NCBI GenBank assembly: GCA_026397955.1
Contig: JAPLTV010000020.1
Location: 1 to 64,000, forward strand
Length of the DNA stretch: 64,000 nt
Reading direction: 5' to 3'
Source of the DNA: Verrucomicrobiota bacterium
GTDB lineage: Bacteria > Verrucomicrobiota > Verrucomicrobiia > Opitutales > UBA953
Part shown: in pieces, positions 1 to 64,000 of the stretch
Layout of the letters: every line of letters begins with the position of its first letter
Numbering within the stretch: position 1 is the first letter of the stretch
Program-made: the position numbers and the translations under genes
The notes under the pieces: model-generated
What the model was told of the DNA's origin: nothing
The model's database searches: none
Seen by the model: only the letters and a program-made list of their open reading frames with translations

Positions 1-1
1 C

Positions 2-148
2 AATCTCGTCAAACGCCACTTGAAGCGTACGCAAGACGGACAGGGCGGCATCACCGAGCGTGAAGCCCCCATCCATCGCTCTAACGTGATGCTGGCCTCC
101 CTCTGGGATGCTCGTCGCGCCAAGAAGCCAGCCAAAGCCGCTAAATAA
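2..148 (+). CDS. rplX: 50S ribosomal protein L24, 3' end only
   Basis: The window opens inside this gene; 48 C-terminal residues are visible, ending in TAA at 146-148. The segment [15 protein letters not shown] matches the conserved C-terminal part of L24 (GGI.EKEAPIH.SNV), followed by a short basic tail. L24 is an early-assembly protein of the 50S subunit that binds the 5' domain of 23S rRNA. Its place just before rplE is the usual rplN-rplX-rplE order of the spc operon. The upstream part and start codon lie outside the window. Confidence 0.93.
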
Positions 149-180
149 TTCCAACGAAACCACCCGAGATTTTTACGATA

Positions 181-774
181 ATGTCTACGCCACACCTCAA
201 GAAGGTATACCTCGAGAAGGTCGTCCCAGAGCTCATCAAGAGCCGCGGTTATAAGAACGTCCACCAGGTCCCCAATCTTACCAAGATTGTCCTCAACTCG
301 GCTTTCAAAGCTGATGCCGACAAAGGCCACATGGCTGAAGTCGTCAAAGAAATCACCAAACTTTCGGGCCAGAAGCCCGTCATCACGAAGGCTAAGAAGA
401 GCGTCGCGAGCTTCAAAGTTCGTCAAGGCATGCCTCTGGGCTGCATGGTCACTCTCCGGGGTGCGCGCATGTGGGAGTTTTACCTCCGCTTGACGGCCGT
501 AGCCCTTCCGATGATCCGCGACTTCCGCGGTACCTCTAACCGTCTCGACGGTCGTGGTAATTACTCTCTCGGAATCACCGACCACACCATCTTCCCTGAA
601 ACCCAGGCCGACGGTTCGCAGCGTGCGAACATCGGGATGGACGTGATCATCGTGACCACCGCTCAGACGGACGACGAAGGACGCGAGTTGCTCCGTAGTC
701 TCGGAATGCCTTTCCGTCGTTCCACGGCCGCCAACGAGGCCGCTGTCGCCGCCACCGCCGCCGCTAAAGCCTAA
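181..774 (+). CDS. rplE: 50S ribosomal protein L5
   Basis: 197 residues. L5 sits in the 50S central protuberance, binds 5S rRNA and contacts P-site tRNA. Family blocks are clear: [18 protein letters not shown] near residue 62, the basic loop [14 protein letters not shown] and the RDFRG and DGRGNYSLG motifs. The protein is slightly longer than usual (about 180) because of an Ala-rich tail after the usual PFRR end. It lies 32 nt after rplX in the spc operon. No Shine-Dalgarno sequence precedes the ATG; the leader is ATTTTTACGATA. Confidence 0.98.
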
Positions 775-800
775 ATCTTAAACCCTTAAACTTTACCAGC

Positions 801-1106
801 ATGGCCAAGAAGTCTGTCATCCAACGCGCGCTTAAGCGCGATCGTCTCGTCAAGAAGTTCGCTACCAAGCGTACCGAGCTCAAGAAAATCCTCTCCGATC
901 CCAAGGTGACCGAAGAGGCTTTCTACGAAGCGCAACGCAAGCTCTCCGAGCTGCCCCGCAACTCCTCGCCGGTTCGCCATAAGAACCGTTGCTCCATCTC
1001 CGGTCGTCCTCGCGCTTTCATTCGCAAGTTCGGTCTCTCTCGTATCACTTTCCGCGAGCTCGCCCTTAACGGCCAGATTCCCGGTGTCACCAAGGCATCT
1101 TGGTAA
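801..1106 (+). CDS. rpsN: 30S ribosomal protein S14, zinc-free type
   Basis: 101 residues, the length of the E. coli-type S14 that lacks the CxxC..CxxC zinc motif. The C-terminal block [38 protein letters not shown] is the S14 signature. S14 is a late-assembly protein of the 30S head. The gene is 26 nt after rplE and 20 nt before rpsH, so it is cotranscribed. Having the zinc-free form fits other apparent losses of structural zinc sites in this window (RpoC, DnaX). Confidence 0.97.
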
Positions 1107-1126
1107 TCCTCCAACGAACTACTAAC

Positions 1127-1900
1127 ATGTCCGCTTCTACTGATACAATTGGGGATTTCCTCACTTCCGTTCGTAACGGCTCACAGGCTAACAAGGCCGT
1201 GATTTCCGTGCAATGGTCCCGCCTCCGCGAAGGTGTCGCTCGCATCCTTTCCGAATCCGGCTACATCGCCGGTTACCGTAAGGCCGAACGCGATGGCCTT
1301 CCTGTCCTCGAAGTTTCGCTCAAATACGTGGCCGGAGTTCCTGCCATCACCAGCATCGAGCGCGTCTCCACCCCTGGCCGTCGTGTTTACGCCGGCTACA
1401 CCACCGTCCCTAAGGTCATTGGCGGCATGGGTGTTTCCATCCTCACCACTTCACGTGGCGTCATGACCGACGCCGAAGCCCGTCGCCAAAAAGTAGGCGG
1501 CGAGCTCCTCGCCAAGGTCGCCGACCTCACGGAGAAGAAAGAAGCGGGTGCCCTTCACGGCACCATCCGCGCCATCATCCGTAATATGGTTGAAGGCGTC
1601 GCCACCGGTTACTCCAAGACCCTCCTGATCGAAGGCGTTGGTTTCAAGGCCATCCTCAAGGGCAATAAGCTCGATCTCGCGTTGGGCTATTCTCACCCGA
1701 TCAACTACGAGATTCCTGCGGGAGTCAGCGTGGTGGTGACCGACGGTACCAAATTACTCATCTCCGGTCCTGATCGCCATATGGTCGGTCAAGTGGCCTC
1801 GACCATCAAGCTCTACAAGCCTGTCGAGCCTTACAAGGGCAAGGGTGTCCGCGTCGAAGGTGAATACGTACGCCGCAAGGAGGGCAAGAAGACGGCCTAA
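1127..1900 (+). CDS. rpsH-rplF: S8-L6 ribosomal protein fusion (L6 N-terminal domain missing)
   Basis: One uninterrupted frame of 257 residues. Residues 1-131 are a full S8 (DFLTSVRNG at the start, the signature TTSRGVMTDAEARR, then GGELLAKV at the usual C-terminus). From about residue 134 the chain continues without a stop into L6 at EKKEAGALHGTIRAIIRNMVEGV and runs to the L6 signature EPYKGKGVR and a basic end. L6 is normally about 178 residues with two similar domains; roughly its first 65-75 residues are missing, along with the S8 stop and the L6 start. ATG 1127 is chosen because it gives the normal S8 N-terminus; the frame is open upstream to 1100. S8 belongs to the 30S and L6 to the 50S, so the joined product is puzzling. 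It sits exactly where rpsH and rplF belong. Confidence 0.93.
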   Translation: MSASTDTIGDFLTSVRNGSQANKAVISVQWSRLREGVARILSESGYIAGYRKAERDGLPVLEVSLKYVAGVPAITSIERVSTPGRRVYAGYTTVPKVIGGMGVSILTTSRGVMTDAEARRQKVGGELLAKVADLTEKKEAGALHGTIRAIIRNMVEGVATGYSKTLLIEGVGFKAILKGNKLDLALGYSHPINYEIPAGVSVVVTDGTKLLISGPDRHMVGQVASTIKLYKPVEPYKGKGVRVEGEYVRRKEGKKTA

Positions 1901-1920
1901 TCCGCTCGCCTCACTTTTCC

Positions 1921-2283
1921 ATGAAACTGCAGAAGAAGAATCTACTCGCGCAAAAGCGCCGCTGGCGCATCCGCAAGACGGTGCGCGGTACCGCTGCCCG
2001 CCCACGCTTGGCTCTCAAGATGACACACATGCATCTTTACGCCCAGGCCATCGACGACGACAAGGGCGTGACCCTGGTTTCGCTCGCGACCACCTCCAAG
2101 GATCTGCGTGGCCAAAAGCTCCGCCCCACCGTGGCCGGTGCTACGGTTTTCGGCGAAGCCTTCGGCGTCAAAGCCAAAGCCGCTGGTCTCAATGTTGTGG
2201 TCTTCGACCGTGCCGGTCGTCGTTATCACGGAACCGTCAAGTCCTTTGCCGAAGCCGCACGTAAGTCCGGCCTTAGCTTCTAA
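1921..2283 (+). CDS. rplR: 50S ribosomal protein L18
   Basis: 120 residues, normal length. L18 binds 5S rRNA with L5 in the central protuberance. The basic N-terminus with [20 protein letters not shown] (typically RR.R.RKK..GT..RPRL.V) and the segment [20 protein letters not shown] are diagnostic, as is the C-terminal [24 protein letters not shown]. It lies 20 nt after the S8-L6 fusion and 5 nt before rpsE. Confidence 0.98.
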
Positions 2284-2288
2284 TTTAC

Positions 2289-2933
2289 ATGAGCGAAGTA
2301 ACCAAGAATGTCGCGGCTCCGGCCGCTCCTGCTGCCGGCCCCGGCGATCGTCGTGGTCCAGGTGGTGATCGTCGTGGTCCAGGCGGACCCGGTGGACCTG
2401 GCGGTCCAGGCGGTCGTCGTAACGGTCCTGGTGGCGGTCGTCCTCAGCGTCGCGATGGTCGCGGCAACGATGCACCTGCTTCCGAATATAACGACAAGGT
2501 CGTCCACATCAACCGATGCTCGAAGGTCGTGAAGGGTGGACGTCGTTTCAATTTCGCCGCCTTGGTCGTCGCTGGTGACGGCAAAGGTCGCGTCGGCGTC
2601 GGTTACGGCAAAGCCAAGGAAGTTCCTGATGCGATCCGCAAGGGAACCGATCGTGCCCACCGTGCCCTCGTTCGCGTCAACCTTCGCGGTAACACCATTC
2701 CTCATGAAGTGATCGGACACGCCGATGGTGGTGTCGTCATGCTTCGTCCCGCAGCGCCTGGTACCGGCTTAATCGCTGGTGGTGGCGTGCGTGCAGTTCT
2801 TGAAGTCGTAGGCCTCAAGGACGTTCTTTCCAAATCCATGGGTTCGAACAACCCTCAGGCCATCGTGAAAGCGACCATGGACGGCCTGTCCAAGCTCCGT
2901 ACGCTCGAACAAATTAAGAACCTCCGCGCTTAA
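2289..2933 (+). CDS. rpsE: 30S ribosomal protein S5 with a Gly/Arg-rich N-terminal extension
   Basis: 214 residues. The S5 core starts near residue 65 ([19 protein letters not shown]) and has the S5 signature [21 protein letters not shown] and the C-terminal [16 protein letters not shown]5 lies at the mRNA entry and decoding side of the 30S and affects accuracy. The first 60 residues are an unusual low-complexity extension of repeated [13 protein letters not shown] and RRNGPGGG units. It is encoded by an imperfect direct repeat of GATCGTCGTGGTCCAGG. The gene is 5 nt after rplR; rpmD (L30), which usually follows, is absent. Confidence 0.97.
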
Positions 2934-2946
2934 GCGGTAAAAAGCC

Positions 2947-3414
2947 ATGAAGCTCCATTCTCTGCCCAAAATCAAGGGCTCCACTCATCGCCATAAAATC
3001 CTTGGCCGCGGTCGCGGTACGGGACACGGCAAGACCTCTGGTCGTGGTCACAAGGGTATGAAAGCCCGTTCTGGTGGCGGACATCGCCCCGGATTCGAAG
3101 GTGGCCAGATGCCCCTTTACCGCCGCTTGCCTAAGCGCGGTTTCAATAACATCAATCGCATCGACTACGCCGTGGTCAATGTGTGCGACCTCCAAGAGCT
3201 CGAAGGCAAAGTCTTCGGTCTCGAAGAATTGAAAGCAGCGGGCGTCTTACGCTCCAACGCTCCGATTCTTAAGGTTCTTGGCACGGGCGATCTTTCACGT
3301 GCCGTCACCGTCAAGGCGCATCGTTTCTCTGATTCGGCTAAGGCCAAGATTTTGGCCGCAGGCGGAAAAGTGATTCTGATTGAAGAGAAAAAAGCGACCG
3401 GAGTCGCTGAGTGA
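2947..3414 (+). CDS. rplO: 50S ribosomal protein L15
   Basis: 155 residues. L15 is a late-assembly 50S protein. The glycine-rich N-terminal region GRGRGTGHGKTSGRGHKGMKARSGGG and the PLYRRLPKRGF block are the L15 signature; the C-terminal half carries LEELKAAGV and ILAAGGKV. It starts 13 nt after the rpsE stop, leaving no room for rpmD. Its stop lies 23 nt before the favoured secY start. Confidence 0.98.
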   Translation: MKLHSLPKIKGSTHRHKILGRGRGTGHGKTSGRGHKGMKARSGGGHRPGFEGGQMPLYRRLPKRGFNNINRIDYAVVNVCDLQELEGKVFGLEELKAAGVLRSNAPILKVLGTGDLSRAVTVKAHRFSDSAKAKILAAGGKVILIEEKKATGVAE

Positions 3415-3437
3415 ACCTCGGTTCGCGAACCTCCACC

Positions 3438-4964
3438 ATGTTTTCGGCCTTCGCCAACTGTTGGAGGATTCCTGAGCTTAGGGCACGGCTTGTCGCCACG
3501 GTAGCCCTGATTTTTGTTGCGCGTATCGGCGCCAACATCCCTCTCCCGGGCATCGACCCGAAGGACATCATGGATTACTACCATTCGATGGCTGACAAGT
3601 CGTCGGGCGGTGTGGTTGCGATGTATAACATGTTCACGGGTGGTGCGCTTCTTAAGGGTGCGGTATTCTCCTTGGGCATCATGCCATATATCAGCGCATC
3701 GATTATCATGCAGCTGATGTCGGCCGTTGTCCCCTCCATCGCCCGCTTGCAACAAGAAGGTGAAGTCGGCCGTCAGAAGGTAGCTCAGTACTCACGCTAT
3801 CTCACGATTATCATCGCGGTCGTTCAGTCTGCTTTGTTGCTGGGTGCTTTCTGTAATCCTCAGCAGGTCGGACAGGCTCTTGGTTTAGGTAATTTCCAAG
3901 GCACGATTGTGGTCATGCAGAGTAAGACGCTCTTCGTCTGCCTCGGCGTCTGTCTCCTGACTTCTGGCGCCATCGTCATGCTTTGGCTGGGCGAACAGAT
4001 CACGCAACGCGGCATTGGCAATGGCACGTCCGTCCTAATCACCGTTGGCATCCTGGCTGATATTCCAGGTGCGATCACTTCTTTCGTCGGTTTGACTTTC
4101 GGTGGCAAAATCGGAGATGCCGCCGCCAATTCCCACGGTTGGGAAAAGGCTGCCGGGATGGCATTGCTCTTCGTGCTCGTGACTGCCGCCATGGTGGCGA
4201 TCAACCAAGCGGTCCGTAAGATTCCGATTCAATACGCTCAGCGCATGGTGGGTCGTAAGATGTACGGAGCCCAGACCAACTATTTGCCGCTCAAGGTGAA
4301 TTACGCAGGCGTCATGCCGGTCATCTTCGCGGGTGCCATCATGAGCTTCCCTCCGATGTTGCTCAATCCTTTGAGCACCTTGTCACCGCAGCTCGAGTTC
4401 CTTCGTTCTTGGGCAGATTTCTTTTCCCGTAATAACGGTTTTTATTACACGGTTTATGCGACGCTGATTTTCGGTTTCAGTTACTTCTGGATTTCCATCA
4501 TGTTCCGTCCGGTACAGATTGCGGATGACTTGAAGAAAAACAACGGCTACATCCTCGGCGTTCGCCCTGGCGAGCATACCGCCCAGTTCCTCGACTTCGT
4601 GATGACCCGTCTCACGTTGGCCGGCTCCTTGTTCCTGCTCATCATTGCCTTGATGCCTGACCTGTTTATCTTGCAGCTTAATTTCCCGATGCGTTTGGCC
4701 ACTTTCTTGGGTGGTACCGGTGGCCTAATCACCGTGGGTGTGATGTTGGATTCCATGCGCCAGGTGGAGACTTATTTATTACAACGTAACTACGAAGGCT
4801 TCCTGAAGAAGGGACGGATTGGCGGCGTTGCCGTCCCTGCCGCCGGACTTCGTGCGGAATCCGAAGCAAGTGCTTTAGGTTCGCTCGAAAAGACCTGTCT
4901 CATCCTTTTTGTTCTCGGTACCGCAGCCTGGGCCTTGAATCATTGGGGTCCTTTTGCTCGCTGA
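3438..4964 (+). CDS. secY: SecY, channel subunit of the Sec translocase
   Basis: 508 residues with ten predicted membrane spans. SecY forms the protein-conducting channel with SecE, which is also encoded here at 32.2 kb. Seen: the N-terminus MFSAFANCWRIPELRARL..IFVARIGANIPLPGID, the SecY signature region MPYISASIIMQL, and QRGIGNGTSVLI in the middle. The frame is open from a GTG at 3411 that overlaps the rplO stop, but ATG 3438 gives the N-terminus usual for the family. Codon use is visibly less GC-rich than in genes further downstream. Confidence 0.97.
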   Translation: MFSAFANCWRIPELRARLVATVALIFVARIGANIPLPGIDPKDIMDYYHSMADKSSGGVVAMYNMFTGGALLKGAVFSLGIMPYISASIIMQLMSAVVPSIARLQQEGEVGRQKVAQYSRYLTIIIAVVQSALLLGAFCNPQQVGQALGLGNFQGTIVVMQSKTLFVCLGVCLLTSGAIVMLWLGEQITQRGIGNGTSVLITVGILADIPGAITSFVGLTFGGKIGDAAANSHGWEKAAGMALLFVLVTAAMVAINQAVRKIPIQYAQRMVGRKMYGAQTNYLPLKVNYAGVMPVIFAGAIMSFPPMLLNPLSTLSPQLEFLRSWADFFSRNNGFYYTVYATLIFGFSYFWISIMFRPVQIADDLKKNNGYILGVRPGEHTAQFLDFVMTRLTLAGSLFLLIIALMPDLFILQLNFPMRLATFLGGTGGLITVGVMLDSMRQVETYLLQRNYEGFLKKGRIGGVAVPAAGLRAESEASALGSLEKTCLILFVLGTAAWALNHWGPFAR

Positions 4965-4974
4965 GCCTCGTCGG

Positions 4975-5736
4975 ATGATTGATCTGAAGTCGGGCGATGA
5001 TGTCAGCCGTATGCGTGCCGCTTGTACGGCGGCCGCACGTGTCCTGCATGATTTAGCAGATTTGGTCGTCCCGGGTATTTCTACGGCCGGCCTGGATTCC
5101 GCGGCTCGCGGTTTGATGCTGCGGCATGGGTGTGAAAGCGCCTGTTTGGGTTATGTGGTGGGGAGATTAAGTTACCCCGGACACGTTTGCATTTCTTTAA
5201 ACGACGAAATCGTGCACGGTATCGGCGCCCCGGATCGAATCATCCGCGAAGGAGATTTGGTCTCCCTCGATGTGGTTGTCCGACGCGATGGGTTTATCGG
5301 AGATAATGCCCGGACTATCCTCGTGGGTAAAGTAGCTCCGGACGCTCGCCAGCTCTGCCAAGACACCGAAAAAGCGCTGATGGCAGGAATCGCAGCGGTT
5401 CGCCCCGGAAGCAGGGTGGGGGACATCTCTGCGGCCATCCAGGCGGCCTTGGCCCCCGGCGGGTATGGCATCGTTCGCGACTTCGTTGGGCATGGGGTAG
5501 GTCGCAAGATGCACGAAGAACCTCAAATTCCTAATTATGGAAAAGCTGGTACTGGACCTAAGTTACTGCCCGGTATGGCTTTAGCCATTGAACCCATGGT
5601 GAATTTAGGTACCCACAAGATTGTTATGGCCGCCGATGGCTGGACCGCCCGGACCGCGGATGGCAAGCCTTCCGCCCACTTTGAACACACCGTTTTAGTC
5701 ACCGAAACAGGGGTTGAGATTTTAACTCTGCCTTAA
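4975..5736 (+). CDS. map: Methionine aminopeptidase, type I
   Basis: 253 residues. Removes the initiator methionine from nascent proteins. The five metal ligands can be assigned: Asp in SLDVVV, Asp in FIGDNA, His in GHGVGRKMHEEP, Glu in AIEPM and Glu in HFEHTVLVT. The substrate-contacting His in SYPGHVCISLNDEIVHGIG is also present. ATG 4975 is taken as the start, 10 nt after the secY stop; the ORF-track start at 4954 lies inside secY. The gene uses TTA leucine codons repeatedly, rare elsewhere in this window. adk, often between secY and map, is absent. Confidence 0.96.
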   Translation: MIDLKSGDDVSRMRAACTAAARVLHDLADLVVPGISTAGLDSAARGLMLRHGCESACLGYVVGRLSYPGHVCISLNDEIVHGIGAPDRIIREGDLVSLDVVVRRDGFIGDNARTILVGKVAPDARQLCQDTEKALMAGIAAVRPGSRVGDISAAIQAALAPGGYGIVRDFVGHGVGRKMHEEPQIPNYGKAGTGPKLLPGMALAIEPMVNLGTHKIVMAADGWTARTADGKPSAHFEHTVLVTETGVEILTLP

Positions 5737-5814
5737 CCGCATTTTTTGCTTCCAAATCCACCACGAACCTTCAAGTTCCGACCTCTTTCCCACCTTCCAA
5801 CCAGCACGGACACC

Positions 5815-6195
5815 ATGCCACGAATCCTCGGCGTAGACATTCCCAACAACAAGAAAGTAGAGATTTCTCTCCGCTATATCTATGGTATCGGCCCCTGCCG
5901 CGCCACGGAGATTTGCGAAGCTTTAGGCTTTGATCCTGCGATGCGGGCCCAAAATCTTTCGGAGGAACAGCTTAACAAGATCGTCGAGTACATCGTACGC
6001 ATGGGGTACAAGTGCGAAGGTGACCTTCGCCGCGACATCGCGCAGAACTTGAAGCGCCTCCAGGCGATCAAGTGCTACCGCGGTCTCCGCCACTTCCGCG
6101 GCCTCCCGGTCCGTGGTCAGCGTACGCGCACCAACGCCCGTACCCGCAAGGGTAAGCGTAAGACCGTCGGCGTCGCCGCGGCTCCGTCCAAGTAA
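5815..6195 (+). CDS. rpsM: 30S ribosomal protein S13
   Basis: 126 residues. S13 is in the 30S head and forms bridges to the 50S. The N-terminus [26 protein letters not shown] and the C-terminal [27 protein letters not shown] are diagnostic. ATG 5815 is preferred over the ORF-track start at 5746, which adds 23 residues not found in S13. The 78-nt gap from map holds no infA or rpmJ; it is pyrimidine/A-rich and lacks a Shine-Dalgarno sequence. Confidence 0.97.
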
Positions 6196-6224
6196 GCCAA
6201 CCTTTCTCCTAACACTATTTTACG

Positions 6225-6773
6225 ATGAGCGAAGAAGCCCCCAAGACCCCCAAGGCAAAGAAGCCGAAGGCCCCTGCCGCCGAAGCCGCCGCTGCCCCCG
6301 AAGTCGTCGCTGCCGCGGCCGCTCCGGCCGAAGCCGCCGCCCCCGAGCGCAAAGAGATTACCGCCAAGGAACTCCTCGGCGAAGAACTCGGTGAAGTGAA
6401 GGTTCGTCGCGCCAAGGGCTCGAAGAATATCACCACCGGCATCTGCCACATCCTGGCCACCTTCAATAACACCAAGGTAACGATCACCGACCCTAGCGGC
6501 AACGTGATCTCCTGGGGTAGCGCCGGTCGCCACCAGTTCCGTGGTTCCCGCAAGTCCACCGCTTACGCTGCTCAGGTCGTTTGTTCCGAAGCCGCTAAGC
6601 TCGCCATGGCTCACGGCCTCAAGGACGTCTCCGTCCGCGTCAAGGGTCCGGGCATGGGCCGCGACAGTGCCATCCGTGCCCTCCAGGTGCTCGGCCTGAA
6701 CGTCACCTCGATTCTCGATACCACTCCGATCCCTCACAACGGCTGCCGTCCTCCGAAGCGCCGTCGCGTCTGA
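6225..6773 (+). CDS. rpsK: 30S ribosomal protein S11 with an Ala/Pro/Glu-rich N-terminal extension
   Basis: 182 residues against about 129 usual. The S11 core begins near residue 62 ([26 protein letters not shown]) and includes the signature [15 protein letters not shown] and the end [15 protein letters not shown]11 lines the mRNA exit on the 30S platform. The first 55-60 residues are a low-complexity, Lys/Pro/Ala/Glu-rich extension of no recognised fold. The gene lies 29 nt after rpsM in the alpha operon. Confidence 0.97.
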
Positions 6774-6859
6774 TCGTCCCTGCTTTCCGCATCACCGTCC
6801 GGCTATGGCAAACCGGGCGGGTCCTCCAATCCGCCACCTCTACCAAATCCTAACATACC

Positions 6860-7468
6860 ATGTCTCGTTACACCGGTCCTACCACGAAGCTTAACCGTCG
6901 CTTCGGCCAGAATATCTTCCCCACCTCCAAGGGTGAGGAGCGTCGTCCGTACCCTCCGGGTATCCACGGCAAGACGACCCGCCGCAAGGTCTCCGAATAC
7001 GGCGTCGGCCTCAATGAGAAGCAGAAGCTTCGCATGATGTACGGCCTGACCGAGAAGCAGTTCCGCCTCTCCTTCGAGCGCGCCAAGCGCATGGGCGGCG
7101 TCGCCGGTGATAATTTCCTCCGCATCCTCGAGACCCGTCTCGATAACGTGGTGTTCCGCCTTGGTTTCGCCAATTCCCGCGCCGCTGCTCGTCAGCTCGT
7201 GGCCCATGGACACATCCGCATCAACGGCCACAAGGTCGACGTAGCCAGCTACGCCACCTCGCCTGGCGAGAAGATCGAAGTCCGCGACCGTACCTCCTCC
7301 AAGCAGCTCGCCACCCGCGCTGTCGAAGAAGGTCAGGGTCGCTCCGCTCCGGCCTGGCTCGTCGTACTCCCTGAGCAGCTCAACGGACAGATCGTCCGGG
7401 AGCCGGCCAAGGAAGAACTGCCTTCCGACGTGAACGTCCAGATCATCGTCGAATTCTACAGCCGCTGA
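6860..7468 (+). CDS. rpsD: 30S ribosomal protein S4
   Basis: 202 residues. S4 is a primary 16S rRNA-binding protein that nucleates 30S assembly. The S4 RNA-binding domain is visible in RLDNVVFRLGFANSRAAARQLVAHGHIRINGHKVD, followed by the usual PGEKIEVRDR. The N-terminus is the zinc-free type. It follows rpsK after 86 nt and precedes rpoA by 37 nt, both gaps A/C-rich without a Shine-Dalgarno motif. Confidence 0.97.
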   Translation: MSRYTGPTTKLNRRFGQNIFPTSKGEERRPYPPGIHGKTTRRKVSEYGVGLNEKQKLRMMYGLTEKQFRLSFERAKRMGGVAGDNFLRILETRLDNVVFRLGFANSRAAARQLVAHGHIRINGHKVDVASYATSPGEKIEVRDRTSSKQLATRAVEEGQGRSAPAWLVVLPEQLNGQIVREPAKEELPSDVNVQIIVEFYSR

Positions 7469-7505
7469 TCCCAGCACAGACCCAACACCCAACGGACCCA
7501 CAGAC

Positions 7506-8522
7506 ATGACCAAGCGACTCGGACAATTCCAACGCCCCAAGACCCTCAAGAAGGAGGAGTCTTCCGCCACCCCCACCTACGCGAAGTATTTCGCAGAGCC
7601 CTTCGAGACCGGCTTCGGCCACACCGTCGGAAACTCGCTCCGCCGCATCCTCCTGAGCTCCATCGAAGGCGCCGCGATCTCCGCGGTGACGATCGAAGGC
7701 GTGCAGCACGAGTTTCAGCCGATCGAAGGCGTCGTCGAAGACGTCACCGAGATCGTCCTCAATCTCAAGAAGGTGCGCATCCGCACCGAAGCCAATAAGC
7801 GCGAAGCTTTCAAGGGCACCATCGACGTCAATAAGTCCGGCCCCGTGAAGGCTTCGGATATCAAGTTCGAGACCAAGGGCGCCACCGTCACCCTCGTTAA
7901 TCCCGACCAAGTTATCTGCACCCTCGACCGCAAGCGTCGCTTCTACTCCGACCTCGAAGTCACCGTCGGACGTAGCTGGGCTTCCGCCGAGGAGAACAAG
8001 AAGGCCGAACAGGCCATCGGTTCCATCCCTGTCGATTCCCTCTTCTCCCCGGTCACCCTGGTGAAGTACTCCGTCGAATCCACCCGCTCCGGCGACAAGA
8101 CCGACTACGATAAGCTCGTCCTCGAAATCTCGACCGACGGCCGCATCACTCCGGACGAAGCCCTCAAGGAAGCCTCCGCGATTCTGCGTCACCACCTCGA
8201 AGTGTTCGACACCGTCTCCGCCGACTCCGTCGAGTTCGAGACCGGCCACAAGGAGATCAGCGAAGAGACCAACCGTCTCCGCAAGCTGCTCAACATGTCG
8301 GTCAACGAAATCGAGCTTTCCGTCCGCGCCGCCAACTGCCTCAACAACGCCAACATCAACACTGTCGGCGAACTGGCGATGAAGACCGAGCAGGAGATGC
8401 TCAAGTACCGCAACTTCGGCAAGAAGTCCCTCAACGAGATCAAGGCCAAGCTCGAACAGCTCGGCCTATCTCTCGGACAGAAGATCAACGAAGGTCTCCT
8501 CGACAAGGGCGTGAACGCCTAA
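7506..8522 (+). CDS. rpoA: RNA polymerase alpha subunit
   Basis: 338 residues, close to the usual 330. The N-terminal assembly domain is recognisable from FAEPFETGFGHTVGNSLRRILLSSIEGAAI; the C-terminal domain, which binds UP elements and activators, from SVRAANCLNNANINTVGELAMKTEQEMLKYRNFGKKSLNEI. Together with rpoB and rpoC at 35-43 kb the window encodes the core polymerase except omega. Standard place between rpsD and rplQ. Confidence 0.98.
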   Translation: MTKRLGQFQRPKTLKKEESSATPTYAKYFAEPFETGFGHTVGNSLRRILLSSIEGAAISAVTIEGVQHEFQPIEGVVEDVTEIVLNLKKVRIRTEANKREAFKGTIDVNKSGPVKASDIKFETKGATVTLVNPDQVICTLDRKRRFYSDLEVTVGRSWASAEENKKAEQAIGSIPVDSLFSPVTLVKYSVESTRSGDKTDYDKLVLEISTDGRITPDEALKEASAILRHHLEVFDTVSADSVEFETGHKEISEETNRLRKLLNMSVNEIELSVRAANCLNNANINTVGELAMKTEQEMLKYRNFGKKSLNEIKAKLEQLGLSLGQKINEGLLDKGVNA

Positions 8523-8543
8523 TCCAGACCGGAACCCACACTC

Positions 8544-9014
8544 ATGCGTCACCGCAAACACAATCACGTCCTCGGCGTCAAGACGGCCCACCGCCGCTCG
8601 CTCATCGGTAACCTCGCTTCCGCGCTGTTCACCAACGCTCGCATCACGACGACCCTCTCCCGCGCCAAGGCCCTCCGTCCTTTCGCCGAGCAGGTCATCA
8701 CCTACGCCAAGAAGGCCGAGCTGTCTGCCGACAAGTCGGTGAAGCTTCACTACTACCGCCTGGCTATAGCCAAGCTGCGTAACGAAGACGCTGCCCAGCT
8801 CCTGTTCAAGGAGCGCGTGCAGCAGTTCCTCGGTCGCACCGGCGGCTACACCCGCATCTACAAGCTCAGCGCCCGTAAGGGTGACGCGGCTGAGACGGCC
8901 CTCATCGAACTCGTGGCCAAGGACGACAAGTCCCCGGCCATGACCCCGAAGGCCAAGGTGGCTCGCAAGCCCAAGGCCAAGAAGGAAGCGGCGGCTGCTT
9001 CTGCTCAGGCTTAA
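8544..9014 (+). CDS. rplQ: 50S ribosomal protein L17
   Basis: 156 residues; the family core is about 115-120. The N-terminus MRHRKHNHVLGVKTAHRRSLIGNLASALF and GRTGGYTRIYKL near residue 95 identify L17, which lies near the peptide exit tunnel. The last 35 residues are a Lys/Ala-rich extension (KAKVARKPKAKKEAAAAS). It is the last gene of the alpha operon and is followed by a strong terminator. Confidence 0.97.
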   Translation: MRHRKHNHVLGVKTAHRRSLIGNLASALFTNARITTTLSRAKALRPFAEQVITYAKKAELSADKSVKLHYYRLAIAKLRNEDAAQLLFKERVQQFLGRTGGYTRIYKLSARKGDAAETALIELVAKDDKSPAMTPKAKVARKPKAKKEAAAASAQA

Positions 9015-9036
9015 GCTTATCGCCTAGGCCTGAACC

Positions 9037-9077
9037 CGAGACGCGTCCGCCCCCCGGCTGGCGCGTCTCGCCTTTTT
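9037..9077 (+). terminator. Rho-independent terminator after rplQ
   Basis: Perfect 9-bp inverted repeat CGAGACGCG / CGCGTCTCG around a 16-nt loop, followed by CCTTTTT. It lies 22 nt after the rplQ stop and closes the ribosomal protein operon. Confidence 0.85.
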
Positions 9078-9095
9078 AACCACCCAACGCCCACC

Positions 9096-9332
9096 ATGTT
9101 GCAGTCCGTCGACCTCGCCGTCTTCCTGGCCTTCCTGGCCAGCCTTGGCGCGGTCGTCCTCTTCGGCCTGCAGGCCTGGTATGACCGGCGAGACGTGCTC
9201 CTTTCGGATCACCGTCGCATCAATTCCGCCTTTTCCTGCGTCCGTTGCAATGTGACCTATGTTCGTCCTCGCCGCCGCGAGGAGGCCGTCTGCCCCCGTT
9301 GCGGATGGAACAATGTTCGCCTCAAGTTCTGA
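9096..9332 (+). CDS. Small membrane-anchored zinc-ribbon protein
   Basis: 78 residues, not a family I can name. One membrane span near residues 7-27 ([23 protein letters not shown]) is followed by a short basic segment and a zinc-ribbon-like pair, CVRC at about residue 48 and CPRC at about residue 66. The topology suggests a cytoplasmic ribbon tethered to the membrane. It sits between the rplQ terminator and guaA, ending 20 nt before the guaA start, so the two are probably cotranscribed. Function unknown. Confidence 0.72.
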
Positions 9333-9352
9333 ATCCCCCACACTTTTCCACC

Positions 9353-10909
9353 ATGGCCACCCAGTCCATCGCCATTCTCGATTTCGGTTCGCAGCTGACC
9401 AAGGTCATCGCGCGCCGCATCCGCGAGTGCAACGTCCACTCCCGCATCTATCCCTTTGGCGTTACGCCTGAGACCCTTCGCGCCGACGGCGTCGTGGGCA
9501 TCATCCTCTCCGGCGGTCCGGACAGCGTGAAGGCCAAGGGCTCGCCCCACCCGCACACCGGAGTCTTCGAGATGGGTCTCCCCGTGCTCGGTATCTGCTA
9601 CGGCGTCCAGCTCATGGGCCAGATGCTCGGCGGCAACGTCGCCAGCAGCTCTCATCGCGAGTACGGCCACGGCACCCTTTCCTTCGGCAAAGGCTCCCAG
9701 CTCCTGCAGGGCCTGAAGTCCCCGCTGCGCATTTGGAATTCGCACGGCGATAAGATCACCCGTCTCCCGCGCGGCTTCAAGGCCGTCGCCTCGACAGAGA
9801 ATTCCGAGTGCGCCGTCATCGAGGATCCGAAGCGCCGCTTCTACGGTATCCAGTTCCACCCCGAGGTCGCCCATTCCGAGCGCGGCATCGACATCCTCCG
9901 CAACTTCCTCTTCCGCATCTGCCGCTGTAAGCCGACCTGGAAGATGGACGACTACGTCGAGACGGCCGTCCGCGAGATTCGCGAGAAGGTCGGCAAGTCC
10001 CAGGTCATCCTCGGTCTCTCCGGCGGCGTCGATTCCTCCGTCGCGGCCGCCCTCATCCAGCGCGCCATCGGCAAGCAGTTGACCTGCGTCTTCGTCGACA
10101 ACGGCCTGCTCCGCCTCAACGAACGCGCCCAGGTCGAGAAGATGTTCCGCGGCAAGTTCAAGGTCGACCTCCGCGTCGTCGATGCCTCCCAGGCCTTCCT
10201 CCGCAAGCTCAAGGGCGTCACGGACCCCGAACGTAAGCGCAAGATCATCGGCCACGAATTCATCAAGGTCTTCGAACGCTCCATCGCCGAGGTCCAGCGC
10301 ACGAAGAAGGGCAAGGTCGACTTCCTCGCCCAAGGCACGCTCTACCCCGACGTCATCGAATCCCTTTCGCCCAACGGCGGCCCGGCCGCCACGATCAAGA
10401 GCCACCACAACGTGGGTGGCCTGCCGAAGCACATGAAGCTGAAGCTGCTCGAGCCCCTGCGCGAGCTCTTCAAGGACGAGGTCCGTGCCCTCGGCGAAGC
10501 CCTCGGCCTGCCGCATGACATGGTCTGGCGCCACCCGTTCCCGGGCCCCGGCCTCGCGGTCCGCGTCTGCGGCGACATCACCAAGGAGCGCCTCGAGGTG
10601 CTCCGCAAGGCCGACGACATCTTCATCAACGAGCTCCGCACCTCCGGCCAGTATGCCAAGGTCTGGCAGGCCTTCGCGGTCTTCCTGCCGGTGCGCAGCG
10701 TCGGTGTGATGGGCGACGGTCGAACCTACGACAACGTCTGCGCCCTCCGCGCGGTGACTTCTTCCGACGCGATGACCGCCGACTGGGCCCGCCTTCCTTA
10801 CGACGTGCTGCAGCGTGCCTCGACCCGCATCATCAACGAAGTGAAGGGCATCAACCGCGTGGTCTACGACGTCTCGTCCAAGCCGCCGGCGACTATCGAA
10901 TGGGAATAA
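9353..10909 (+). CDS. guaA: GMP synthase (glutamine-hydrolysing)
   Basis: 518 residues. Converts XMP to GMP using glutamine and ATP. The N-terminal class I glutamine amidotransferase domain has the nucleophile in GICYGVQ and the His-Glu pair in FHPEVAHSE. The ATP pyrophosphatase domain has the P-loop [13 protein letters not shown] near residue 220, and the C-terminal dimerisation domain ends in the family's [11 protein letters not shown] 9353 starts the usual [12 protein letters not shown]-terminus; the ORF-track start at 9245 lies inside the preceding gene. Confidence 0.98.
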
Positions 10910-10925
10910 GCCGGGGTTTGCCCCG

Positions 10926-10955
10926 TTGACACCCCCTTCGGCCCGTCCTTACCTA
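10926..10955 (+). promoter_or_regulatory. Candidate sigma-70 promoter for dnaX, close to the start codon
   Basis: A perfect -35 TTGACA at 10926-10931 is followed after 18 nt by TACCTA at 10950-10955. The dnaX GTG at 10963 is only 7 nt further on, so transcription would begin at or next to the start codon (leaderless mRNA). The -10 match is poor, which limits confidence. The -35 box directly follows a 5-bp hairpin (CGGGG-TTTG-CCCCG) after guaA. Confidence 0.45.
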
Positions 10956-10962
10956 GTCGCCA

Positions 10963-12501
10963 GTGTCTGAACCCGGCTTCCAGGTCATCGCGCGCCGCTG
11001 GCGTCCCCGTTGCTTCGACGAACTCGTCGGGCAGGAACACATCGTCAAGACCCTCCGCAATGCGCTCGAGACGAAGCGAATGGCCCATGCCTATCTGTTC
11101 ATCGGCCCTCGTGGCACCGGCAAGACGACGACCGCCCGCATCCTGGCCAAGGCCCTGAACTGCGCCGGCGGCCCCAAGCCTGACTTCTCCCTCGAAGACC
11201 CGGTCTGCCTGGCGATCGAGAAGGGCAATTGCCTCGACGTGGTCGAGATCGACGCCGCTTCCAATCGCGGTATCGAGGACGCCAAGCGTATCCGCGACGA
11301 ATGCCAGTACGCCCCGAGCAATTGCCCATTCAAGGTCTTCATCATCGACGAAGTCCACCAGCTTTCGAAGGACGCCTTCAACGCGCTCCTCAAGACGCTC
11401 GAAGAGCCGCCGCCCTGGGTTAAGTTCATCCTGGCGACGACCGAGGCGGACAAGATCCTGCCGACCATCACCTCCCGCTGCCAACGGCTGGAGTTCCATC
11501 CGATCTCGGAGGAAGTCATCGCCGCCCAGCTCGCCCGCATCGTCAAGGCTGATGGGGTCACGGCTGATCAGCACGCCCTCACGGCCATCGCCCGCCTAGC
11601 CGCCGGCGGTATGCGCGATTCCCAGTCCATCCTCGATCAGGTCATTTCCTTCTCCGGCAAGAAGATTACCGAGGCTGATGTGCTTTCCATCTACGGACTC
11701 GCCTCCGTCCAGCAGGTCACCGACCTCTGCCAAGGCATCGCCACGTGCGACGGCAAGAAGGTCCTCGCGCTCTGCGATGCCTTCCATGCCGAAGGCCGCG
11801 ACTTGCTCCGCGTGCTTGCCGACCTTCAAGTTCGCGTCCGGGCCGCCACCCTTGATTCAGTCCGCTCCGGCGGAACCTCTGCCCAGCTCGGCGCCCCGCT
11901 TGCCACGGAGCAGCTCGTCCGTCTCTTGGAATGCCTGCAAGAAGGGGAGAATGGCATCCGCCAAGGGCTCTCGCCTCGGGCTAACTTCGAGGTGACGCTG
12001 CTCAAGGCAATCGAGCAAAGTAGGTCGCGGTCGATAGACCTCCTCATCAAAGACATCGCCGCCGCCGCAGCTGGTCTCCCTCGGGAGCCCGGCCAAAAAA
12101 AAATAAGGACCACGGCGGCCGCACCGGCGACGCCTGATCCTATTACGGTCGCGCCCGTCGCCACTGCTCCCGCCGTCGCGCCGACGCCTTCGCGCGTCGT
12201 GGACGTGCCGATCGAAGATTCCGGCATGCTGGAGGACTCGTTGCCCCCCTTGGACGTCGATGCCGCCGAGGCCGAAGCCAGCAGCTCAGACCGACGTGCC
12301 GACTTCGTCTTCCCCGACGCCGCCCTCGCCAGCCTACCGGTCGCCGAGGTCGGCAAGACCGCTTTCCCGGGCGAAAAGGAATTCGTCGAGGCGGTGAACG
12401 CGCTGCCGCCTGGACTTAAGGACAAACTGAAGGACACCATCGGGGCGGACTTCACGGCCCTGCGTCCGATCCCGGCCGGTAAGCTGCGTCGCCCGCTCTG
12501 A
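10963..12501 (+). CDS. dnaX: DNA polymerase III gamma/tau subunit
   Basis: 512 residues for the full-length (tau) product, shorter than the 643 of E. coli. DnaX is the ATPase of the clamp loader. Seen: VIARRWRPRCFDELVGQEH at the start, Walker A GPRGTGKTTTA near residue 48, DEVHQLSKDAFNALLKTLEEPP (Walker B) and the SRC sensor in TITSRCQRL. The zinc module keeps only two of four usual cysteines. After residue 376 the gene has nine consecutive A's with near stops in both other frames, suggesting a short gamma form of 380-391 residues. The C-terminal part is Ala/Pro-rich. Start is GTG, without a Shine-Dalgarno sequence. Confidence 0.95.
   Translation: MSEPGFQVIARRWRPRCFDELVGQEHIVKTLRNALETKRMAHAYLFIGPRGTGKTTTARILAKALNCAGGPKPDFSLEDPVCLAIEKGNCLDVVEIDAASNRGIEDAKRIRDECQYAPSNCPFKVFIIDEVHQLSKDAFNALLKTLEEPPPWVKFILATTEADKILPTITSRCQRLEFHPISEEVIAAQLARIVKADGVTADQHALTAIARLAAGGMRDSQSILDQVISFSGKKITEADVLSIYGLASVQQVTDLCQGIATCDGKKVLALCDAFHAEGRDLLRVLADLQVRVRAATLDSVRSGGTSAQLGAPLATEQLVRLLECLQEGENGIRQGLSPRANFEVTLLKAIEQSRSRSIDLLIKDIAAAAAGLPREPGQKKIRTTAAAPATPDPITVAPVATAPAVAPTPSRVVDVPIEDSGMLEDSLPPLDVDAAEAEASSSDRRADFVFPDAALASLPVAEVGKTAFPGEKEFVEAVNALPPGLKDKLKDTIGADFTALRPIPAGKLRRPL
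12095..12137 (+). promoter_or_regulatory. A9 slippery tract in dnaX (likely recoding/slippage site)
   Basis: Nine A's at 12095-12103 read as cAA AAA AAA Ata in frame, so an A AAA AAA heptamer is in the right phase for -1 slippage. A -1 shift gives 11 further residues and stops at TGA 12135-12137; a +1 shift (or loss of one A in the transcript) meets TAA at 12104-12106 at once. A GGGAG motif lies at 12083-12087, similar in place to the stimulatory Shine-Dalgarno of E. coli dnaX. Comparable signals produce gamma in E. coli (ribosomal) and Thermus (transcriptional, A9). Confidence 0.7.
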
Positions 12502-12503
12502 CC

Positions 12504-12962
12504 GTGGCGCCGTCGACCGAAATCGGCGTCATCTCCGACACCCATGGCCGGCTTCGCGCCGAAGCGCTCATCGCCTTGGAAGGATGTGACGTAATCTTTC
12601 ACGCGGGTGACGTCTGCAGCCCGCTGATCGTACCGCAGCTCTCTGAATTAGCCCCGTGTCATGTCGTCGCGGGTAACTGCGATGACGACGACATGCTTCC
12701 GTTGACCTGCCTGCAGGTCGTCGCAGGGCTGCGCATTCTCTTGCATCACGGACATCTGCCGGTGGATGAGGCCGCCTTCCGGCCGGACATCGTGATTACG
12801 GGGCATACCCACGTCCCGAAGGTCGAACAAGACGGCGCCGTACTGCGACTCAACCCCGGCAGCGCCGGCCCGCGTCGCTTTAACCTTCCCGTGACGGTTG
12901 CCCGGATTACGGTGCGGGAAGGCAGGGCGAGTGCCCGCCTCATCCCCCTCGACGTGACATGA
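12504..12962 (+). CDS. YfcE/MJ0936-type metallophosphoesterase
   Basis: 152 residues, start GTG. The calcineurin-like metal-binding motifs appear in order: GVISDTHG (residue 8), FHAGDV, AGNCDD, HHGH and TGHTHVP. Small proteins of this family are Mn-dependent phosphodiesterases with broad in vitro activity; the natural substrate is not deducible. The gene begins 3 nt after dnaX and its stop overlaps the hrpB start (ATGA), so it is in one transcription unit with both. Confidence 0.88.
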   Translation: MAPSTEIGVISDTHGRLRAEALIALEGCDVIFHAGDVCSPLIVPQLSELAPCHVVAGNCDDDDMLPLTCLQVVAGLRILLHHGHLPVDEAAFRPDIVITGHTHVPKVEQDGAVLRLNPGSAGPRRFNLPVTVARITVREGRASARLIPLDVT

Positions 12963-15490
12963 AGCAACCCCTGCCCATCGATACCCTTCAGGACGGTCTG
13001 GTCGCCGCCTGCGGTCGCGTGCGCAGGTTGGTGCTACGCGCTCCGACGGGCTCGGGTAAGTCGACGCGCATCCCGCAGATGCTCCTCGACCTGAATCTCG
13101 TGCAGGGTCAGATCGTCGTCCTCCAGCCTCGCCGAATCGCCGCCCGCCTGCTGGCCGCCCGCATCGCGCAGGAGCGTGAGGTCCGGCTCGGGGGCGAAGT
13201 GGGCTACCAGATCCGCTTCGAACGCGTGGAATCCGCCCAGACGCGTATCAAGTTCGTGACCGAGGCCCTGCTGCTCCGCCAGATGGCATCGGATCCGGAA
13301 CTCAAGGGCGTGGGCGCAGTGGTCTTCGACGAATTCCACGAACGCAACTTGCACTCCGACGTGGCCTTGGCCCTCGCCCGTCGTCTGCAGGAGACGCATC
13401 GGCCGGATCTGCTGATCATGGCGATGTCCGCGACGCTCGACACCGACGCCGTGGCGAAGTGGCTCGGCTCGGCCGAGACCTTGGCGGCCGACGGACGCGC
13501 TTATCCCGTCCAGATCGAGTATACCCATATGCCGCGCAATTCGACCCGGCCCATCTGGGACGCCGCGGCGGATCAGGTGCGTCGCGTCCTGCAGGAAGAG
13601 AACGAAGGCGATATCCTCGTCTTCATGCCCGGATCGTATGAAATCATGCGCACCATCGGCGCGGTGCGGAATCTCCCCGAGTCTGGCGGCGTCGATATCC
13701 TCCCGCTCTACGGCGAACTGCCTCCCGAAGAGCAGGATCGCGCCGTCAAGCCGAGCCCCGGCCGCAAGGTCATCGTGGCGACCAATGTCGCCGAGACCTC
13801 GCTCACTATTCCTGGTGTCCGCGCGGTGGTCGACGCTGGCCTGGCCCGTATCGCCCGCTTCGATCCGCATCGCGGTATCGACACCCTGTTGGTCGAGCCG
13901 GTCTCGCAGGCCTCCGCCGAGCAGCGCGCTGGCCGCGCCGGCCGAACCGGCCCTGGTCGCTGTATCCGCCTTTGGTCGCAGACCGACCACGAAGCCCGCC
14001 CGCTCCGCGAAGTCCCGGAGATCAAGCGCGTCGACCTCTCCGAGACGATCCTGCTGCTGCTCTCTTCCGGCTGGGGCGATGCCGCGTCTTTCCCTTGGTA
14101 TGAGAAGCCCGACGACAAGGCCCTGCAGCGCGCGCTGACCGTGCTGGCGGACCTCGGGGCCGTCGACGCCCAAGGCAAGCTCACGCCGATCGGGCGACGC
14201 ATGTCGGTCTTCCCGGCCCATCCCCGTTACGCCCGCATGCTGCTCGCCGCCGGCGAACTCGATTGCGTCTTCGAAGTTTGCCGCATCGCCGGCCTCGCCC
14301 AAGGGCGAGATATTCTTTTCCGCAAAGTCGACGATCGCACCGAGAACGCCCGTGACTCCGTCGAGCAGGAAGACGGATCGGACTTCTTCCCGCGGCTCGC
14401 GTTGCTGCAGCAGGCGATCGACCTCAAGTTCGACGCCGATGCCTGCGATCGCTTCGGCGTGCACGGCCAAGCCGCCCGCCAGGCCGATCAGGCCGCCCGT
14501 CAGTTCCTAAGGCTCGCCGAAGGGCAGGGCCTCCCCGTCAGCGACCGTATCGCCGATCCCGCCGCCATCCGCCGCTGCCTGCTGCTCGGTTTCTCCGATC
14601 GCCTCGCCGTCCGGCTCGACGCTGGCACGCTCCGCTGCGCCTTGGTGCACGGTCGCACGGGCGAGCTCCGCCGCGAGTCGTCCATCCGTAACGCCAAGCT
14701 ACTGGTCGCCGCTGAAGTCGATGAAATCCAGGCGCGCGGGGGCGTGACCACCTATCTTTCTCTGGCGACCGCCATCGAGGAGGCCTGGTTACAGGAACTG
14801 CTCCCTTCCGAATTCTCGACCGTCAACCATGTCCGTTACGACGCCACGCAGCGTCGGGTCGTCACCCGCGTCGAGCGACGTTTTCGCGATCTGGTGCTCG
14901 AGGCCAAGGAGCGCGATGATGCCCCGTCCGACGCCGCCAGCCGCATTCTCGCCGAGGAAGTCGCCGCCGGCCGGCTGGAGCTGGAGAAGTGGGACGCTCC
15001 CGTCGACGCCTGGATCCGTCGCGTGAACTTCCTTTCGAAGCACTGCCCTGAACTCGGCATCCCCGTCTTCGATGACGCCGCTCGTCGCATGGTGATTGAA
15101 GAAGTCTGCACCGGGGCTGTTGCCTATCGCGATATCCGCGATCGACCGGTCTTCGGCGTCGTCCGCGGCTGGCTGACGCACGAACAGGCGATGGCGCTCG
15201 ATTCCTATTGCCCGGAGAAAATCATCCTGCCTCGGAAGAAGCATCCCGCCCGCATCGAATACACCGCCGACGGCCAGGCGGAGGTCGAGGCCACGGTGCA
15301 GGAGCTTTATGATTTTCCGGGCAGCAAACTGCGGGTGTGCCTCGGCAAGGTGCCGATGGTCATCTGCATCCAGTCGCCCGCCCGCCGCACGCAGCAGCGC
15401 ACCACCGACCTCGACGCCTTCTGGAAGGGTTCCTACGAAGGCGTGAAGAAGGAACTCCGTGGGCGTTATCCTAGACACGAATGGCGCTGA
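12959..15490 (+). CDS. hrpB: ATP-dependent RNA helicase HrpB
   Basis: 843 residues. DEAH-box-related helicase with Walker A APTGSGKST near residue 24, the DEFHERNLHSD motif II, SAT motif III and motif VI QRAGRAGRTGPG. The HrpB-specific C-terminal domain is recognised from the end: SPARRTQQRTTDLDAFWKGSY and RGRYPRHEW. The physiological role of HrpB is poorly known. It starts in an ATGA overlap with the phosphoesterase. Confidence 0.94.
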   Translation: MKQPLPIDTLQDGLVAACGRVRRLVLRAPTGSGKSTRIPQMLLDLNLVQGQIVVLQPRRIAARLLAARIAQEREVRLGGEVGYQIRFERVESAQTRIKFVTEALLLRQMASDPELKGVGAVVFDEFHERNLHSDVALALARRLQETHRPDLLIMAMSATLDTDAVAKWLGSAETLAADGRAYPVQIEYTHMPRNSTRPIWDAAADQVRRVLQEENEGDILVFMPGSYEIMRTIGAVRNLPESGGVDILPLYGELPPEEQDRAVKPSPGRKVIVATNVAETSLTIPGVRAVVDAGLARIARFDPHRGIDTLLVEPVSQASAEQRAGRAGRTGPGRCIRLWSQTDHEARPLREVPEIKRVDLSETILLLLSSGWGDAASFPWYEKPDDKALQRALTVLADLGAVDAQGKLTPIGRRMSVFPAHPRYARMLLAAGELDCVFEVCRIAGLAQGRDILFRKVDDRTENARDSVEQEDGSDFFPRLALLQQAIDLKFDADACDRFGVHGQAARQADQAARQFLRLAEGQGLPVSDRIADPAAIRRCLLLGFSDRLAVRLDAGTLRCALVHGRTGELRRESSIRNAKLLVAAEVDEIQARGGVTTYLSLATAIEEAWLQELLPSEFSTVNHVRYDATQRRVVTRVERRFRDLVLEAKERDDAPSDAASRILAEEVAAGRLELEKWDAPVDAWIRRVNFLSKHCPELGIPVFDDAARRMVIEEVCTGAVAYRDIRDRPVFGVVRGWLTHEQAMALDSYCPEKIILPRKKHPARIEYTADGQAEVEATVQELYDFPGSKLRVCLGKVPMVICIQSPARRTQQRTTDLDAFWKGSYEGVKKELRGRYPRHEWR

Positions 15491-15494
15491 CCCC

Positions 15495-16175
15495 ATGAGC
15501 ACTTCTTCCGCGCTTTGGTCATCGGTCCCCATCCACGTCATCGATTTCGAGGGCAGTGCGCGCACCGGCGTCGTCGAGTTTGGGGTGGCCACGATGCTGG
15601 GCGGCGAAATCGTCTCCGCCTCGACGCGCTTACATGCGTCGCGTGTTCCCGTGCCCGCGATCGACACCCAGTGTCATGGCTTGGGCGCCAAGGACCTGAA
15701 GGGGCTGCCGCCTTTCGAGTCCGAGTGGGATCAGTGGGTCTCCCTTCGTCGCACGGGCCTGCTTGCGGCGCATAACGCCACGGTCGAGTCAGGCCTCTTG
15801 CGTGGCACCTGGTCGCGCCCTTCGGCCGTGCCGTCGTTCGTCGGCGAGGAAGCCTCCGTGGCCGAATGGGGACCTTGGATCGATACCTGCCGGCTAGCCC
15901 GGGCCTGGGCCCCGACCTTGGGGGACTTCCGTCTTTCGTCCTTGGTCACGGTCCTCCGCCTGACCCCGCGCCTCGATGCGCTGGCCGCGGAGCATTGTCC
16001 GCCCCACCGCCGACGGTATCACTGTGCGTTATACGATGCCTTAGCTGCGGCCTTGGTCTTGCGGGCTCTCTGTGGGTTGGAAGGGCGTTCGTCCGCCCCC
16101 CTCTCCCAGTTGGTCCGGGATAGCATCTCGGCTCCGGCTGCCGATGACCTGATGCAAGGCGAGCTCGGGCTATAG
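15495..16175 (+). CDS. DnaQ-like 3'-5' exonuclease domain protein
   Basis: 226 residues. The DEDDh exonuclease motifs can be placed: Exo I in VIDFEGSAR (Asp and Glu), Exo II in AAHNATVE, and Exo III in HCALYDALAAA near residue 180. It resembles the proofreading (epsilon) family, but no polymerase-binding part is evident and the sequence is divergent. It may act in DNA repair or RNA trimming. ATG 15495 is 4 nt after the hrpB stop; the ORF-track start at 15459 lies inside hrpB. Confidence 0.8.
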   Translation: MSTSSALWSSVPIHVIDFEGSARTGVVEFGVATMLGGEIVSASTRLHASRVPVPAIDTQCHGLGAKDLKGLPPFESEWDQWVSLRRTGLLAAHNATVESGLLRGTWSRPSAVPSFVGEEASVAEWGPWIDTCRLARAWAPTLGDFRLSSLVTVLRLTPRLDALAAEHCPPHRRRYHCALYDALAAALVLRALCGLEGRSSAPLSQLVRDSISAPAADDLMQGELGL

Positions 16176-16223
16176 TTTCCGCTTCACTCCGAGGGGAGAG
16201 CCTAACTAGATAGGCGTTCCTCT

Positions 16224-17225
16224 ATGGCTTCCAAGTCCCCCATTCGCGTCGCGGTCACCGGCGCCGCCGGCAACATCGGTTACGCCGCCATCTTCCGCCT
16301 GGCTTCCGGCGCCGTCTTCGGAGCTGACCAGCCGGTCGCCCTGAATCTGATCGAAGTCGGACCCGGCCTCAACGCCCTCGCCGGCGTCGTGATGGAACTC
16401 CAGGACTGCGCCTTCCCGCTGCTCACCGACGTCGTCGCCACCGGCGATCTCAATGAAGGCTTCAAGGACGCTGACTGGTGCCTTCTCATCGGCGCTGTGC
16501 CCCGCAAGGATGGCATGGAGCGCAAGGATCTCCTCGGCATCAACGGCAAGATCTTCATCGGCCAGGGCGAAGCCATCGCGCGCAATGCCAAGAAGTCCGT
16601 CAAGGTCCTGGTCGTTGGCAATCCCTGCAATACTAACGCGCTCATCGCCCTGCGCTCCGCCGGCAACCTGCCCGTCGAGAACTTCTTCGCGATGACCCGT
16701 CTCGACGAGAACCGCGCCAAGTCGCAGCTCGCGGGCAAGGCCGGCGCCCACAACTCCGTCGTTAAGAACGTCGCCATCTGGGGCAATCACTCTTCGACGC
16801 AGTATCCTGACTTCACCAACGCCACCATCGGCGGCCAGCCTGCCATGCAGGTCATCACCGACCACGCCTGGCTCAAGGAGACCTTCGTGCCCGACGTCCA
16901 GAAGCGCGGCGCCGCCGTCATCAAGGCACGTGGCGCCTCTTCGGCCGCTTCCGCGGCGAACGCCGCCCTCGACACCCTGCGCAGCCTCCACGTCCCGACT
17001 CCAGCCGGCGAATGGCACTCTGTCGCCGTCCTCTCCAAGGGCGACTACGGCATCACCCCGGGCATCATGTTCGGCTACCCGCTCCGTACCAAGGCCGACG
17101 GCTCCTGGGAAATCGTCCAGGGTCTCCCGCTCGACGCCTTCTCCAAGGAGAAGATCGCCATCACCGAGAAGGAGCTACTCGAAGAGCGCGCGACCGCCTC
17201 CGAAGCCCTCGGCTTGAAGCTCTGA
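16224..17225 (+). CDS. mdh: Malate dehydrogenase (cytosolic type)
   Basis: 333 residues, the length of the MDH group that includes Thermus and eukaryotic cytosolic enzymes. NAD-dependent interconversion of malate and oxaloacetate in the TCA cycle. The nucleotide-binding motif TGAAGNIG is at residues 12-19, substrate-binding arginines lie in RKDGMERKD and MTRLDENRA, and the catalytic His is in IWGNHSSTQ. The leader contains GAGGGGAG about 26 nt upstream, too far for a standard ribosome binding site. A terminator follows. Confidence 0.97.
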
Positions 17226-17246
17226 TTCGACTCCGGTCGGCGAGAG

Positions 17247-17276
17247 GGCGGCCCGGGGAAACCCGGCCGCCTTTTT
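17247..17276 (+). terminator. Rho-independent terminator after mdh
   Basis: GC-rich stem GGCGGCCCGGG / CCCGGCCGCC with one bulged base and a short GAAA-type loop, followed by TTTTT. It lies 21 nt after the mdh stop and just outside the convergent gene on the minus strand. Confidence 0.85.
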
Positions 17277-17289
17277 CATGCCCGTCGAA

Positions 17290-18288
17290 TCAAGGCGCCG
17301 GCAGGCGGACCAGCGTGATGTCGGCCGGGCGGCAGGTGCCGAGGCGGATCTCGCCCGCGTTAGCGGCATTGAAGATCGGGGGCTCGGGATAGATGGCTTC
17401 GATACCGCTGGCGGTCCGGCCTGCGTTGATCTTCTGAAGGCCGATGAAGTCGATGATCACCGGGTTCGCACTGCTCAGGAGCGTCTTCTCGGAACGGCTC
17501 CAACTCGCATCAAAGTTGGGTCCACCGAGCACTTGGTAGCGTTCGAGCGAAAGGATTGTGAGCACGTTGCGCTTGGCGAGCTTCGGGATGGCGCAGACTT
17601 CGACCGCCGCCTTGGACGCATTGAAAGGATTTTCGAGGAAGCGCTCGGAGTTGACCATGTTGCCGAGGGAGGCCGAGGCCATCGCTCCGTGCACGCCGAG
17701 TGATTTGCTGTCGCTGAGCACGGGTAGGTTGATCCAGAAATCGACCTCATCGATGAGCGTCTTCGGCAGCACGCTCACGCGCGCGTCGCCCCACGGTACG
17801 TCCTGCGCGCCGGGCCTGGGCAGAACTTGGTTCTCGTAGCGCAGTTGGCCTTCCTTGGCCCAATCCGTTGCGAAGGTATCCCAGGCGGTGACGGGGAATC
17901 CTTCAAAGGTCTGGCTCTGCGAGGTCAGGGCTGGGAGGAAGCCGGCCTGACGGAGGCTGTCTGCCTTGGCGTCGCAGATCGTGATGGCGTTCTGGGCGAA
18001 GCCGCGCCGCATGAGGGCCGCGGTGATGGCGCGGACCAAGGGCTTGGGGGTGGCTAGGCCAACTCCGCTCTCGGAAGAGAGTTTGAGGCCGCAACGGCGC
18101 AGGTCGCTCGGACGGAGGCCGACGCCGGTGCGGCTCTCGAATTCGCCGAGGGTACGTTCGACCGCCGCGGCGTAATCCTTGTCACCGAAGCCGCCGAGCT
18201 TCTGCTCGATGAGCAACAGCTTGGGGTCGGTAGCCGCCTGGGCGCTGGCGAAGCCGAACGTCAGGGCGATGATGGCGAAAAAGCGCAT
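17290..18288 (-). CDS. Secreted DUF362-like protein
   Basis: 332 residues with a signal peptide (MRFFAIIALTFGFASAQA, cleavage about residue 18). The middle part, DEVDFWINLPVLSDSKSLGVHGAMASASLGNMVN, resembles the DUF362 core in which a conserved Pro-x-Leu-x-x-H block precedes a GVTGALKN-like segment, and a later SSANPVIIDFIGL resembles its STDPVAVDA block. DUF362 proteins have no well-defined function; some carry ferredoxin domains, which this one lacks. Convergent with mdh and divergent from the MFS gene. Confidence 0.6.
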   Translation of the reverse strand: MRFFAIIALTFGFASAQAATDPKLLLIEQKLGGFGDKDYAAAVERTLGEFESRTGVGLRPSDLRRCGLKLSSESGVGLATPKPLVRAITAALMRRGFAQNAITICDAKADSLRQAGFLPALTSQSQTFEGFPVTAWDTFATDWAKEGQLRYENQVLPRPGAQDVPWGDARVSVLPKTLIDEVDFWINLPVLSDSKSLGVHGAMASASLGNMVNSERFLENPFNASKAAVEVCAIPKLAKRNVLTILSLERYQVLGGPNFDASWSRSEKTLLSSANPVIIDFIGLQKINAGRTASGIEAIYPEPPIFNAANAGEIRLGTCRPADITLVRLPAP

Positions 18289-18371
18289 GGGTTTATCTTC
18301 TCCCCGTAGGACCGGCTTCGCAAGCCGCTGTTTTGTTTGCGCAGGTCGGCAAGGCCCCCATCGTGGGGCCT

Positions 18372-19718
18372 ATGTCCGCCCCAGTCGCCTCCACCCAGCG
18401 TCGCACCCTCGGGCTCATCTTCCTGACGGTGTTCATGGATATCGTGGGCTTCAGCATCATCATCCCGCTGTTTCCCCATCTGCTGAAACATTATATCGAG
18501 AGCGAAGGCTCGATCGGCACCTTGATTGGGTCGCTTAATTCCGCGGCGGAGTGGATGGGCGGTGACACGGTCTTTAAAAAGACGGTCCTCTTCGGCGGCT
18601 TGCTCAGCACCCTATATTCCTTGCTGCAGTTCGTCTTCTCGCCGATCTGGGGCGCCTTGTCCGACCGTTTGGGTCGTCGTCGTATCCTGACCATCACCCT
18701 GGCCGGCAACGCCCTCTCGTATCTTCTCTGGATTTTTGCCGCCCAGTTCTGGGTCGTGGTCGTGACCCGTCTCGTCTCGGGCATGATGGCGGGTAACATC
18801 GCCGTCGCCAGCGCGGCCGCGGCCGACATCACCGACGAGAAAGAGCGCACGAAGGGGATGGCGGTGGTCGGTATCGCCATCGGCCTCGGTTTCGTCTTTG
18901 GCCCAGTCATTGGCGGATTGGCGTCGTCCGTCCAGTTCGCTCACGGGCCGGCCCTCGGTTCCTTCGGACTCAATCCTTTCTCTGTGCCGGCCACCATCGC
19001 TGCGTCGCTTTGCGTGCTGAATTTTCTGCTGGTGGTGAAGTTCTTCCCGGAAACCTTGGCGCCAGAGCGTCGGGCCTCATCCGATGCCAAGCGGCCCTCG
19101 ATCTTCGACCTCGCCACGGTCCGCTCTTCCGCCGTTCGTCGTACCTCCTTTGCCAATCTGGTCTACCAGGTAGCCTTCACTGGCATGGAGAACACGATCG
19201 TATTCCTGACGCTGGCGCTCTTCACCTATAGTCCGCGCGACAATGCCTGGCTCTTCCTGTTCAACGGAGCCTGCATGATTTTCGCGCAGGGGCTCGCCCG
19301 TCAACTGGTGAAGCGGATGGGACAGCGCAAGGTCGTCATTCTGGGTATGCTGATCGCCTCCGTCGCCTTTGTCGTGGTCGCCCTGATTCCGCCGACGCTC
19401 GCCGCCGCCGGCGATGGCGCCGAGACGACCTTCTATCTAGGCCTCGGCCTCATCTCCTTCGCGACGGGCCTGATTCTGCCGAGCGTGTCCGCGCTGGTCT
19501 CGCTCTACTCGGATGCCTCCGAGCAGGGGCGCAACCTCGGCATCCTGCGCTCGGCGGGCTCACTGGCGCGCGTCATCGGCCCCGTTACCGCGGCGCTGTT
19601 ATATTTCCACTTCGGTTCTCACTTCTGGGTCTACATCGGCGGCGCCTTGCTGATGTTGCCCGCCATCTGGGTTGTCCGCGGCCTGCCTGACCCGGAATCC
19701 GAACGGCTGAAGGCTTAA
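18372..19718 (+). CDS. MFS transporter, TetA-like drug/proton antiporter family
   Basis: 448 residues, about 12 predicted membrane spans. The motif between helices 2 and 3, GALSDRLGRRRIL, is the MFS signature (G..sDr.GRR). The N-terminus FLTVFMDIVGFSIIIPLFPHLL is typical of the TetA/multidrug branch. Substrate cannot be deduced. ATG 18372 is chosen; the ORF-track start 39 nt upstream adds residues unlike the family. Its stop overlaps that of the convergent hemY by 3 nt. Confidence 0.85.
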   Translation: MSAPVASTQRRTLGLIFLTVFMDIVGFSIIIPLFPHLLKHYIESEGSIGTLIGSLNSAAEWMGGDTVFKKTVLFGGLLSTLYSLLQFVFSPIWGALSDRLGRRRILTITLAGNALSYLLWIFAAQFWVVVVTRLVSGMMAGNIAVASAAAADITDEKERTKGMAVVGIAIGLGFVFGPVIGGLASSVQFAHGPALGSFGLNPFSVPATIAASLCVLNFLLVVKFFPETLAPERRASSDAKRPSIFDLATVRSSAVRRTSFANLVYQVAFTGMENTIVFLTLALFTYSPRDNAWLFLFNGACMIFAQGLARQLVKRMGQRKVVILGMLIASVAFVVVALIPPTLAAAGDGAETTFYLGLGLISFATGLILPSVSALVSLYSDASEQGRNLGILRSAGSLARVIGPVTAALLYFHFGSHFWVYIGGALLMLPAIWVVRGLPDPESERLKA

Positions 19719-21058
19719 CTGCGGGCCAAGGATCGCCCGAGGGCGTCGCCGGTCCGGATGACGTGCATCAGTGCGATGCCGCCGCGGAAAGCCCCATGGA
19801 AATGGAGTCCGGGATGCGCGACTTCGGCCTGCTTCAGCGCGTCTTCCCTCCGACGCTGGCCCGCGTCATATTGCGGAATCGCACGTTCCCATCGCTGAAT
19901 CCATTCTTGGCTTGGCGCGGCTTTGATGCCGAGCGTCGTGGCGAGTTCGTCGTCCACGAGTTTGCGGAGGGCTTCATCCGGCAGGGCCGCGAGGTCGGGT
20001 CGGCGCGCGCCGCCAATGAAGCAACAGAGGAGGGCGTGGCCTTCGGGTGCGCGGGCCGGCAGGACCGACGTGGGGAAGAGGCAGCCGAGGACGTCGCGTT
20101 GCTCGGCGCCCGGCGTCAGGTAGCCGAAGCCGTCCAGCGGATGCGGCACATCGGCGCGGGCATAGCCGCGGGCGACGACGGTCACGGCCGGCACGGACGC
20201 GTTCTCCCAGTCTCGCAACAGGCGCGTGACGGATTCGTCGAAGGGAAGGGAGGCCCAATGCCAATGAGGAGCGGTCACGACCAAGTGCTTGGCGCAGGCT
20301 CCGTCTTCGATGCCGTCGGCATTCCGCCAGGCAACGTTCCAGCCTTTGGCGTCGCGGCGGATCTGCGTGGCGACGCTGCGGAGGCGCACGTTCTCGTCGC
20401 CGATCGGTGAGGCCATCGCGTCGGCCAGCTGCTGCATGCCGCGAGGGAAGCCGACGACTTTGCGCGTCATCTTGGGCGCACGCCGTAGGCCATTAAGCAC
20501 CGAGCCATATTCCTGTTCGAACGCGTGGATGCGGGGGAAACAGTCGGCCATCACCAGCTTCGATGGGTCGCCCGCATGCACGCCGGAGACAACCGGATCC
20601 ATGAGCATCGCGGCGGCTTCCGGGCCGAAGCGACGGGAGGCGAACGCTTCGACGGTCTCGCCGGCATGGCCCCCTTTCGTCCGGAAGGGTTCGGAGAGTA
20701 ATCGGAGTTTTCCCGACCAGCTCAGGAGGCCGGACGTCAGGAGCGCGAGCGGATTACCGCCGAAGCCGTTGAGTCTTCCATGGGCATAGATGTAGCGCTT
20801 GGCTGCCAGCATGTCGGCGGTTTGCGTGGCTTCGGCCAAGCCATAGGCGGCGAGCAGGGCTTCGTCACCTTCGCCTTCGAGCTGAAGGGTGTTGGGGCCG
20901 GTCTCCACCAGCCATCCGTCCTCGCGGACGGTCCGGATGGAGCCGCCGACCCGGGCGGCGGGCTCGATTACCTTCACCTTCGCGCCGGCGCGGACCATGG
21001 CATTGGCGACGGCCAGTCCGGCCGGTCCGCCTCCGAGTATGACCGCGTCGAGCACCAT
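19715..21058 (-). CDS. hemY: Protoporphyrinogen oxidase, HemY type
   Basis: 447 residues from ATG 21058 (an in-frame start at 21094 would add 12). FAD-binding motif VILGGGPAGLAVANAM at the N-terminus, followed by GGSIRTVREDGWLVETGPNTL, which is typical of oxygen-dependent protoporphyrinogen oxidases (G.I.t....G...E.GP..). The FAD-binding end HFHGAFRGGIALMHVI resembles the conserved C-terminal G....G.gv.dc. It would oxidise (copro)protoporphyrinogen in haem synthesis. No other hem gene is adjacent, so a related flavin amine oxidase is possible. Confidence 0.82.
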   Translation of the reverse strand: MVLDAVILGGGPAGLAVANAMVRAGAKVKVIEPAARVGGSIRTVREDGWLVETGPNTLQLEGEGDEALLAAYGLAEATQTADMLAAKRYIYAHGRLNGFGGNPLALLTSGLLSWSGKLRLLSEPFRTKGGHAGETVEAFASRRFGPEAAAMLMDPVVSGVHAGDPSKLVMADCFPRIHAFEQEYGSVLNGLRRAPKMTRKVVGFPRGMQQLADAMASPIGDENVRLRSVATQIRRDAKGWNVAWRNADGIEDGACAKHLVVTAPHWHWASLPFDESVTRLLRDWENASVPAVTVVARGYARADVPHPLDGFGYLTPGAEQRDVLGCLFPTSVLPARAPEGHALLCCFIGGARRPDLAALPDEALRKLVDDELATTLGIKAAPSQEWIQRWERAIPQYDAGQRRREDALKQAEVAHPGLHFHGAFRGGIALMHVIRTGDALGRSLARS

Positions 21059-21124
21059 GGGCTCATTATCGAGGGCGAACGATAGGGTTGGCAACCCTGC
21101 GTCCTTACCACTGTCTACTCCATC

Positions 21125-22135
21125 ATGAGGGCCTTGCTGCTTCTTTTTCTGACCGCGTCATGCCTGGCGGATACCGTCACGATGAAGGACGGTACCTTCC
21201 TGAAAGGGCGTATCGAGCGTATCGCCTCCGGCGTGCTCGAGATGCGTGTGCCGGTACTCGGTGAGGCCAACGTGCAGCACCTGCAGCTGGCGCAGGTCGA
21301 ATCATTCATCACCGATGACGCCGTGCTGGTGAGCTCCGGCGGCGTGGTGACGCGCGGCCCGGCGAACGCCGCCGCTGGCCGGGTGGCTTCGAAGGGCGGG
21401 GCGGAGACAAGCACCCTGGACGCCGCCTTGGAGTTGTGGCGCGACCCATCCCTCCGTCCCGCGGAGACTGCGGGTAACCGCCAATGGACCACGCAGGCCG
21501 ACGTCGATGTCTCGGGTCGTAACGGCGTGGTGATGGGGTCCGGCTTCAGCGCCGGTTTCTCGGCCAAGGGCGTGACCAAGGCCGACACTGTGATTGCCGG
21601 TGTTCGCTTGGTGCGGGCGGATACAGGTAATCTCACTTCGACGGATGACTTACACGCCACGGCTTCCTATGAGACTAATCCGACGGACGTCGTTTTCTGG
21701 TACGTGCGCAGCGACAGCGGTTATGATAATGCCCGCCTGATTGATTTCTTCTCCGTGAACGCGGCCGGCTGGGGCTTCCGCTTGCACTCCGACGCCAAGG
21801 GCAAGCTCGACGCCCGCCTCGGTCTGGCGCACCGCTTCGAACGGTACTCTTCGCCAAGCCAGCCGACCTTGTCCGCCCCCTCGGCGGACATCGGCCTGAT
21901 CTTCTCGCGAGAGCTCGGGTGGGCGGCCTGGGATACCTCACTTAATTTTGTGCCCTCGTTCCTGACGGCCGGTGACTTCTACGTCCGTCACGAGACCAGT
22001 CTCAATGTGCTGCGTAACGCCGGGCCGCTTTCCTTGAGGGTGGGCGTGGCCAATGATTTCAGGTCCAAACCCCTGCCAACCCAAGTGAAGACGGACACCT
22101 CCTATTTCCTGAGAACGACCTATGTCTGGAAGTGA
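21125..22135 (+). CDS. DUF481-like outer-membrane protein
   Basis: 336 residues with a signal peptide (MRALLLLFLTASCLA). The N-terminal segment DTVTMKDGTFLKGRIERIASGVLEM resembles the small SH3-like region found before DUF481 domains. The later part consists of alternating strands ending in the aromatic FLRTTYVWK, as expected for an outer-membrane beta-barrel. Function of the family is unknown. Divergent from hemY with a 66-nt gap; the next gene is glnN. Confidence 0.7.
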   Translation: MRALLLLFLTASCLADTVTMKDGTFLKGRIERIASGVLEMRVPVLGEANVQHLQLAQVESFITDDAVLVSSGGVVTRGPANAAAGRVASKGGAETSTLDAALELWRDPSLRPAETAGNRQWTTQADVDVSGRNGVVMGSGFSAGFSAKGVTKADTVIAGVRLVRADTGNLTSTDDLHATASYETNPTDVVFWYVRSDSGYDNARLIDFFSVNAAGWGFRLHSDAKGKLDARLGLAHRFERYSSPSQPTLSAPSADIGLIFSRELGWAAWDTSLNFVPSFLTAGDFYVRHETSLNVLRNAGPLSLRVGVANDFRSKPLPTQVKTDTSYFLRTTYVWK

Positions 22136-22147
22136 GCAGGAGTTGAC

Positions 22148-22183
22148 TGCCTAAAAATAGGCACAATTGTCTAAAAAGATACA
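22148..22183 (+). promoter_or_regulatory. Two tandem 16-bp dyads upstream of glnN (candidate activator sites)
   Basis: TGCCTA-AAAA-TAGGCA at 22148-22163 is a perfect 6-bp inverted repeat; TGTCTA-AAAA-GATACA at 22168-22183 is an imperfect copy. The two are exactly 20 bp apart, about two helical turns, so they lie on the same face of the DNA. They sit 33-68 bp upstream of the -24 element, as expected for a bacterial enhancer-binding protein. The first could also serve as a weak terminator for the upstream gene. Confidence 0.55.
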
Positions 22184-22215
22184 AAACCCCCTGTGAATGG
22201 TTACCTATTGAACCG

Positions 22216-22231
22216 TGGCACAGTGGGTGCT
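22216..22231 (+). promoter_or_regulatory. Sigma-54 promoter of glnN
   Basis: TGGCAC-AGTGGG-TGCT: GG at 22217-22218 and GC at 22229-22230 with exactly 10 bases between, matching the -24/-12 rule (TGGCACN5TTGCW). Transcription would start near 22242, leaving a 34-nt A/C/T-rich leader before the ATG. Sigma-54 control of a glutamine synthetase is a well-known arrangement for nitrogen regulation. Confidence 0.75.
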
Positions 22232-22275
22232 TTGAAATTGTTCGTAATTAAACACCTTTTCCAATCCCCCAATCA

Positions 22276-24432
<2,157 letters not shown>

Positions 24433-24457
24433 GCCTCCCCGGCTTTGCCGAGACCAA

Positions 24458-24486
24458 GGGCCGAACCTCCGGGTTCGGCCCTTTTT
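24458..24486 (+). terminator. Rho-independent terminator after glnN
   Basis: Stem GGGCCGAACC / GGTTCGGCCC, 10 bp perfect with a 4-nt loop, followed by TTTTT. It lies 25 nt after the glnN stop. Confidence 0.9.
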
Positions 24487-24520
24487 GTGCCCCGGACGGG
24501 TCGGGGACCCCGCCAAAGCA

Positions 24521-24547
24521 GAAGGCCCGTCGTGATGACGGGCCTTC
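24521..24547 (-). terminator. Terminator of rpsU
   Basis: Perfect 11-bp stem GAAGGCCCGTC / GACGGGCCTTC with a 5-nt loop, located 24 nt past the rpsU stop on the minus strand. The following tract (TGCTTT) is only partly T-rich, so strength is uncertain. Confidence 0.7.
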
Positions 24548-24571
24548 GGGTGCTTGGGTCAGGACGGACGC

Positions 24572-24772
24572 TTAGGCGTTGTCCCACTTCTTGCGCAGGT
24601 AGGCGCCGAAGTTCTTGACCTTCTTCTTACGACGACGGCGTTCGGCCGGCTTCTCGAAGCCTCGCTTGGCGCGGGCGTCCTTGATGATGCCCTCGCGGTC
24701 GATCTTCTTCTTGAGGCGGCGGAGAGCCTTGTCGACGGTCTCGCCTTTGCGAATCTTGATTTCTACGGACAT
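24572..24772 (-). CDS. rpsU: 30S ribosomal protein S21
   Basis: 66 residues, normal length. The N-terminus MSVEIKIRKGETVDKALRRLKKKIDREGII and the basic Arg/Lys-rich middle are the S21 pattern. S21 sits at the 30S platform near the 16S rRNA 3' end, where it influences initiation. ATG 24772 is used; the ORF-track start at 24820 adds 16 unrelated residues. Single-gene unit, divergent from smc. Confidence 0.95.
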   Translation of the reverse strand: MSVEIKIRKGETVDKALRRLKKKIDREGIIKDARAKRGFEKPAERRRRKKKVKNFGAYLRKKWDNA

Positions 24773-24791
24773 GTGAGCGTTTGGAGGGTCG

Positions 24792-24820
24792 AAAGAACAA
24801 GGGGGGAGGCCTTTCGTCAA
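24792..24820 (-). promoter_or_regulatory. Candidate promoter of rpsU
   Basis: On the minus strand TTGACG (24820-24815) is followed after 17 nt by TTCTTT (24797-24792). The -35 is good, the -10 weak. It would give a leader of about 15 nt. Confidence 0.4.
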
Positions 24821-24925
24821 CCCCGAATCGAAGGGTATTTAAAGCCGTGAATAAGTGGGCCTTCCGGAGGGCACTAGACGCTTGCGGCGGGGGTAGGGCA
24901 GGGCAATCGTGCGGTTCACCCCTCG

Positions 24926-27900
24926 ATGTACCTCAAGGAAATCGTCGCCAACGGATTCAAAAGCTTCGCCGACCGGACCCGCATTGAGCTCCGTCCCGGG
25001 GTCACGGCCGTGGTCGGACCCAATGGCTGCGGCAAGTCCAATATCGTCGATGCCATCCGCTGGGTCCTGGGCGAACAGTCCGCCAAGTCCCTGCGCGCTC
25101 CGGCAATGCAGGACGTCATCTTCGCTGGCACCGACCGCCGCAAGCCCCTCCCCCAGTGCGAGGTCGAGCTGATCTTCGCTGATTGCGAAAAGGAACTGGG
25201 CACGGCCTTCGCCGAAGTCTCGGTCATGCGCCGCCTCCACCGCGAAGGCGCCAGCGACTATTTCATCAACGGCAAGCCGTCCCGACTGAAGGACATCCAG
25301 CGCTTGTTCATGGATACCGGCATCGGTCGCATGTCCTACTCGTTCATGGTGCAGGGCCAGATCGACCAGATTCTTTCCGCCAATCCCGCTGAACGCCGCT
25401 ACCTCTTCGAAGAAGCCGCCGGCATCACCCGCTACAAGGCCCAGCGTCGCGAAGCCCTCAACAAGCTCGGCGGCGTCGACACCAACCTCGCGCGCATCAC
25501 CGACGTCGTCAGTGAAGTTGGCCGCCAGATCGCCACGCTCCGCCGTCAGGCCGCCAAGGCTCTCCGCTTCCGTCGCCTGCGTCACCGCTTCACGCACCTC
25601 GACCTCGCCTGGCATGCCAAGCAGTTCGGTGATCGTCGCGCTCAGGTCACCGCGCTCGAGGTCGACGCTACCGCCTGTCGCGGCGAAGTCACCGCGCTGA
25701 CCGACGGCCTCCGCGATCGCGAGGCCGCGCTGCTCCAGATGCGCGCCCGCCGCACCGAACTGGCCGAACAGGTCCAGCTCGCCCAGCAGGCCCTGTTCGA
25801 GCTTCGCACCTCTCGCGAGAACGCCGAGAACGAGGCCCGTACTTCCGACCTTCGCTCGGACGACCTTTCTTCCCGTCTCGGCGAAGTCCGCCGCGAAGCC
25901 CAGGAAACTGAGCTCTCGCTCGCCGAATTCGAGATGCGTCTGCGCGGCAGCTCCGACGCCAAGTCGACCGCCGCCGGTTCCGTCTCTGCCACCGACGCCG
26001 CCTACCGCGAGAAAACCGCGCAGGTCGAAGAAGTCGCCCGTCAGGTCGTCGAGGCCGAGAACCTCCTCCGCCGCGCCCGCCAGGACATCCTGATCGCCGA
26101 AGGCGAGATGACCCGTGCCCGCGGCGACGTCACCAATCTCGAAGTCGATCTCCGTGGCTATCAGTCTCGCCACGTCGATCTCTCCGCTTCCCTCAGTCAG
26201 GCGAAGCAGGAACGCGAAGCGCTTGAGCGTCGCGTCACCGAGTGTGGCGCCGTCGTCACGACGCGCCACGGCGAACTCCAGACCGCCCGCACCGCCGAAC
26301 AGGAAGCGACCGAGAAAGGACGCGACCTCCTGAACGATTTCCGCGCGCTCCAGCAGACGATCTCCGAACAGGATCGCAAGGTCGCCAAGCTTTCCGCCCA
26401 GCTCGGCTTGCTCGAGCAGATGCAATCGCGCCTCGAAGGCTTCTCCGAGGCCGCCAAGGCGGTCCTCCGAGGTGAATTCTCCGAAGAGCTCCGCACCGGC
26501 AAAGCTTCGGCCCTCGCCGATCTCGTCACGGTCGTCGACATCTCCGCCGCCGCCGCGCTTGAGAACATCCTCGGTGCCGCCTCCGAAGCCGTCGCCCTCG
26601 ACTCCGCCGAATTCCTGCCCGGCATCGTCGCCAAGATGGGCGAACGCCAGCTGGGCCGTGCGGTCTTCCAGGTCGAGGCTCCACCCGCTTCCCGCTCCGG
26701 TTCCGCCGCTCCCGGGTGGCTCCGTCCCGCCACCTCCGCCGTGCAGGCGAAGTCTCCGGACCATGCCCGCCTCGTCGCCAATCTTTTCGACGGTTGCTAC
26801 GTCTGCCCGTCTCTCGGTGATTTCATCAGCTGGTGGCGCGCTAACCCGGGTTTCGAATTCTTCCTCGTCGCGACCACGGACGGCGACCTCGTCGACCGTC
26901 GTGGCCTTGTCTATGCCGGCAAGCCCCGCAAGGCCGCCTCCAATGCGGGCTCGGGCGTCTTCTCCCGCGAAAGCGAGATCCGCTCCGTCCGCGCCAGCCT
27001 TGAGTCCGAGAACGATCAGCTGACGACGCTTAACGAGAAGGCCCTCGGCATCCAGTCCGCGATGGACGCCAACGAGCTCGACGTCTCGGCCGCCCGCGAC
27101 GCCACGCAATTCGCCGCGCAGGAACTTTCCGTCGCCCAGGCTGACGAACGCTCCGCCCGCCAGACCCTTACCACCGCCGATGATCGCATCGGCCGAGAAG
27201 AGCGCCAGCTCGCCGAGATCGACAATTCGAAGTCCGAAGCACTGCAGCGTCGCGACCGTGCCCAGGTCACCCTCACTGCCAAGGACGCCCAGGTGGCCGA
27301 ACTCCGTGCGACGATCACTTCTGGCGAAGCCCAACTCGAGTCATCGCGCACCGAATCCGACCTCCGCCGTAACGCCTTAGGCGAAGCCCGGCTCGCGCAC
27401 GCCGAACAGCGTCAGCGCCTCGAACTGGTCGGCCGCGAGCTGGCCGATCTCGAATCACGCCGCGCCGAAGCCGTCGCCCGTCTGAATTCACGGCGCATCG
27501 AAGCCCAGCAGAACGAGAAGCTCATCGGTGAACTCAAGGCTCAGGCCACCGCCGCCCGGGAGACTTCCACTCGCCTCGCTGGCGAGATCGAGACCTCCAA
27601 TACCGGACTCAACGAACTGCGCGGCTCCCTCAACGAGACCGACGCGGCCGTCGAAACCGAAGACCGCGTGCTTTCCGTCGACCGCGACCGCCTGCGTGTC
27701 GCCGACACCCGCCTCAAGGGACTCGAAGTCTCGCTCGCCGAGCAGTCTTCGCAGTGCGGTTTCATCGTCGAGAAGGTCCAGTCCGACCATCAGCTCGACG
27801 TCGCCGAGGTCGACTGGCGTCTGCAGCTCTGGCTTTCCGACGGCGAACCCGAAGGCATCTCCAGCTTCGACGACCTCGAGGAGACTGATGAGGAAGGCTC

Positions 27901-28678
27901 CCGTCCAGCCCCGAAGGCCGTCGCCCGTCGCGGCGAACCGACCGCCGAAGATCTCGCTTCGATGGAGTCCGCTGATTGGCCGCCCCTCGTCCGCGAGATC
28001 GCCGAACTGCGTGACCGCATGGCCGGCATGGGCTCCGTGAATCTGGTCGCCGTCGAGGAATACTCCTCCCTGCGCGACCGCCATGACTTCCTCACCAAGC
28101 AGAGCGATGACCTCTGGAAGGCTAAGGAAGAACTCACCAAGGCGATTGAGGAACTCAATCAGACCTCGCTCAAGCTCTTCACCGACACCTTCGAACAGGT
28201 GCGCAAGAACTTCAAGTTCACCTTCGAACGCCTCTTCGTCGGAGGCACGGCCGACCTCACGATGGTCCAGGCCGAGGACCCGCTCGAGAGCGGCATCGAG
28301 ATCATCGCTCAGCCCCCGGGCACTAAGCTGCGCGGCATCTCGCTCCTTTCCGGTGGTCAGCGTACCATGACCGCCGTCGCGCTGCTCTTCGCCATCTACA
28401 TGGTGAAGCCCTCGCCGCTGTGCGTGCTCGACGAGCTCGACGCCCCGCTCGACGACGCCAACGTGAACCGGTTCACGGACATCATCCGAGAGTTCACCCG
28501 TTTCTCCCAGTTCCTGGTGATCACCCATAATAAGCGTACCGTCTCCGCGGCCGACGCCATTTTCGGGGCGACCATGCAGGAGAAGGGCGTCACGCGCCTC
28601 TTCTCGATGCGCTTCAATAAGGATCGCGATGAAGCCGAGCCGAACCAGCCGGGTGGCGGGTTCACGATGGCCCGCTGA
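24926..28678 (+). CDS. smc: Chromosome segregation ATPase SMC
   Basis: 1250 residues. SMC dimers with ScpA/ScpB organise and segregate the chromosome. The N-terminal ATPase half has Walker A GPNGCGKSN at residues 31-39 and QGQIDQIL near 148. Long coiled coils follow from about residue 170 to 500. The hinge lies at about 520-680 and a second coiled coil extends to about 1020. The C-terminal half has the signature LLSGGQRTMTAVALLF and Walker B VLDELDAPLDDANV. Slightly longer than the usual 1180. scpA and scpB are not adjacent. Start ATG 24926 gives the normal MYLKEI.. terminus. Confidence 0.97.
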   Translation: MYLKEIVANGFKSFADRTRIELRPGVTAVVGPNGCGKSNIVDAIRWVLGEQSAKSLRAPAMQDVIFAGTDRRKPLPQCEVELIFADCEKELGTAFAEVSVMRRLHREGASDYFINGKPSRLKDIQRLFMDTGIGRMSYSFMVQGQIDQILSANPAERRYLFEEAAGITRYKAQRREALNKLGGVDTNLARITDVVSEVGRQIATLRRQAAKALRFRRLRHRFTHLDLAWHAKQFGDRRAQVTALEVDATACRGEVTALTDGLRDREAALLQMRARRTELAEQVQLAQQALFELRTSRENAENEARTSDLRSDDLSSRLGEVRREAQETELSLAEFEMRLRGSSDAKSTAAGSVSATDAAYREKTAQVEEVARQVVEAENLLRRARQDILIAEGEMTRARGDVTNLEVDLRGYQSRHVDLSASLSQAKQEREALERRVTECGAVVTTRHGELQTARTAEQEATEKGRDLLNDFRALQQTISEQDRKVAKLSAQLGLLEQMQSRLEGFSEAAKAVLRGEFSEELRTGKASALADLVTVVDISAAAALENILGAASEAVALDSAEFLPGIVAKMGERQLGRAVFQVEAPPASRSGSAAPGWLRPATSAVQAKSPDHARLVANLFDGCYVCPSLGDFISWWRANPGFEFFLVATTDGDLVDRRGLVYAGKPRKAASNAGSGVFSRESEIRSVRASLESENDQLTTLNEKALGIQSAMDANELDVSAARDATQFAAQELSVAQADERSARQTLTTADDRIGREERQLAEIDNSKSEALQRRDRAQVTLTAKDAQVAELRATITSGEAQLESSRTESDLRRNALGEARLAHAEQRQRLELVGRELADLESRRAEAVARLNSRRIEAQQNEKLIGELKAQATAARETSTRLAGEIETSNTGLNELRGSLNETDAAVETEDRVLSVDRDRLRVADTRLKGLEVSLAEQSSQCGFIVEKVQSDHQLDVAEVDWRLQLWLSDGEPEGISSFDDLEETDEEGSRPAPKAVARRGEPTAEDLASMESADWPPLVREIAELRDRMAGMGSVNLVAVEEYSSLRDRHDFLTKQSDDLWKAKEELTKAIEELNQTSLKLFTDTFEQVRKNFKFTFERLFVGGTADLTMVQAEDPLESGIEIIAQPPGTKLRGISLLSGGQRTMTAVALLFAIYMVKPSPLCVLDELDAPLDDANVNRFTDIIREFTRFSQFLVITHNKRTVSAADAIFGATMQEKGVTRLFSMRFNKDRDEAEPNQPGGGFTMAR

Positions 28679-28684
28679 GGTCGC

Positions 28685-28712
28685 TTGCATTGGGCGGTCT
28701 GAAGGGTAGGAT
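28685..28712 (+). promoter_or_regulatory. Candidate promoter of the HtrA-type protease gene
   Basis: TTGCAT (28685-28690), 16-nt spacer, TAGGAT (28707-28712). The ATG is 9 nt further, so the mRNA would be leaderless or nearly so. The intervening GAGGGAG could instead act as a ribosome binding site for a longer transcript, hence modest confidence. Confidence 0.4.
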
Positions 28713-28721
28713 GAGGGAGTC

Positions 28722-29831
28722 ATGCTTCGTCATCTCACCGCGCTTGTTCTCTTGCCGGCTATGGCCCTTGCCGGCGTCTCCTTCGATACCGATATCCGCC
28801 CGATTAACCGCACCGCGCCTGGCGCGAGCTACGCGGATATGCTGGCCCGCATCATGCCTGCGGTCGTCAGCATCCGTACCGCCGAGGTCATTCCTCAGGC
28901 CGTCCTGGACCGCTACCGTGGTCGCATCGACAAGGATAAGGTCCTGAAGGATGAGAAGACCGGCGAGACGCTCATGCCGACCGGCCTGGGCTCCGGAACA
29001 ATCATCCATCCTGAGGGCTACGTCATTACCAACCGGCACGTCGTGCTGAAGTCCGACCGCGTCTCCGTTTCTGATACCGTCATCGTGCAATTGCAGGACC
29101 GCCGTGAATTCCGCGCCAAGGTGCTCGGCGTCGACGCCGGCAGCGATATCGCCGTGCTGAAAATCGAGGGACGCAACCTCCCGGTAGCCAAGTTCGCCGA
29201 CAGCGACAAAGCCCGCGTGGGTGATGTTGTCTTCGCCATTGGCAACCCCCTCGACGCCGGCATCACCGTCACCTCTGGGATTGTGTCCGCGCTCGGACGC
29301 TCCGGGAAGCAGGGGATGGGCATGGCTTTCGAGGATTTCATCCAGACGGACGCAGCGATCAATCCAGGCAATAGCGGCGGGCCTCTCATCGATTTCGAAG
29401 GACGACTGCTGGGCATGAATACCGCAATCAAGTCCGGCACCGGCGGCAGTATCGGCCTCGGCTATTCGATCCCGTCCAATCTCATCATTTCCGTCGCGAC
29501 GGATCTCGCGAATGGCGGCAAGGTCGTCCGCGGACTCATCGGCGTCCAAGGCGAAGACCTCTCCCTGGCCGAAGCCACCAAACTCAACCTCGGGAAGAAC
29601 GGCGCCGTGCGCGTCTCGCTCATCAGCGACGGTCTTCCGGCGGCGAAGGCTGGCCTCAAGGTCGGAGACATCATCGTGGCCTTGGACGGCAAGCCGTTCG
29701 AGAACTGGAATGAGCTCCGTCTAGCCATCTCGCGTCACAAGCCTGGCGAGGTCCTGATGGTTAACTTCATCCGCGAAGGCCGCGGCTCGCTGGCCCGCGT
29801 GACGGTCGCCGAGCGTGCGCTCGACCGCTGA
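28722..29831 (+). CDS. HtrA/DegP-type periplasmic serine protease
   Basis: 369 residues with a signal peptide (MLRHLTALVLLPAMALA). Trypsin-like catalytic triad: His in GYVITNRHVV, Asp in GSDIAVLKI, Ser in GNSGGPLI. One PDZ domain follows (AAKAGLKVGDIIVALDGKPFENWNEL), so this is the DegS/single-PDZ layout. Such proteases handle misfolded envelope proteins or trigger envelope stress signalling. The next gene starts 2 nt after its stop. Confidence 0.93.
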   Translation: MLRHLTALVLLPAMALAGVSFDTDIRPINRTAPGASYADMLARIMPAVVSIRTAEVIPQAVLDRYRGRIDKDKVLKDEKTGETLMPTGLGSGTIIHPEGYVITNRHVVLKSDRVSVSDTVIVQLQDRREFRAKVLGVDAGSDIAVLKIEGRNLPVAKFADSDKARVGDVVFAIGNPLDAGITVTSGIVSALGRSGKQGMGMAFEDFIQTDAAINPGNSGGPLIDFEGRLLGMNTAIKSGTGGSIGLGYSIPSNLIISVATDLANGGKVVRGLIGVQGEDLSLAEATKLNLGKNGAVRVSLISDGLPAAKAGLKVGDIIVALDGKPFENWNELRLAISRHKPGEVLMVNFIREGRGSLARVTVAERALDR

Positions 29832-29833
29832 GC

Positions 29834-30607
29834 ATGCGGGCTCTTTCCACATTCCGTAACCTGACCGGCGGCCGTGTTCCGCCGCTGACCCGCACCGCGT
29901 TACTTTCCGGGTTCGGTCTTTTCCTACTTACCTTGCTCGTCTTCAAGCCGGGCGCTGGCGGCAAGGATCCGGCTCAGCCCTTGACCAATGGGGTCCGCCT
30001 AGTGGCGCCAGGTGACGCCCGGACCGAGAGCGTCGTCTTGCTGGATACCTCCGCCGTCTACTTTCCCGCCAAGTCGAGCTTGGGCGGGGCAGGGCGTGCC
30101 GAGGTCGGCCAGCCCGAGGACGCACCCTTTGCCAAATCCTCGCCCGTACTGCAGTTCGACCCCTCCCGGCCTCTTGGGAAGGAATCCACCCTCCAGGTGC
30201 CTCGCCGGGAAGCTCCTGTGCCGGCCAAGGCAGTGCCTTTGTCGGAGGCCGCCCCTTTTACGACATTCGGAACCCGAACCTTTAAGGGTGAAGGGCTGCC
30301 TGCCCGCGCCGCTTATTTTGAAGTTTATCCTGTAAGTGGGAGCAATAAGCCTATTATTAATGGGAAAATCACCCATTTTATCGACAAAAACGGAATCAAG
30401 GATGACTTTATATTAAAAAACAACCCATTTAAGTCAGTTTTTGAAGTGATTTTGAGCGTAGACTCCCTGGGGAAAGCCCCAATGGGGGGTGAAGTGAGAC
30501 ATTCGGGCTCGCCGCCCCTCGATGAGGCTATCCGGCGCTGGGCATCTGGTACCGATTGGGCAGGGCAACTCCCCCCCGGGGCGTACCGCCTGATCGTAGG
30601 CCCGTAG
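29834..30607 (+). CDS. Membrane-anchored hypothetical protein
   Basis: 257 residues, not recognised. A single N-terminal membrane span ([15 protein letters not shown], about residues 24-38) is followed by a Pro/Ala-rich, probably extracytoplasmic region. A distinct C-terminal part follows. Codons for about residues 160-210 (30311-30465) are much richer in A/T than the rest of the gene. It directly follows the HtrA-type gene and is probably cotranscribed with it, so an envelope role is plausible. No catalytic motif seen. Confidence 0.65.
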
Positions 30608-30713
30608 TAGAGCCAAGAAGGGGTGTAAAACCCTTGAGAAAATCCGCTTGACGGTGGGGTTTTCGATGGTCATTCAAACCCTTCCCTTCGCGTCTTCAGT
30701 ACGTCGACGGTTC

Positions 30714-30789
30714 GCCCCTGTAGCTCAGTTGGCAGAGCGCGTCCTTGGTAAGGACGAGGTCGCTGGTTCAAATCCAGTCGGGGGCTCCA
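30714..30789 (+). tRNA. tRNA-Thr (anticodon GGT)
   Basis: 76-nt cloverleaf: acceptor GCCCCTG / CGGGGGC with T discriminator and encoded CCA. The D arm is GCTC..GAGC. The anticodon stem CGTCC / GGACG encloses the loop TTGGTAA (anticodon GGT). The T arm is GCTGG-TTCAAAT-CCAGT. Located directly upstream of tuf, as in many bacteria, and probably processed from the same transcript. A TTGACG (-35-like) lies at 30648-30653 with no convincing -10. Confidence 0.97.
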
Positions 30790-30836
30790 TCACTTTCCAC
30801 ACACCAAACCTAACCACCTCCTCACCACCAAAAACC

Positions 30837-32024
30837 ATGGCCAAAGAGAAGTTCAATCGCACCAAGCCTCACGTCAATGTCGGCACCATCGGCCACATTG
30901 ACCATGGCAAATCGACCACCACCGCCGCCATTGTGGCCGTGCAGGCCCGTCGCGGCCTCGCCGAGAACAAGTCCTACGCGGAAATCACCAAGGGTGGTAC
31001 CGTCCGTGACGCCACCAAGACCGTGACCATCGCCGCCTCGCACGTCGAGTACGAGTCCGTCAACCGTCACTACGCCCACGTCGACTGCCCGGGCCACGCC
31101 GACTTCGTCAAGAACATGATCACCGGCGCCGCCCAGATGGACGGTGCGATCCTGGTCGTCTCCGCTGCTGACGGCGTCATGCCCCAGACCAAGGAGCACA
31201 TCCTCCTCGCCCGCCAGGTCGGCGTGCCGAAAATCGTCGTCTGGCTCAATAAGGTCGACCTTTCCGAGCCTGACCTGATCGACCTCGTCGAGATGGAAGT
31301 CCGCGACCTCCTCAATAAGTACAACTACGAAGGCGACACCGCCAAGATCGTCCGTGGCTCCGCCACCGCCGCTCTCGAAGGTACCCCGGAAGGCGAACAG
31401 TCCATCCAGGACCTCCTCGCTGCCCTCGACACCGAAATCGCCGAGCCTAAGCGCGAAACCGACAAGCCCTTCATGATGTCCGTCGAAGACGTGTTCTCCA
31501 TCACCGGTCGCGGCACCGTCGCCACTGGTCGTATCGAGCGCGGCGTCATCAAGGTCGGCGAAGAAATCGAAATCGTCGGTCTCCGCGACACCCTTAAGAC
31601 CACCGTCACCGGCGTCGAAATGTTCCGTAAGGAGCTCGATCAGGGCCAGGCTGGCGACAACGTCGGTCTCCTCGTCCGCGGCATCGAAAAGAGCCAGATT
31701 GAGCGTGGCCAGGTCCTCGCCAAGCCGGGTTCCATCAAGCCCCACACTGTGGCCAAGGCCCAGATCTACGTCCTCAAGCAGGATGAAGGTGGCCGCCACA
31801 CTTCGTTCGCCAACAACTACCGCCCCCAGTTCTTCTTCGGAACTTGCGATGCCACCGGCACCGTGATCCTCCCGGAAGGCGTGGAAATGGTGATGCCTGG
31901 CGATAACGTCACGATCACGATCGAGCTGCAGAAGCCCGTCGCGATGGAAAAGGGCCAGCGCTTCGCTCTCCGCGAAGGTGGCAAGACCATCGGCGCCGGC
32001 CAGATCCTCGAAATCACCAAGTGA
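30837..32024 (+). CDS. tuf: Elongation factor Tu
   Basis: 395 residues, normal length. GTPase that delivers aminoacyl-tRNA to the ribosome. G1 [10 protein letters not shown]3 DCPGHADF, G4 NKVD and the switch-region [21 protein letters not shown] are visible; here G1 has Ile where most EF-Tu have Val. ATG 30837 is the normal start ([14 protein letters not shown]); the ORF-track start runs through tRNA-Thr. The leader is strongly A/C-rich (CCTCCTCACCACCAAAAACC) without a Shine-Dalgarno motif. Confidence 0.98.
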
Positions 32025-32052
32025 TTTCCTGACGCCAAACGACCTACCAAGG

Positions 32053-32093
32053 TGCCGAGGCCCCCTAAAAAGGGCCCCGGCATTTGTCTCTTT
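32053..32093 (+). terminator. Hairpin terminator after tuf
   Basis: TGCCG-A-GGCCCCCT paired with AGGGCCCC-GGCA around an AAAA loop, followed by TTTGTCTCTTT. It precedes tRNA-Trp by 12 nt and may only partly terminate, since no clear promoter lies between it and the tRNA. Confidence 0.7.
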
Positions 32094-32105
32094 AACCACC
32101 AGTAC

Positions 32106-32181
32106 AGGACGGTAGCTCAATTGGCAGAGTAGCGGTCTCCAAAACCGTTGGTTGTGGGTTCGACTCCCTCCCGTCCTGCCA
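32106..32181 (+). tRNA. tRNA-Trp (anticodon CCA)
   Basis: 76-nt cloverleaf: acceptor AGGACGG / CCGTCCT, G discriminator and encoded CCA. The anticodon stem CGGT / ACCG encloses the loop CTCCAAA (anticodon CCA), and the T arm is GTGGG-TTCGACT-CCCTC. The tuf-tRNA-Trp-secE-nusG order is widely conserved. Confidence 0.97.
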
Positions 32182-32206
32182 CTCTCACCACATCACCACC
32201 AGCACC

Positions 32207-32413
32207 ATGATCAGCTTCCTCGGACGCCTCCGCGCTTTCTGGAACGAGACCATCACCGAGGTCTTCGTTAAGGCTTCGTGGCCTACCGCCAAGGAGCTCG
32301 CCGACTCCACGCTGGTCGTCATCGCCGCCGTCGCCCTCCTGGGCGCCGTCGTCTTCCTCTGCGACTTCTCCCTTTCCAATCTCGTCCAGTTCGCGACCAA
32401 GCTCGTTCGCTGA
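32207..32413 (+). CDS. secE: SecE, preprotein translocase subunit
   Basis: 68 residues with one membrane span (VVIAAVALLGAVVFLCDF). The amphipathic segment before it, ITEVFVKASWPTAKELADST, is the SecE signature (.E..KV.WPt..E...t). SecE clamps the SecY channel. It lies between tRNA-Trp and nusG, 7 nt before the latter. Confidence 0.95.
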   Translation: MISFLGRLRAFWNETITEVFVKASWPTAKELADSTLVVIAAVALLGAVVFLCDFSLSNLVQFATKLVR

Positions 32414-32420
32414 TCCCACC

Positions 32421-32990
32421 ATGTCCTCTCCCTCTGATTTCCGCTGGTACACCCTCCAGACCCTCTCGAACAACGAGAGCAAGGTGAAGCGCCTGCTCGA
32501 CAAGGCCATCAAGGACGAGGAGATGGGCGACTTCGTCGCCGAGATCCTGATGCCGGTCAAGACCGTCAAGGACTTCCGCAACGGCAAGAAGCGCGAGAGC
32601 GAGATGAAGCTCTACCCCTCGTACCTCTTCGTCCGCGCCCGCCTCTTCGACGACGAAGGCTCGCTGCTCGAAGCTCCCTGGAGTTTCCTCCGCAAGACTG
32701 ACGGTGTCATCGGCCTCATCGGCGGACAGAACCCCGTCGCGCTCAAGACCGAGGAGATCAACACGATCCTCCAGCAGGTCGCCGATGCCGCGGACAAGGT
32801 CGTCCCGAAAATCACTTTCAACATCGGCGAACGCGTCAAGATCACCGACGGACCCTTCGCCAACCTCGCCGGCAATATCGACAAGATCGACGCCGATCGC
32901 GGCAAGCTCGAGGTCTCCGTCGACATCTTCGGCCGCTCCACTCCGGTCGAGCTCGAGTTCTGGCAGGTCGAACGCGATGACCGCGACTGA
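32421..32990 (+). CDS. nusG: Transcription elongation/antitermination factor NusG
   Basis: 189 residues. NGN domain with [18 protein letters not shown] and [11 protein letters not shown], then the KOW domain [25 protein letters not shown]. NusG couples RNA polymerase to Rho or the ribosome. Standard length and position before rplK. Confidence 0.97.
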
Positions 32991-33025
32991 TCCCTTTTTC
33001 CAACCCAACCATCTCATCACCCACC

Positions 33026-33451
33026 ATGGCTAAGAAAGTCGTCGGCGAAATCAGGCTCCAGCTCCCCGCGGGCGCCGCTAACCCTGCTCCTCCTGTCGGC
33101 CCCGCGCTCGGCGCGAAGGGCGTCAACATCATGGCGTTCTGTAAGGAGTTCAACGCCAAGACCAAGGACCAGGCTGGCATGATCCTCCCGGTCATCATCT
33201 CCGTCTACCAGGACAAGTCCTTCACGTTCATCCTGAAGTCCCCGCCCGCTTCCGTCCTTCTCAAGAAGGCTGCGAAGATCGAGTCCGGCTCCAAGGTCCC
33301 GAATCGCGATAAGGTCGGCAAGGTCACCAAGAAGCAGCTCCTCGAAATCGTCGAGCTGAAGAAGAAGGACCTTAACGCCGTCAACCCCGACAACGCCGCC
33401 CGCATGATTGCCGGCACCGCGCGCTCGATGGGCATCGAAGTCATCGGTTAA
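33026..33451 (+). CDS. rplK: 50S ribosomal protein L11
   Basis: 141 residues. L11 forms the GTPase-associated region with the L10/L12 stalk. The start [41 protein letters not shown] is diagnostic, and [14 protein letters not shown] closes the rRNA-binding domain. The leader CCAACCCAACCATCTCATCACCCACC is A/C-rich and lacks G in the ribosome-binding position. Confidence 0.98.
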
Positions 33452-33510
33452 TTTCACCCAACCCTAACCCAAACCCAACCACTGCATCCTGCAGGAGACC
33501 AAAAGTCGCT

Positions 33511-34221
33511 ATGAGCAAAAAAACCAGCAAGCGCTACCGCGCCGCCCTCCAGGTCGCCGACCTGAAGGCCAAATATGACGTCAGCCAGGCCGCCGAAATC
33601 ATCAAGAAGATGCCCGGCACCAAGTTTGACGAAACCGTAGAAATCTCCGCCTTCCTCGGCGTCGATCCCAAGCAGTCGGACCAGATGGTCCGCGGCACCG
33701 TCTCCCTCCCGAACGGTTCCGGCAAGAAGATCAAGGTCCTCGCCTTTACTGAGAATCCGGCCGAAGCCCTCGCCGCCGGCGCTGATTATGCCGGCCTCGC
33801 CGACCTGATCGCGAAGGTCAACGGTGGCTTCCTCGACTTCGACGTCGCCATCTCCACCGTCTCCGCGATGAAGGACGTCCGTCAGGTCGCCCGCGTCCTC
33901 GGTCCGAAGGGCCTGATGCCCAACCCGAAGTCGGGTACGGTCTCGGACGACATCCCGAAGACCATCAAGGAAGTGAAGGCTGGTCGCGTCGAATTCAAGA
34001 TGGATAAGACCGGCAACATCGTGATCGTCATCGGTAAGAAGTCTTTCACCGCTATCCAGCTGGTCGAGAACGCTCAGGCCGCCCTGTCCGCTCTCGTGAA
34101 GGCCCAACCCGCCGGCTTTGCTGGTGGCCGCTTCATCAAGTCGATCACCCTCAGCGCCAGCATGAGCCCCGGCGTCGCCGTCGACCTCAAGCCCTACTCG
34201 GCCGCCGTTGCGACCGCCTAA
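33511..34221 (+). CDS. rplA: 50S ribosomal protein L1
   Basis: 236 residues. L1 forms the mobile stalk at the E site and commonly represses its own mRNA. The signature [20 protein letters not shown] is present, as are [11 protein letters not shown] and KFDETVEI. The 59-nt gap from rplK holds repeats of CCCAA/CCCTAA and a 10-bp palindrome TCCTGCAGGA; a GCAGGAG there is 14 nt from the ATG, far for a Shine-Dalgarno. Confidence 0.98.
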
Positions 34222-34250
34222 CCTAACCACGCAAACGAGAACCTACGAAC

Positions 34251-34739
34251 ATGCGCGCTGAAAAACAATTCCTCGTCGACGAAGTCGCCGCCCAGCTGGC
34301 CAGCTCCAACTACCTGCTGCTCGCTAACTTCACCGGCGTCACCGTCGAGAATGCCACTTCCGTCCGTAATCAGCTCCGTGCCCACGGTGCCGAGTACCAC
34401 GTCGTCAAGAACAGCATCCTTAACATCGCCGCCAAGCAGGCGAAACTCCCCGACATCTCGGCTCACCTGAGCGGCCACACCGCCCTCGTCACCGGCGGCA
34501 ACAATCCGACCGGCGTCGCCAAGATCCTCGTCACCTTCTTCAAGGACTTCTCCAAGCTCGAAGTGAAGGGCGGCGTCCTCGACGCCAAGATCCTCACCAA
34601 GGCCGAAGTGGAATACCTGTCGAAGCTGCCGTCCCTCGACGGTATCCGCGCCCAGCTCCTCTCGCTGCTCTCTACTCCTGCCTCGCAGTTCGTCCGCCTC
34701 CTGGACGCCAAGCGCCAGAAGGACGAGCCGGCTGCCTAA
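34251..34739 (+). CDS. rplJ: 50S ribosomal protein L10
   Basis: 162 residues. L10 is the base of the L7/L12 stalk. FTGVTVENATSVRNQLRAHGAEYHVVKNSIL matches the family's N-terminal RNA-binding domain, and the C-terminal helix (RAQLLSLLSTPASQFVRLLDAKRQKD) binds L12 dimers. It lies 29 nt after rplA. Confidence 0.97.
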   Translation: MRAEKQFLVDEVAAQLASSNYLLLANFTGVTVENATSVRNQLRAHGAEYHVVKNSILNIAAKQAKLPDISAHLSGHTALVTGGNNPTGVAKILVTFFKDFSKLEVKGGVLDAKILTKAEVEYLSKLPSLDGIRAQLLSLLSTPASQFVRLLDAKRQKDEPAA

Positions 34740-34752
34740 CCCCTTTCCTCGC

Positions 34753-34778
34753 GGAGGCGTCGCCATGTGGCGGCGTCC
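34753..34778 (+). promoter_or_regulatory. Hairpin between rplJ and rplL
   Basis: GGCGTCGCC-ATGT-GGCGGCGTC can fold into a 9-bp stem including G-T pairs, 13 nt after the rplJ stop. No T-run follows, so it is more likely an mRNA processing or stability element than a terminator. The 153-nt gap rplJ-rplL is otherwise A/C-rich and without a gene. Confidence 0.4.
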
Positions 34779-34892
34779 GAGCGGGGGGAATCCAAACCAA
34801 AAAACAACACACATCCAAAGAACCCCGGTTAGGGGCCTCGCGCCCTCAAATGTCCTTCATCGGACGCTAACCATTCAAGGAACCAAGATACC

Positions 34893-35273
34893 ATGAGCAA
34901 CATCACCAAAGACCAAGTCATCGAGTGGCTCAGCGCCCAGTCCGTTCTGGACGTCGCTAACCTCGTGAAGGACCTCGAGACCAAGTGGGGCGTTTCCGCC
35001 GCCGCTCCTGTCGCCGTCGCCGCCGCTGGTGGCGCCGCCGCCGCCGCTCCCGCCGAAGAGAAGACGACGTTTGACGTCATCCTCAAGGCCAAGGGCGCTA
35101 CCCCGATCAATGTCATTAAGGAAGTCCGCGCCATCACTGGCCTGGGCCTCAAGGAAGCCAAGGACCTCGTCGACACCGCCCCCAAGCCCGTCAAGGAAGG
35201 CGTGTCCAAGGACGAAGCCAAGGACATCGAGACCAAGCTCAAGGCCGCCGGCGCCGAGGTCGAGGTCAAGTAA
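34893..35273 (+). CDS. rplL: 50S ribosomal protein L7/L12
   Basis: 126 residues. N-terminal dimerisation helices, an Ala-rich hinge ([20 protein letters not shown]) and the C-terminal factor-binding domain [38 protein letters not shown]. The stalk protein recruits translational GTPases. An AAGGA lies 10-14 nt before the ATG, one of the few Shine-Dalgarno-like motifs in the ribosomal genes here. Confidence 0.98.
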
Positions 35274-35296
35274 TCCGTCTTCCGACGCATCTCTGC

Positions 35297-35348
35297 AAAG
35301 CGGGGAGGGTAGCACCCTCCCGGGTCCGGCGACCCCTCCCCGCTTTTT
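35297..35348 (+). terminator. Terminator/attenuator between rplL and rpoB
   Basis: AGCGGGGAGGG pairs with CCCTCCCCGCT, 11-12 bp, around a GC-rich loop that contains a second hairpin (GGGAGGGTAGCACCCTCCC), followed by TTTTTCTT. Partial termination here is the expected way to make less beta/beta-prime than L7/L12 from the same operon. Confidence 0.75.
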
Positions 35349-35438
35349 CTTCCCAACGGCCGCCTAGTCCGACCCAACCAGGCAAACCAGTCAGCACCAC
35401 CGAAACAACCCGACACTCCGAGCCCACCTTCACCAGCC

Positions 35439-39239
<3,801 letters not shown>

Positions 39240-39274
39240 GCGTCCGACGTAACCACCCCCAGACCTTAACAGAC

Positions 39275-42200
39275 ATGATTCACCCGGAGCACACCCCCGA
39301 GTTCACCGCCAACGAGACGAAGGAACAGTCCTTCGATTTCGTCTCCATCTCGATCGCCTCTCCCGAGGAGATCGTCCAGTGGACGGGCGAGCAGTTCCTC
39401 GACGAACTCGACGAACACGGCAACCGCAAGGTCAAGGGCCTCAAGGAAGTAAAGAGCCCTGAGACCATCAACTACCGCTCGTTCAAGCCTGAGCCGAACG
39501 GCCTCTTCTGCCAGCGCATCTTCGGACCGGTCCGCGACTACGAATGCTACTGCGGTAAGTACAAGAAGGTGAAGTACAAGGACGTCGTCTGCGACAAGTG
39601 CGGCGTCGAAGTCACCGTCTCCCGCGTCCGCCGCGAGCGCATGGGCTATATCCGCCTCGCCATCCCGGTTTCCCATATCTGGTTCCTCAAGAGCATGCCC
39701 AGCCGTCTGTCGCTGATGCTCGACATGACCACCCGCCAGCTCGAGCAGGTCATCTACTACCAGAAGTACCTGGTCGTCGACCCGGGCGCCACCGGCATGG
39801 AAGAGAAGGAACTCCTCGACGAGGAATCCTACCGCCGCGCCGTCGAACAGCACGGCCCTGACGCCTTCAAGGCCCGCATGGGCGCCGAAGCCCTCCAGCA
39901 GCTCCTCAAGAAGATGGATCTCGCCTCCACGGTCGAGAACCTCCGCGACCAGCTCCGCTCCACGCGCTCCAAGCAGATCAAGAAGAAGATCGCCCGCCGC
40001 ATGAAGATCATCCAGGGCTTCCTGGCTTCCGGCAAGCGCCCTGAGCACATGATCCTGACGGTGCTGCCGGTCATCCCGCCGGACCTCCGTCCGCTCGTTC
40101 CCCTCGAAGGCGGCCGTTTCGCCACCTCCGACTTGAACGATCTCTATCGTCGCGTCATCAACCGCAACAACCGCCTGAAGCAGCTCATCCAGATGAAGAC
40201 GCCGGACGTCATCATCCATAACGAGATGCGCATGCTCCAGGAAGCCGTCGACGCTCTCCTCGACAACGGCCGCCACGGCAAGCCGGTCAAGGATCGCGAC
40301 CGTCAGCTGAAGTCCATCTCGGACATGCTGAAGGGCAAGCATGGCCGTTTCCGCCAGAATCTTCTCGGCAAGCGCGTCGACTACTCCGGTCGTTCCGTCA
40401 TCGTCATCGGTCCCGAGCTCAAGCTCAACCAGTGCGGTCTCCCGAAGAAGATGGCCCTCGTCCTCTTCGAGCCCTTCATCATCCGCCGCCTCAAGGAACT
40501 GGGCTTCGCCCACACCGTCCGCGGCGCCCGCAAGCACATCGAGCAGAAGAAGCCCGAAGTTTGGGATATCCTGGAAGAAGTGACCAAGGGTCACCCGGTG
40601 TTCCTCAATCGCGCGCCGACGCTCCACCGTCTGTCCATCCAGGCCTTCGAACCCATCCTCATCGAGGGTGATGCGATCCGCCTCCACCCGCTCGTCTGTA
40701 CCGCTTACAACGCGGACTTCGACGGTGACCAGATGGCCGTCCACGTCCCGCTGTCCCTGGAGGCCATCATGGAGTGCAAGCTCCTGATGATGTCCACGAA
40801 CAACATCTTCTCGCCGTCCAGCGGTAAGCCGATCCTCACGCCGTCCCAGGACATTGTGCTCGGCGCCTACTACCTGACGCTTGAACCCGCCGACAAGCCG
40901 GCGGCCAACACCCACCTGCCGGTGCTCGGCTCCGTGTCTGAGGCGACTTTCGCCGAAGCCGAAGGCTCGCTCCACCTGCATGACTGGGTCCGTTTCGCCA
41001 ACCCCGACTTCAACCGCAAGACGGTCCACGGCGAAGCCACTGGCAGCACGATCGTCACCACGGTCGGCCGCATCATCTTCAACACCATCTGGCCTGCTGA
41101 ACTCGGCTTCTTCAATGAGACCGTGAAGAAGGGCCAGCTCGGCGACCTGATCCTGAAGACCTACAAGCATTGTGGCCGTGAGGCTTCAATCCCGGTCCTC
41201 GACGCGCTCAAGGAGACGGGCTTCCGCATCGCGACCAAGGCCGGCATCTCCATCGGCGTGAATGACATGATCTACCCGAAGGAGAAGGAAGGCCTCGTCC
41301 GCGAAGCCACCGCCAAGGTCCGCGAATTCCAGCGCCAGAACGAATCCGGTACGATCACCAACGACGAACGTCGTAATAAGGTCGTCGACACCTGGTCCGG
41401 CGCTACCGACGCCATCGCGCAGTCGGTGTACACGACGCTCTCGCAGTCCGCGAAGGTGGCCGGCGTGAAGAAGGGCGATCCTCGCCACTCCCACCGCATG
41501 CTCATCAACCCGGTCTACGTCCTCATGGACTCCGGTGCCCGTGGTAACAAGGCTCAGGTGAAGCAGCTTTGCGGCGCCCGAGGCCTGATGGCCAAGCCTT
41601 CCGGCGAAATCATCGAACGCCCGATTCTCTCGTCCTTCCGCGAAGGCCTCTCGGTCCTCGAGTACTTCATCTCGACGCACGGCGCCCGTAAGGGTCTGTC
41701 CGACACCGCGCTGAAGACGGCCGACGCTGGTTACATGACCCGTAAGCTTTGCGACGTGGCCATGGACGTGATCGTCACCGACTCCCGCGACGTCGCCCCT
41801 GGCTCCGAAGTCATCACGCTCGGCGACGCCGCCCTCGGCCGTCACCTGGCTGCTGATGTCCCGAATCCGTCCGGCGCCGTCAAGGTCCTCGCCAAGTCCG
41901 AAGCTCCTCTCACCGAAGAGCTCATCGCCAAGCTCCGCGACGCCGGCGTTGACCGCGTCCACGTCCACATCCCCAACGGCGTGTGGAAGACCCCGATCTA
42001 CGACGGTGACGAACTCTTGGTGTCTCTCTCCGAGCGCATCGTGGGCCGCTGCCCGTCCGAAGACGTCACGAACCCGCTCAATCCTTCCGAAGTTATCGTG
42101 AAGGCCGGCGTGCTCATTGACGAAGTCGCCGCCAAGCGTATCGAGACCGTCGGTCTCGACCGCGTGAAGGTCCTCTCTCCGCTCACGCACATGAACGTGA

Positions 42201-43609
42201 ACGCGATTCCGCCCACCTCCTACGGCCTCGATCCTTCGACCGGCCGCATGGTCGAACGCGGCACCGCGGTCGGCATCATCGCCGCCCAGTCCATCGGCGA
42301 GCCGGGTACCCAGCTTACGATGCGTACGTTCCACATTGGTGGCGTCGCTCAGCTGAAGACCCCGGAAATCAAGTCCAAGGGTAAGGGCCTCGTCCAGTAC
42401 GTCGACCTCACCACGGTCTCCGTCGGCGACAAGTTCATCGCCGTCAACGGCAACGGTTCGATCCGCCTCCTCAACGAGGCCGGTTCTCCGGTCGAGGAAT
42501 ACCGCATCGTCGCCGGCTCTGTTGTCGGCGTCGAGGACGGCAAGCCGGTCGATAAGGGCGTCCTCATCGCCGCCTGGGACCCTAACTCCACCCCGATCAT
42601 CGCCAACGGCGACGGCAAGATCCGTCTCGTCGATATGATCTCTGGCGTGACCTTCACCGAAGAGCGCGACCCGTCGAACAACACGTTCTACAAGTCCGTG
42701 ATCGAGCACTCCGACGAACAGAATCCCCAGATTCAGATCATCGGAGCCAACGGCAAGGAAGTCGGTTCCTTCTCAATCCCTGCCGGCGCTCGCGTCGAAG
42801 TGGACGAAGGCGACAAGGTCAGCCGCGGCTCCATCGTCGCCAAGATCCCCCGCCAGGCCGCCAAGACGCAGGACATCACCGCTGGTCTGCCGCGCATCTC
42901 CGAGCTCTTCGAGGCCCGCCCTCCGAAGGACGCCGCCGAGATCGCCAAGATCGACGGCACGGTCCGCTTCGAGCCTTCCATCCGTGGCAAGAAGCGTCTC
43001 GTCATCGCCGACTCCATCGGTCGCGAAGAAGAGCACCTCATCCCGCATGGTAAGCACATCATCGTCGCCGCTGGCGACAAGGTGAAGCAGGGCCAGGTCC
43101 TCACCGACGGCGCCGTCGACCCGCACGACATCCTCGACATCCTGGGCCAGTCCAAGGTGCAGGATTACCTCATCACCGAAATTCAGAAGGTGTACCGCAC
43201 TCAGGGCGTCGTCATTAACGACAAGCACATCGAAATCATCGTCTCGCGCATGCTCCGCAAGGTCCGCATCACCGAGCCGGGCGACTCCGATTACCTCTGG
43301 GGCGAACAGGTTGACCGCACTCTCCTCGCGGAGAATAACCGCTCCATCAATGAGCGCGGTGGTCAGATCGCCGAGTCCGAGCCGATCCTCCTTGGCATCA
43401 CCAAGGCCTCCCTCGAGACCGAGTCCTTCATCTCGGCCGCCTCCTTCCAGGAGACGACCCGAGTCCTGACCGACGCCGCCACGATGGCCAAGCGCGACAA
43501 CCTGACCGGCTTCAAGGAGAACGTGATCATGGGTCACCTCGTCCCTGCCGGCACCGGTCTGCCTGCTTACCGTCGCATCCGCGTCTTCCAGACCCCGACC
43601 CCGGCCTAA
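39275..43609 (+). CDS. rpoC: RNA polymerase beta-prime subunit, second zinc site lost
   Basis: 1444 residues. The N-terminal zinc ribbon is intact ([23 protein letters not shown], residues about 90-112). The catalytic Mg-binding motif [12 protein letters not shown] is at about residue 480 and [24 protein letters not shown] lies in the trigger-loop/bridge-helix region. The second zinc site, normally C..n..CX6CX2C, has none of its cysteines: the last three positions read [17 protein letters not shown]. Just before it (residues about 850-965) a GR..aeDV.NP..GLDRV module appears twice. Otherwise the length and order of domains are normal. Confidence 0.97.
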
Positions 43610-43632
43610 CCGGACCGTCGAGGATGGGAATC

Positions 43633-43665
43633 AGCCCCCGCCCGTAAGGGTGGGGGCTTTGTTTT
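43633..43665 (+). terminator. Rho-independent terminator after rpoC
   Basis: Perfect 11-bp stem AGCCCCCGCCC / GGGTGGGGGCT (one G-T pair) with GTAA loop, followed by TTTGTTTT. Located 23 nt after the rpoC stop. Confidence 0.88.
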
Positions 43666-43685
43666 GGGGGGCTTCCGGGCTGTTT

Positions 43686-43701
43686 GGGGGTTGATACCCC
43701 C
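43686..43701 (+). promoter_or_regulatory. GGGGG-TTGATA-CCCCC dyad upstream of the beta-barrel gene
   Basis: A perfect 5-bp G/C dyad encloses TTGATA, which resembles a -35 box, 42-57 nt before the ATG. No convincing -10 follows at 16-18 nt, so its role (promoter, operator or neither) is unclear. Confidence 0.25.
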
Positions 43702-43742
43702 TCCTGATTTGCCACTCTCTGAACTAACCCCAAGCCACCCCT

Positions 43743-44987
43743 ATGTCCCGCTTCCTCATCGCTGCCTCGGCTCTTACCGCTTCCGCCCTGGTCCAGGGCG
43801 CTAACTGGATTCCTTCTTCGCCGCTCATCCAAGTCGGCAACGACTGCGATATCTACTTCGACTCCGCTGCCAGCCTCGAAGTCACCGATAACCTTTACTC
43901 GAGCGCCACCAAGACGTCCGCCACGAGCTGGATGGTCACCCCGGGCTTCCTGCTCGAATACGGCAAGGACTCGGCGCTTTCCGCGACGATCTCGGCCAAG
44001 CGTACCTTCGTGAACTTCACGGACAAGGCCTTGTCCGACCTCGAGGACTCCCGCGACGCTCTTTCCGCCGGCATTCGCTTCGCCGACGGCGGCCCGCTCT
44101 CGTTGTCCGTCGACTCGTCCTATCGCGTGACCGCCCGTAATGACGACCTGCAGATGCAGGGACTCGGCGGCCTCCTGGGCGCGACCCTCGTTCGCCAGGC
44201 AAGCTACGCCCACTCCTTCCGTGCCGACTATAAGCTGACCGAGAAGCTCAGCGTCGGCCTCGGTTACGCGAATTCCTACAACCATTACCTCGATCCGGTG
44301 AAGACCGGGACCTCGGGCAGCTACGTCTATAACACCAATACGCTGACCGAGCTGAACACGAAGTCCATGCCCCTCAGCTTTGATTACCAGGCCTTTGAGA
44401 AGCTCAGCTTCGGCCTGGTCCTGCAGCATGATGTGACCGATTACTCCGCCGCCCCTTATTACAGCCAGGCCGGCTCACCTCGCCCGGCGCTCACGTATAA
44501 GCAACTCGTGAAGAACTTCGCCGGACTCACCGCCAAGGGTCAGCTCTCCGAGTCGGGCAAGCTCAACGGCAACGTCCGCGTGGGCTATTCTCAGTATCAC
44601 TTCGATAGCGCCGCCAATGACTCGGACCTTTCCTACTCGGTCAACCTAAGCCACACGCTCACTGAGCGCCTCAGCCACTCGCTGACGCTTTCCCGCGATG
44701 TCGCGGCTTCCTCGACCAACAGCCAGATGGCGACGAAGAACTACACCTACGGCGTCGCCTACAACGCCTCGGAGGATCTTAACTTCAACCTCTCGGCCAC
44801 CAAGAGCGACGTGCACGCCAGCACCAGTCAGGTCGATACGTACGCCTATACCCTGGGCGCGGATTACAAGTACTCGAAGCACCTGACCTTCCAGGCCAGC
44901 TACAGCCTGAACGACTCCACGGCCAGCTCCGCTGCTTCGACCTACACCTCGAACACCCTCACGCTTTCGGCGGCTTTCCGCTACTGA
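43743..44987 (+). CDS. Outer-membrane beta-barrel protein of an exopolysaccharide locus
   Basis: 414 residues with a signal peptide (MSRFLIAASALTASALVQG). The rest is a run of alternating hydrophobic/polar strands, with ADYKLTEKLSVGLGYANSY-type strand pairs repeated and a final LTLSAAFRY that ends in an aromatic residue, as outer-membrane barrels do. It resembles the EpsL/BB2-type barrels found beside Wza- and Wzc-like genes, which follow here. A role as polysaccharide exit pore is inferred from context. Confidence 0.72.
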   Translation: MSRFLIAASALTASALVQGANWIPSSPLIQVGNDCDIYFDSAASLEVTDNLYSSATKTSATSWMVTPGFLLEYGKDSALSATISAKRTFVNFTDKALSDLEDSRDALSAGIRFADGGPLSLSVDSSYRVTARNDDLQMQGLGGLLGATLVRQASYAHSFRADYKLTEKLSVGLGYANSYNHYLDPVKTGTSGSYVYNTNTLTELNTKSMPLSFDYQAFEKLSFGLVLQHDVTDYSAAPYYSQAGSPRPALTYKQLVKNFAGLTAKGQLSESGKLNGNVRVGYSQYHFDSAANDSDLSYSVNLSHTLTERLSHSLTLSRDVAASSTNSQMATKNYTYGVAYNASEDLNFNLSATKSDVHASTSQVDTYAYTLGADYKYSKHLTFQASYSLNDSTASSAASTYTSNTLTLSAAFRY

Positions 44988-45022
44988 GGCTCTTGTCTCG
45001 GCGTGCGGTTGAGCAGGACCGG

Positions 45023-45051
45023 TTGACCGGCAGGCCCGGTCGCCCTATTTT
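45023..45051 (+). promoter_or_regulatory. Promoter of the wza-like gene, predicting a leaderless mRNA
   Basis: TTGACC (45023-45028), 17-nt spacer, TATTTT (45046-45051). The ATG at 45058 is 6 nt beyond the -10, so the predicted transcription start coincides with the start codon. No Shine-Dalgarno motif is present. Confidence 0.6.
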
Positions 45052-45057
45052 ACTTCC

Positions 45058-45846
45058 ATGTCTTCCGTCTTGAAAAGCCTCCTAGGAGCTTTCTGCGCCG
45101 TTATCCTGCTGACTGCGTGCGCCTCTTCAGGGTCTGCGCCGGTCACCTCCGCCTCTTTCGAGCCGGAGAATGTCCTTACCATCGGGCGTGGGGCTTCCGA
45201 TCCTTCTGCGGTGCCTGCTCCCGTCGCAAGCGCCCCGGTTGCGGCTGAGGCCGCTGGCAGCACGCCCGTCGCCGCCGCCACCCCGGCCCCCGCTACAGAT
45301 TACGCCGTGGCCACGCCGACGACTTTGCCCGACCCCGTAGGCAGCCAGAACAGCTACCGCCTCCGCGCCCGCGACTTCATCCGCGTCCTGGTCATCAACG
45401 AACCCGACACGCAGATCGAACGTCGCATCAATTCCGACGGCACGGTCGACATTCCCTTCCTCAAGAAGCTGGTGCCGGTCGCCGGACTGACGCTCACCCA
45501 AGCCCAAGTGGAGCTCTCGAACCAGTTCCGGGTCTTTTTCAAGAAGCCGCAGGTCACGATCTCGATCGTCACCTACGCCGAGCGTCGCGTGTACGTCTCC
45601 GGTTACGTCGGTAAGCCCGGCCCGGTATCCATCCCGCCCGAAGAGACGCTCACCCTCGGCCGGGCTCTTTCCATGGCTGGCGGCGTGCTACCCCGCGGCA
45701 ACCGTTCCGACGTGACGATCAAGCGCAGTCGTGACGGATCTCCGTTCGTGATCTCTAAGGACGTCCGTCGGATCGACGATGGCGACGAGCCGGACTTCAT
45801 CCTGGAGGACGAAGACCAGATCTACGTCCGCGACAGCCGTATCTGA
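45058..45846 (+). CDS. Polysaccharide export lipoprotein (Wza-like)
   Basis: 262 residues. Lipoprotein signal with lipobox LTAC (cysteine at about residue 21), then a 65-residue Ala/Pro-rich linker. The poly_export domain starts at YRLRARDFIRVLVINEPDTQIERRINSDGTVDIPFLKKLVPVAGLTLTQAQVEL. An SLBB-like part follows, RRVYVSGYVGKPGPVSIPPEETLTLGRALSMAGG. Shorter than E. coli Wza (379). Members form the outer-membrane/periplasmic channel for capsule or exopolysaccharide. Nine nt upstream of the wzc-like gene. Confidence 0.9.
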   Translation: MSSVLKSLLGAFCAVILLTACASSGSAPVTSASFEPENVLTIGRGASDPSAVPAPVASAPVAAEAAGSTPVAAATPAPATDYAVATPTTLPDPVGSQNSYRLRARDFIRVLVINEPDTQIERRINSDGTVDIPFLKKLVPVAGLTLTQAQVELSNQFRVFFKKPQVTISIVTYAERRVYVSGYVGKPGPVSIPPEETLTLGRALSMAGGVLPRGNRSDVTIKRSRDGSPFVISKDVRRIDDGDEPDFILEDEDQIYVRDSRI

Positions 45847-45855
45847 TCCCTTTCC

Positions 45856-48135
45856 ATGGCCACTCCGGAACCCTCGTCTGACAATCGTCCGCCCGAACCT
45901 GCGCGCGGCGGCAACCGCGGTTACGGTTCCTACGGCAGCTATGGCAACTATGGCGGTGGCAACGGCGGCAACGGTTACGGCAATTACGGCTCCTACAACC
46001 GAGGCGGGGCAGGGGAGGGTAATCCCATCCAGAACTACCTGCTGATGCTCCGTGAGCGTTACTGGTGGATCCTGCTGTCGACCCTCGTCTTCGTCACCCT
46101 CGCCCTCCTAAATACCTACAACACCGTCCCGGAATACCGCGCGACCGGCCGACTGCGCGTCTTCCGCCTCGCCCCGACCATCAACGGCGGATCCTCCGCG
46201 GCCGACGACAATTTCAAGATCGTCTCGAACGACGACTTCTTCACGGCCGTCGAGGCCATGCGGAGCGCCAACATCATCGAAGGTGTCTCGAAACGCCTCA
46301 CCGCCACCGAGCTTAAGTCCGTCCTGGAGCCTTATCAGGCGGGCAACATCTTCTCGGGTCCGCTGACCCCGCAGGAAGTCTTCGCCAAGCAGCGCGGCAT
46401 CAATCCGCAGCGCCAGACCTTGGTGATCAATGTCGATTTCACCCATCCGAATCGGGACCTCGCCCGGCAGGTCGCCCGTCTCTTCTGCGATTCAATCAAG
46501 AAATACAGCGAAGACGATCGCCTGATGGTGACCAATCCGCTCGTCGAGAAGGCCCGCATCGAGATCGAGACGCTCGAGGACAAGGTCCGCCGCCTCTACG
46601 AGCAGAAAAACGACCTCATCAAGAACCAGAAGCTCCTCTCCATCGCGAAGGACACCAACACCCTCACCACGGAACGCTCCGTGCTCGTGAAGGATCGCGA
46701 AGAGACGCGTAAGCAGATCGACGAGAACGAGATTCTGGTCTCGGTCATCGCCAGCTACGAGAAGGAGAACCGTCCGCTCGGCGACATTCCGCAGATTCGC
46801 GCCGACAGCGATGTCGCCGCCGCCCAGACCGCCATCAGCGCCTCGAAGATCCGCGTTAGCCAGATGACCGAGACTTACACGGACCAGCACCCGAAGCTCG
46901 TCGCCGAAAGGGAGGCCCTCAAACAGCTCGACCACCAGCTCAAGGAGGCCGTGGGTCAGGCGATCAAGACCCGGCGCAGTGCGCTCGAAAACGCCAAGGC
47001 CCGCCTTGAGGCGATTCTGCGCAACCTCCTCGCGAAGGAGGAGGAGTTTTCCAAGCTGCAGGCCGCGAACGTCGAACTCGAGCGCGTCGACAAGGATATC
47101 AAGGCCAGCGAGGAATTCCTTAGCCGAATGAAGCTCAGCTACGAGGAGGCCAAGCTTCGCTCCTCCACCTCTGGCACGAGCACCTCGATCAGCATCCTCG
47201 ACGCCCCCTCCGTCTCGGACAAGCCGATCAACAAGAACTACTATTTCAACTCGCTGGTCGGGATGGGCTCAGGCCTGCTCTTCGGCATCGTGCTGATCAT
47301 CGCGATCGGCACCTTGGACGACCGCATCAAGTCCGCCAAGGATGTCGAAGGCTCCTTGGGGCTGCCCCTGATTGGCACCATTCCGCGCGTCGCGAACACC
47401 GCCGGTCCGGATCGCGCCTTGCTCGCGCGCCAAGACAAGGACCGCATCGCCACGGAAGCGGTCCGTTCCATCTACTCCGCCCTCAAGGTCAACCCGGCCG
47501 TCTCAAAGGCGCGTGTCTTCCTGGTGACCTCCACTCGACCCAGCGAAGGTAAGACCTTCGTCGTGACGAACCTGGCGCTGATCTTCGCCCAACACTCGGA
47601 GCGCGTGCTCGTCATCGACGCCGACCTTCGCCTTCCGAATGTCGGACCTTCCCTCGGTTTCACGGGTGACGGCGGCCTGAGCAAGTGGTTCAACGCCGAG
47701 ACGTCCCTCGACGAAGCGATCGTCCGCGATGTCGCTCCCGGCTTGGACGTCCTGCCGGTCGGACTGAGCTGCAAGAACCCGACCCAAGTCATCAACAACC
47801 CTAAGTTCCTCGCGATGATCGACGAACTCCGCGGGCGTTATGACCGCATCTTCATCGACTCACCTCCCATCGGCGCCGTTTCCGACGCCCTTCACCTCCT
47901 TCCCAAGGTCGACGGTGTCCTCTACGTCGTCCGGTACAATACGGTCAACCTGCGCAACGCGACCTCGTGCCTGGCCCGTCTGCGTGAAGCCCAAGCCCCG
48001 ATGCTCGGAGTCGTGCTCAATGCGATGTCCCTCCGGATGGCCTCCGCCTACACGGACACTTACGACTCCTCCTATCGGAAGTATTACGTCGACGAACCGC
48101 GCGGCCAGGCTGGCCCGGAGTCGAAGCAATCCTGA
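45856..48135 (+). CDS. Wzc-like polysaccharide co-polymerase with BY-kinase domain
   Basis: 759 residues. The first 55 residues are a Gly/Tyr/Asn-rich low-complexity region (repeats of GSYG, GNYG, NGYG). A membrane span at about 72-91 (WILLSTLVFVTLALL), the Wzz periplasmic domain with coiled coil (about 200-450) and a second span (VGMGSGLLFGIVLIIAIG) follow. The cytoplasmic tyrosine kinase has Walker A STRPSEGKTFV, Walker A' VLVIDADLRLPN and Walker B IFIDSPPI. The C-terminus has a tyrosine cluster (YTDTYDSSYRKYYVD) for autophosphorylation. Controls chain length and export of a surface polysaccharide with the Wza-like protein. Confidence 0.93.
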   Translation: MATPEPSSDNRPPEPARGGNRGYGSYGSYGNYGGGNGGNGYGNYGSYNRGGAGEGNPIQNYLLMLRERYWWILLSTLVFVTLALLNTYNTVPEYRATGRLRVFRLAPTINGGSSAADDNFKIVSNDDFFTAVEAMRSANIIEGVSKRLTATELKSVLEPYQAGNIFSGPLTPQEVFAKQRGINPQRQTLVINVDFTHPNRDLARQVARLFCDSIKKYSEDDRLMVTNPLVEKARIEIETLEDKVRRLYEQKNDLIKNQKLLSIAKDTNTLTTERSVLVKDREETRKQIDENEILVSVIASYEKENRPLGDIPQIRADSDVAAAQTAISASKIRVSQMTETYTDQHPKLVAEREALKQLDHQLKEAVGQAIKTRRSALENAKARLEAILRNLLAKEEEFSKLQAANVELERVDKDIKASEEFLSRMKLSYEEAKLRSSTSGTSTSISILDAPSVSDKPINKNYYFNSLVGMGSGLLFGIVLIIAIGTLDDRIKSAKDVEGSLGLPLIGTIPRVANTAGPDRALLARQDKDRIATEAVRSIYSALKVNPAVSKARVFLVTSTRPSEGKTFVVTNLALIFAQHSERVLVIDADLRLPNVGPSLGFTGDGGLSKWFNAETSLDEAIVRDVAPGLDVLPVGLSCKNPTQVINNPKFLAMIDELRGRYDRIFIDSPPIGAVSDALHLLPKVDGVLYVVRYNTVNLRNATSCLARLREAQAPMLGVVLNAMSLRMASAYTDTYDSSYRKYYVDEPRGQAGPESKQS

Positions 48136-48144
48136 TTTACCTCC

Positions 48145-48915
48145 ATGCGCCTGTTCCTCCTGCTCCTCTCCGCTCTCGCCGTCGTCGGCTGTCAGAACGT
48201 GCCGATCACGGGCCGTTCCCAGTTCATCCTCGTCGACGAATCGGAAGTCGCCTCGATGTCCGCTTCAGAATTCTCGAAGATGAAGAAGCTGCCCAGCGAC
48301 AAGCGCTTGGCCAAGATCAAGGAGATCGGACTTAAGATCGTCGCCGCTGCCCGTCGTGATGACAAGGCCGGCGTCCTGCCGCCTTCCTCGAAGTGGGAGT
48401 TCGCCATCATCGACGACAAGACGCCCAACGCGTTTGCGATGCCCGGCGGGAAGATCGGCTTCAACTCGGGTATGTTCCAGTATGCGCCGACCGACGACGA
48501 CATCGCGGTGATCCTCGGCCATGAGGTCGCGCACGTCATCTGCCGTCATGGCTCCGAGCGCGTCTCCCAGGTGATGGGCGTCGCGATCGCGGCCGCCGTC
48601 GCCGACGAGGCCACCAAGAATTCTTCCTCCAAGACCCGTTCCTCCTGGATGGCGGCCGTGGGTATCGGCGCCCAGTACGGCATCCTGCTTCCGTTCAGCC
48701 GCAGCCATGAATCCGAAGCCGACCACCTCGGCCTGCTGTTCTTGGCTCGCTCAGGCTACAATCCCGAGGCCGCTCCGGCTTTCTGGAGCCGCTTCGCCAA
48801 GGCCGGAAGCAAGACGCCGGAATTCCTTTCGACGCACCCGTCCGATACCACCCGCGTGAAGCAGCTCCAGGGCTGGCTTCCGGAGGCCAAGGCCCAGATG
48901 CCCAAGCAGCCGTAA
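48145..48915 (+). CDS. M48-family metalloprotease lipoprotein
   Basis: 256 residues. Lipoprotein signal MRLFLLLLSALAVVGC with lipobox VVGC. Zinc-protease motif GHEVAHVICRH (HExxH) near residue 130 and the third ligand in ESEADHLGL. The order and the N-terminal NVPITGRSQFILV match the LoiP/YcaL type of periplasmic M48 proteases, which degrade misfolded outer-membrane proteins. It follows the wzc-like gene by 9 nt and may serve envelope quality control. Its stop is 6 nt from that of convergent sppA. Confidence 0.92.
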   Translation: MRLFLLLLSALAVVGCQNVPITGRSQFILVDESEVASMSASEFSKMKKLPSDKRLAKIKEIGLKIVAAARRDDKAGVLPPSSKWEFAIIDDKTPNAFAMPGGKIGFNSGMFQYAPTDDDIAVILGHEVAHVICRHGSERVSQVMGVAIAAAVADEATKNSSSKTRSSWMAAVGIGAQYGILLPFSRSHESEADHLGLLFLARSGYNPEAAPAFWSRFAKAGSKTPEFLSTHPSDTTRVKQLQGWLPEAKAQMPKQP

Positions 48916-48921
48916 GGTTGC

Positions 48922-50727
48922 TCAGCGGCGATCAGGGACGAGCGGGCAGGTGAGATAGACCCCCTTGGGGTCGTTCAGGGCGCGGATTGATCGTAGCCAC
49001 TTGGCGTTGGCCTTGAGGAAATCCTTGGCGGGATCTGCCGAAGCCTTGGCGAAGAGGGGAGAGTCGTTGTCGCCATCCGAAAGGAGTTTCTGGAGCAGGT
49101 TCTCACGGCCGGAATTCAGGGCTGGGACCTGGATCAGTTCGGCCTCGTCGGTCTTGGCGAGCAGCTTGGCCTCCTTGATGGCGTCGCGCAGGCCGCCGAG
49201 CTTGTCCACGAGGCGCAGGCCGCGGGCGTCTTCGCCGAGCCAGACGCGTCCTTGGGCGATCTCGTGCACACCGTCTCGCTTCAGTCCGCGCCCGTCGGCG
49301 ACGATGCGGAGGAAGTCTTCGTAGACGCCGTCCACCGAGGTCTGCACGATCGCCAGTTCCTCGGGCGTCGCGGCGCGATGCTCGGCGAGCAGGTCGGCGT
49401 AACGGGCGGTCTTCACCCCGTCGGTGCCGAGCTGTACCTTCTTCGCCAGCTCGTCATAATTGAAATGCAGGCCGAAGACGCCGATCGAGCCGGTGATCGT
49501 CGAGGGGTCCGCCATGATGAGATTAGCCTTGGCGGCGATGTAGTAGCCGCCGCTGGCCGCGACGTCGCCCATCGAGACGACCACGGGAATTCCCTGGCTC
49601 TTGAGCAATCCGACCTCGCGTGCGACGACGTCGCTAGCGAAGGCCGAGCCGCCTGGGCTGTTCACGCGGAGCACGATTGCCTTGATGCGCTTGTCGCCGC
49701 GCAGTAGGCGCAGGTCGCGGGCCAGACAATCTCCGCCGATGTCGCCTGGCGCGCCCCATCCGTCGACGATCTCGCCTTCAGCGTAGACGATCGCGATTTT
49801 GGGTCCGCTGTGCGGCAAGGTCACCTTGCTGGCGTAGCGATGGAGGTTTACCTGAAGGAAAGAAGTTCCCGACTCGTCAACGCCGGCCCCGGCGGCCCAG
49901 ACTAGCTTCACGAGCTCGTCGCGGTGCATGGCCTTGTCCGCCAGCTTGAGTTCGACGGCTCGCTGCGAGTTAAAGATGCCGGCTCCATTGACCGTCTTGG
50001 AGAGCGCGCTGGCGGAAAGGCCACGCGATTTGGCGACGTCGCCGAGGACGCGTTTCCAGATTCCGCCCATGAGGGCTTCGGACTGCTCGCGCGCAGGTTC
50101 ACTCATGACGCCGCCGAGGTAAGGCTCCACGGCGGACTTGTATTTGCCGACCTTCGTCACCTGCACGCCGATGCCCAGTAGCTTCAGTGAGTCGCCGAAA
50201 TACATGTTGTATGAGGCGAGGCCCTTCAGTTCCACTTCGCCGGCGGCATGTACGTAGACCTTGTCCGCCACGCTCGAGAGGTAGTATTCGCCCTGGGTGC
50301 CATTCTCAATCCAGGCGATGACGGGCTTGCCGCTGGTCTTGAAGGCGGCGATGGCCTTACGGATCTCGGCCTTCTGGGTGAGGCCGGCGGCGAGCGGGCC
50401 GTTCAGTAGGATGCCGACGATGTTGCGGTCCTTGGCGGCGAGGTCAATCGCTTCCAGCGCGCGGAGAAGGTCGAGTTCGGGGCCGCTGCCGCCGAGCAGC
50501 AGGAGGTCAAGGCCGGGCGCTCCGTGTGCGGGCGTATCGTTGATCGCAAGGTCTCCTCCGATGACGAGCATCGTCTTAGGTTTCACGGAGACCGCGGAGG
50601 AGTCATGGTTGCTGCCGCCCGAGCTCGCGAGCGAGACGATGAGCACGACCATCGCGAAGCTTCCGATGGCGATGGCGAGAAACGTTCCGAGCGCGGAGGC
50701 GAAGACGGACTTGAAGAAATCTTTCAT
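48922..50727 (-). CDS. sppA: Signal peptide peptidase SppA, 67-kDa type
   Basis: 601 residues from ATG 50727; the ORF-track start at 50790 adds 21 unrelated residues. One N-terminal membrane span (LGTFLAIAIGSFAMVVLIVSLA). Two S49 domains: the first contributes the general-base Lys in TKVGKYKSAVEPY, the second the nucleophile in MGDVAASGGYYIA followed by TITGSIGVFG. SppA cleaves leftover signal peptides in the membrane. Single gene, transcribed towards the M48 gene. Confidence 0.93.
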   Translation of the reverse strand: MKDFFKSVFASALGTFLAIAIGSFAMVVLIVSLASSGGSNHDSSAVSVKPKTMLVIGGDLAINDTPAHGAPGLDLLLLGGSGPELDLLRALEAIDLAAKDRNIVGILLNGPLAAGLTQKAEIRKAIAAFKTSGKPVIAWIENGTQGEYYLSSVADKVYVHAAGEVELKGLASYNMYFGDSLKLLGIGVQVTKVGKYKSAVEPYLGGVMSEPAREQSEALMGGIWKRVLGDVAKSRGLSASALSKTVNGAGIFNSQRAVELKLADKAMHRDELVKLVWAAGAGVDESGTSFLQVNLHRYASKVTLPHSGPKIAIVYAEGEIVDGWGAPGDIGGDCLARDLRLLRGDKRIKAIVLRVNSPGGSAFASDVVAREVGLLKSQGIPVVVSMGDVAASGGYYIAAKANLIMADPSTITGSIGVFGLHFNYDELAKKVQLGTDGVKTARYADLLAEHRAATPEELAIVQTSVDGVYEDFLRIVADGRGLKRDGVHEIAQGRVWLGEDARGLRLVDKLGGLRDAIKEAKLLAKTDEAELIQVPALNSGRENLLQKLLSDGDNDSPLFAKASADPAKDFLKANAKWLRSIRALNDPKGVYLTCPLVPDRR

Positions 50728-50853
50728 GGGAGGGGGAAAGGAGCGGGTGTCGTTGAAATGATGCTTTCGTGTCTCCTTTTCGCCAATCAAAAGCTCATTT
50801 TTGATTCCCTCTTTCCGCTCGATGCCGTCGGCTTCGGGGGCTAGTTTCGGGGT

Positions 50854-52302
50854 ATGTCAGAGCCCACGTCCTCGGCTGGTGCCGCCACTTCCCGCAAGGC
50901 CTTGGCCATCAACCTTGATCGGTCCGCCTACGGGGCGTTCGCTGAGATTGGGGCCGGCCAGGAAGTGGTCCGGCACTTCTTCAAGGCCGGCGGCGCCTCG
51001 GGCACGGTGGCGAAGAGCATCTCGGCCTATGATATGCGCGTGAGCGACGCCATTTATGGCCACCCGCAGCGCTACGTCTCCCGTCAGCGGCTTGAGCAGA
51101 TGCTCGACCACGAGTACGGCCTACTGGTCGATCGCCTCAAGGCGGAACGTGGTCCGGTGACCCGCTTCTTCGCGTTCGCCGATACGGTCGCGACCACCCC
51201 TCATGATGGCAAGGGGCAGGGCCACTCGTGGATCGGTATCCGCTTCCAGGATCAGCCTCAATCCGAGCCGAGCGAGGTCATTCTCCATCTTCGTCTTTGG
51301 GATAAGGACGCGGACCGCCAGCAGGACGCGCTCGGCGCAGTCGGTGTTAACCTCATCCACGCGGCCCTCAACACGCGCGATAGCGTCGATAACTTCCTTA
51401 CCGCGCTGATCGATGAAGTCGGTGCCGGCCGCGTTGAGGTCGAGTTCGCCCATTTCAGTGGGCCGGCCTTCGGTGCCTTCGATAACCGTGCCGCGGCCCT
51501 GCGTCTCGTCCGTCTCGGCCTCACCGACGCCGTGCTCTTTGGTCCAGAAGGCGACCCGCAGGTCCCGAGTGAATACTTCTACAAGCGCTCGGTCTTGGTC
51601 GCCCGTGGCACTTTCCGTCCGGTCTCGATCGTCAACGAGGACATGTTGGCCTGCGCGCTGCGCGCCCTGCCCGACGGCGGCAAGGACGTCATCCCCCTCT
51701 TCGAGATGTGTATCGGTTCCGACCCGCATCCGGAATCCGAACTCATCGACCGCATCCGTCTCGTGGGCGCGATGCAGCATCCGCTTCTCGTCACACGCCA
51801 TCGCGGCTGGTATCGCCTGCCGGCCTATTTCCGTCTGCACACCACGGGTAGTATCACGCTCGTCGCCGGCATGAACAACCTTGTCGACCTTTTCAATCCT
51901 GAGCACTACACGCACCTCGAAGGGGGTGTGCTTGAGTCCTGCGGCCGTCTCTTTAAGGACGGCGTCCGCGTCATGGTCTACCCTATGCGCGGCGACCAAC
52001 TGCGCCGCCTCATCCTCGATCCGGTCGCCTGCAAGGTTTGCTTCCCGGAGAGCTACAGCGTCGCCGAAGACTCGGTGGTCACCGCTTCCGCCATCCAGAT
52101 GCGCCCCTCAGTCGCCGGCTTGTTCCAGCACCTGCTCAATAACGGCTTCCTGGTGCCGATCACGGGCGCGGCCCCCCAGGCGATGGCCTGCCAGCCGCGC
52201 ACTTTGGCCGAACGTATCCGTAAGAACGAGGGGGGCTGGGAAAAAGAAGTGCCTCCTTCGGTTGCGGTCGCGATCCGGAGTCTCAAGTTGTGGGCGAGGT
52301 AG
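50854..52302 (+). CDS. Conserved protein of unknown function
   Basis: 482 residues without signal peptide or membrane span. The N-terminal part (KALAINLDRSAYGAFAEIGAGQEVVRHFFKAGGASGTVAKSISAYDM) is a pattern I associate with a conserved family found in Bacteroidetes and Verrucomicrobia that is sometimes labelled TonB-dependent receptor; nothing here supports a receptor. The protein looks soluble and cytoplasmic, with several charged conserved-looking blocks but no catalytic motif I recognise. It is followed after 3 nt by a small membrane protein gene. Confidence 0.75.
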   Translation: MSEPTSSAGAATSRKALAINLDRSAYGAFAEIGAGQEVVRHFFKAGGASGTVAKSISAYDMRVSDAIYGHPQRYVSRQRLEQMLDHEYGLLVDRLKAERGPVTRFFAFADTVATTPHDGKGQGHSWIGIRFQDQPQSEPSEVILHLRLWDKDADRQQDALGAVGVNLIHAALNTRDSVDNFLTALIDEVGAGRVEVEFAHFSGPAFGAFDNRAAALRLVRLGLTDAVLFGPEGDPQVPSEYFYKRSVLVARGTFRPVSIVNEDMLACALRALPDGGKDVIPLFEMCIGSDPHPESELIDRIRLVGAMQHPLLVTRHRGWYRLPAYFRLHTTGSITLVAGMNNLVDLFNPEHYTHLEGGVLESCGRLFKDGVRVMVYPMRGDQLRRLILDPVACKVCFPESYSVAEDSVVTASAIQMRPSVAGLFQHLLNNGFLVPITGAAPQAMACQPRTLAERIRKNEGGWEKEVPPSVAVAIRSLKLWAR

Positions 52303-52305
52303 TCC

Positions 52306-52902
52306 ATGCCCGTCACTTCGCTTCCCCCAGCCCAAGATACCGAGCTCTCGCTCTCCGTCGAACGCGCCTACCGCGAATCGTTGGTGACCGACCGTCTAGG
52401 TGCGATCTGGTCTCTGATTCTGGCTAAGTGCTTCCTGGCCCAGTGGGCGATCCTCCGCTTTGCGATTCCGATCAGCGGCCCGCGCTACATCTGGACGCTC
52501 ACCCTAATCATGGCGATCGTCGCCTCCGCGTATTACCTCCACGCCCATCGGGTCAGGCTATACCTGCTGCCGACGCATTTCCGCGTGAACGCCGCGGTGC
52601 TTGCCGGGCTCGTCGTGGCATTGGGCTTCGTCGCCTATGCTTACTTCGCCCTCGGCTTACTGTCCGCTCCGCTGGCCGCGGCCTTGGCGGCGGTGCTGCT
52701 GGGCTCCTGGTCGCTCGCCCGTGCGGCCTTGCGTCGCGCCTGGCCGCCGCTCTTCGGTGCCTTCCTGTGGTGGGGCCTCGCCGCTACGGCGCTCCGCGCT
52801 CCGGCCGACCAAGCTTTGCTCTGGATCGGGCTGGGACTGCTCTGCGCGCAGGCGCTCCCGGGCTTCGCGGTCGCGGCCTTGGCGTCCCGTCGTCGCGTCT
52901 AA
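52306..52902 (+). CDS. Polytopic membrane protein, unknown function
   Basis: 198 residues with about five to six hydrophobic segments (for example YIWTLTLIMAIVASAYYLHA and VLAGLVVALGFVAYAYFALGLL) and a charged N-terminus. No family recognised. It begins 3 nt after the preceding conserved gene, so it is probably translationally coupled to it. Its stop abuts the stop of the convergent LysR gene. Confidence 0.6.
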   Translation: MPVTSLPPAQDTELSLSVERAYRESLVTDRLGAIWSLILAKCFLAQWAILRFAIPISGPRYIWTLTLIMAIVASAYYLHAHRVRLYLLPTHFRVNAAVLAGLVVALGFVAYAYFALGLLSAPLAAALAAVLLGSWSLARAALRRAWPPLFGAFLWWGLAATALRAPADQALLWIGLGLLCAQALPGFAVAALASRRRV

Positions 52903-53802
52903 TCAGGCCGAAACCTTGGCGCCGGCGCTGTTCATGAGGTGCGTCATGAAGCGCTTCATGGCCGGCGTCAGGACGCGGCCCTTGCGGTGCAGGATAGCCA
53001 ACGGGCGCGCCACCCGGCGGTCGCGCAGGCGGAGCATCACGAGCGTGCCTTGCTCGACTTCCTGCCGGATGGTGCCTTCAGGGACGAGCGCCACGCCGGC
53101 GTCAACTTCCACCGCGCGCTTCAGCGTCTCGATGTTGTCGAACTCCATCGAAGGCTCGAGCTCGATGCGCTGCTCGCGGAAGAACTGGTCGAGCGCCTTG
53201 CGCGTCGGGATATCTTGGTCGAAGCCGATGAACTTGCCGCCTTGCAGGTCGGCGAGGTCGATCTCCTTCTTCGCCGCGAGCTTGTGCTTGGGCGAGCAGA
53301 TGGCGACGAGCTGGTCCTCCATCAGAGGGATGATCTCGACCTGGCGGGTCTTCTGCGGGAAGGCGACGAGACCGAAGTCCACGGCGTTCGAGATGACGTC
53401 TTCGTAGACGAGGTTCGAGCGACGGTATTCCACGCGCACGTTGACGTGCGGGAATTCCTGCATGAACGACTTCACGTGCGGCGGGAGCTCGTGGAGGCCG
53501 ATCGAGACGATGGTCGAGATGTGGACGGTACCGCTGACGACCTTGCGCATCTCCTGCATCTCGCTGCCGACCTGCTCGTAGCGGTTGAGGATATCCTTGG
53601 CGGCCTCGTAGAGGCTGCGGCCCTCGCGCGTGAGCCGGAACTGCTTCTGGCTACGGTCGACAATCAGGACGTTAAAATGCTTTTCCATCGAGCGCAGCTG
53701 CTGGCTGACGGCCGACTGGGTGATGGCGTTGAGCTTGGCCGCCTTGGAGAAGCTTTCGTTGTCCACCAGGTCGCGGAAGATCTTCAGGTTCTCGATATGC
53801 AT
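52903..53802 (-). CDS. LysR-family transcriptional regulator
   Basis: 299 residues from ATG 53802 (six extra residues if the ORF-track start is used). N-terminal winged helix-turn-helix MHIENLKIFRDLVDNESFSKAAKLNAITQSAVSQQLRSMEKHF, then a substrate-binding domain (GTVHISTIVSIGLHELPPHVKSFMQEFPHVNVRVEYRRSN). The closest look is to the CysL/CbbR-like branch; the effector is unknown. An ATTA-N7-TAAT LysR box lies 20 nt upstream, suggesting autoregulation. Neighbours give no clear target. Confidence 0.9.
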   Translation of the reverse strand: MHIENLKIFRDLVDNESFSKAAKLNAITQSAVSQQLRSMEKHFNVLIVDRSQKQFRLTREGRSLYEAAKDILNRYEQVGSEMQEMRKVVSGTVHISTIVSIGLHELPPHVKSFMQEFPHVNVRVEYRRSNLVYEDVISNAVDFGLVAFPQKTRQVEIIPLMEDQLVAICSPKHKLAAKKEIDLADLQGGKFIGFDQDIPTRKALDQFFREQRIELEPSMEFDNIETLKRAVEVDAGVALVPEGTIRQEVEQGTLVMLRLRDRRVARPLAILHRKGRVLTPAMKRFMTHLMNSAGAKVSA

Positions 53803-53821
53803 GGGAATGAAAGACCCCATG

Positions 53822-53836
53822 ATTAATGAATCTAAT
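53822..53836. promoter_or_regulatory. LysR-type operator (T-N11-A box)
   Basis: ATTA-ATGAATC-TAAT is a perfect 4-bp inverted repeat that fits the T-N11-A rule of LysR regulators. It lies 20 nt upstream of the lysR ATG, in the 143-nt gap between lysR and divergent yggS, and overlaps a possible -10 for lysR. Confidence 0.5.
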
Positions 53837-53945
53837 GGGTTAGGGCTTCAAGTGTAGATGTGCTAATCCTAAGCCAGCGCCCTCCAGGCGGCCTAGGGAG
53901 CCCGACTGGTTGACTCCCCGCCCGTTCTCCCTCCCTCTGGTGCAA

Positions 53946-54644
53946 ATGGTCTCCTCCGACCAGTTTAAGGCCCATTGCGAGGGGGTGCTGGCCCGCATTC
54001 AGGCCGCCTGTACCCGGGTGGGCCGTGATTCGGCCTCTGTCCGGCTGCTCCCGGTGACCAAGACCCATCCGGTCGACGCCGCTTTGCTGGCTTATGGCTT
54101 TGGATTGCGGGCAGTCGGCGAAAACCGTGTCCAGGAAGCCGCCCAGAAGCGCCTCTTGGCCCCGACCGACCTCCGCTGGGAGCTGATCGGCCATCTCCAG
54201 TCCAACAAGGCCAAGCAGGCCCTTCAGGCTTTCGACGTCATTCAGAGCGTGGACTCCGCCGAACTGGCCACCCGCCTCGGTCGTCTGGCCGGCGAGATGG
54301 GGCTGCGCCGCGAAGTGCTGATCCAAGTCAATTCCGGCGACGACCCGGCGAAGTTCGGCTGCGACCTTGCCGATGCGCCCCGCCTCCTCGAGGCCGCCTT
54401 GGCCCAGCCCGCCCTGAGCGTGAAGGGTCTGATGGCCATCGCGCCCCTGTCCGACGACCCCGCGGTCGCCGACCGGACCTTCGCCGAGCTGCGTCTCTGC
54501 CGCGACGCCTTGGCCGCCCGCTTTGGCGTGGCCCTGCCGGAATTATCCATGGGGATGAGCGGAGACCTTGAATCCGCCGTCGCCGCAGGTTCTACTTGCG
54601 TCCGTGTCGGCTCCGCTTTGTTCGGCAGTCGTCCCTCCGCATGA
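53946..54644 (+). CDS. YggS-family PLP-binding protein
   Basis: 232 residues from ATG 53946. Alanine racemase N-terminal fold protein that maintains pyridoxal phosphate balance. The PLP lysine is in LLPVTKTHPVD, followed by GENRVQEAAQK, LIGHLQSNKAKQAL and the phosphate-binding LSMGMSGDLESAVAAGSTCVRVGSALFG. Its stop overlaps the recN start (ATGA), implying translational coupling. Confidence 0.94.
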   Translation: MVSSDQFKAHCEGVLARIQAACTRVGRDSASVRLLPVTKTHPVDAALLAYGFGLRAVGENRVQEAAQKRLLAPTDLRWELIGHLQSNKAKQALQAFDVIQSVDSAELATRLGRLAGEMGLRREVLIQVNSGDDPAKFGCDLADAPRLLEAALAQPALSVKGLMAIAPLSDDPAVADRTFAELRLCRDALAARFGVALPELSMGMSGDLESAVAAGSTCVRVGSALFGSRPSA

Positions 54645-56302
54645 TCCGCCGCCTTCAAATCCGCGACCTCGCCCTGATGGATCGCACCGAGCTCGAACTG
54701 GGTTCGGGCTTTACGGTGGTCACGGGTGAGACGGGCGCGGGCAAGTCCGTCTTGCTCGGCGCGCTTTCGCTCCTCGCGGGCAATCGCGCCGCGAAGACGA
54801 TTGTCCGCAAGGGCGCCGACGAATGCTCGGTCGAAGCCGAACTTGAGACCGACGGCGACAAGCGCTTCGACGAAGTGCTGAAGTCCCTCGACTTGCCCAT
54901 TTGCGATGACGGTCTGCTCATCCTGAAGCGTTCGGTGCATGCGACCAAGGCTGGACGTATCTCCATCAACGGAGGCTCGGCCACGCTCACTCAGCTCCAG
55001 CAGCTCGGCGAGCTGTGGATCGATTTCCACGGCCCAGGCGAACCGCAGAAGCTGATGCGCGCCGAGACGCAGCTGGAGATGCTCGACCTGCACGCCGGCT
55101 TGGCTTCTGCGCTCACGACCTATCGCACCGGCTGGCGCTTGCGTAACGATCTGCTCCGCGAAGCGGGCGAAGCCGCCACGGCCGAACGCCTCTCCGAAGA
55201 CGAAGCAGCTTTCCTCCGCTCCCAGCTCGAGAAGCTCGATTCGCTCGATCTCTCCGAAGAGGCTATCACGAAGCTCGAGCGGGATCACGCCCGCTCTTCC
55301 CGTGCCCAGGAACTCGCGGCCTTGCTTGGCCAGCTCGAGTCCGGCCTGAGCTCCGACGGACTCGGTGAGGTGATGCCTAAGTTGCTCAAGGCCGCGGACG
55401 ACATCGCCCGCATCGACGCCGACGCGGGCTCGCTCCGTGATCGTCTGAATTCCCTCGCGGCCGAAGCGGAAGACATTCGCGCCGATTTTGCGCGTCTCGG
55501 TCGCGGACTCTCCTCCGATGACGAGTCCGCCGCCGAGCTCGAAGGGAAGATGAACCTCTGGCTGGAATTCCGTCGCAAGTACGGACCCGGCGCCGAAGCG
55601 GTCCGCGAGAAGCGCGAGGCACTCCGCCGTCGGCTGGCCTCTCAGGGCGATGTCGAAGCCCGCGTGGCAAAACTGAAGGCCGAGGCCGCCAAGGTGGAGA
55701 AGGATCTCCGTAAGCAGGCCGAAGCCCTGCGCGCCGCCCGTACGAAGGCAGCTGAGAAACTCGCCACCGCCGCCCGCAAGATGCTGGGTTCGCTCGGTTT
55801 CAAGAAGGCCGACCTGCGGATCGAGGTCGCCGTCGCGGAACTCGGCCCATACGGCGCTGACGCCGTCCGGTTCTTATTCTGCCCGAATGCCGGCCAGGAC
55901 CTCCTGCCGCTCGATCAGATCGCGTCCAGCGGTGAAGCCGCCCGCGTGATGCTCGCCTTGAAGACCGTGCTCGCCGCGGTGGATCGCACCCCGGTGCTGG
56001 TCTTCGACGAGGTCGACGCCAATGTCGGTGGTGAAATCGGCGCGCAGGTCGGCCGCGAACTCGCCGCCCTCGGTAAGGGCCATCAGGTCTTCTGCGTGAC
56101 GCACCTCCCGCAGGTTGCCGCGCTCGGCCATGCTCATCTCGTCGTGACGAAGACGCAGGATGATAAGTCGACGACGGTCGAGATCTCCCCGGTCCACGGT
56201 AAGCGCAAGGACCGCGAGTCCGAGCTCGCCCGTATGCTGGGTGACCGCGCCAGCAAGGTCGCGCTCTCCCACGCACGCGAGCTGCTCGACGGCGCGAAGT
56301 AG
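54641..56302 (+). CDS. recN: DNA repair ATPase RecN
   Basis: 553 residues. SMC-like protein for double-strand break repair. N-terminus MIRRLQIRDLALMDRTELELGSGFTVVTGETGAGKSVLL contains Walker A; coiled-coil regions of about residues 150-350 follow; the C-terminal Walker B is VLVFDEVDANVGGEIG, then FCVTHLPQVAALGHAHL, both typical of RecN. ATG 54641 is used, overlapping the yggS stop. Confidence 0.96.
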   Translation: MIRRLQIRDLALMDRTELELGSGFTVVTGETGAGKSVLLGALSLLAGNRAAKTIVRKGADECSVEAELETDGDKRFDEVLKSLDLPICDDGLLILKRSVHATKAGRISINGGSATLTQLQQLGELWIDFHGPGEPQKLMRAETQLEMLDLHAGLASALTTYRTGWRLRNDLLREAGEAATAERLSEDEAAFLRSQLEKLDSLDLSEEAITKLERDHARSSRAQELAALLGQLESGLSSDGLGEVMPKLLKAADDIARIDADAGSLRDRLNSLAAEAEDIRADFARLGRGLSSDDESAAELEGKMNLWLEFRRKYGPGAEAVREKREALRRRLASQGDVEARVAKLKAEAAKVEKDLRKQAEALRAARTKAAEKLATAARKMLGSLGFKKADLRIEVAVAELGPYGADAVRFLFCPNAGQDLLPLDQIASSGEAARVMLALKTVLAAVDRTPVLVFDEVDANVGGEIGAQVGRELAALGKGHQVFCVTHLPQVAALGHAHLVVTKTQDDKSTTVEISPVHGKRKDRESELARMLGDRASKVALSHARELLDGAK

Positions 56303-56304
56303 CT

Positions 56305-57123
56305 TCAGGCCTTCTTTACGAAGCGATCCAACCGGAGGCGCTGGATCATCCGCAAGCCGATGGCGGCCGCCCAAGGCTTGGGCAGGCGTGCCGAGATGAC
56401 GGCCAGGATCTTATGTTTCCAGCCGGTGACCACCACTGGGCGCTGCGCCGCCATGCCGCGCACGGCTTCATCGGCGCATTCTTCTGAGGTCTGACCACTG
56501 AGGCCGGTCGAGCTCGCGAAGCCGGCGGCCTTGGAGAAGTTCGTGGAGACAGGGCCAGGGCAGATCGCCACGCAACGGATACCGTGACGCTTGGCCTCAG
56601 CATCGAGCGCGACGCTCCAATCGAGCATGAAGGATTTCGTCGCGGCATAGGTGGTCATCAGCGGCGTGGGTTGGAAACCCGCGAGCGAAGCGACCGTGGC
56701 CACCATGCCGCCGCGCGCCTTCAGTTCATCCCAGAGGCGGCCCGTGAGTTCGACCGGTGCGCGTACGTTGACGTCGATCATCTTCAAGGTGTGGTCGACG
56801 CCGGGCGCCGGAAACTCTCCGTAGGCGCCGAAGCCGCTATTATTAATCAGTAGCATCCTGCCTTCTCGGGGCATTAGTTTTTGTAATTCGGAGACAACCG
56901 CCGCGATGTCAGCGGGTTGCGAGAGATCGCAGGTAAGGTGAGTGAAGTTCAGGGAATTTGGGACCCCCTCGGGGGACGTCCTGGAAAGGTTGAACACCGC
57001 GGCTTTGGTCTCAGAATGACTGATACGCGAGAGTATCGCGCGTCCGATCCCGGAAGAAGCCCCTGATATGATGACCACGGAAAAACTCCTAAAGAATTCA
57101 TCGACGGTCTTGTTCTTTGACAT
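56305..57123 (-). CDS. Short-chain dehydrogenase/reductase
   Basis: 272 residues. Rossmann motif SGASSGIGRAI near residue 20, NNSGFGAYG and the catalytic Ser plus YAATKSFML (YxxxK) near residue 160. The C-terminal extension resembles SDRs annotated as acting on lipids or ketoacyl compounds, but the substrate cannot be deduced. Divergent from hpf; convergent with recN, with 2 nt between the stops. Confidence 0.88.
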   Translation of the reverse strand: MSKNKTVDEFFRSFSVVIISGASSGIGRAILSRISHSETKAAVFNLSRTSPEGVPNSLNFTHLTCDLSQPADIAAVVSELQKLMPREGRMLLINNSGFGAYGEFPAPGVDHTLKMIDVNVRAPVELTGRLWDELKARGGMVATVASLAGFQPTPLMTTYAATKSFMLDWSVALDAEAKRHGIRCVAICPGPVSTNFSKAAGFASSTGLSGQTSEECADEAVRGMAAQRPVVVTGWKHKILAVISARLPKPWAAAIGLRMIQRLRLDRFVKKA

Positions 57124-57163
57124 GGGCGCAGAGTCTCACGTCACCCCAAAAAACACAACACAC

Positions 57164-57523
57164 ATGACAAGTGCTCCGATCGTCGTGACAGGGGTCCATA
57201 TGGACCTCACCGACGCCCTGAAGGAAACGGTGTGCGCCAAGGTCGAAAGACTGCTGCGCCACAACCCGCGGATTATCCGCGTGCTCGTCGAACTCGTCTA
57301 CACCCGCTGCAGCGACCATAGTCGCGAATTCGGGGCCCAAATCCGGCTGGAGCTGCCGGGGCCGGACATCGTCGTCCGGGAGGAGTCCGATGACCTCTAC
57401 AAATCCATCGATATTTTGGTCGATAAGGTCGACCGCCAGCTTCGCCGCCGCCATCGCCTGGATAAGGAAAAAAGGAATCATCCGCATCCGACAGACCTAG
57501 GCGACCTGGGACGCGCGGCGTAA
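57164..57523 (+). CDS. hpf: Ribosome hibernation-promoting factor, short form
   Basis: 119 residues. The S30AE fold is recognised from IVVTGVHMDLTDALKETVCAKVERLLRH and the later DDLYKSIDILVDKVDRQLRRRHRLDKEK. Only the N-terminal ribosome-binding domain is present, as in E. coli HPF/YfiA, without the C-terminal dimerisation domain of long HPF. ATG 57164 is used because the ORF-track start at 57068 lies inside the divergent SDR gene. A TTGACA at 57117-57122 may be its -35, without a clear -10. Leader A/C-rich (CCAAAAAACACAACACAC). Confidence 0.88.
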   Translation: MTSAPIVVTGVHMDLTDALKETVCAKVERLLRHNPRIIRVLVELVYTRCSDHSREFGAQIRLELPGPDIVVREESDDLYKSIDILVDKVDRQLRRRHRLDKEKRNHPHPTDLGDLGRAA

Positions 57524-57544
57524 GGACGGTGCGGTGCCGGCCGG

Positions 57545-57680
57545 TTGTCAGTCAGGACGGCTCAGTCGGTGAAAGTCGAAGTCGGTATGGCCGGAAGTCG
57601 GTGAAAACAGACGGAAAGCCAGTCAGACAGCGAAGGTAACGGACAGTCAGTCAGGTAACAGACAACGAAAGCCAAGCTAG
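57545..57680. repeat. Degenerate AGTC/CAGAC repeat region downstream of hpf
   Basis: The motif AGTCGGT recurs at 57564, 57580 and 57596, exactly 16 bp apart, and AGTCGGTGAAA is repeated at 57564 and 57596. GTCAGTCAGG occurs at 57547 and 57646, and GGTAACRGACA twice. The stretch has no credible ORF and is followed by a hairpin, so it might be the 3' UTR of hpf or a separate small RNA. Confidence 0.6.
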
Positions 57681-57699
57681 CACAGTCAAAGGTAGGTAC

Positions 57700-57740
57700 A
57701 GGACCCCGGCCGCCGCAAGGTGACCGGGGTCCTCCTGTTT
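57700..57740 (+). terminator. Terminator after the hpf 3' region
   Basis: Perfect 10-bp stem AGGACCCCGG / CCGGGGTCCT with a 14-nt loop, followed by CCTGTTT. It ends the hpf or putative small-RNA transcript 59 nt before the favoured mpl start. Confidence 0.65.
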
Positions 57741-57799
57741 GGGCGGGTCGCTTGCCTAAGTTTCTCGCCCTTGGCCCCCCGAGGGCTTTTATCTGCCTT

Positions 57800-59215
57800 A
57801 TGCGCATTTATTTCATGGGCATCTGCGGCACGGCGATGGGTAACGCCGCCTTGCTGATGCGCGCCTTGGGTCATGAGGTCATGGGGTCCGACACGGGAAT
57901 CTACCCGCCGATGTCCGACCACCTTCGTGGCGCCGGCGTCGATATCCTGGAAGGTTGGTCGGCCGAACGCCTCGCCCAACTTGAGCCGGATCTCGTTGTG
58001 GTCGGTAACGTCGCCTCCCGCGGTCATCCCGAAGTGGAATGGCTCCTCGAAACCCGCACCCAGCCTTACGTCTCTCTCCCGGAACTCCTGCGCACGCGCC
58101 TGCTAAACGAACGTCGTAACGTCGTCGTCGCGGGCACGCATGGTAAGACCACGACGACCTGCATGGCCGCGGTCTTGCTCAAGGCCAATAGTACCGAGCC
58201 CGGCTGGCTTGTCGGCGGCGTCCCGCGCGACCTGCCTGATTCTTCGCACCCTGGTAAGCAGGGAGGTCCCTTCGTCATTGAGGGCGATGAATACGACACG
58301 GCCTTCTTCGATAAGCGTAGCAAGTTCATCCAGTATCTGCCGCACGTGCTTGCGATCAATAACTGCGAGTTCGACCACGCTGATATCTTCCGTGACCTCG
58401 ACGACGTGCTCCGCACTTTCGCGCATGTTATTCGCATCGTTCCGCGCGACGGCGTAATCGTCGCGAATGGCGACGACGCCAATGTCCTCGGTCTGGTGAA
58501 GAACGTCACCTGGGCCCCTGTCGTCCGCGTGGGCACGGGCGCCGGCAACGATGCCGTCATCGCCGACTTCCAGGAATCTCCGACGGGCTCGTCCTTCACG
58601 CTGGTTTGGAAGGGCAAGGAGTGGGGTAGGGTGAAGTGGGCCCTCCCGGGTCTCTTCAACGCCCGTAACGCCGCCATGGCCGCCGTCTCCGCCGGTCTGT
58701 TGCTCGATGCCCAGGATCCGACGAAGCTGAAGCTCGACGCGCTGGATAAGTTCCAGGGCGTCCAGCGTCGCCAACAGGTGCTCGTCGATCGCGCCGACCT
58801 GACGGTCATCGAAGATTTCGGCCACCACCCGACGGCCCTCGATCTGACGCTCGAATCCCTGCGCGCCCGTTATCCGCAGCACCGCTTGGTTGCCTGCTTC
58901 GAGCCGCGGAGCAATACCGCCGCCCGCAAGGTAATGCAGGATGGTTTTCGCGATGCGCTCAAGCAGGCCGACGAGGTCTTCCTGGCTCCGCCGCACCGTG
59001 CCGACAAGCTCGGCGAAGAACGCTTCGACAGTGAAGGCGTGGCCTCGGCGATCACTGCGGCCGGCAAGAAGGGTTTCGCGCCCGCGTCCAATGATGCCTT
59101 ACTCACCGAGCTCACCGCGCTCGTGAAGTCGGACAAGTCTCCGCGATGCGTCATCTTCTTCTCAAACGGCGCCTTCGGCGGCATCATCAAGAAGTTCGCC
59201 CAAGCTGTCGCCTGA
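57800..59215 (+). CDS. mpl: UDP-MurNAc:tripeptide ligase (murein peptide recycling)
   Basis: 471 residues from ATG 57800. Mur ligase fold with the Mpl-type N-terminus MRIYFMGICGTAMGNAALLMRALGHEVMGSD, ATP-binding VVVAGTHGKTTTTCM, and FVIEGDEYDTAFFDKRSKF. EDFGHHPTAL and CFEPRSNTAARK fit the Mpl/MurC group. Mpl reattaches recycled L-Ala-gamma-D-Glu-mDAP to UDP-MurNAc, implying an mDAP-containing cell wall. MurC is the alternative, but the GICGTAMG form favours Mpl. Confidence 0.9.
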   Translation: MRIYFMGICGTAMGNAALLMRALGHEVMGSDTGIYPPMSDHLRGAGVDILEGWSAERLAQLEPDLVVVGNVASRGHPEVEWLLETRTQPYVSLPELLRTRLLNERRNVVVAGTHGKTTTTCMAAVLLKANSTEPGWLVGGVPRDLPDSSHPGKQGGPFVIEGDEYDTAFFDKRSKFIQYLPHVLAINNCEFDHADIFRDLDDVLRTFAHVIRIVPRDGVIVANGDDANVLGLVKNVTWAPVVRVGTGAGNDAVIADFQESPTGSSFTLVWKGKEWGRVKWALPGLFNARNAAMAAVSAGLLLDAQDPTKLKLDALDKFQGVQRRQQVLVDRADLTVIEDFGHHPTALDLTLESLRARYPQHRLVACFEPRSNTAARKVMQDGFRDALKQADEVFLAPPHRADKLGEERFDSEGVASAITAAGKKGFAPASNDALLTELTALVKSDKSPRCVIFFSNGAFGGIIKKFAQAVA

Positions 59216-59220
59216 AGCCG

Positions 59221-60378
59221 ATGCGTCGAGCCGTCCTCAGCCTACTGGCCTTGACGCTCTCCTGCCTGGCTCGCGATATCCGCGTCGGCGATGACGTGAA
59301 GAGCATCGCGGCGGCCATCAAGCTCGCACAGCCGGGCGATACGATTCATCTGCAGCCGATTGTCTACCGCGACTACGCCGGCTTCTATGGCAAGAAGGGT
59401 GAGCCCGGTAAGCCGATCACGCTCGATGGCCATGGTGCGACCCTCGAAGGCTCCGACCCGCTCGACCCTAAGAAATGGAACGAAGTGTCTCCGGGGCTCT
59501 TTGAGGCCAAGGACCTGCTTCCGCGGCTCGACGATGCAATCATCATGCGCTGGTTCTTCCTGTGGGACGGCAAGATGAACCATATGGGCCGTACTTCGAA
59601 GGGAAAGAAGGCGGCGTTCAAGAAGGTTGAGGCATTGCAGCCAGGCGAGTGGACGTTCGTCCAAGATCACGCCCGTGACAAGGCAGTGGCTAACCAGATT
59701 TTCGGTTCTTTCTTCATTCGGATTCCGGCCGGACAGAAGCTCGATCAGGCGCGTATTTTCGCCCCGATGCGTTCAGTTGGGGTTGGCTTAGGCGGTGCCA
59801 ACGCCCATCTCTTGATCCGAAATATCACCGCGACCCATCCTTATAACGACGGGTTCAATATCCACGGCGACTGCCGCGCGGTCGTGTTCGAGAACATCCG
59901 CGCCATCGAGTGCGGGGACGACGGGATCAGTGCCCATGAGTCCGCCGAGTATCGCGTCGATGGGCTTGTCGCCATCGGCAATAGCACCGGCATCACGGAT
60001 ACCGTGGCCGCCAAGACAACCTACCGGCATGTTTTCCTCGCCGACAATCTGGCCTTCGACCTCTACTTCCTGAATGACGGGCGATATGCAGTCTCGGATG
60101 CGGTGGTGATTTCGACGTCCGAGCACGCCTTGCAGGTCGTCGCCGGGAAAGGTCAGCACAGCGAATTGCGGCTGGATAATGTCCTGATCCACCGCGAGGG
60201 ACCGAAGGGTTCCGCGGCTGTCGCTAAAGACGCCATGCTTTTCGCCCGTCGTTTCACGTTGGAAGGCGATGAGCTGAAGGCTGTCGGCAAGGTCGAGATC
60301 GATGGCACTCCGGCCGAACGCCAAGCCCTCATCGAAGCCCTCGTGCCTTCGGAATATCGCTCCCGGTTAGCCCAGTAA
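59221..60378 (+). CDS. Secreted right-handed beta-helix protein
   Basis: 385 residues from ATG 59221, 5 nt after mpl. Signal peptide MRRAVLSLLALTLSCLA. The start DDVKSIAAAIKLAQPGDTIHLQPIVYRDYAGFYGKKGEPGKPITLDG is the usual opening of periplasmic or extracellular parallel beta-helix proteins. The HLLIRNITATHPYNDGFNIHGDCRAVVFENI and ECGDDGISAHESAEYRVDG blocks are coil repeats as in pectate-lyase-like enzymes. The substrate is unknown; a polysaccharide is likely. Its tail overlaps ribF by 12 nt on the other strand. Confidence 0.8.
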   Translation: MRRAVLSLLALTLSCLARDIRVGDDVKSIAAAIKLAQPGDTIHLQPIVYRDYAGFYGKKGEPGKPITLDGHGATLEGSDPLDPKKWNEVSPGLFEAKDLLPRLDDAIIMRWFFLWDGKMNHMGRTSKGKKAAFKKVEALQPGEWTFVQDHARDKAVANQIFGSFFIRIPAGQKLDQARIFAPMRSVGVGLGGANAHLLIRNITATHPYNDGFNIHGDCRAVVFENIRAIECGDDGISAHESAEYRVDGLVAIGNSTGITDTVAAKTTYRHVFLADNLAFDLYFLNDGRYAVSDAVVISTSEHALQVVAGKGQHSELRLDNVLIHREGPKGSAAVAKDAMLFARRFTLEGDELKAVGKVEIDGTPAERQALIEALVPSEYRSRLAQ

Positions 60379-61266
60379 GCCCAGCGCCTGCTTGGCCTGT
60401 GCGGAGTCCTTGGCAATCTGTGCCTGTAAGGCGGCGAGGTCGGCGAACTTCTGTTCGGCGCGGAGGCGTCGGACCCAGCGCACGCGGACGCTGTCGCCGG
60501 TGGTCGGCGCCGTGCCTCGCAGGATATGCGCTTCGAGCAGAGGGGCGACGGGGCCGCTTTCGACGGTCGGACGCAGGCCATAGTTCGCGACGGCGGGCAT
60601 TGCTTCTCCCTTGAAGATGACTTCGACGGCGTAGACGCCGTAGGCGGGCTTTAGTTCCGGCTCCCAGGCGATGTTGACCGTGGGGAAGCCGATGGTGCGG
60701 CCAAGGCGCCTTCCGCCGATGATCGTGCCTTCGGCTTCGTAGGGACGGAGTAGCATCGCGTTCGCGAGGTCGAGTTCGCCGCTGGCGAGGCACTGGCGGA
60801 TACGTGAGCTGCTCACGGTTTCTTCTCCTAGTCCGACCGCCGCAACGAGCCTTACGCCCAGGCCTTCGGCGGCGCCATGCGCGATGAGCGTCTCGCCATT
60901 GCCGGCGCGTCCGCGGCCATATTGGAAATTAGAGCCGACATGGAGCGACTTCAGATGCGGGAAGGTCTGCTTTAGCCACTTCGGGAAATCCGCCGCCTCG
61001 ATGCCGGCATGCGCGCGATCGAACTTCTCGTGGTGGATCAGTTGGGCGCCGGCTTCCGTCAGGCGCTCATCCTTCTGGGCGCGGGTGAAGATCAGCGGGA
61101 CCGACGACTCGGGTCGCAGGACCTTGCTCGGGTGTGGGTCGTAGGTGAGTACACCGACGATGCCTCCGTCCGCCCGGGCGGCCTCGCGGGCGGAGTGCAG
61201 CACGGCGCGATGGCCGAGGTGCACGCCGTCGAAGGCGCCGATGGCTAGATGGAGGGGCAGGCTCAT
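60367..61266 (-). CDS. ribF: Bifunctional riboflavin kinase/FAD synthetase
   Basis: 299 residues. FAD synthetase domain with LAIGAFDGVHLGHRAVL (nucleotidyl transferase motif) and VSSSRIRQCL; the C-terminal riboflavin kinase domain starts at GRRLGRTIGFPTVNIAWEPELKPAYGVYAVEV. Makes FMN and FAD. Starts in an ATGA overlap with the truB stop; last gene of the nrnA-truB-ribF unit. Confidence 0.96.
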   Translation of the reverse strand: MSLPLHLAIGAFDGVHLGHRAVLHSAREAARADGGIVGVLTYDPHPSKVLRPESSVPLIFTRAQKDERLTEAGAQLIHHEKFDRAHAGIEAADFPKWLKQTFPHLKSLHVGSNFQYGRGRAGNGETLIAHGAAEGLGVRLVAAVGLGEETVSSSRIRQCLASGELDLANAMLLRPYEAEGTIIGGRRLGRTIGFPTVNIAWEPELKPAYGVYAVEVIFKGEAMPAVANYGLRPTVESGPVAPLLEAHILRGTAPTTGDSVRVRWVRRLRAEQKFADLAALQAQIAKDSAQAKQALGLLG

Positions 61267-61982
61267 GCGGCGGGCGCGGCTTCGCTCACGGGCACAAGGG
61301 CCGCGACGAGCTGGTCGTCGTTCATCGCGCCGAGCTGCGGGAGCGTGTGGCCGCGCGATAGGTCGAGCTGGCCGGAGCGGGTGCGACGGAGCATCGAGAG
61401 GTGGGCGCCGGGTCCAAGCTTGCGGCCTAGGTCAAGAGCGAGCGTGCGCACATAGGTGCCCTTGGTACAGCGGACGCGGAAGTTGATCTTAGGGCTCTGC
61501 CACGAGATTAGTTCGAACTCAGAAAGGGTGATGGCGCGGGGTTCGCGGACGACTTCGATGCCTTTGCGTGCGAGGTCGTAAAGCTTCTGGCCGCCAATCT
61601 TCTTCGCCGAATGCATCGGCGGAATCTGAAACTGGTCGCCCAGCATCGAGGCGAGGGCCGAACGTACCTGGGCTTCGGTGATTTCTGGGACCGGATTGGT
61701 CTCCAGTGTCTCGCCTTCGGCGTCCTGGGTGTCGGTCACAATCCCGAGCGTGGCTTCGCCGAGGTATTCCTTGTCCTGAGCCATCAACTGGTCCGAGGCC
61801 TTGGTGGCCTTGCCCACGAGTACGATGAGCAGGCCGGTGGCCATTGGGTCGAGCGTGCCGGCGTGGCCGACGCGACGCGTACGATAGAGTCGGCGCACAC
61901 TGTCTACGACGTCGTGTGAGGTGATGCCCTGCGGCTTGTCGACGAGCAACACGCCCGCGGGTTCAGCGGCAGGCTCGCTCAT
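61263..61982 (-). CDS. truB: tRNA pseudouridine-55 synthase, short (no PUA domain)
   Basis: 239 residues; the E. coli and Bacillus proteins have about 305-314. Catalytic Asp in GHAGTLDPMATGLL, with VDKPQGITSHDVV, IPPMHSAKKIGGQKLYDLAR and RVRCTKGTYVRTLALDLG. The length indicates that the C-terminal PUA domain is missing. Introduces Psi55 in the tRNA T loop. ATGA overlaps on both sides link it to nrnA and ribF. Confidence 0.95.
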   Translation of the reverse strand: MSEPAAEPAGVLLVDKPQGITSHDVVDSVRRLYRTRRVGHAGTLDPMATGLLIVLVGKATKASDQLMAQDKEYLGEATLGIVTDTQDAEGETLETNPVPEITEAQVRSALASMLGDQFQIPPMHSAKKIGGQKLYDLARKGIEVVREPRAITLSEFELISWQSPKINFRVRCTKGTYVRTLALDLGRKLGPGAHLSMLRRTRSGQLDLSRGHTLPQLGAMNDDQLVAALVPVSEAAPAA

Positions 61983-62980
61983 TTCGCCGAGTATTCGCGA
62001 TAGTGGGCGATGACGATGCCGAGGATCTTCTCGCGGTCCTGCGGGAGCCGGCAGCCCTGCATGTTGAAGCCGGCTGCGAGCATGTGACCGCCGCCGTTAA
62101 GTTTTCCGGCGCAGAGGTCGAGGCGGAGCTTCGGGTCGCGGCCACGCAGGCTACCGCGGATACCGTCGGCCCCTTCTTCCATCAGCACAGCAATCTCGAC
62201 GCCTTCCACGGAGCGAGGGAATTCGACGAGGCCCTCCTTGTCTTCCTTAGAGGTCCCGGTCGCGGCGTAGTCCGCTTGGGTGAGCTCGCCGGAGCAGATT
62301 TTACCGTCTTCGTGGAAGAGGATGGTGTTCAGGAAGCGCTTGGTGAGCTCGAGCTTGCCGCGGCTTTCCTGTTCGAAGACGCGGTAGTTGGCCTCGGCGG
62401 GGTCGGCTCCGCGGCGCACGAGTTCGGCGATGATCGCGAAGACGTCGGCGGTGGTGCTACGGTAGCAGAAGCGTCCGGTGTCGGTCAGGATACCAAGGTG
62501 CAGGGCCTTTGCGGTGACAGTGTCGACGGCGAGGCCTTGGGCGAGGGCACCGGCGGCGAGGATGTGGCAGGTGGCGGCCGCTTCGCGGACGACGATGTTG
62601 GTCTGCGCGTAATCAGGATTCGAGGCGTGGTGGTCGATGTTGGCCAGGATGCCAGCCGGGAACTTGGCGAGCAGTTCCGTCCCAACGCGGGACGCATCGG
62701 CACAGTCGACGGTGACGGCGACGCGGTCGGCCGCGTCATAGTCGGCGGCTTTCACGAACTTAACGCCCTCGGCGTAAGGGACGAGATTCGGGGGGATGCG
62801 GTCGCGGTTCACGCAGATCGCGTCGACACCTTCGGCTAGGAGCATGCGACAGAGGGCGGTCTGCGAGCCGATGCAGTCGCCGTCAGGGCGCATATGGCCC
62901 AATACGGCCACTTTCTGGCCTTTGAGACCCTTGACGAGGTCTCGGAGGGCCTCGCCCGCCGCTTGCATGCTGATACCCAT
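61979..62980 (-). CDS. nrnA: DHH-family phosphoesterase (NrnA-like)
   Basis: 333 residues from ATG 62980. DHH domain: VLGHMRPDGDCIGSQTAL, VDCADASR and IDHHASNPDYA; DHHA1 domain ends with LNGGGHMLAAGF. NrnA degrades oligoribonucleotides and pAp. Context upstream of truB-ribF is conserved in many bacteria, where it follows rbfA; here no rbfA is present. A start at 62968 is also possible. Confidence 0.92.
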   Translation of the reverse strand: MGISMQAAGEALRDLVKGLKGQKVAVLGHMRPDGDCIGSQTALCRMLLAEGVDAICVNRDRIPPNLVPYAEGVKFVKAADYDAADRVAVTVDCADASRVGTELLAKFPAGILANIDHHASNPDYAQTNIVVREAAATCHILAAGALAQGLAVDTVTAKALHLGILTDTGRFCYRSTTADVFAIIAELVRRGADPAEANYRVFEQESRGKLELTKRFLNTILFHEDGKICSGELTQADYAATGTSKEDKEGLVEFPRSVEGVEIAVLMEEGADGIRGSLRGRDPKLRLDLCAGKLNGGGHMLAAGFNMQGCRLPQDREKILGIVIAHYREYSAK

Positions 62981-63061
62981 GGTTTTGCGGATTAAGAAAC
63001 AGGCGGGGCCCGTTGCTGGCAAAGGCAAAAGGCAGGGTTATTACCAACCTAGGGGGAACGC

Positions 63062-63091
63062 TTGAACCTGCCAGTCGTTCGGGCATAGTAC
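63062..63091 (+). promoter_or_regulatory. Candidate clpC promoter
   Basis: TTGAAC (63062-63067), 17-nt spacer, ATAGTA (63085-63090) or TAGTAC shifted by one. The leader of about 40 nt carries a small hairpin GGGCG-TTT-CGCCC. No CIRCE or CtsR-type repeat was seen. Confidence 0.4.
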
Positions 63092-63136
63092 CTGCTACCA
63101 ACCCCGTACGGGCGTTTCGCCCAAAACCCAATTTCT

Positions 63137-64000
63137 ATGGATAAGGACAAAAACAACAATTTCACTCCCCGCGCCCGCAAGGTCGTGGAACTGGCCCGGG
63201 CGGAAGCCCGCCGGTTCAACCATAACTACGTCGGCACGGAGCACATCCTGCTCGGGCTGATCAAGCTCGGCGAGGGCGTCGCGGTCAACGTCCTCGGCCG
63301 CATGGGCCTCGATCTCAAGACGGTACGTGGTGCCGTCGAGAAGCAGGTCGGCCCCGGCCCCGAAGAAGCCAAGGCTCCCGAGACGATTCCGCTCACGCCC
63401 CGCGTGCAGAAGGTCATGGCTCACGCCGTCACCGAAGCCCGCGCCCTCGGCCATGCTTACGTCGGCACCGAACACATACTCCTTGGCCTGCTGAAGGAAG
63501 GGGAGGGCGTCGCCGCCCGCGTCCTGCAGCAGCTCGACGTCGACCTGGAGCGCTGCCGCAAGGAGATCCTCGCGGACATCGATCCTTCCGCCGCCGACGA
63601 ATCCGAGAAGAAGGACGGCGAGTCGCCCCCGCCTTCCGAAGAGTCCTCCGACGACACCCCTCCGCCTTCGCGCCGCGCTTCTGGCGAAGAAGGCGCCCGC
63701 CCTGGTCGCGGCGAACGTCTCTCGCTGCTTAAGACTTTCGGCCGAGATCTCACCGAACTCGCCAAGGCCGGCGAACTCGATCCGGTCATCGGCCGCAAGG
63801 AAGAGATTCGTCGCGTGGTGCAGATTCTTTGCCGCCGCACCAAGAACAACCCTGTCCTCATCGGCGAAGCCGGCGTGGGCAAGACCGCCATCGTCGAAGG
63901 CCTCGCCCAAGAAATCGCTTCGGGCATCGTCCCGGAAATCCTCCTCGACCGTAAGGTCATTACCCTCGATCTCGCTCTGATGGTCGCCGGCACGAAGTAC
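63137..64000 (+). CDS. clpC: ATP-dependent Clp protease ATPase ClpC, 5' part
   Basis: The window ends inside this gene; 288 residues are visible. Two N-domain repeats ([24 protein letters not shown] and [24 protein letters not shown]) are followed by an acidic Ser/Pro-rich linker (about residues 155-190). The first AAA module then starts: [57 protein letters not shown]. This arrangement is the ClpC pattern rather than ClpA or ClpB. The ORF track omits it because it has no stop in the window. Confidence 0.95.

Follow-up and report, generated by a model that had tools for sequence, protein, structure and literature searches.

The closest described system is the NtrC (NR-I) regulon of Proteobacteria, whose type case, E. 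coli glnAp2, combines a sigma-54 promoter with two upstream activator dyads, and which controls glutamine synthetase, PII, AmtB and the activator itself (PMC5343134; PMC3870243). The core of this regulon in Proteobacteria has the same gene set as the one described below (PMC5343134). The enterobacterial NtrC box is TGCACCAnnnTGGTGCA, i.e., TGCACC-N5-GGTGCA (PMC8743547), and at glnAp2 weaker extra activator sites, the governor sites, are located in the promoter region (PMC3870243). The NtrC motif of Caulobacter is related to the Fis motif and unlike the E. coli NtrC motif (PMC10274813). According to a recent survey, sigma-54 control of glutamine synthetase is mainly proteobacterial (PMC12316311).

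For the Verrucomicrobiota group studied here, the literature searched held no transcriptional-control mechanism for nitrogen assimilation, and within our incomplete coverage of the literature on the phylum we found no report of the site described below or of sigma-54 control of glnN, the gene for the type III glutamine synthetase (GSIII). In cyanobacteria, glnN is controlled by NtcA. Nitrogen control of cyanobacterial glnN has been reported (PMC4923085), and cyanobacteria lack a sigma-54 system (PMC3162934).

Here, we analysed a 64-kb stretch of DNA (the window), contig G000:C49 of a freshwater (lake) Opitutales genome bin with an assembly of 2.45 Mb. Its glnN resembles the proteobacterial type case in promoter class, in the two upstream dyads and in the genes that share them. 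In contrast, the proteobacterial regulon has GSI, whereas the Opitutales one has GSIII, no adjacent ntrB and dyads over the start region. The Opitutales site, TGCYTAAAWTTARGCA, comprises 16 bp and has the outer TGC/GCA in common with the enterobacterial box, but differs in the inner bases and is one bp shorter. The initial annotation had already set the glnN site apart from the enterobacterial box, and this holds for the aligned sites, which read TGCYTAAAWTTARGCA and not TGCACC-N5-GGTGCA.

Results

A sigma-54 promoter and three dyads precede glnN

The glnN gene (22276..24432, on the forward strand like its control elements given below) starts with an ATG at 22276 and encodes a type III glutamine synthetase of 718 aa (PF12437, PF18318 and PF00120), in which the GSIII N-terminal and C-terminal domains, PF12437 and PF18318, were matched above the cut-offs. 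Upstream of the gene, a -24/-12 element with exact spacing had been proposed, which was borne out by the sigma-54 promoter TGGCACAGTGGGTGCT at 22216..22231; its -12 part reads GTGCT where TTGCW is usual. Based on the promoter geometry, transcription is predicted to start at about position 22242, 12 nt past the C of the -12 GC. No sigma-70-like promoter for glnN was found in the region 22000-22400.

The first putative activator dyad, S1 (TGCCTAAAAATAGGCA, 22148..22163, centre about -86 from the predicted +1), reads TGCCTA-AAAA-TAGGCA and is a perfect inverted repeat with pairing at 6/6 half-site positions. The second and weaker one, S2 (TGTCTAAAAAGATACA, 22168..22183, centre about -66), reads TGTCTA-AAAA-GATACA. 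The initial annotation had described two dyads with centres 20 bp apart; positions and spacing (centres at 22155.5 and 22175.5) were confirmed, while S2 turned out to be an imperfect dyad that pairs at only 4/6 half-site positions. Activator sites are usually found 80-150 bp upstream, compared to which S2 is closer to the promoter (PMC4987338). A third dyad, S3 (TGTTCGTAATTAAACA, 22239..22254), was missing from the initial annotation and spans -3 to +13, thereby overlapping the predicted start. A weak dyad at 22123-22138, spanning the stop codon of the upstream gene, reached 4.6 bits and was taken as coincidence because of this low score and because it is missing where the upstream gene differs.

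The arrangement of dyads and promoter before glnN is real and highly significant. TGGCAC-N6-TGCW has a single exact match in the window and eight in the whole assembly, and S1 is the sole exact match to the loose dyad consensus within the window. With three mismatches allowed, this consensus occurred at chance level (59 observed versus 59.7 expected), and therefore a weight matrix was trained on sites of other genes, taken exclusively from upstream of ntrC, PII and amtB orthologues with every glnN site left out. Over all window positions, this matrix ranked S1 first (22.4 bits), followed by S3 (16.5 bits), S2 (10.0 bits) and a fourth position at 7.8 bits. When the control region was shuffled 2000 times with its dinucleotides kept, the score of S1 was never reached, 16.5 bits were reached 3 times and 10.0 bits 53 times, so that the case for S2 rests on its conservation and position and not on its score.

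Conservation in related GSIII loci

When the glnN control region was compared with those of 21 further GSIII loci from Opitutae, all could be aligned over their full length, giving an alignment of 22 loci. Within these, the promoter parts TGGCAY and TGCT did not vary, and both dyads together with the promoter were kept in about 20 related loci, the dyad pair recurring at -68/-48 from the promoter start. The distance between S1 and S2 is 30 bp, one helical turn more, in L014 and 19 bp in L011 and L012, and L027 has one clear dyad. Either dyad can be the stronger copy, and the copy at the S2 position is strong in many relatives; the idea that one dyad is weak where the other is strong was considered and rejected (Spearman -0.20, p = 0.38). 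About 13 of the 22 glnN loci have a counterpart of S3, located +21 to +23 from the promoter start.

The same dyad and promoter occur at other nitrogen genes

Genome-wide scans were made with sequence patterns. The initial annotation had proposed a search for further copies before nitrogen genes. The glnN-derived pattern was searched in the whole assembly, and matches were obtained before an ntrC-like activator gene on contig C38, before a PII gene and before amtB; in each case a sigma-54 promoter follows the dyad. For the ntrC-like gene, 17 same-genus loci extend far enough upstream to be examined; every one of them has the dyad at -68 to -70, and the promoter reads TGGCAY-N6-TGCC. At the PII gene the dyad is located at -47 and is weak in some genomes, 12 of 14 same-genus loci matching at 12/16 positions or better. 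In amtB of the same-genus genomes it lies at -90 to -92, with a weaker second dyad 19 bp farther upstream. The offsets from the promoter start, 47/48, 68/69, 90/91 and 110 bp, proceed in steps of about two helical turns, and the dyads are therefore on the same side of the helix. Together, glnN, PII, amtB and the activator gene correspond to the core of a classical NtrC regulon.

Further genes were noted in these scans. On C116 (G000:C116:5721-8094; L133), two exact sigma-54 promoters precede a porin-like gene together with urtA and urtB, both of which score above curated cut-offs. A dyad covers the -12 element of urtB, which has no upstream dyad, and the porin promoter has weak upstream dyads only; these genes probably form a further branch of the nitrogen regulon. 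Additional dyads close to sigma-54-like elements (L276:1505, L138:4091 and L279:1556) precede genes for a small AHPGHEG protein in two genomes and for a circularly permuted ATP-grasp-like protein, which are possible extra regulon members. Dyads that occur additionally in single genomes are mostly without a promoter. A perfect palindrome, TGCTTAAATTTAAGCA, is located before the acetolactate synthase gene ilvB (G000:C45:5501-5516; L130:5002-5017) and occurs in five same-genus genomes at shifting positions, flanked by GGGGTA and TACCCC repeats. It was rejected as a sigma-54 target since no sigma-54 element accompanies it.

Candidate activators and a candidate kinase

The initial annotation had predicted that an NtrC-like activator with its own site sequence controls GSIII, which would require rpoN and an activator of this type in the genome. 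Both were found: rpoN is located on C115, with no dyad near it, and two complete response-regulator-type sigma-54 activators are encoded on C38 and C116, while three more Pfam matches were weak. These genes and the same dyad at other nitrogen genes support the prediction. The C38 protein (497 aa) consists of a receiver, an AAA+ domain with GAFTGA and a Fis-type HTH (HTH_8), in that order. Its best-matching family is ntrC with 481.4 bits, which is below the curated equivalog cut-off of 558.6, and no kinase gene, and hence no ntrB, was present in the 12 kb surrounding its gene; for these two reasons the protein is referred to as NtrC-like and not as NtrC. Among solved structures, E. coli Fis is nearest to its HTH, in agreement with the AT-centred site. 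Caulobacter NtrC is without GAFTGA and acts at sigma-70 promoters, whereas the C38 protein has GAFTGA and the sites accompany sigma-54 promoters.

A search for an NtrB partner among the five HisKA kinases yielded none linked to the C38 gene. An unlinked kinase on C100 (L239), next to a coaBC-like gene, appears to be soluble, shows no obvious membrane segment and combines a PAS-like with a HisKA part; its nearest models are AtoS and ZraS. This kinase is only a candidate for the partner.

Discussion

Control of glnN by NtrC and sigma-54 would be of a known kind, with a new variant of the site, and is well supported computationally. The dyads, the promoter, rpoN, the activator gene, the site at other nitrogen genes, the conservation and the genus specificity were all computed. 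We consider it very probable that glnN is sigma-54-dependent and driven by the C38 NtrC-like activator through S1 and S2, copies of a dyad that also precedes its own gene, PII and amtB. The C38 protein is the likely activator because the dyad precedes its own gene, which suggests autoregulation. Upon nitrogen shortage, this response regulator would be activated, bind to both S1 and S2 from the same side of the helix and assemble there; its ATP hydrolysis would then open the promoter at 22216-22231, which sigma-54 RNA polymerase would hold closed until then, and transcription of glnN would begin near 22242. By the same dyad at helically phased offsets, the regulator would also control its own gene, the PII gene and amtB. 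The identity of the binding protein, its phosphorylation, the nitrogen signal and the start point are what we infer in this scheme. Counting against it are the C38 score below the cut-off, the lack of a neighbouring kinase, the weakness of S2, its centre at about -66 and the ilvB dyad without a sigma-54 element.

The promoter would be just as sigma-54-dependent if the dyads were bound by the other full activator, that of C116, with the C38 gene only one of its targets. Like the C38 protein, this activator is a complete receiver-AAA+-HTH_8 protein, and its gene adjoins hemA near phoR/phoB-like genes. However, a 12-kb region surrounding the C116 gene contained no dyad scoring at least 9.5, whereas all same-genus loci that were examined have the dyad before the C38 gene. 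NtrC typically regulates its own gene, and the ntrC model matches the C38 protein better than the C116 protein (481 versus 426 bits). We therefore regard the C116 activator as an improbable regulator of glnN. The dyads might also bind a repressor or a separate Fis-like global factor, with glnN depending on sigma-54 via an activator that binds elsewhere; the site does resemble a Fis core site, the activator HTH itself is nearest to Fis, some dyads overlap promoters, and the strong ilvB dyad has no sigma-54 element. Yet at four operons the distance between the upstream dyads and the sigma-54 promoter is fixed and helically phased, as it would be for enhancers, and a dyad-promoter pairing of this kind occurs nowhere else in the genome, which makes this explanation very unlikely. 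A chance resemblance, arising from AT-rich sequence between genes and an accidental -24/-12 match, would fit the chance-level frequency of the loose consensus in the window, but is hardly credible: about 20 loci conserve the arrangement, a matrix from other genes places the dyads at the top, and the shuffles and the recurrence at other nitrogen genes also speak against it.

If the C38 regulator acts at these promoters, it may also limit itself. In ntrC and amtB, the first base of a dyad falls exactly on +12, counted from the promoter start, and the dyad has its TGC in common with the -12 element; the urtB dyad has the same register and is kept in two relatives, and PII has no promoter-overlapping dyad. 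The amtB dyad varies in its middle part, but its distal GCA is the same in 14 genomes. When the downstream 44-48 bases were shuffled, the observed score was reached in 2/3000 cases for glnN, 0/3000 for ntrC and 1/3000 for amtB. By analogy to the governor sites (PMC3870243), the dyads over -12/+1 of glnN, ntrC, amtB and urtB may limit expression at high activator levels, and, more tentatively, could let abundant activator cap its own promoters; unlike governor sites, they overlap -12/+1, and the +12 register is common to ntrC, amtB and urtB. In ntrC, amtB and urtB, about 4 nt separate the predicted start point from the start codon (L143 ~1497-1500; L132 ~3259-3263; L133), and the sigma-54 mRNAs of these genes would therefore be almost leaderless. 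Since conservation at ntrC exceeds what a dyad needs there and these predicted mRNAs have almost no leader, other constraints may act as well.

The 16-bp site appears to be a genus-level feature and not a phylum-wide one. With at most one mismatch and both strands counted, which are not independent for the motif and the control alike because the pattern is nearly palindromic, 20 genomes of the genus contained the motif 88 times and the reversed control pattern 10 times, and in 14 genomes outside it the counts were 13 for the motif and 45 for the control. In general, the same dyad was not found at GSIII across the whole phylum; related dyads were seen in termite-gut Puniceicoccales and a lake Verrucomicrobium (L029, L078), 20 bp apart in L078. 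A sigma-54 promoter was present at 13 of 25 anchorable outgroup GSIII genes of the phylum versus 0.1 expected, so that sigma-54 control of GSIII looks older than the site. Some of these other lineages have instead an ACAA-N4-TTGT inverted repeat before GSIII (L296, L308, L309, L310, L317 and L321), in several cases also with a sigma-54 promoter; this repeat is perhaps the site of a different activator. In the phylum-wide search, GSIII was missing from the majority of the other genomes sampled in this order, and the GSIII of the window genus shares only about 60% identity with its nearest counterparts outside the family, indicating a patchy history of GSIII in the order.

Taken further, an upstream enhancer and a -12/+1 operator with the same dyad might form a self-limiting switch, in which increasing amounts of activator would at first open its own promoters and later block them; the site would then be a genus-level replacement in the phylum's older sigma-54 control of GSIII. 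This reading is tentative, and we lean somewhat against it; if true, several self-limited sigma-54 promoters would give almost leaderless mRNAs.

A compact regulon of GSIII, PII, AmtB, the activator and probably urea uptake is thus defined with its site, promoter geometry and likely regulator, and is therefore testable in a cultured relative. It would present a case of regulatory turnover, in which the sigma-54 promoter of GSIII is kept in many lineages of the phylum and the activator site differs, and it would provide a little-studied phylum with a testable nitrogen-control circuit.

Follow-up and report, generated by a model that had tools for sequence, protein, structure and literature searches.

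The locus

The window, a 64,000-nucleotide stretch of DNA from a Verrucomicrobiota assembly, carries, in this order, rpoB, rpoC, a gene for a BBP2-type outer-membrane beta-barrel (EpsL-like; 43743–44987, plus strand; PF10082), a gene for a Wza-like outer-membrane polysaccharide export (OPX) protein (45058–45846, plus strand; PF02563, E 6e-15), the gene for a BY-kinase (45856–48135, plus strand), and an M48 peptidase gene. The OPX gene is located directly upstream of the kinase gene, as it is in nearly all loci from the order, and provides the kinase with a Wza-type partner. The BBP2 gene is found upstream in many relatives; rpoBC and the M48 gene are neighbors in the nearer relatives only. In four other families whose loci were read, a gene for a TPR protein lies divergently beside the export module, and in two of these four a Sua5-type gene is located downstream of it.

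The genome contains one initiating sugar-phosphate transferase, located elsewhere, and three LMW tyrosine phosphatase genes, none of them on the contig of the kinase. The PF01943 flippase had no match in the assembly of this genome (G000) and matched in 13 of 14 control genomes; since the assembly is 94% complete, this result may reflect an absence or a gap. PADLOC gave no match, and a role in defence was discarded. Opposite rpoB and rpoC, the minus strand has very long open frames (35469–38918 and 39266–42709); these are most likely mechanical by-products of codon usage.

A Wzc-like kinase with an N-terminal tyrosine tail

The first-pass annotation had described a Wzc-like kinase with a Gly/Tyr-rich, FUS-like N-terminus made of repeated units, lying in the cytoplasm ahead of the first membrane span. 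The identity of the kinase was confirmed: the 759-residue protein is a Wzc-like BY-kinase and polysaccharide co-polymerase (PCP-2a). It scores 126.4 bits against TIGR01007, the NCBIfam family for the polysaccharide-biosynthesis tyrosine autokinase (cut-off 108), and in a PDB profile search the profile of its orthologues matched the Wzc structure 7nhr with an E-value of 7e-63. In a Foldseek search with the AlphaFold model, which was built with 52 orthologues, the top matches were full-length Wzc 9r62 (E 2e-29) and 9r68; CapA1B1 aligned to the kinase domain with a target-normalized TM of 0.95. No other BY-kinase match was detected in the 2.45 Mb assembly of this genome.

The model has the PCP-2a layout, with two membrane helices around a large periplasmic domain and the kinase at the cytoplasmic C-terminus, in agreement with Foldseek. 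From the N-terminus, it comprises a tail predicted to be disordered (residues 1–56, 45856–46023), a juxtamembrane helix (57–68, 46024–46059), transmembrane helix 1 (69–89, 46060–46122), a periplasmic Wzz-like and coiled-coil domain (90–461, 46123–47238; the Pfam Wzz match is weak and below the cut-off), and transmembrane helix 2 (462–487, 47239–47316). Since these two membrane helices lie between them, the tail and the kinase domain are on the same side of the membrane, as the annotation had held.

The kinase domain, which is modeled with confidence, contains Walker A (TSTRPSEGKT, residues 558–567, 47527–47556), Walker A' (VLVIDADLR, 584–592, 47605–47631), and Walker B (RIFIDSPP, 664–671, 47845–47868). 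Residues K566, D588, D590, R592, D668, P670, and P671 are invariant in 52 orthologues. The C-terminal tyrosine cluster consists of Y732, Y736, Y740, Y743, and Y744 (48049–48087); Y732, Y740, Y743, and Y744 are near-invariant among the orthologues. Carriers of the tail retain both the catalytic residues and the C-terminal cluster. The E-x2-R-x2-R oligomerization motif, which is common in the BY-kinase family and was not counted here as defining, was not found; where Wzc has this motif, the window's kinase has EAVRSIY (residues 534–540, 47455–47475). Most tail-bearing orthologues have E-x2-R-x2-Y or H, and Y also occurs in several tail-less paralogues. Apart from its tail, the protein is a typical representative of an established family.

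The reading frame starts with MATPEPSSDNRPPEPARGGNRGYGSYGSYGNYGGGNGGNGYGNYGSYNRGGAGEGNPIQNYLLMLRERYWW, and GYGSYGSYGNYGGGNGGNGYGNYGSY falls within the N-terminal 56 residues. The coordinates given previously for the Gly/Tyr-rich stretch (45868–46020) are right and correspond to residues 5–55; its dense core spans residues 22–48 (45919–45999), with tyrosines at positions 23, 26, 29, 32, 41, 44, and 47. Within 26 residues of the core, 7 are Tyr and 11 are Gly; elsewhere in the protein the shares are 3.0% for Tyr and 4.7% for Gly (binomial P about 8e-6 and 1e-8, respectively). This is the densest Tyr stretch among all long open frames of the window, and within the 2.45 Mb assembly the coding pattern for YGxYGxYG is confined to it, which rules out a genome-wide habit of Gly-Tyr tails. 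The tail combines a Tyr-rich low-complexity composition with predicted disorder, the pLDDT being below 50 at residues 1–12 and 14–54.

The low-complexity domain of FUS is rich in Ser and Gln, rich in Tyr, and nearly free of Phe. The term FUS-like therefore holds loosely: like the FET-type domains (FUS, EWSR1, TAF15), the tail is of low complexity, Tyr-rich, and nearly Phe-free, but the orthologue cores, with about 41% Gly and 33% Tyr and little Ser or Gln, are nearer to a plain Gly-Tyr repeat. There is no homology between them, and the tail is much shorter and sits on a bacterial membrane kinase.

Conservation of the tail across the order

Relatives were gathered from the genus, order, class, and phylum; apart from one scan for close relatives, the survey covers in effect one phylum. 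The orthologue set comprises 122 distinct sequences with an intact N-terminus from at least 16 families, with identities down to 28–30%. Every one of the 122 tails contains at least three tyrosines (median 9, range 3–17). GY or YG steps number three or more in 121 of these tails and two in the remaining one, L205. The shortest tail has 36 residues and the longest 109, with a coefficient of variation in length of 0.31 versus 0.02 for the body of the protein. Order and length vary among orthologues while composition stays constant; of the repeated units noted at first, the composition and the identity of the tyrosines are conserved, whereas a fixed unit is not. In contrast, 16 paralogous kinases of the same order have a single Tyr summed over the tail region, and most of them come from genomes that also encode a tailed copy.

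Some records deserve mention. Two contigs appear to be mislabelled or contaminated: L042 (CALPIW020000009.1), titled Polynucleobacter meluiroseus, carries a kinase 85% identical to that of the window, and L052 (CALQLO010000016.1), titled Akkermansia muciniphila, carries one 76% identical. One match on contig 1 of G272 falls inside an open frame with a listed length of 200,335 residues, which is probably masked sequence, and the orthologue on contig 6 of G220 (L106) is interrupted by stop codons.

Selection and tyrosine specificity

Among six close relatives, pN/pS was 0.107 for the tail, 0.137 for its core, and 0.081 for the rest of the protein. Over the 15 pairs, the tails differ by 227 synonymous and 72 non-synonymous changes; because synonymous change far exceeds non-synonymous change, the tail must be translated and constrained, and it is under purifying selection. 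The same in-frame conservation, together with an ATG kept in close relatives, rules out a wrongly chosen start codon. In a simulation of a neutral tail, most tyrosines were gone by one substitution per site. The Gly and Tyr codons of the tail are mixed. We conclude that the one BY-kinase detected in the genome has a real N-terminal tail, which is translated, maintained by selection, and predicted to be disordered. The first-pass annotation had named conservation in homologues as a check; this check came out in favor of the tail, which the order has kept under selection and which turns up again in other lineages.

In 52 representatives with less than 70% identity, the tail cores contain 477 Tyr, no Phe, and no Trp. 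The Tyr to Phe ratio in the C-terminal phospho-acceptor cluster is 341:3, and in the other Tyr-rich columns of the folded part it is 654:157. Because these sequences share ancestry, Fisher P values for the comparison serve as a guide to scale only. In this respect the tail resembles the acceptor cluster and is unlike the tyrosines of the folded part. However, Tyr is also a stronger sticker than Phe in condensate-forming sequences (PMC12677899), so that the ratio fits phosphorylation and clustering alike, the two possible roles that the first-pass annotation had put forward.

The number of tyrosines in the tail drops as the number in the C-terminal tail climbs (Spearman -0.28, P 0.002, uncorrected for kinship), which weakly backs an exchange between the two tails.

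Tails in other lineages

In trees calculated from the folded part, the tailed orthologues form one fully supported clade, with a clade of tail-less paralogues from the same order as its sister. A second, strongly supported clade from another class, the relatives of G213, is separated from this first lineage by tail-less sequences. These are also PCP-2a BY-kinases with Tyr-rich N-terminal tails; unlike those of the first lineage, their tails are built from SPxYYG or PAYG units, and each of the 30 that were parsed has at least six Tyr. Gly-Tyr tails also occur in two sequences that branch in isolation, L089 and L268, and the closest relatives of L268 are without a tail. An invention confined to the order is ruled out by the tails in these two sequences and in the relatives of G213.

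The tree requires at least four gains or losses of the tail. Given the second clade and the two isolated sequences, the tail was either gained repeatedly or lost often. Because the units differ between lineages, repeated gain appears to be the simpler reading of these sequences; an old tail that was lost many times is a possible alternative.

The spacing of the tyrosines also differs. In the first lineage it is 2–4 residues, with YY far below and spacings of 3–4 above the level in shuffled tails, while in the relatives of G213 YY pairs are enriched. A fixed YxY register acting as a ratchet is thus unsupported. Several of the G213 relatives (L302–L341) also carry long C-terminal GYGYGY runs, for example, L328 and L335.

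Comparison with Wzc and a possible function

The model places a helix at residues 57 to 67, directly before membrane helix 1, and the predicted disordered tail joins it without a break. This helix is the equivalent of Wzc alpha1 (residues 17–30; PMC8285477, PMC11986026): in the profile alignment position 70 pairs with Wzc residue 33, and ungapped extension sets E67 opposite Wzc D28. Wzc of E. coli K30 and K-12 (PDB 7NHR, 9EXO, 9R62, 3LA6) is built alike: a periplasmic domain between two membrane helices, Walker A, A', and B in the cytoplasmic kinase, a C-terminal tyrosine cluster, and alpha1 before the first span. Since its alpha1 starts at residue 17 (PMC8285477), little sequence lies ahead of this helix in Wzc, for which no Tyr/Gly tail has been described; the window's kinase has 56 residues there, 7 of them Tyr.

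Phosphorylation in Wzc takes place between neighbors: the C-terminal tyrosines of one subunit reach into the active site of the next, and the octamer becomes looser as phosphates are added one after another (PMC11986026, PMC8285477). A pocket that selects tyrosine, and is proposed to exclude phosphotyrosine, orders the phosphorylation; alpha1 rests against alpha23, at the root of the tyrosine tail, and relays the phosphorylation state to the membrane helices (PMC11986026). VpsO of Vibrio cholerae and CapA/CapB of Staphylococcus aureus are kinase-domain relatives (PDB 6U1Q, 4JLV), and oligomerization of VpsO is reduced when its C-terminal cluster is phosphorylated (PMC7485978). The "N-terminal extension" of VpsO (473–502) is a different segment, since it follows membrane helix 2 and leads up to the kinase (PMC7485978), whereas the tail described here precedes membrane helix 1.

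As the disordered tail begins at the end of alpha1, it would be well placed to reach the tyrosine pocket or an active site. For this reason we judge, tentatively and with slightly less than even confidence, that the tail provides the octameric kinase ring with a further multisite tyrosine module, an additional substrate that the ring itself most likely phosphorylates and that tunes its stability. The tail would project from the cytoplasmic end of alpha1, and its tyrosines could enter the active site or tyrosine pocket of a neighboring subunit, to be phosphorylated alongside the C-terminal cluster or in competition with it. The added charge might loosen the ring or clusters of rings; phosphatases would reset the tail, and the number of phosphates may tune chain length or export.

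This module is favored by the retention of the tail across the order under purifying selection, by the 477:0 ratio, by intact catalytic motifs and a C-terminal cluster in proteins whose tail joins the alpha1-equivalent helix, by the similar tails in separate lineages, by the three LMW phosphatase genes of the genome, and by the inverse relation of the two Tyr counts. On the other hand, that correlation is weak and uncorrected for kinship, the spacing of tyrosines differs between lineages, contrary to a single docking register such as YxY, no LMW phosphatase gene lies on the contig of the kinase, and the preference for Tyr over Phe is equally expected of condensate-forming sequences (PMC12677899). 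The broader proposal, that BY-kinases of sugar export have repeatedly evolved a ring-phosphorylated N-terminal Tyr tail and that both tails set the stability or clustering of the ring, and thus polymer length, is plausible but more speculative.

In the open literature searched, we found no earlier description of an N-terminal Tyr or Gly/Tyr tail on BY-kinases, and searches combining Wzc with condensates and Verrucomicrobia with Wzc gave no prior account of it. Relative to that literature, what is new is a tyrosine tail at the N-terminus that is kept throughout an order and recurs elsewhere. A tail kept by a whole order and probably arisen more than once suggests a second control module that had not been described before. 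As a model for how polymer length is controlled, the Wzc ring has so far had its regulation explained by one C-terminal tyrosine tail; a tail at the opposite end, strict for Tyr and attached to the signal-transmitting helix, points to a regulatory input that is invisible in the E. coli Wzc structures.

Alternative explanations

The main rival to phosphorylation by the ring is that the tyrosines act as stickers: the tails of neighboring octamers would associate weakly and gather the export machines into membrane clusters or condensates in which the kinase is concentrated, with phosphorylation secondary if it occurs. We consider this possible, although doubtful. The composition is of the sticker-and-spacer type and is kept while order and length vary, the tyrosines of the first lineage are evenly spaced, and Tyr outdoes Phe in this role, as described above; yet the tails are short, some have only three Tyr, and in the second lineage the tyrosines are paired rather than evenly spaced. 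Because condensation can trigger the autophosphorylation of eukaryotic kinases (PMC13430976), phosphorylation and clustering may act together. The tailed kinases and their tail-less paralogues, some of them in one genome, form a natural set for addressing phosphorylation versus clustering in bacteria.

It is unlikely that the tail serves to dock a phosphatase, polymerase, glycosyltransferase, or cytoskeletal partner through many weak YG-type motifs that raise avidity. Several short YG motifs, a conserved composition, and the constant OPX/BBP2 export module beside the gene would suit such a role, but the sequence implies no partner, the motif drifts (GYG, SYGN, YYG), and the wider neighborhood differs between families.

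It is very improbable that the tail is a flexible spacer without specificity, or low-complexity sequence maintained through repeat slippage, with no function that depends on tyrosine: the wide variation in length and the repeats, which invite slippage, are outweighed by the excess of synonymous change per site, the mixed codons, the rapid loss of Tyr from a simulated neutral tail, the absence of Phe, and the paralogues without a tail, and a neutral or slippage origin is ruled out by the pN/pS values, codons, and paralogues.

Beyond the tail, the juxtamembrane helix has a tyrosine of its own, Y61 (46036–46038), which is shared by 115 of the 122 orthologues and replaced by Phe in none; its role could be that of a further acceptor or of a structural residue.
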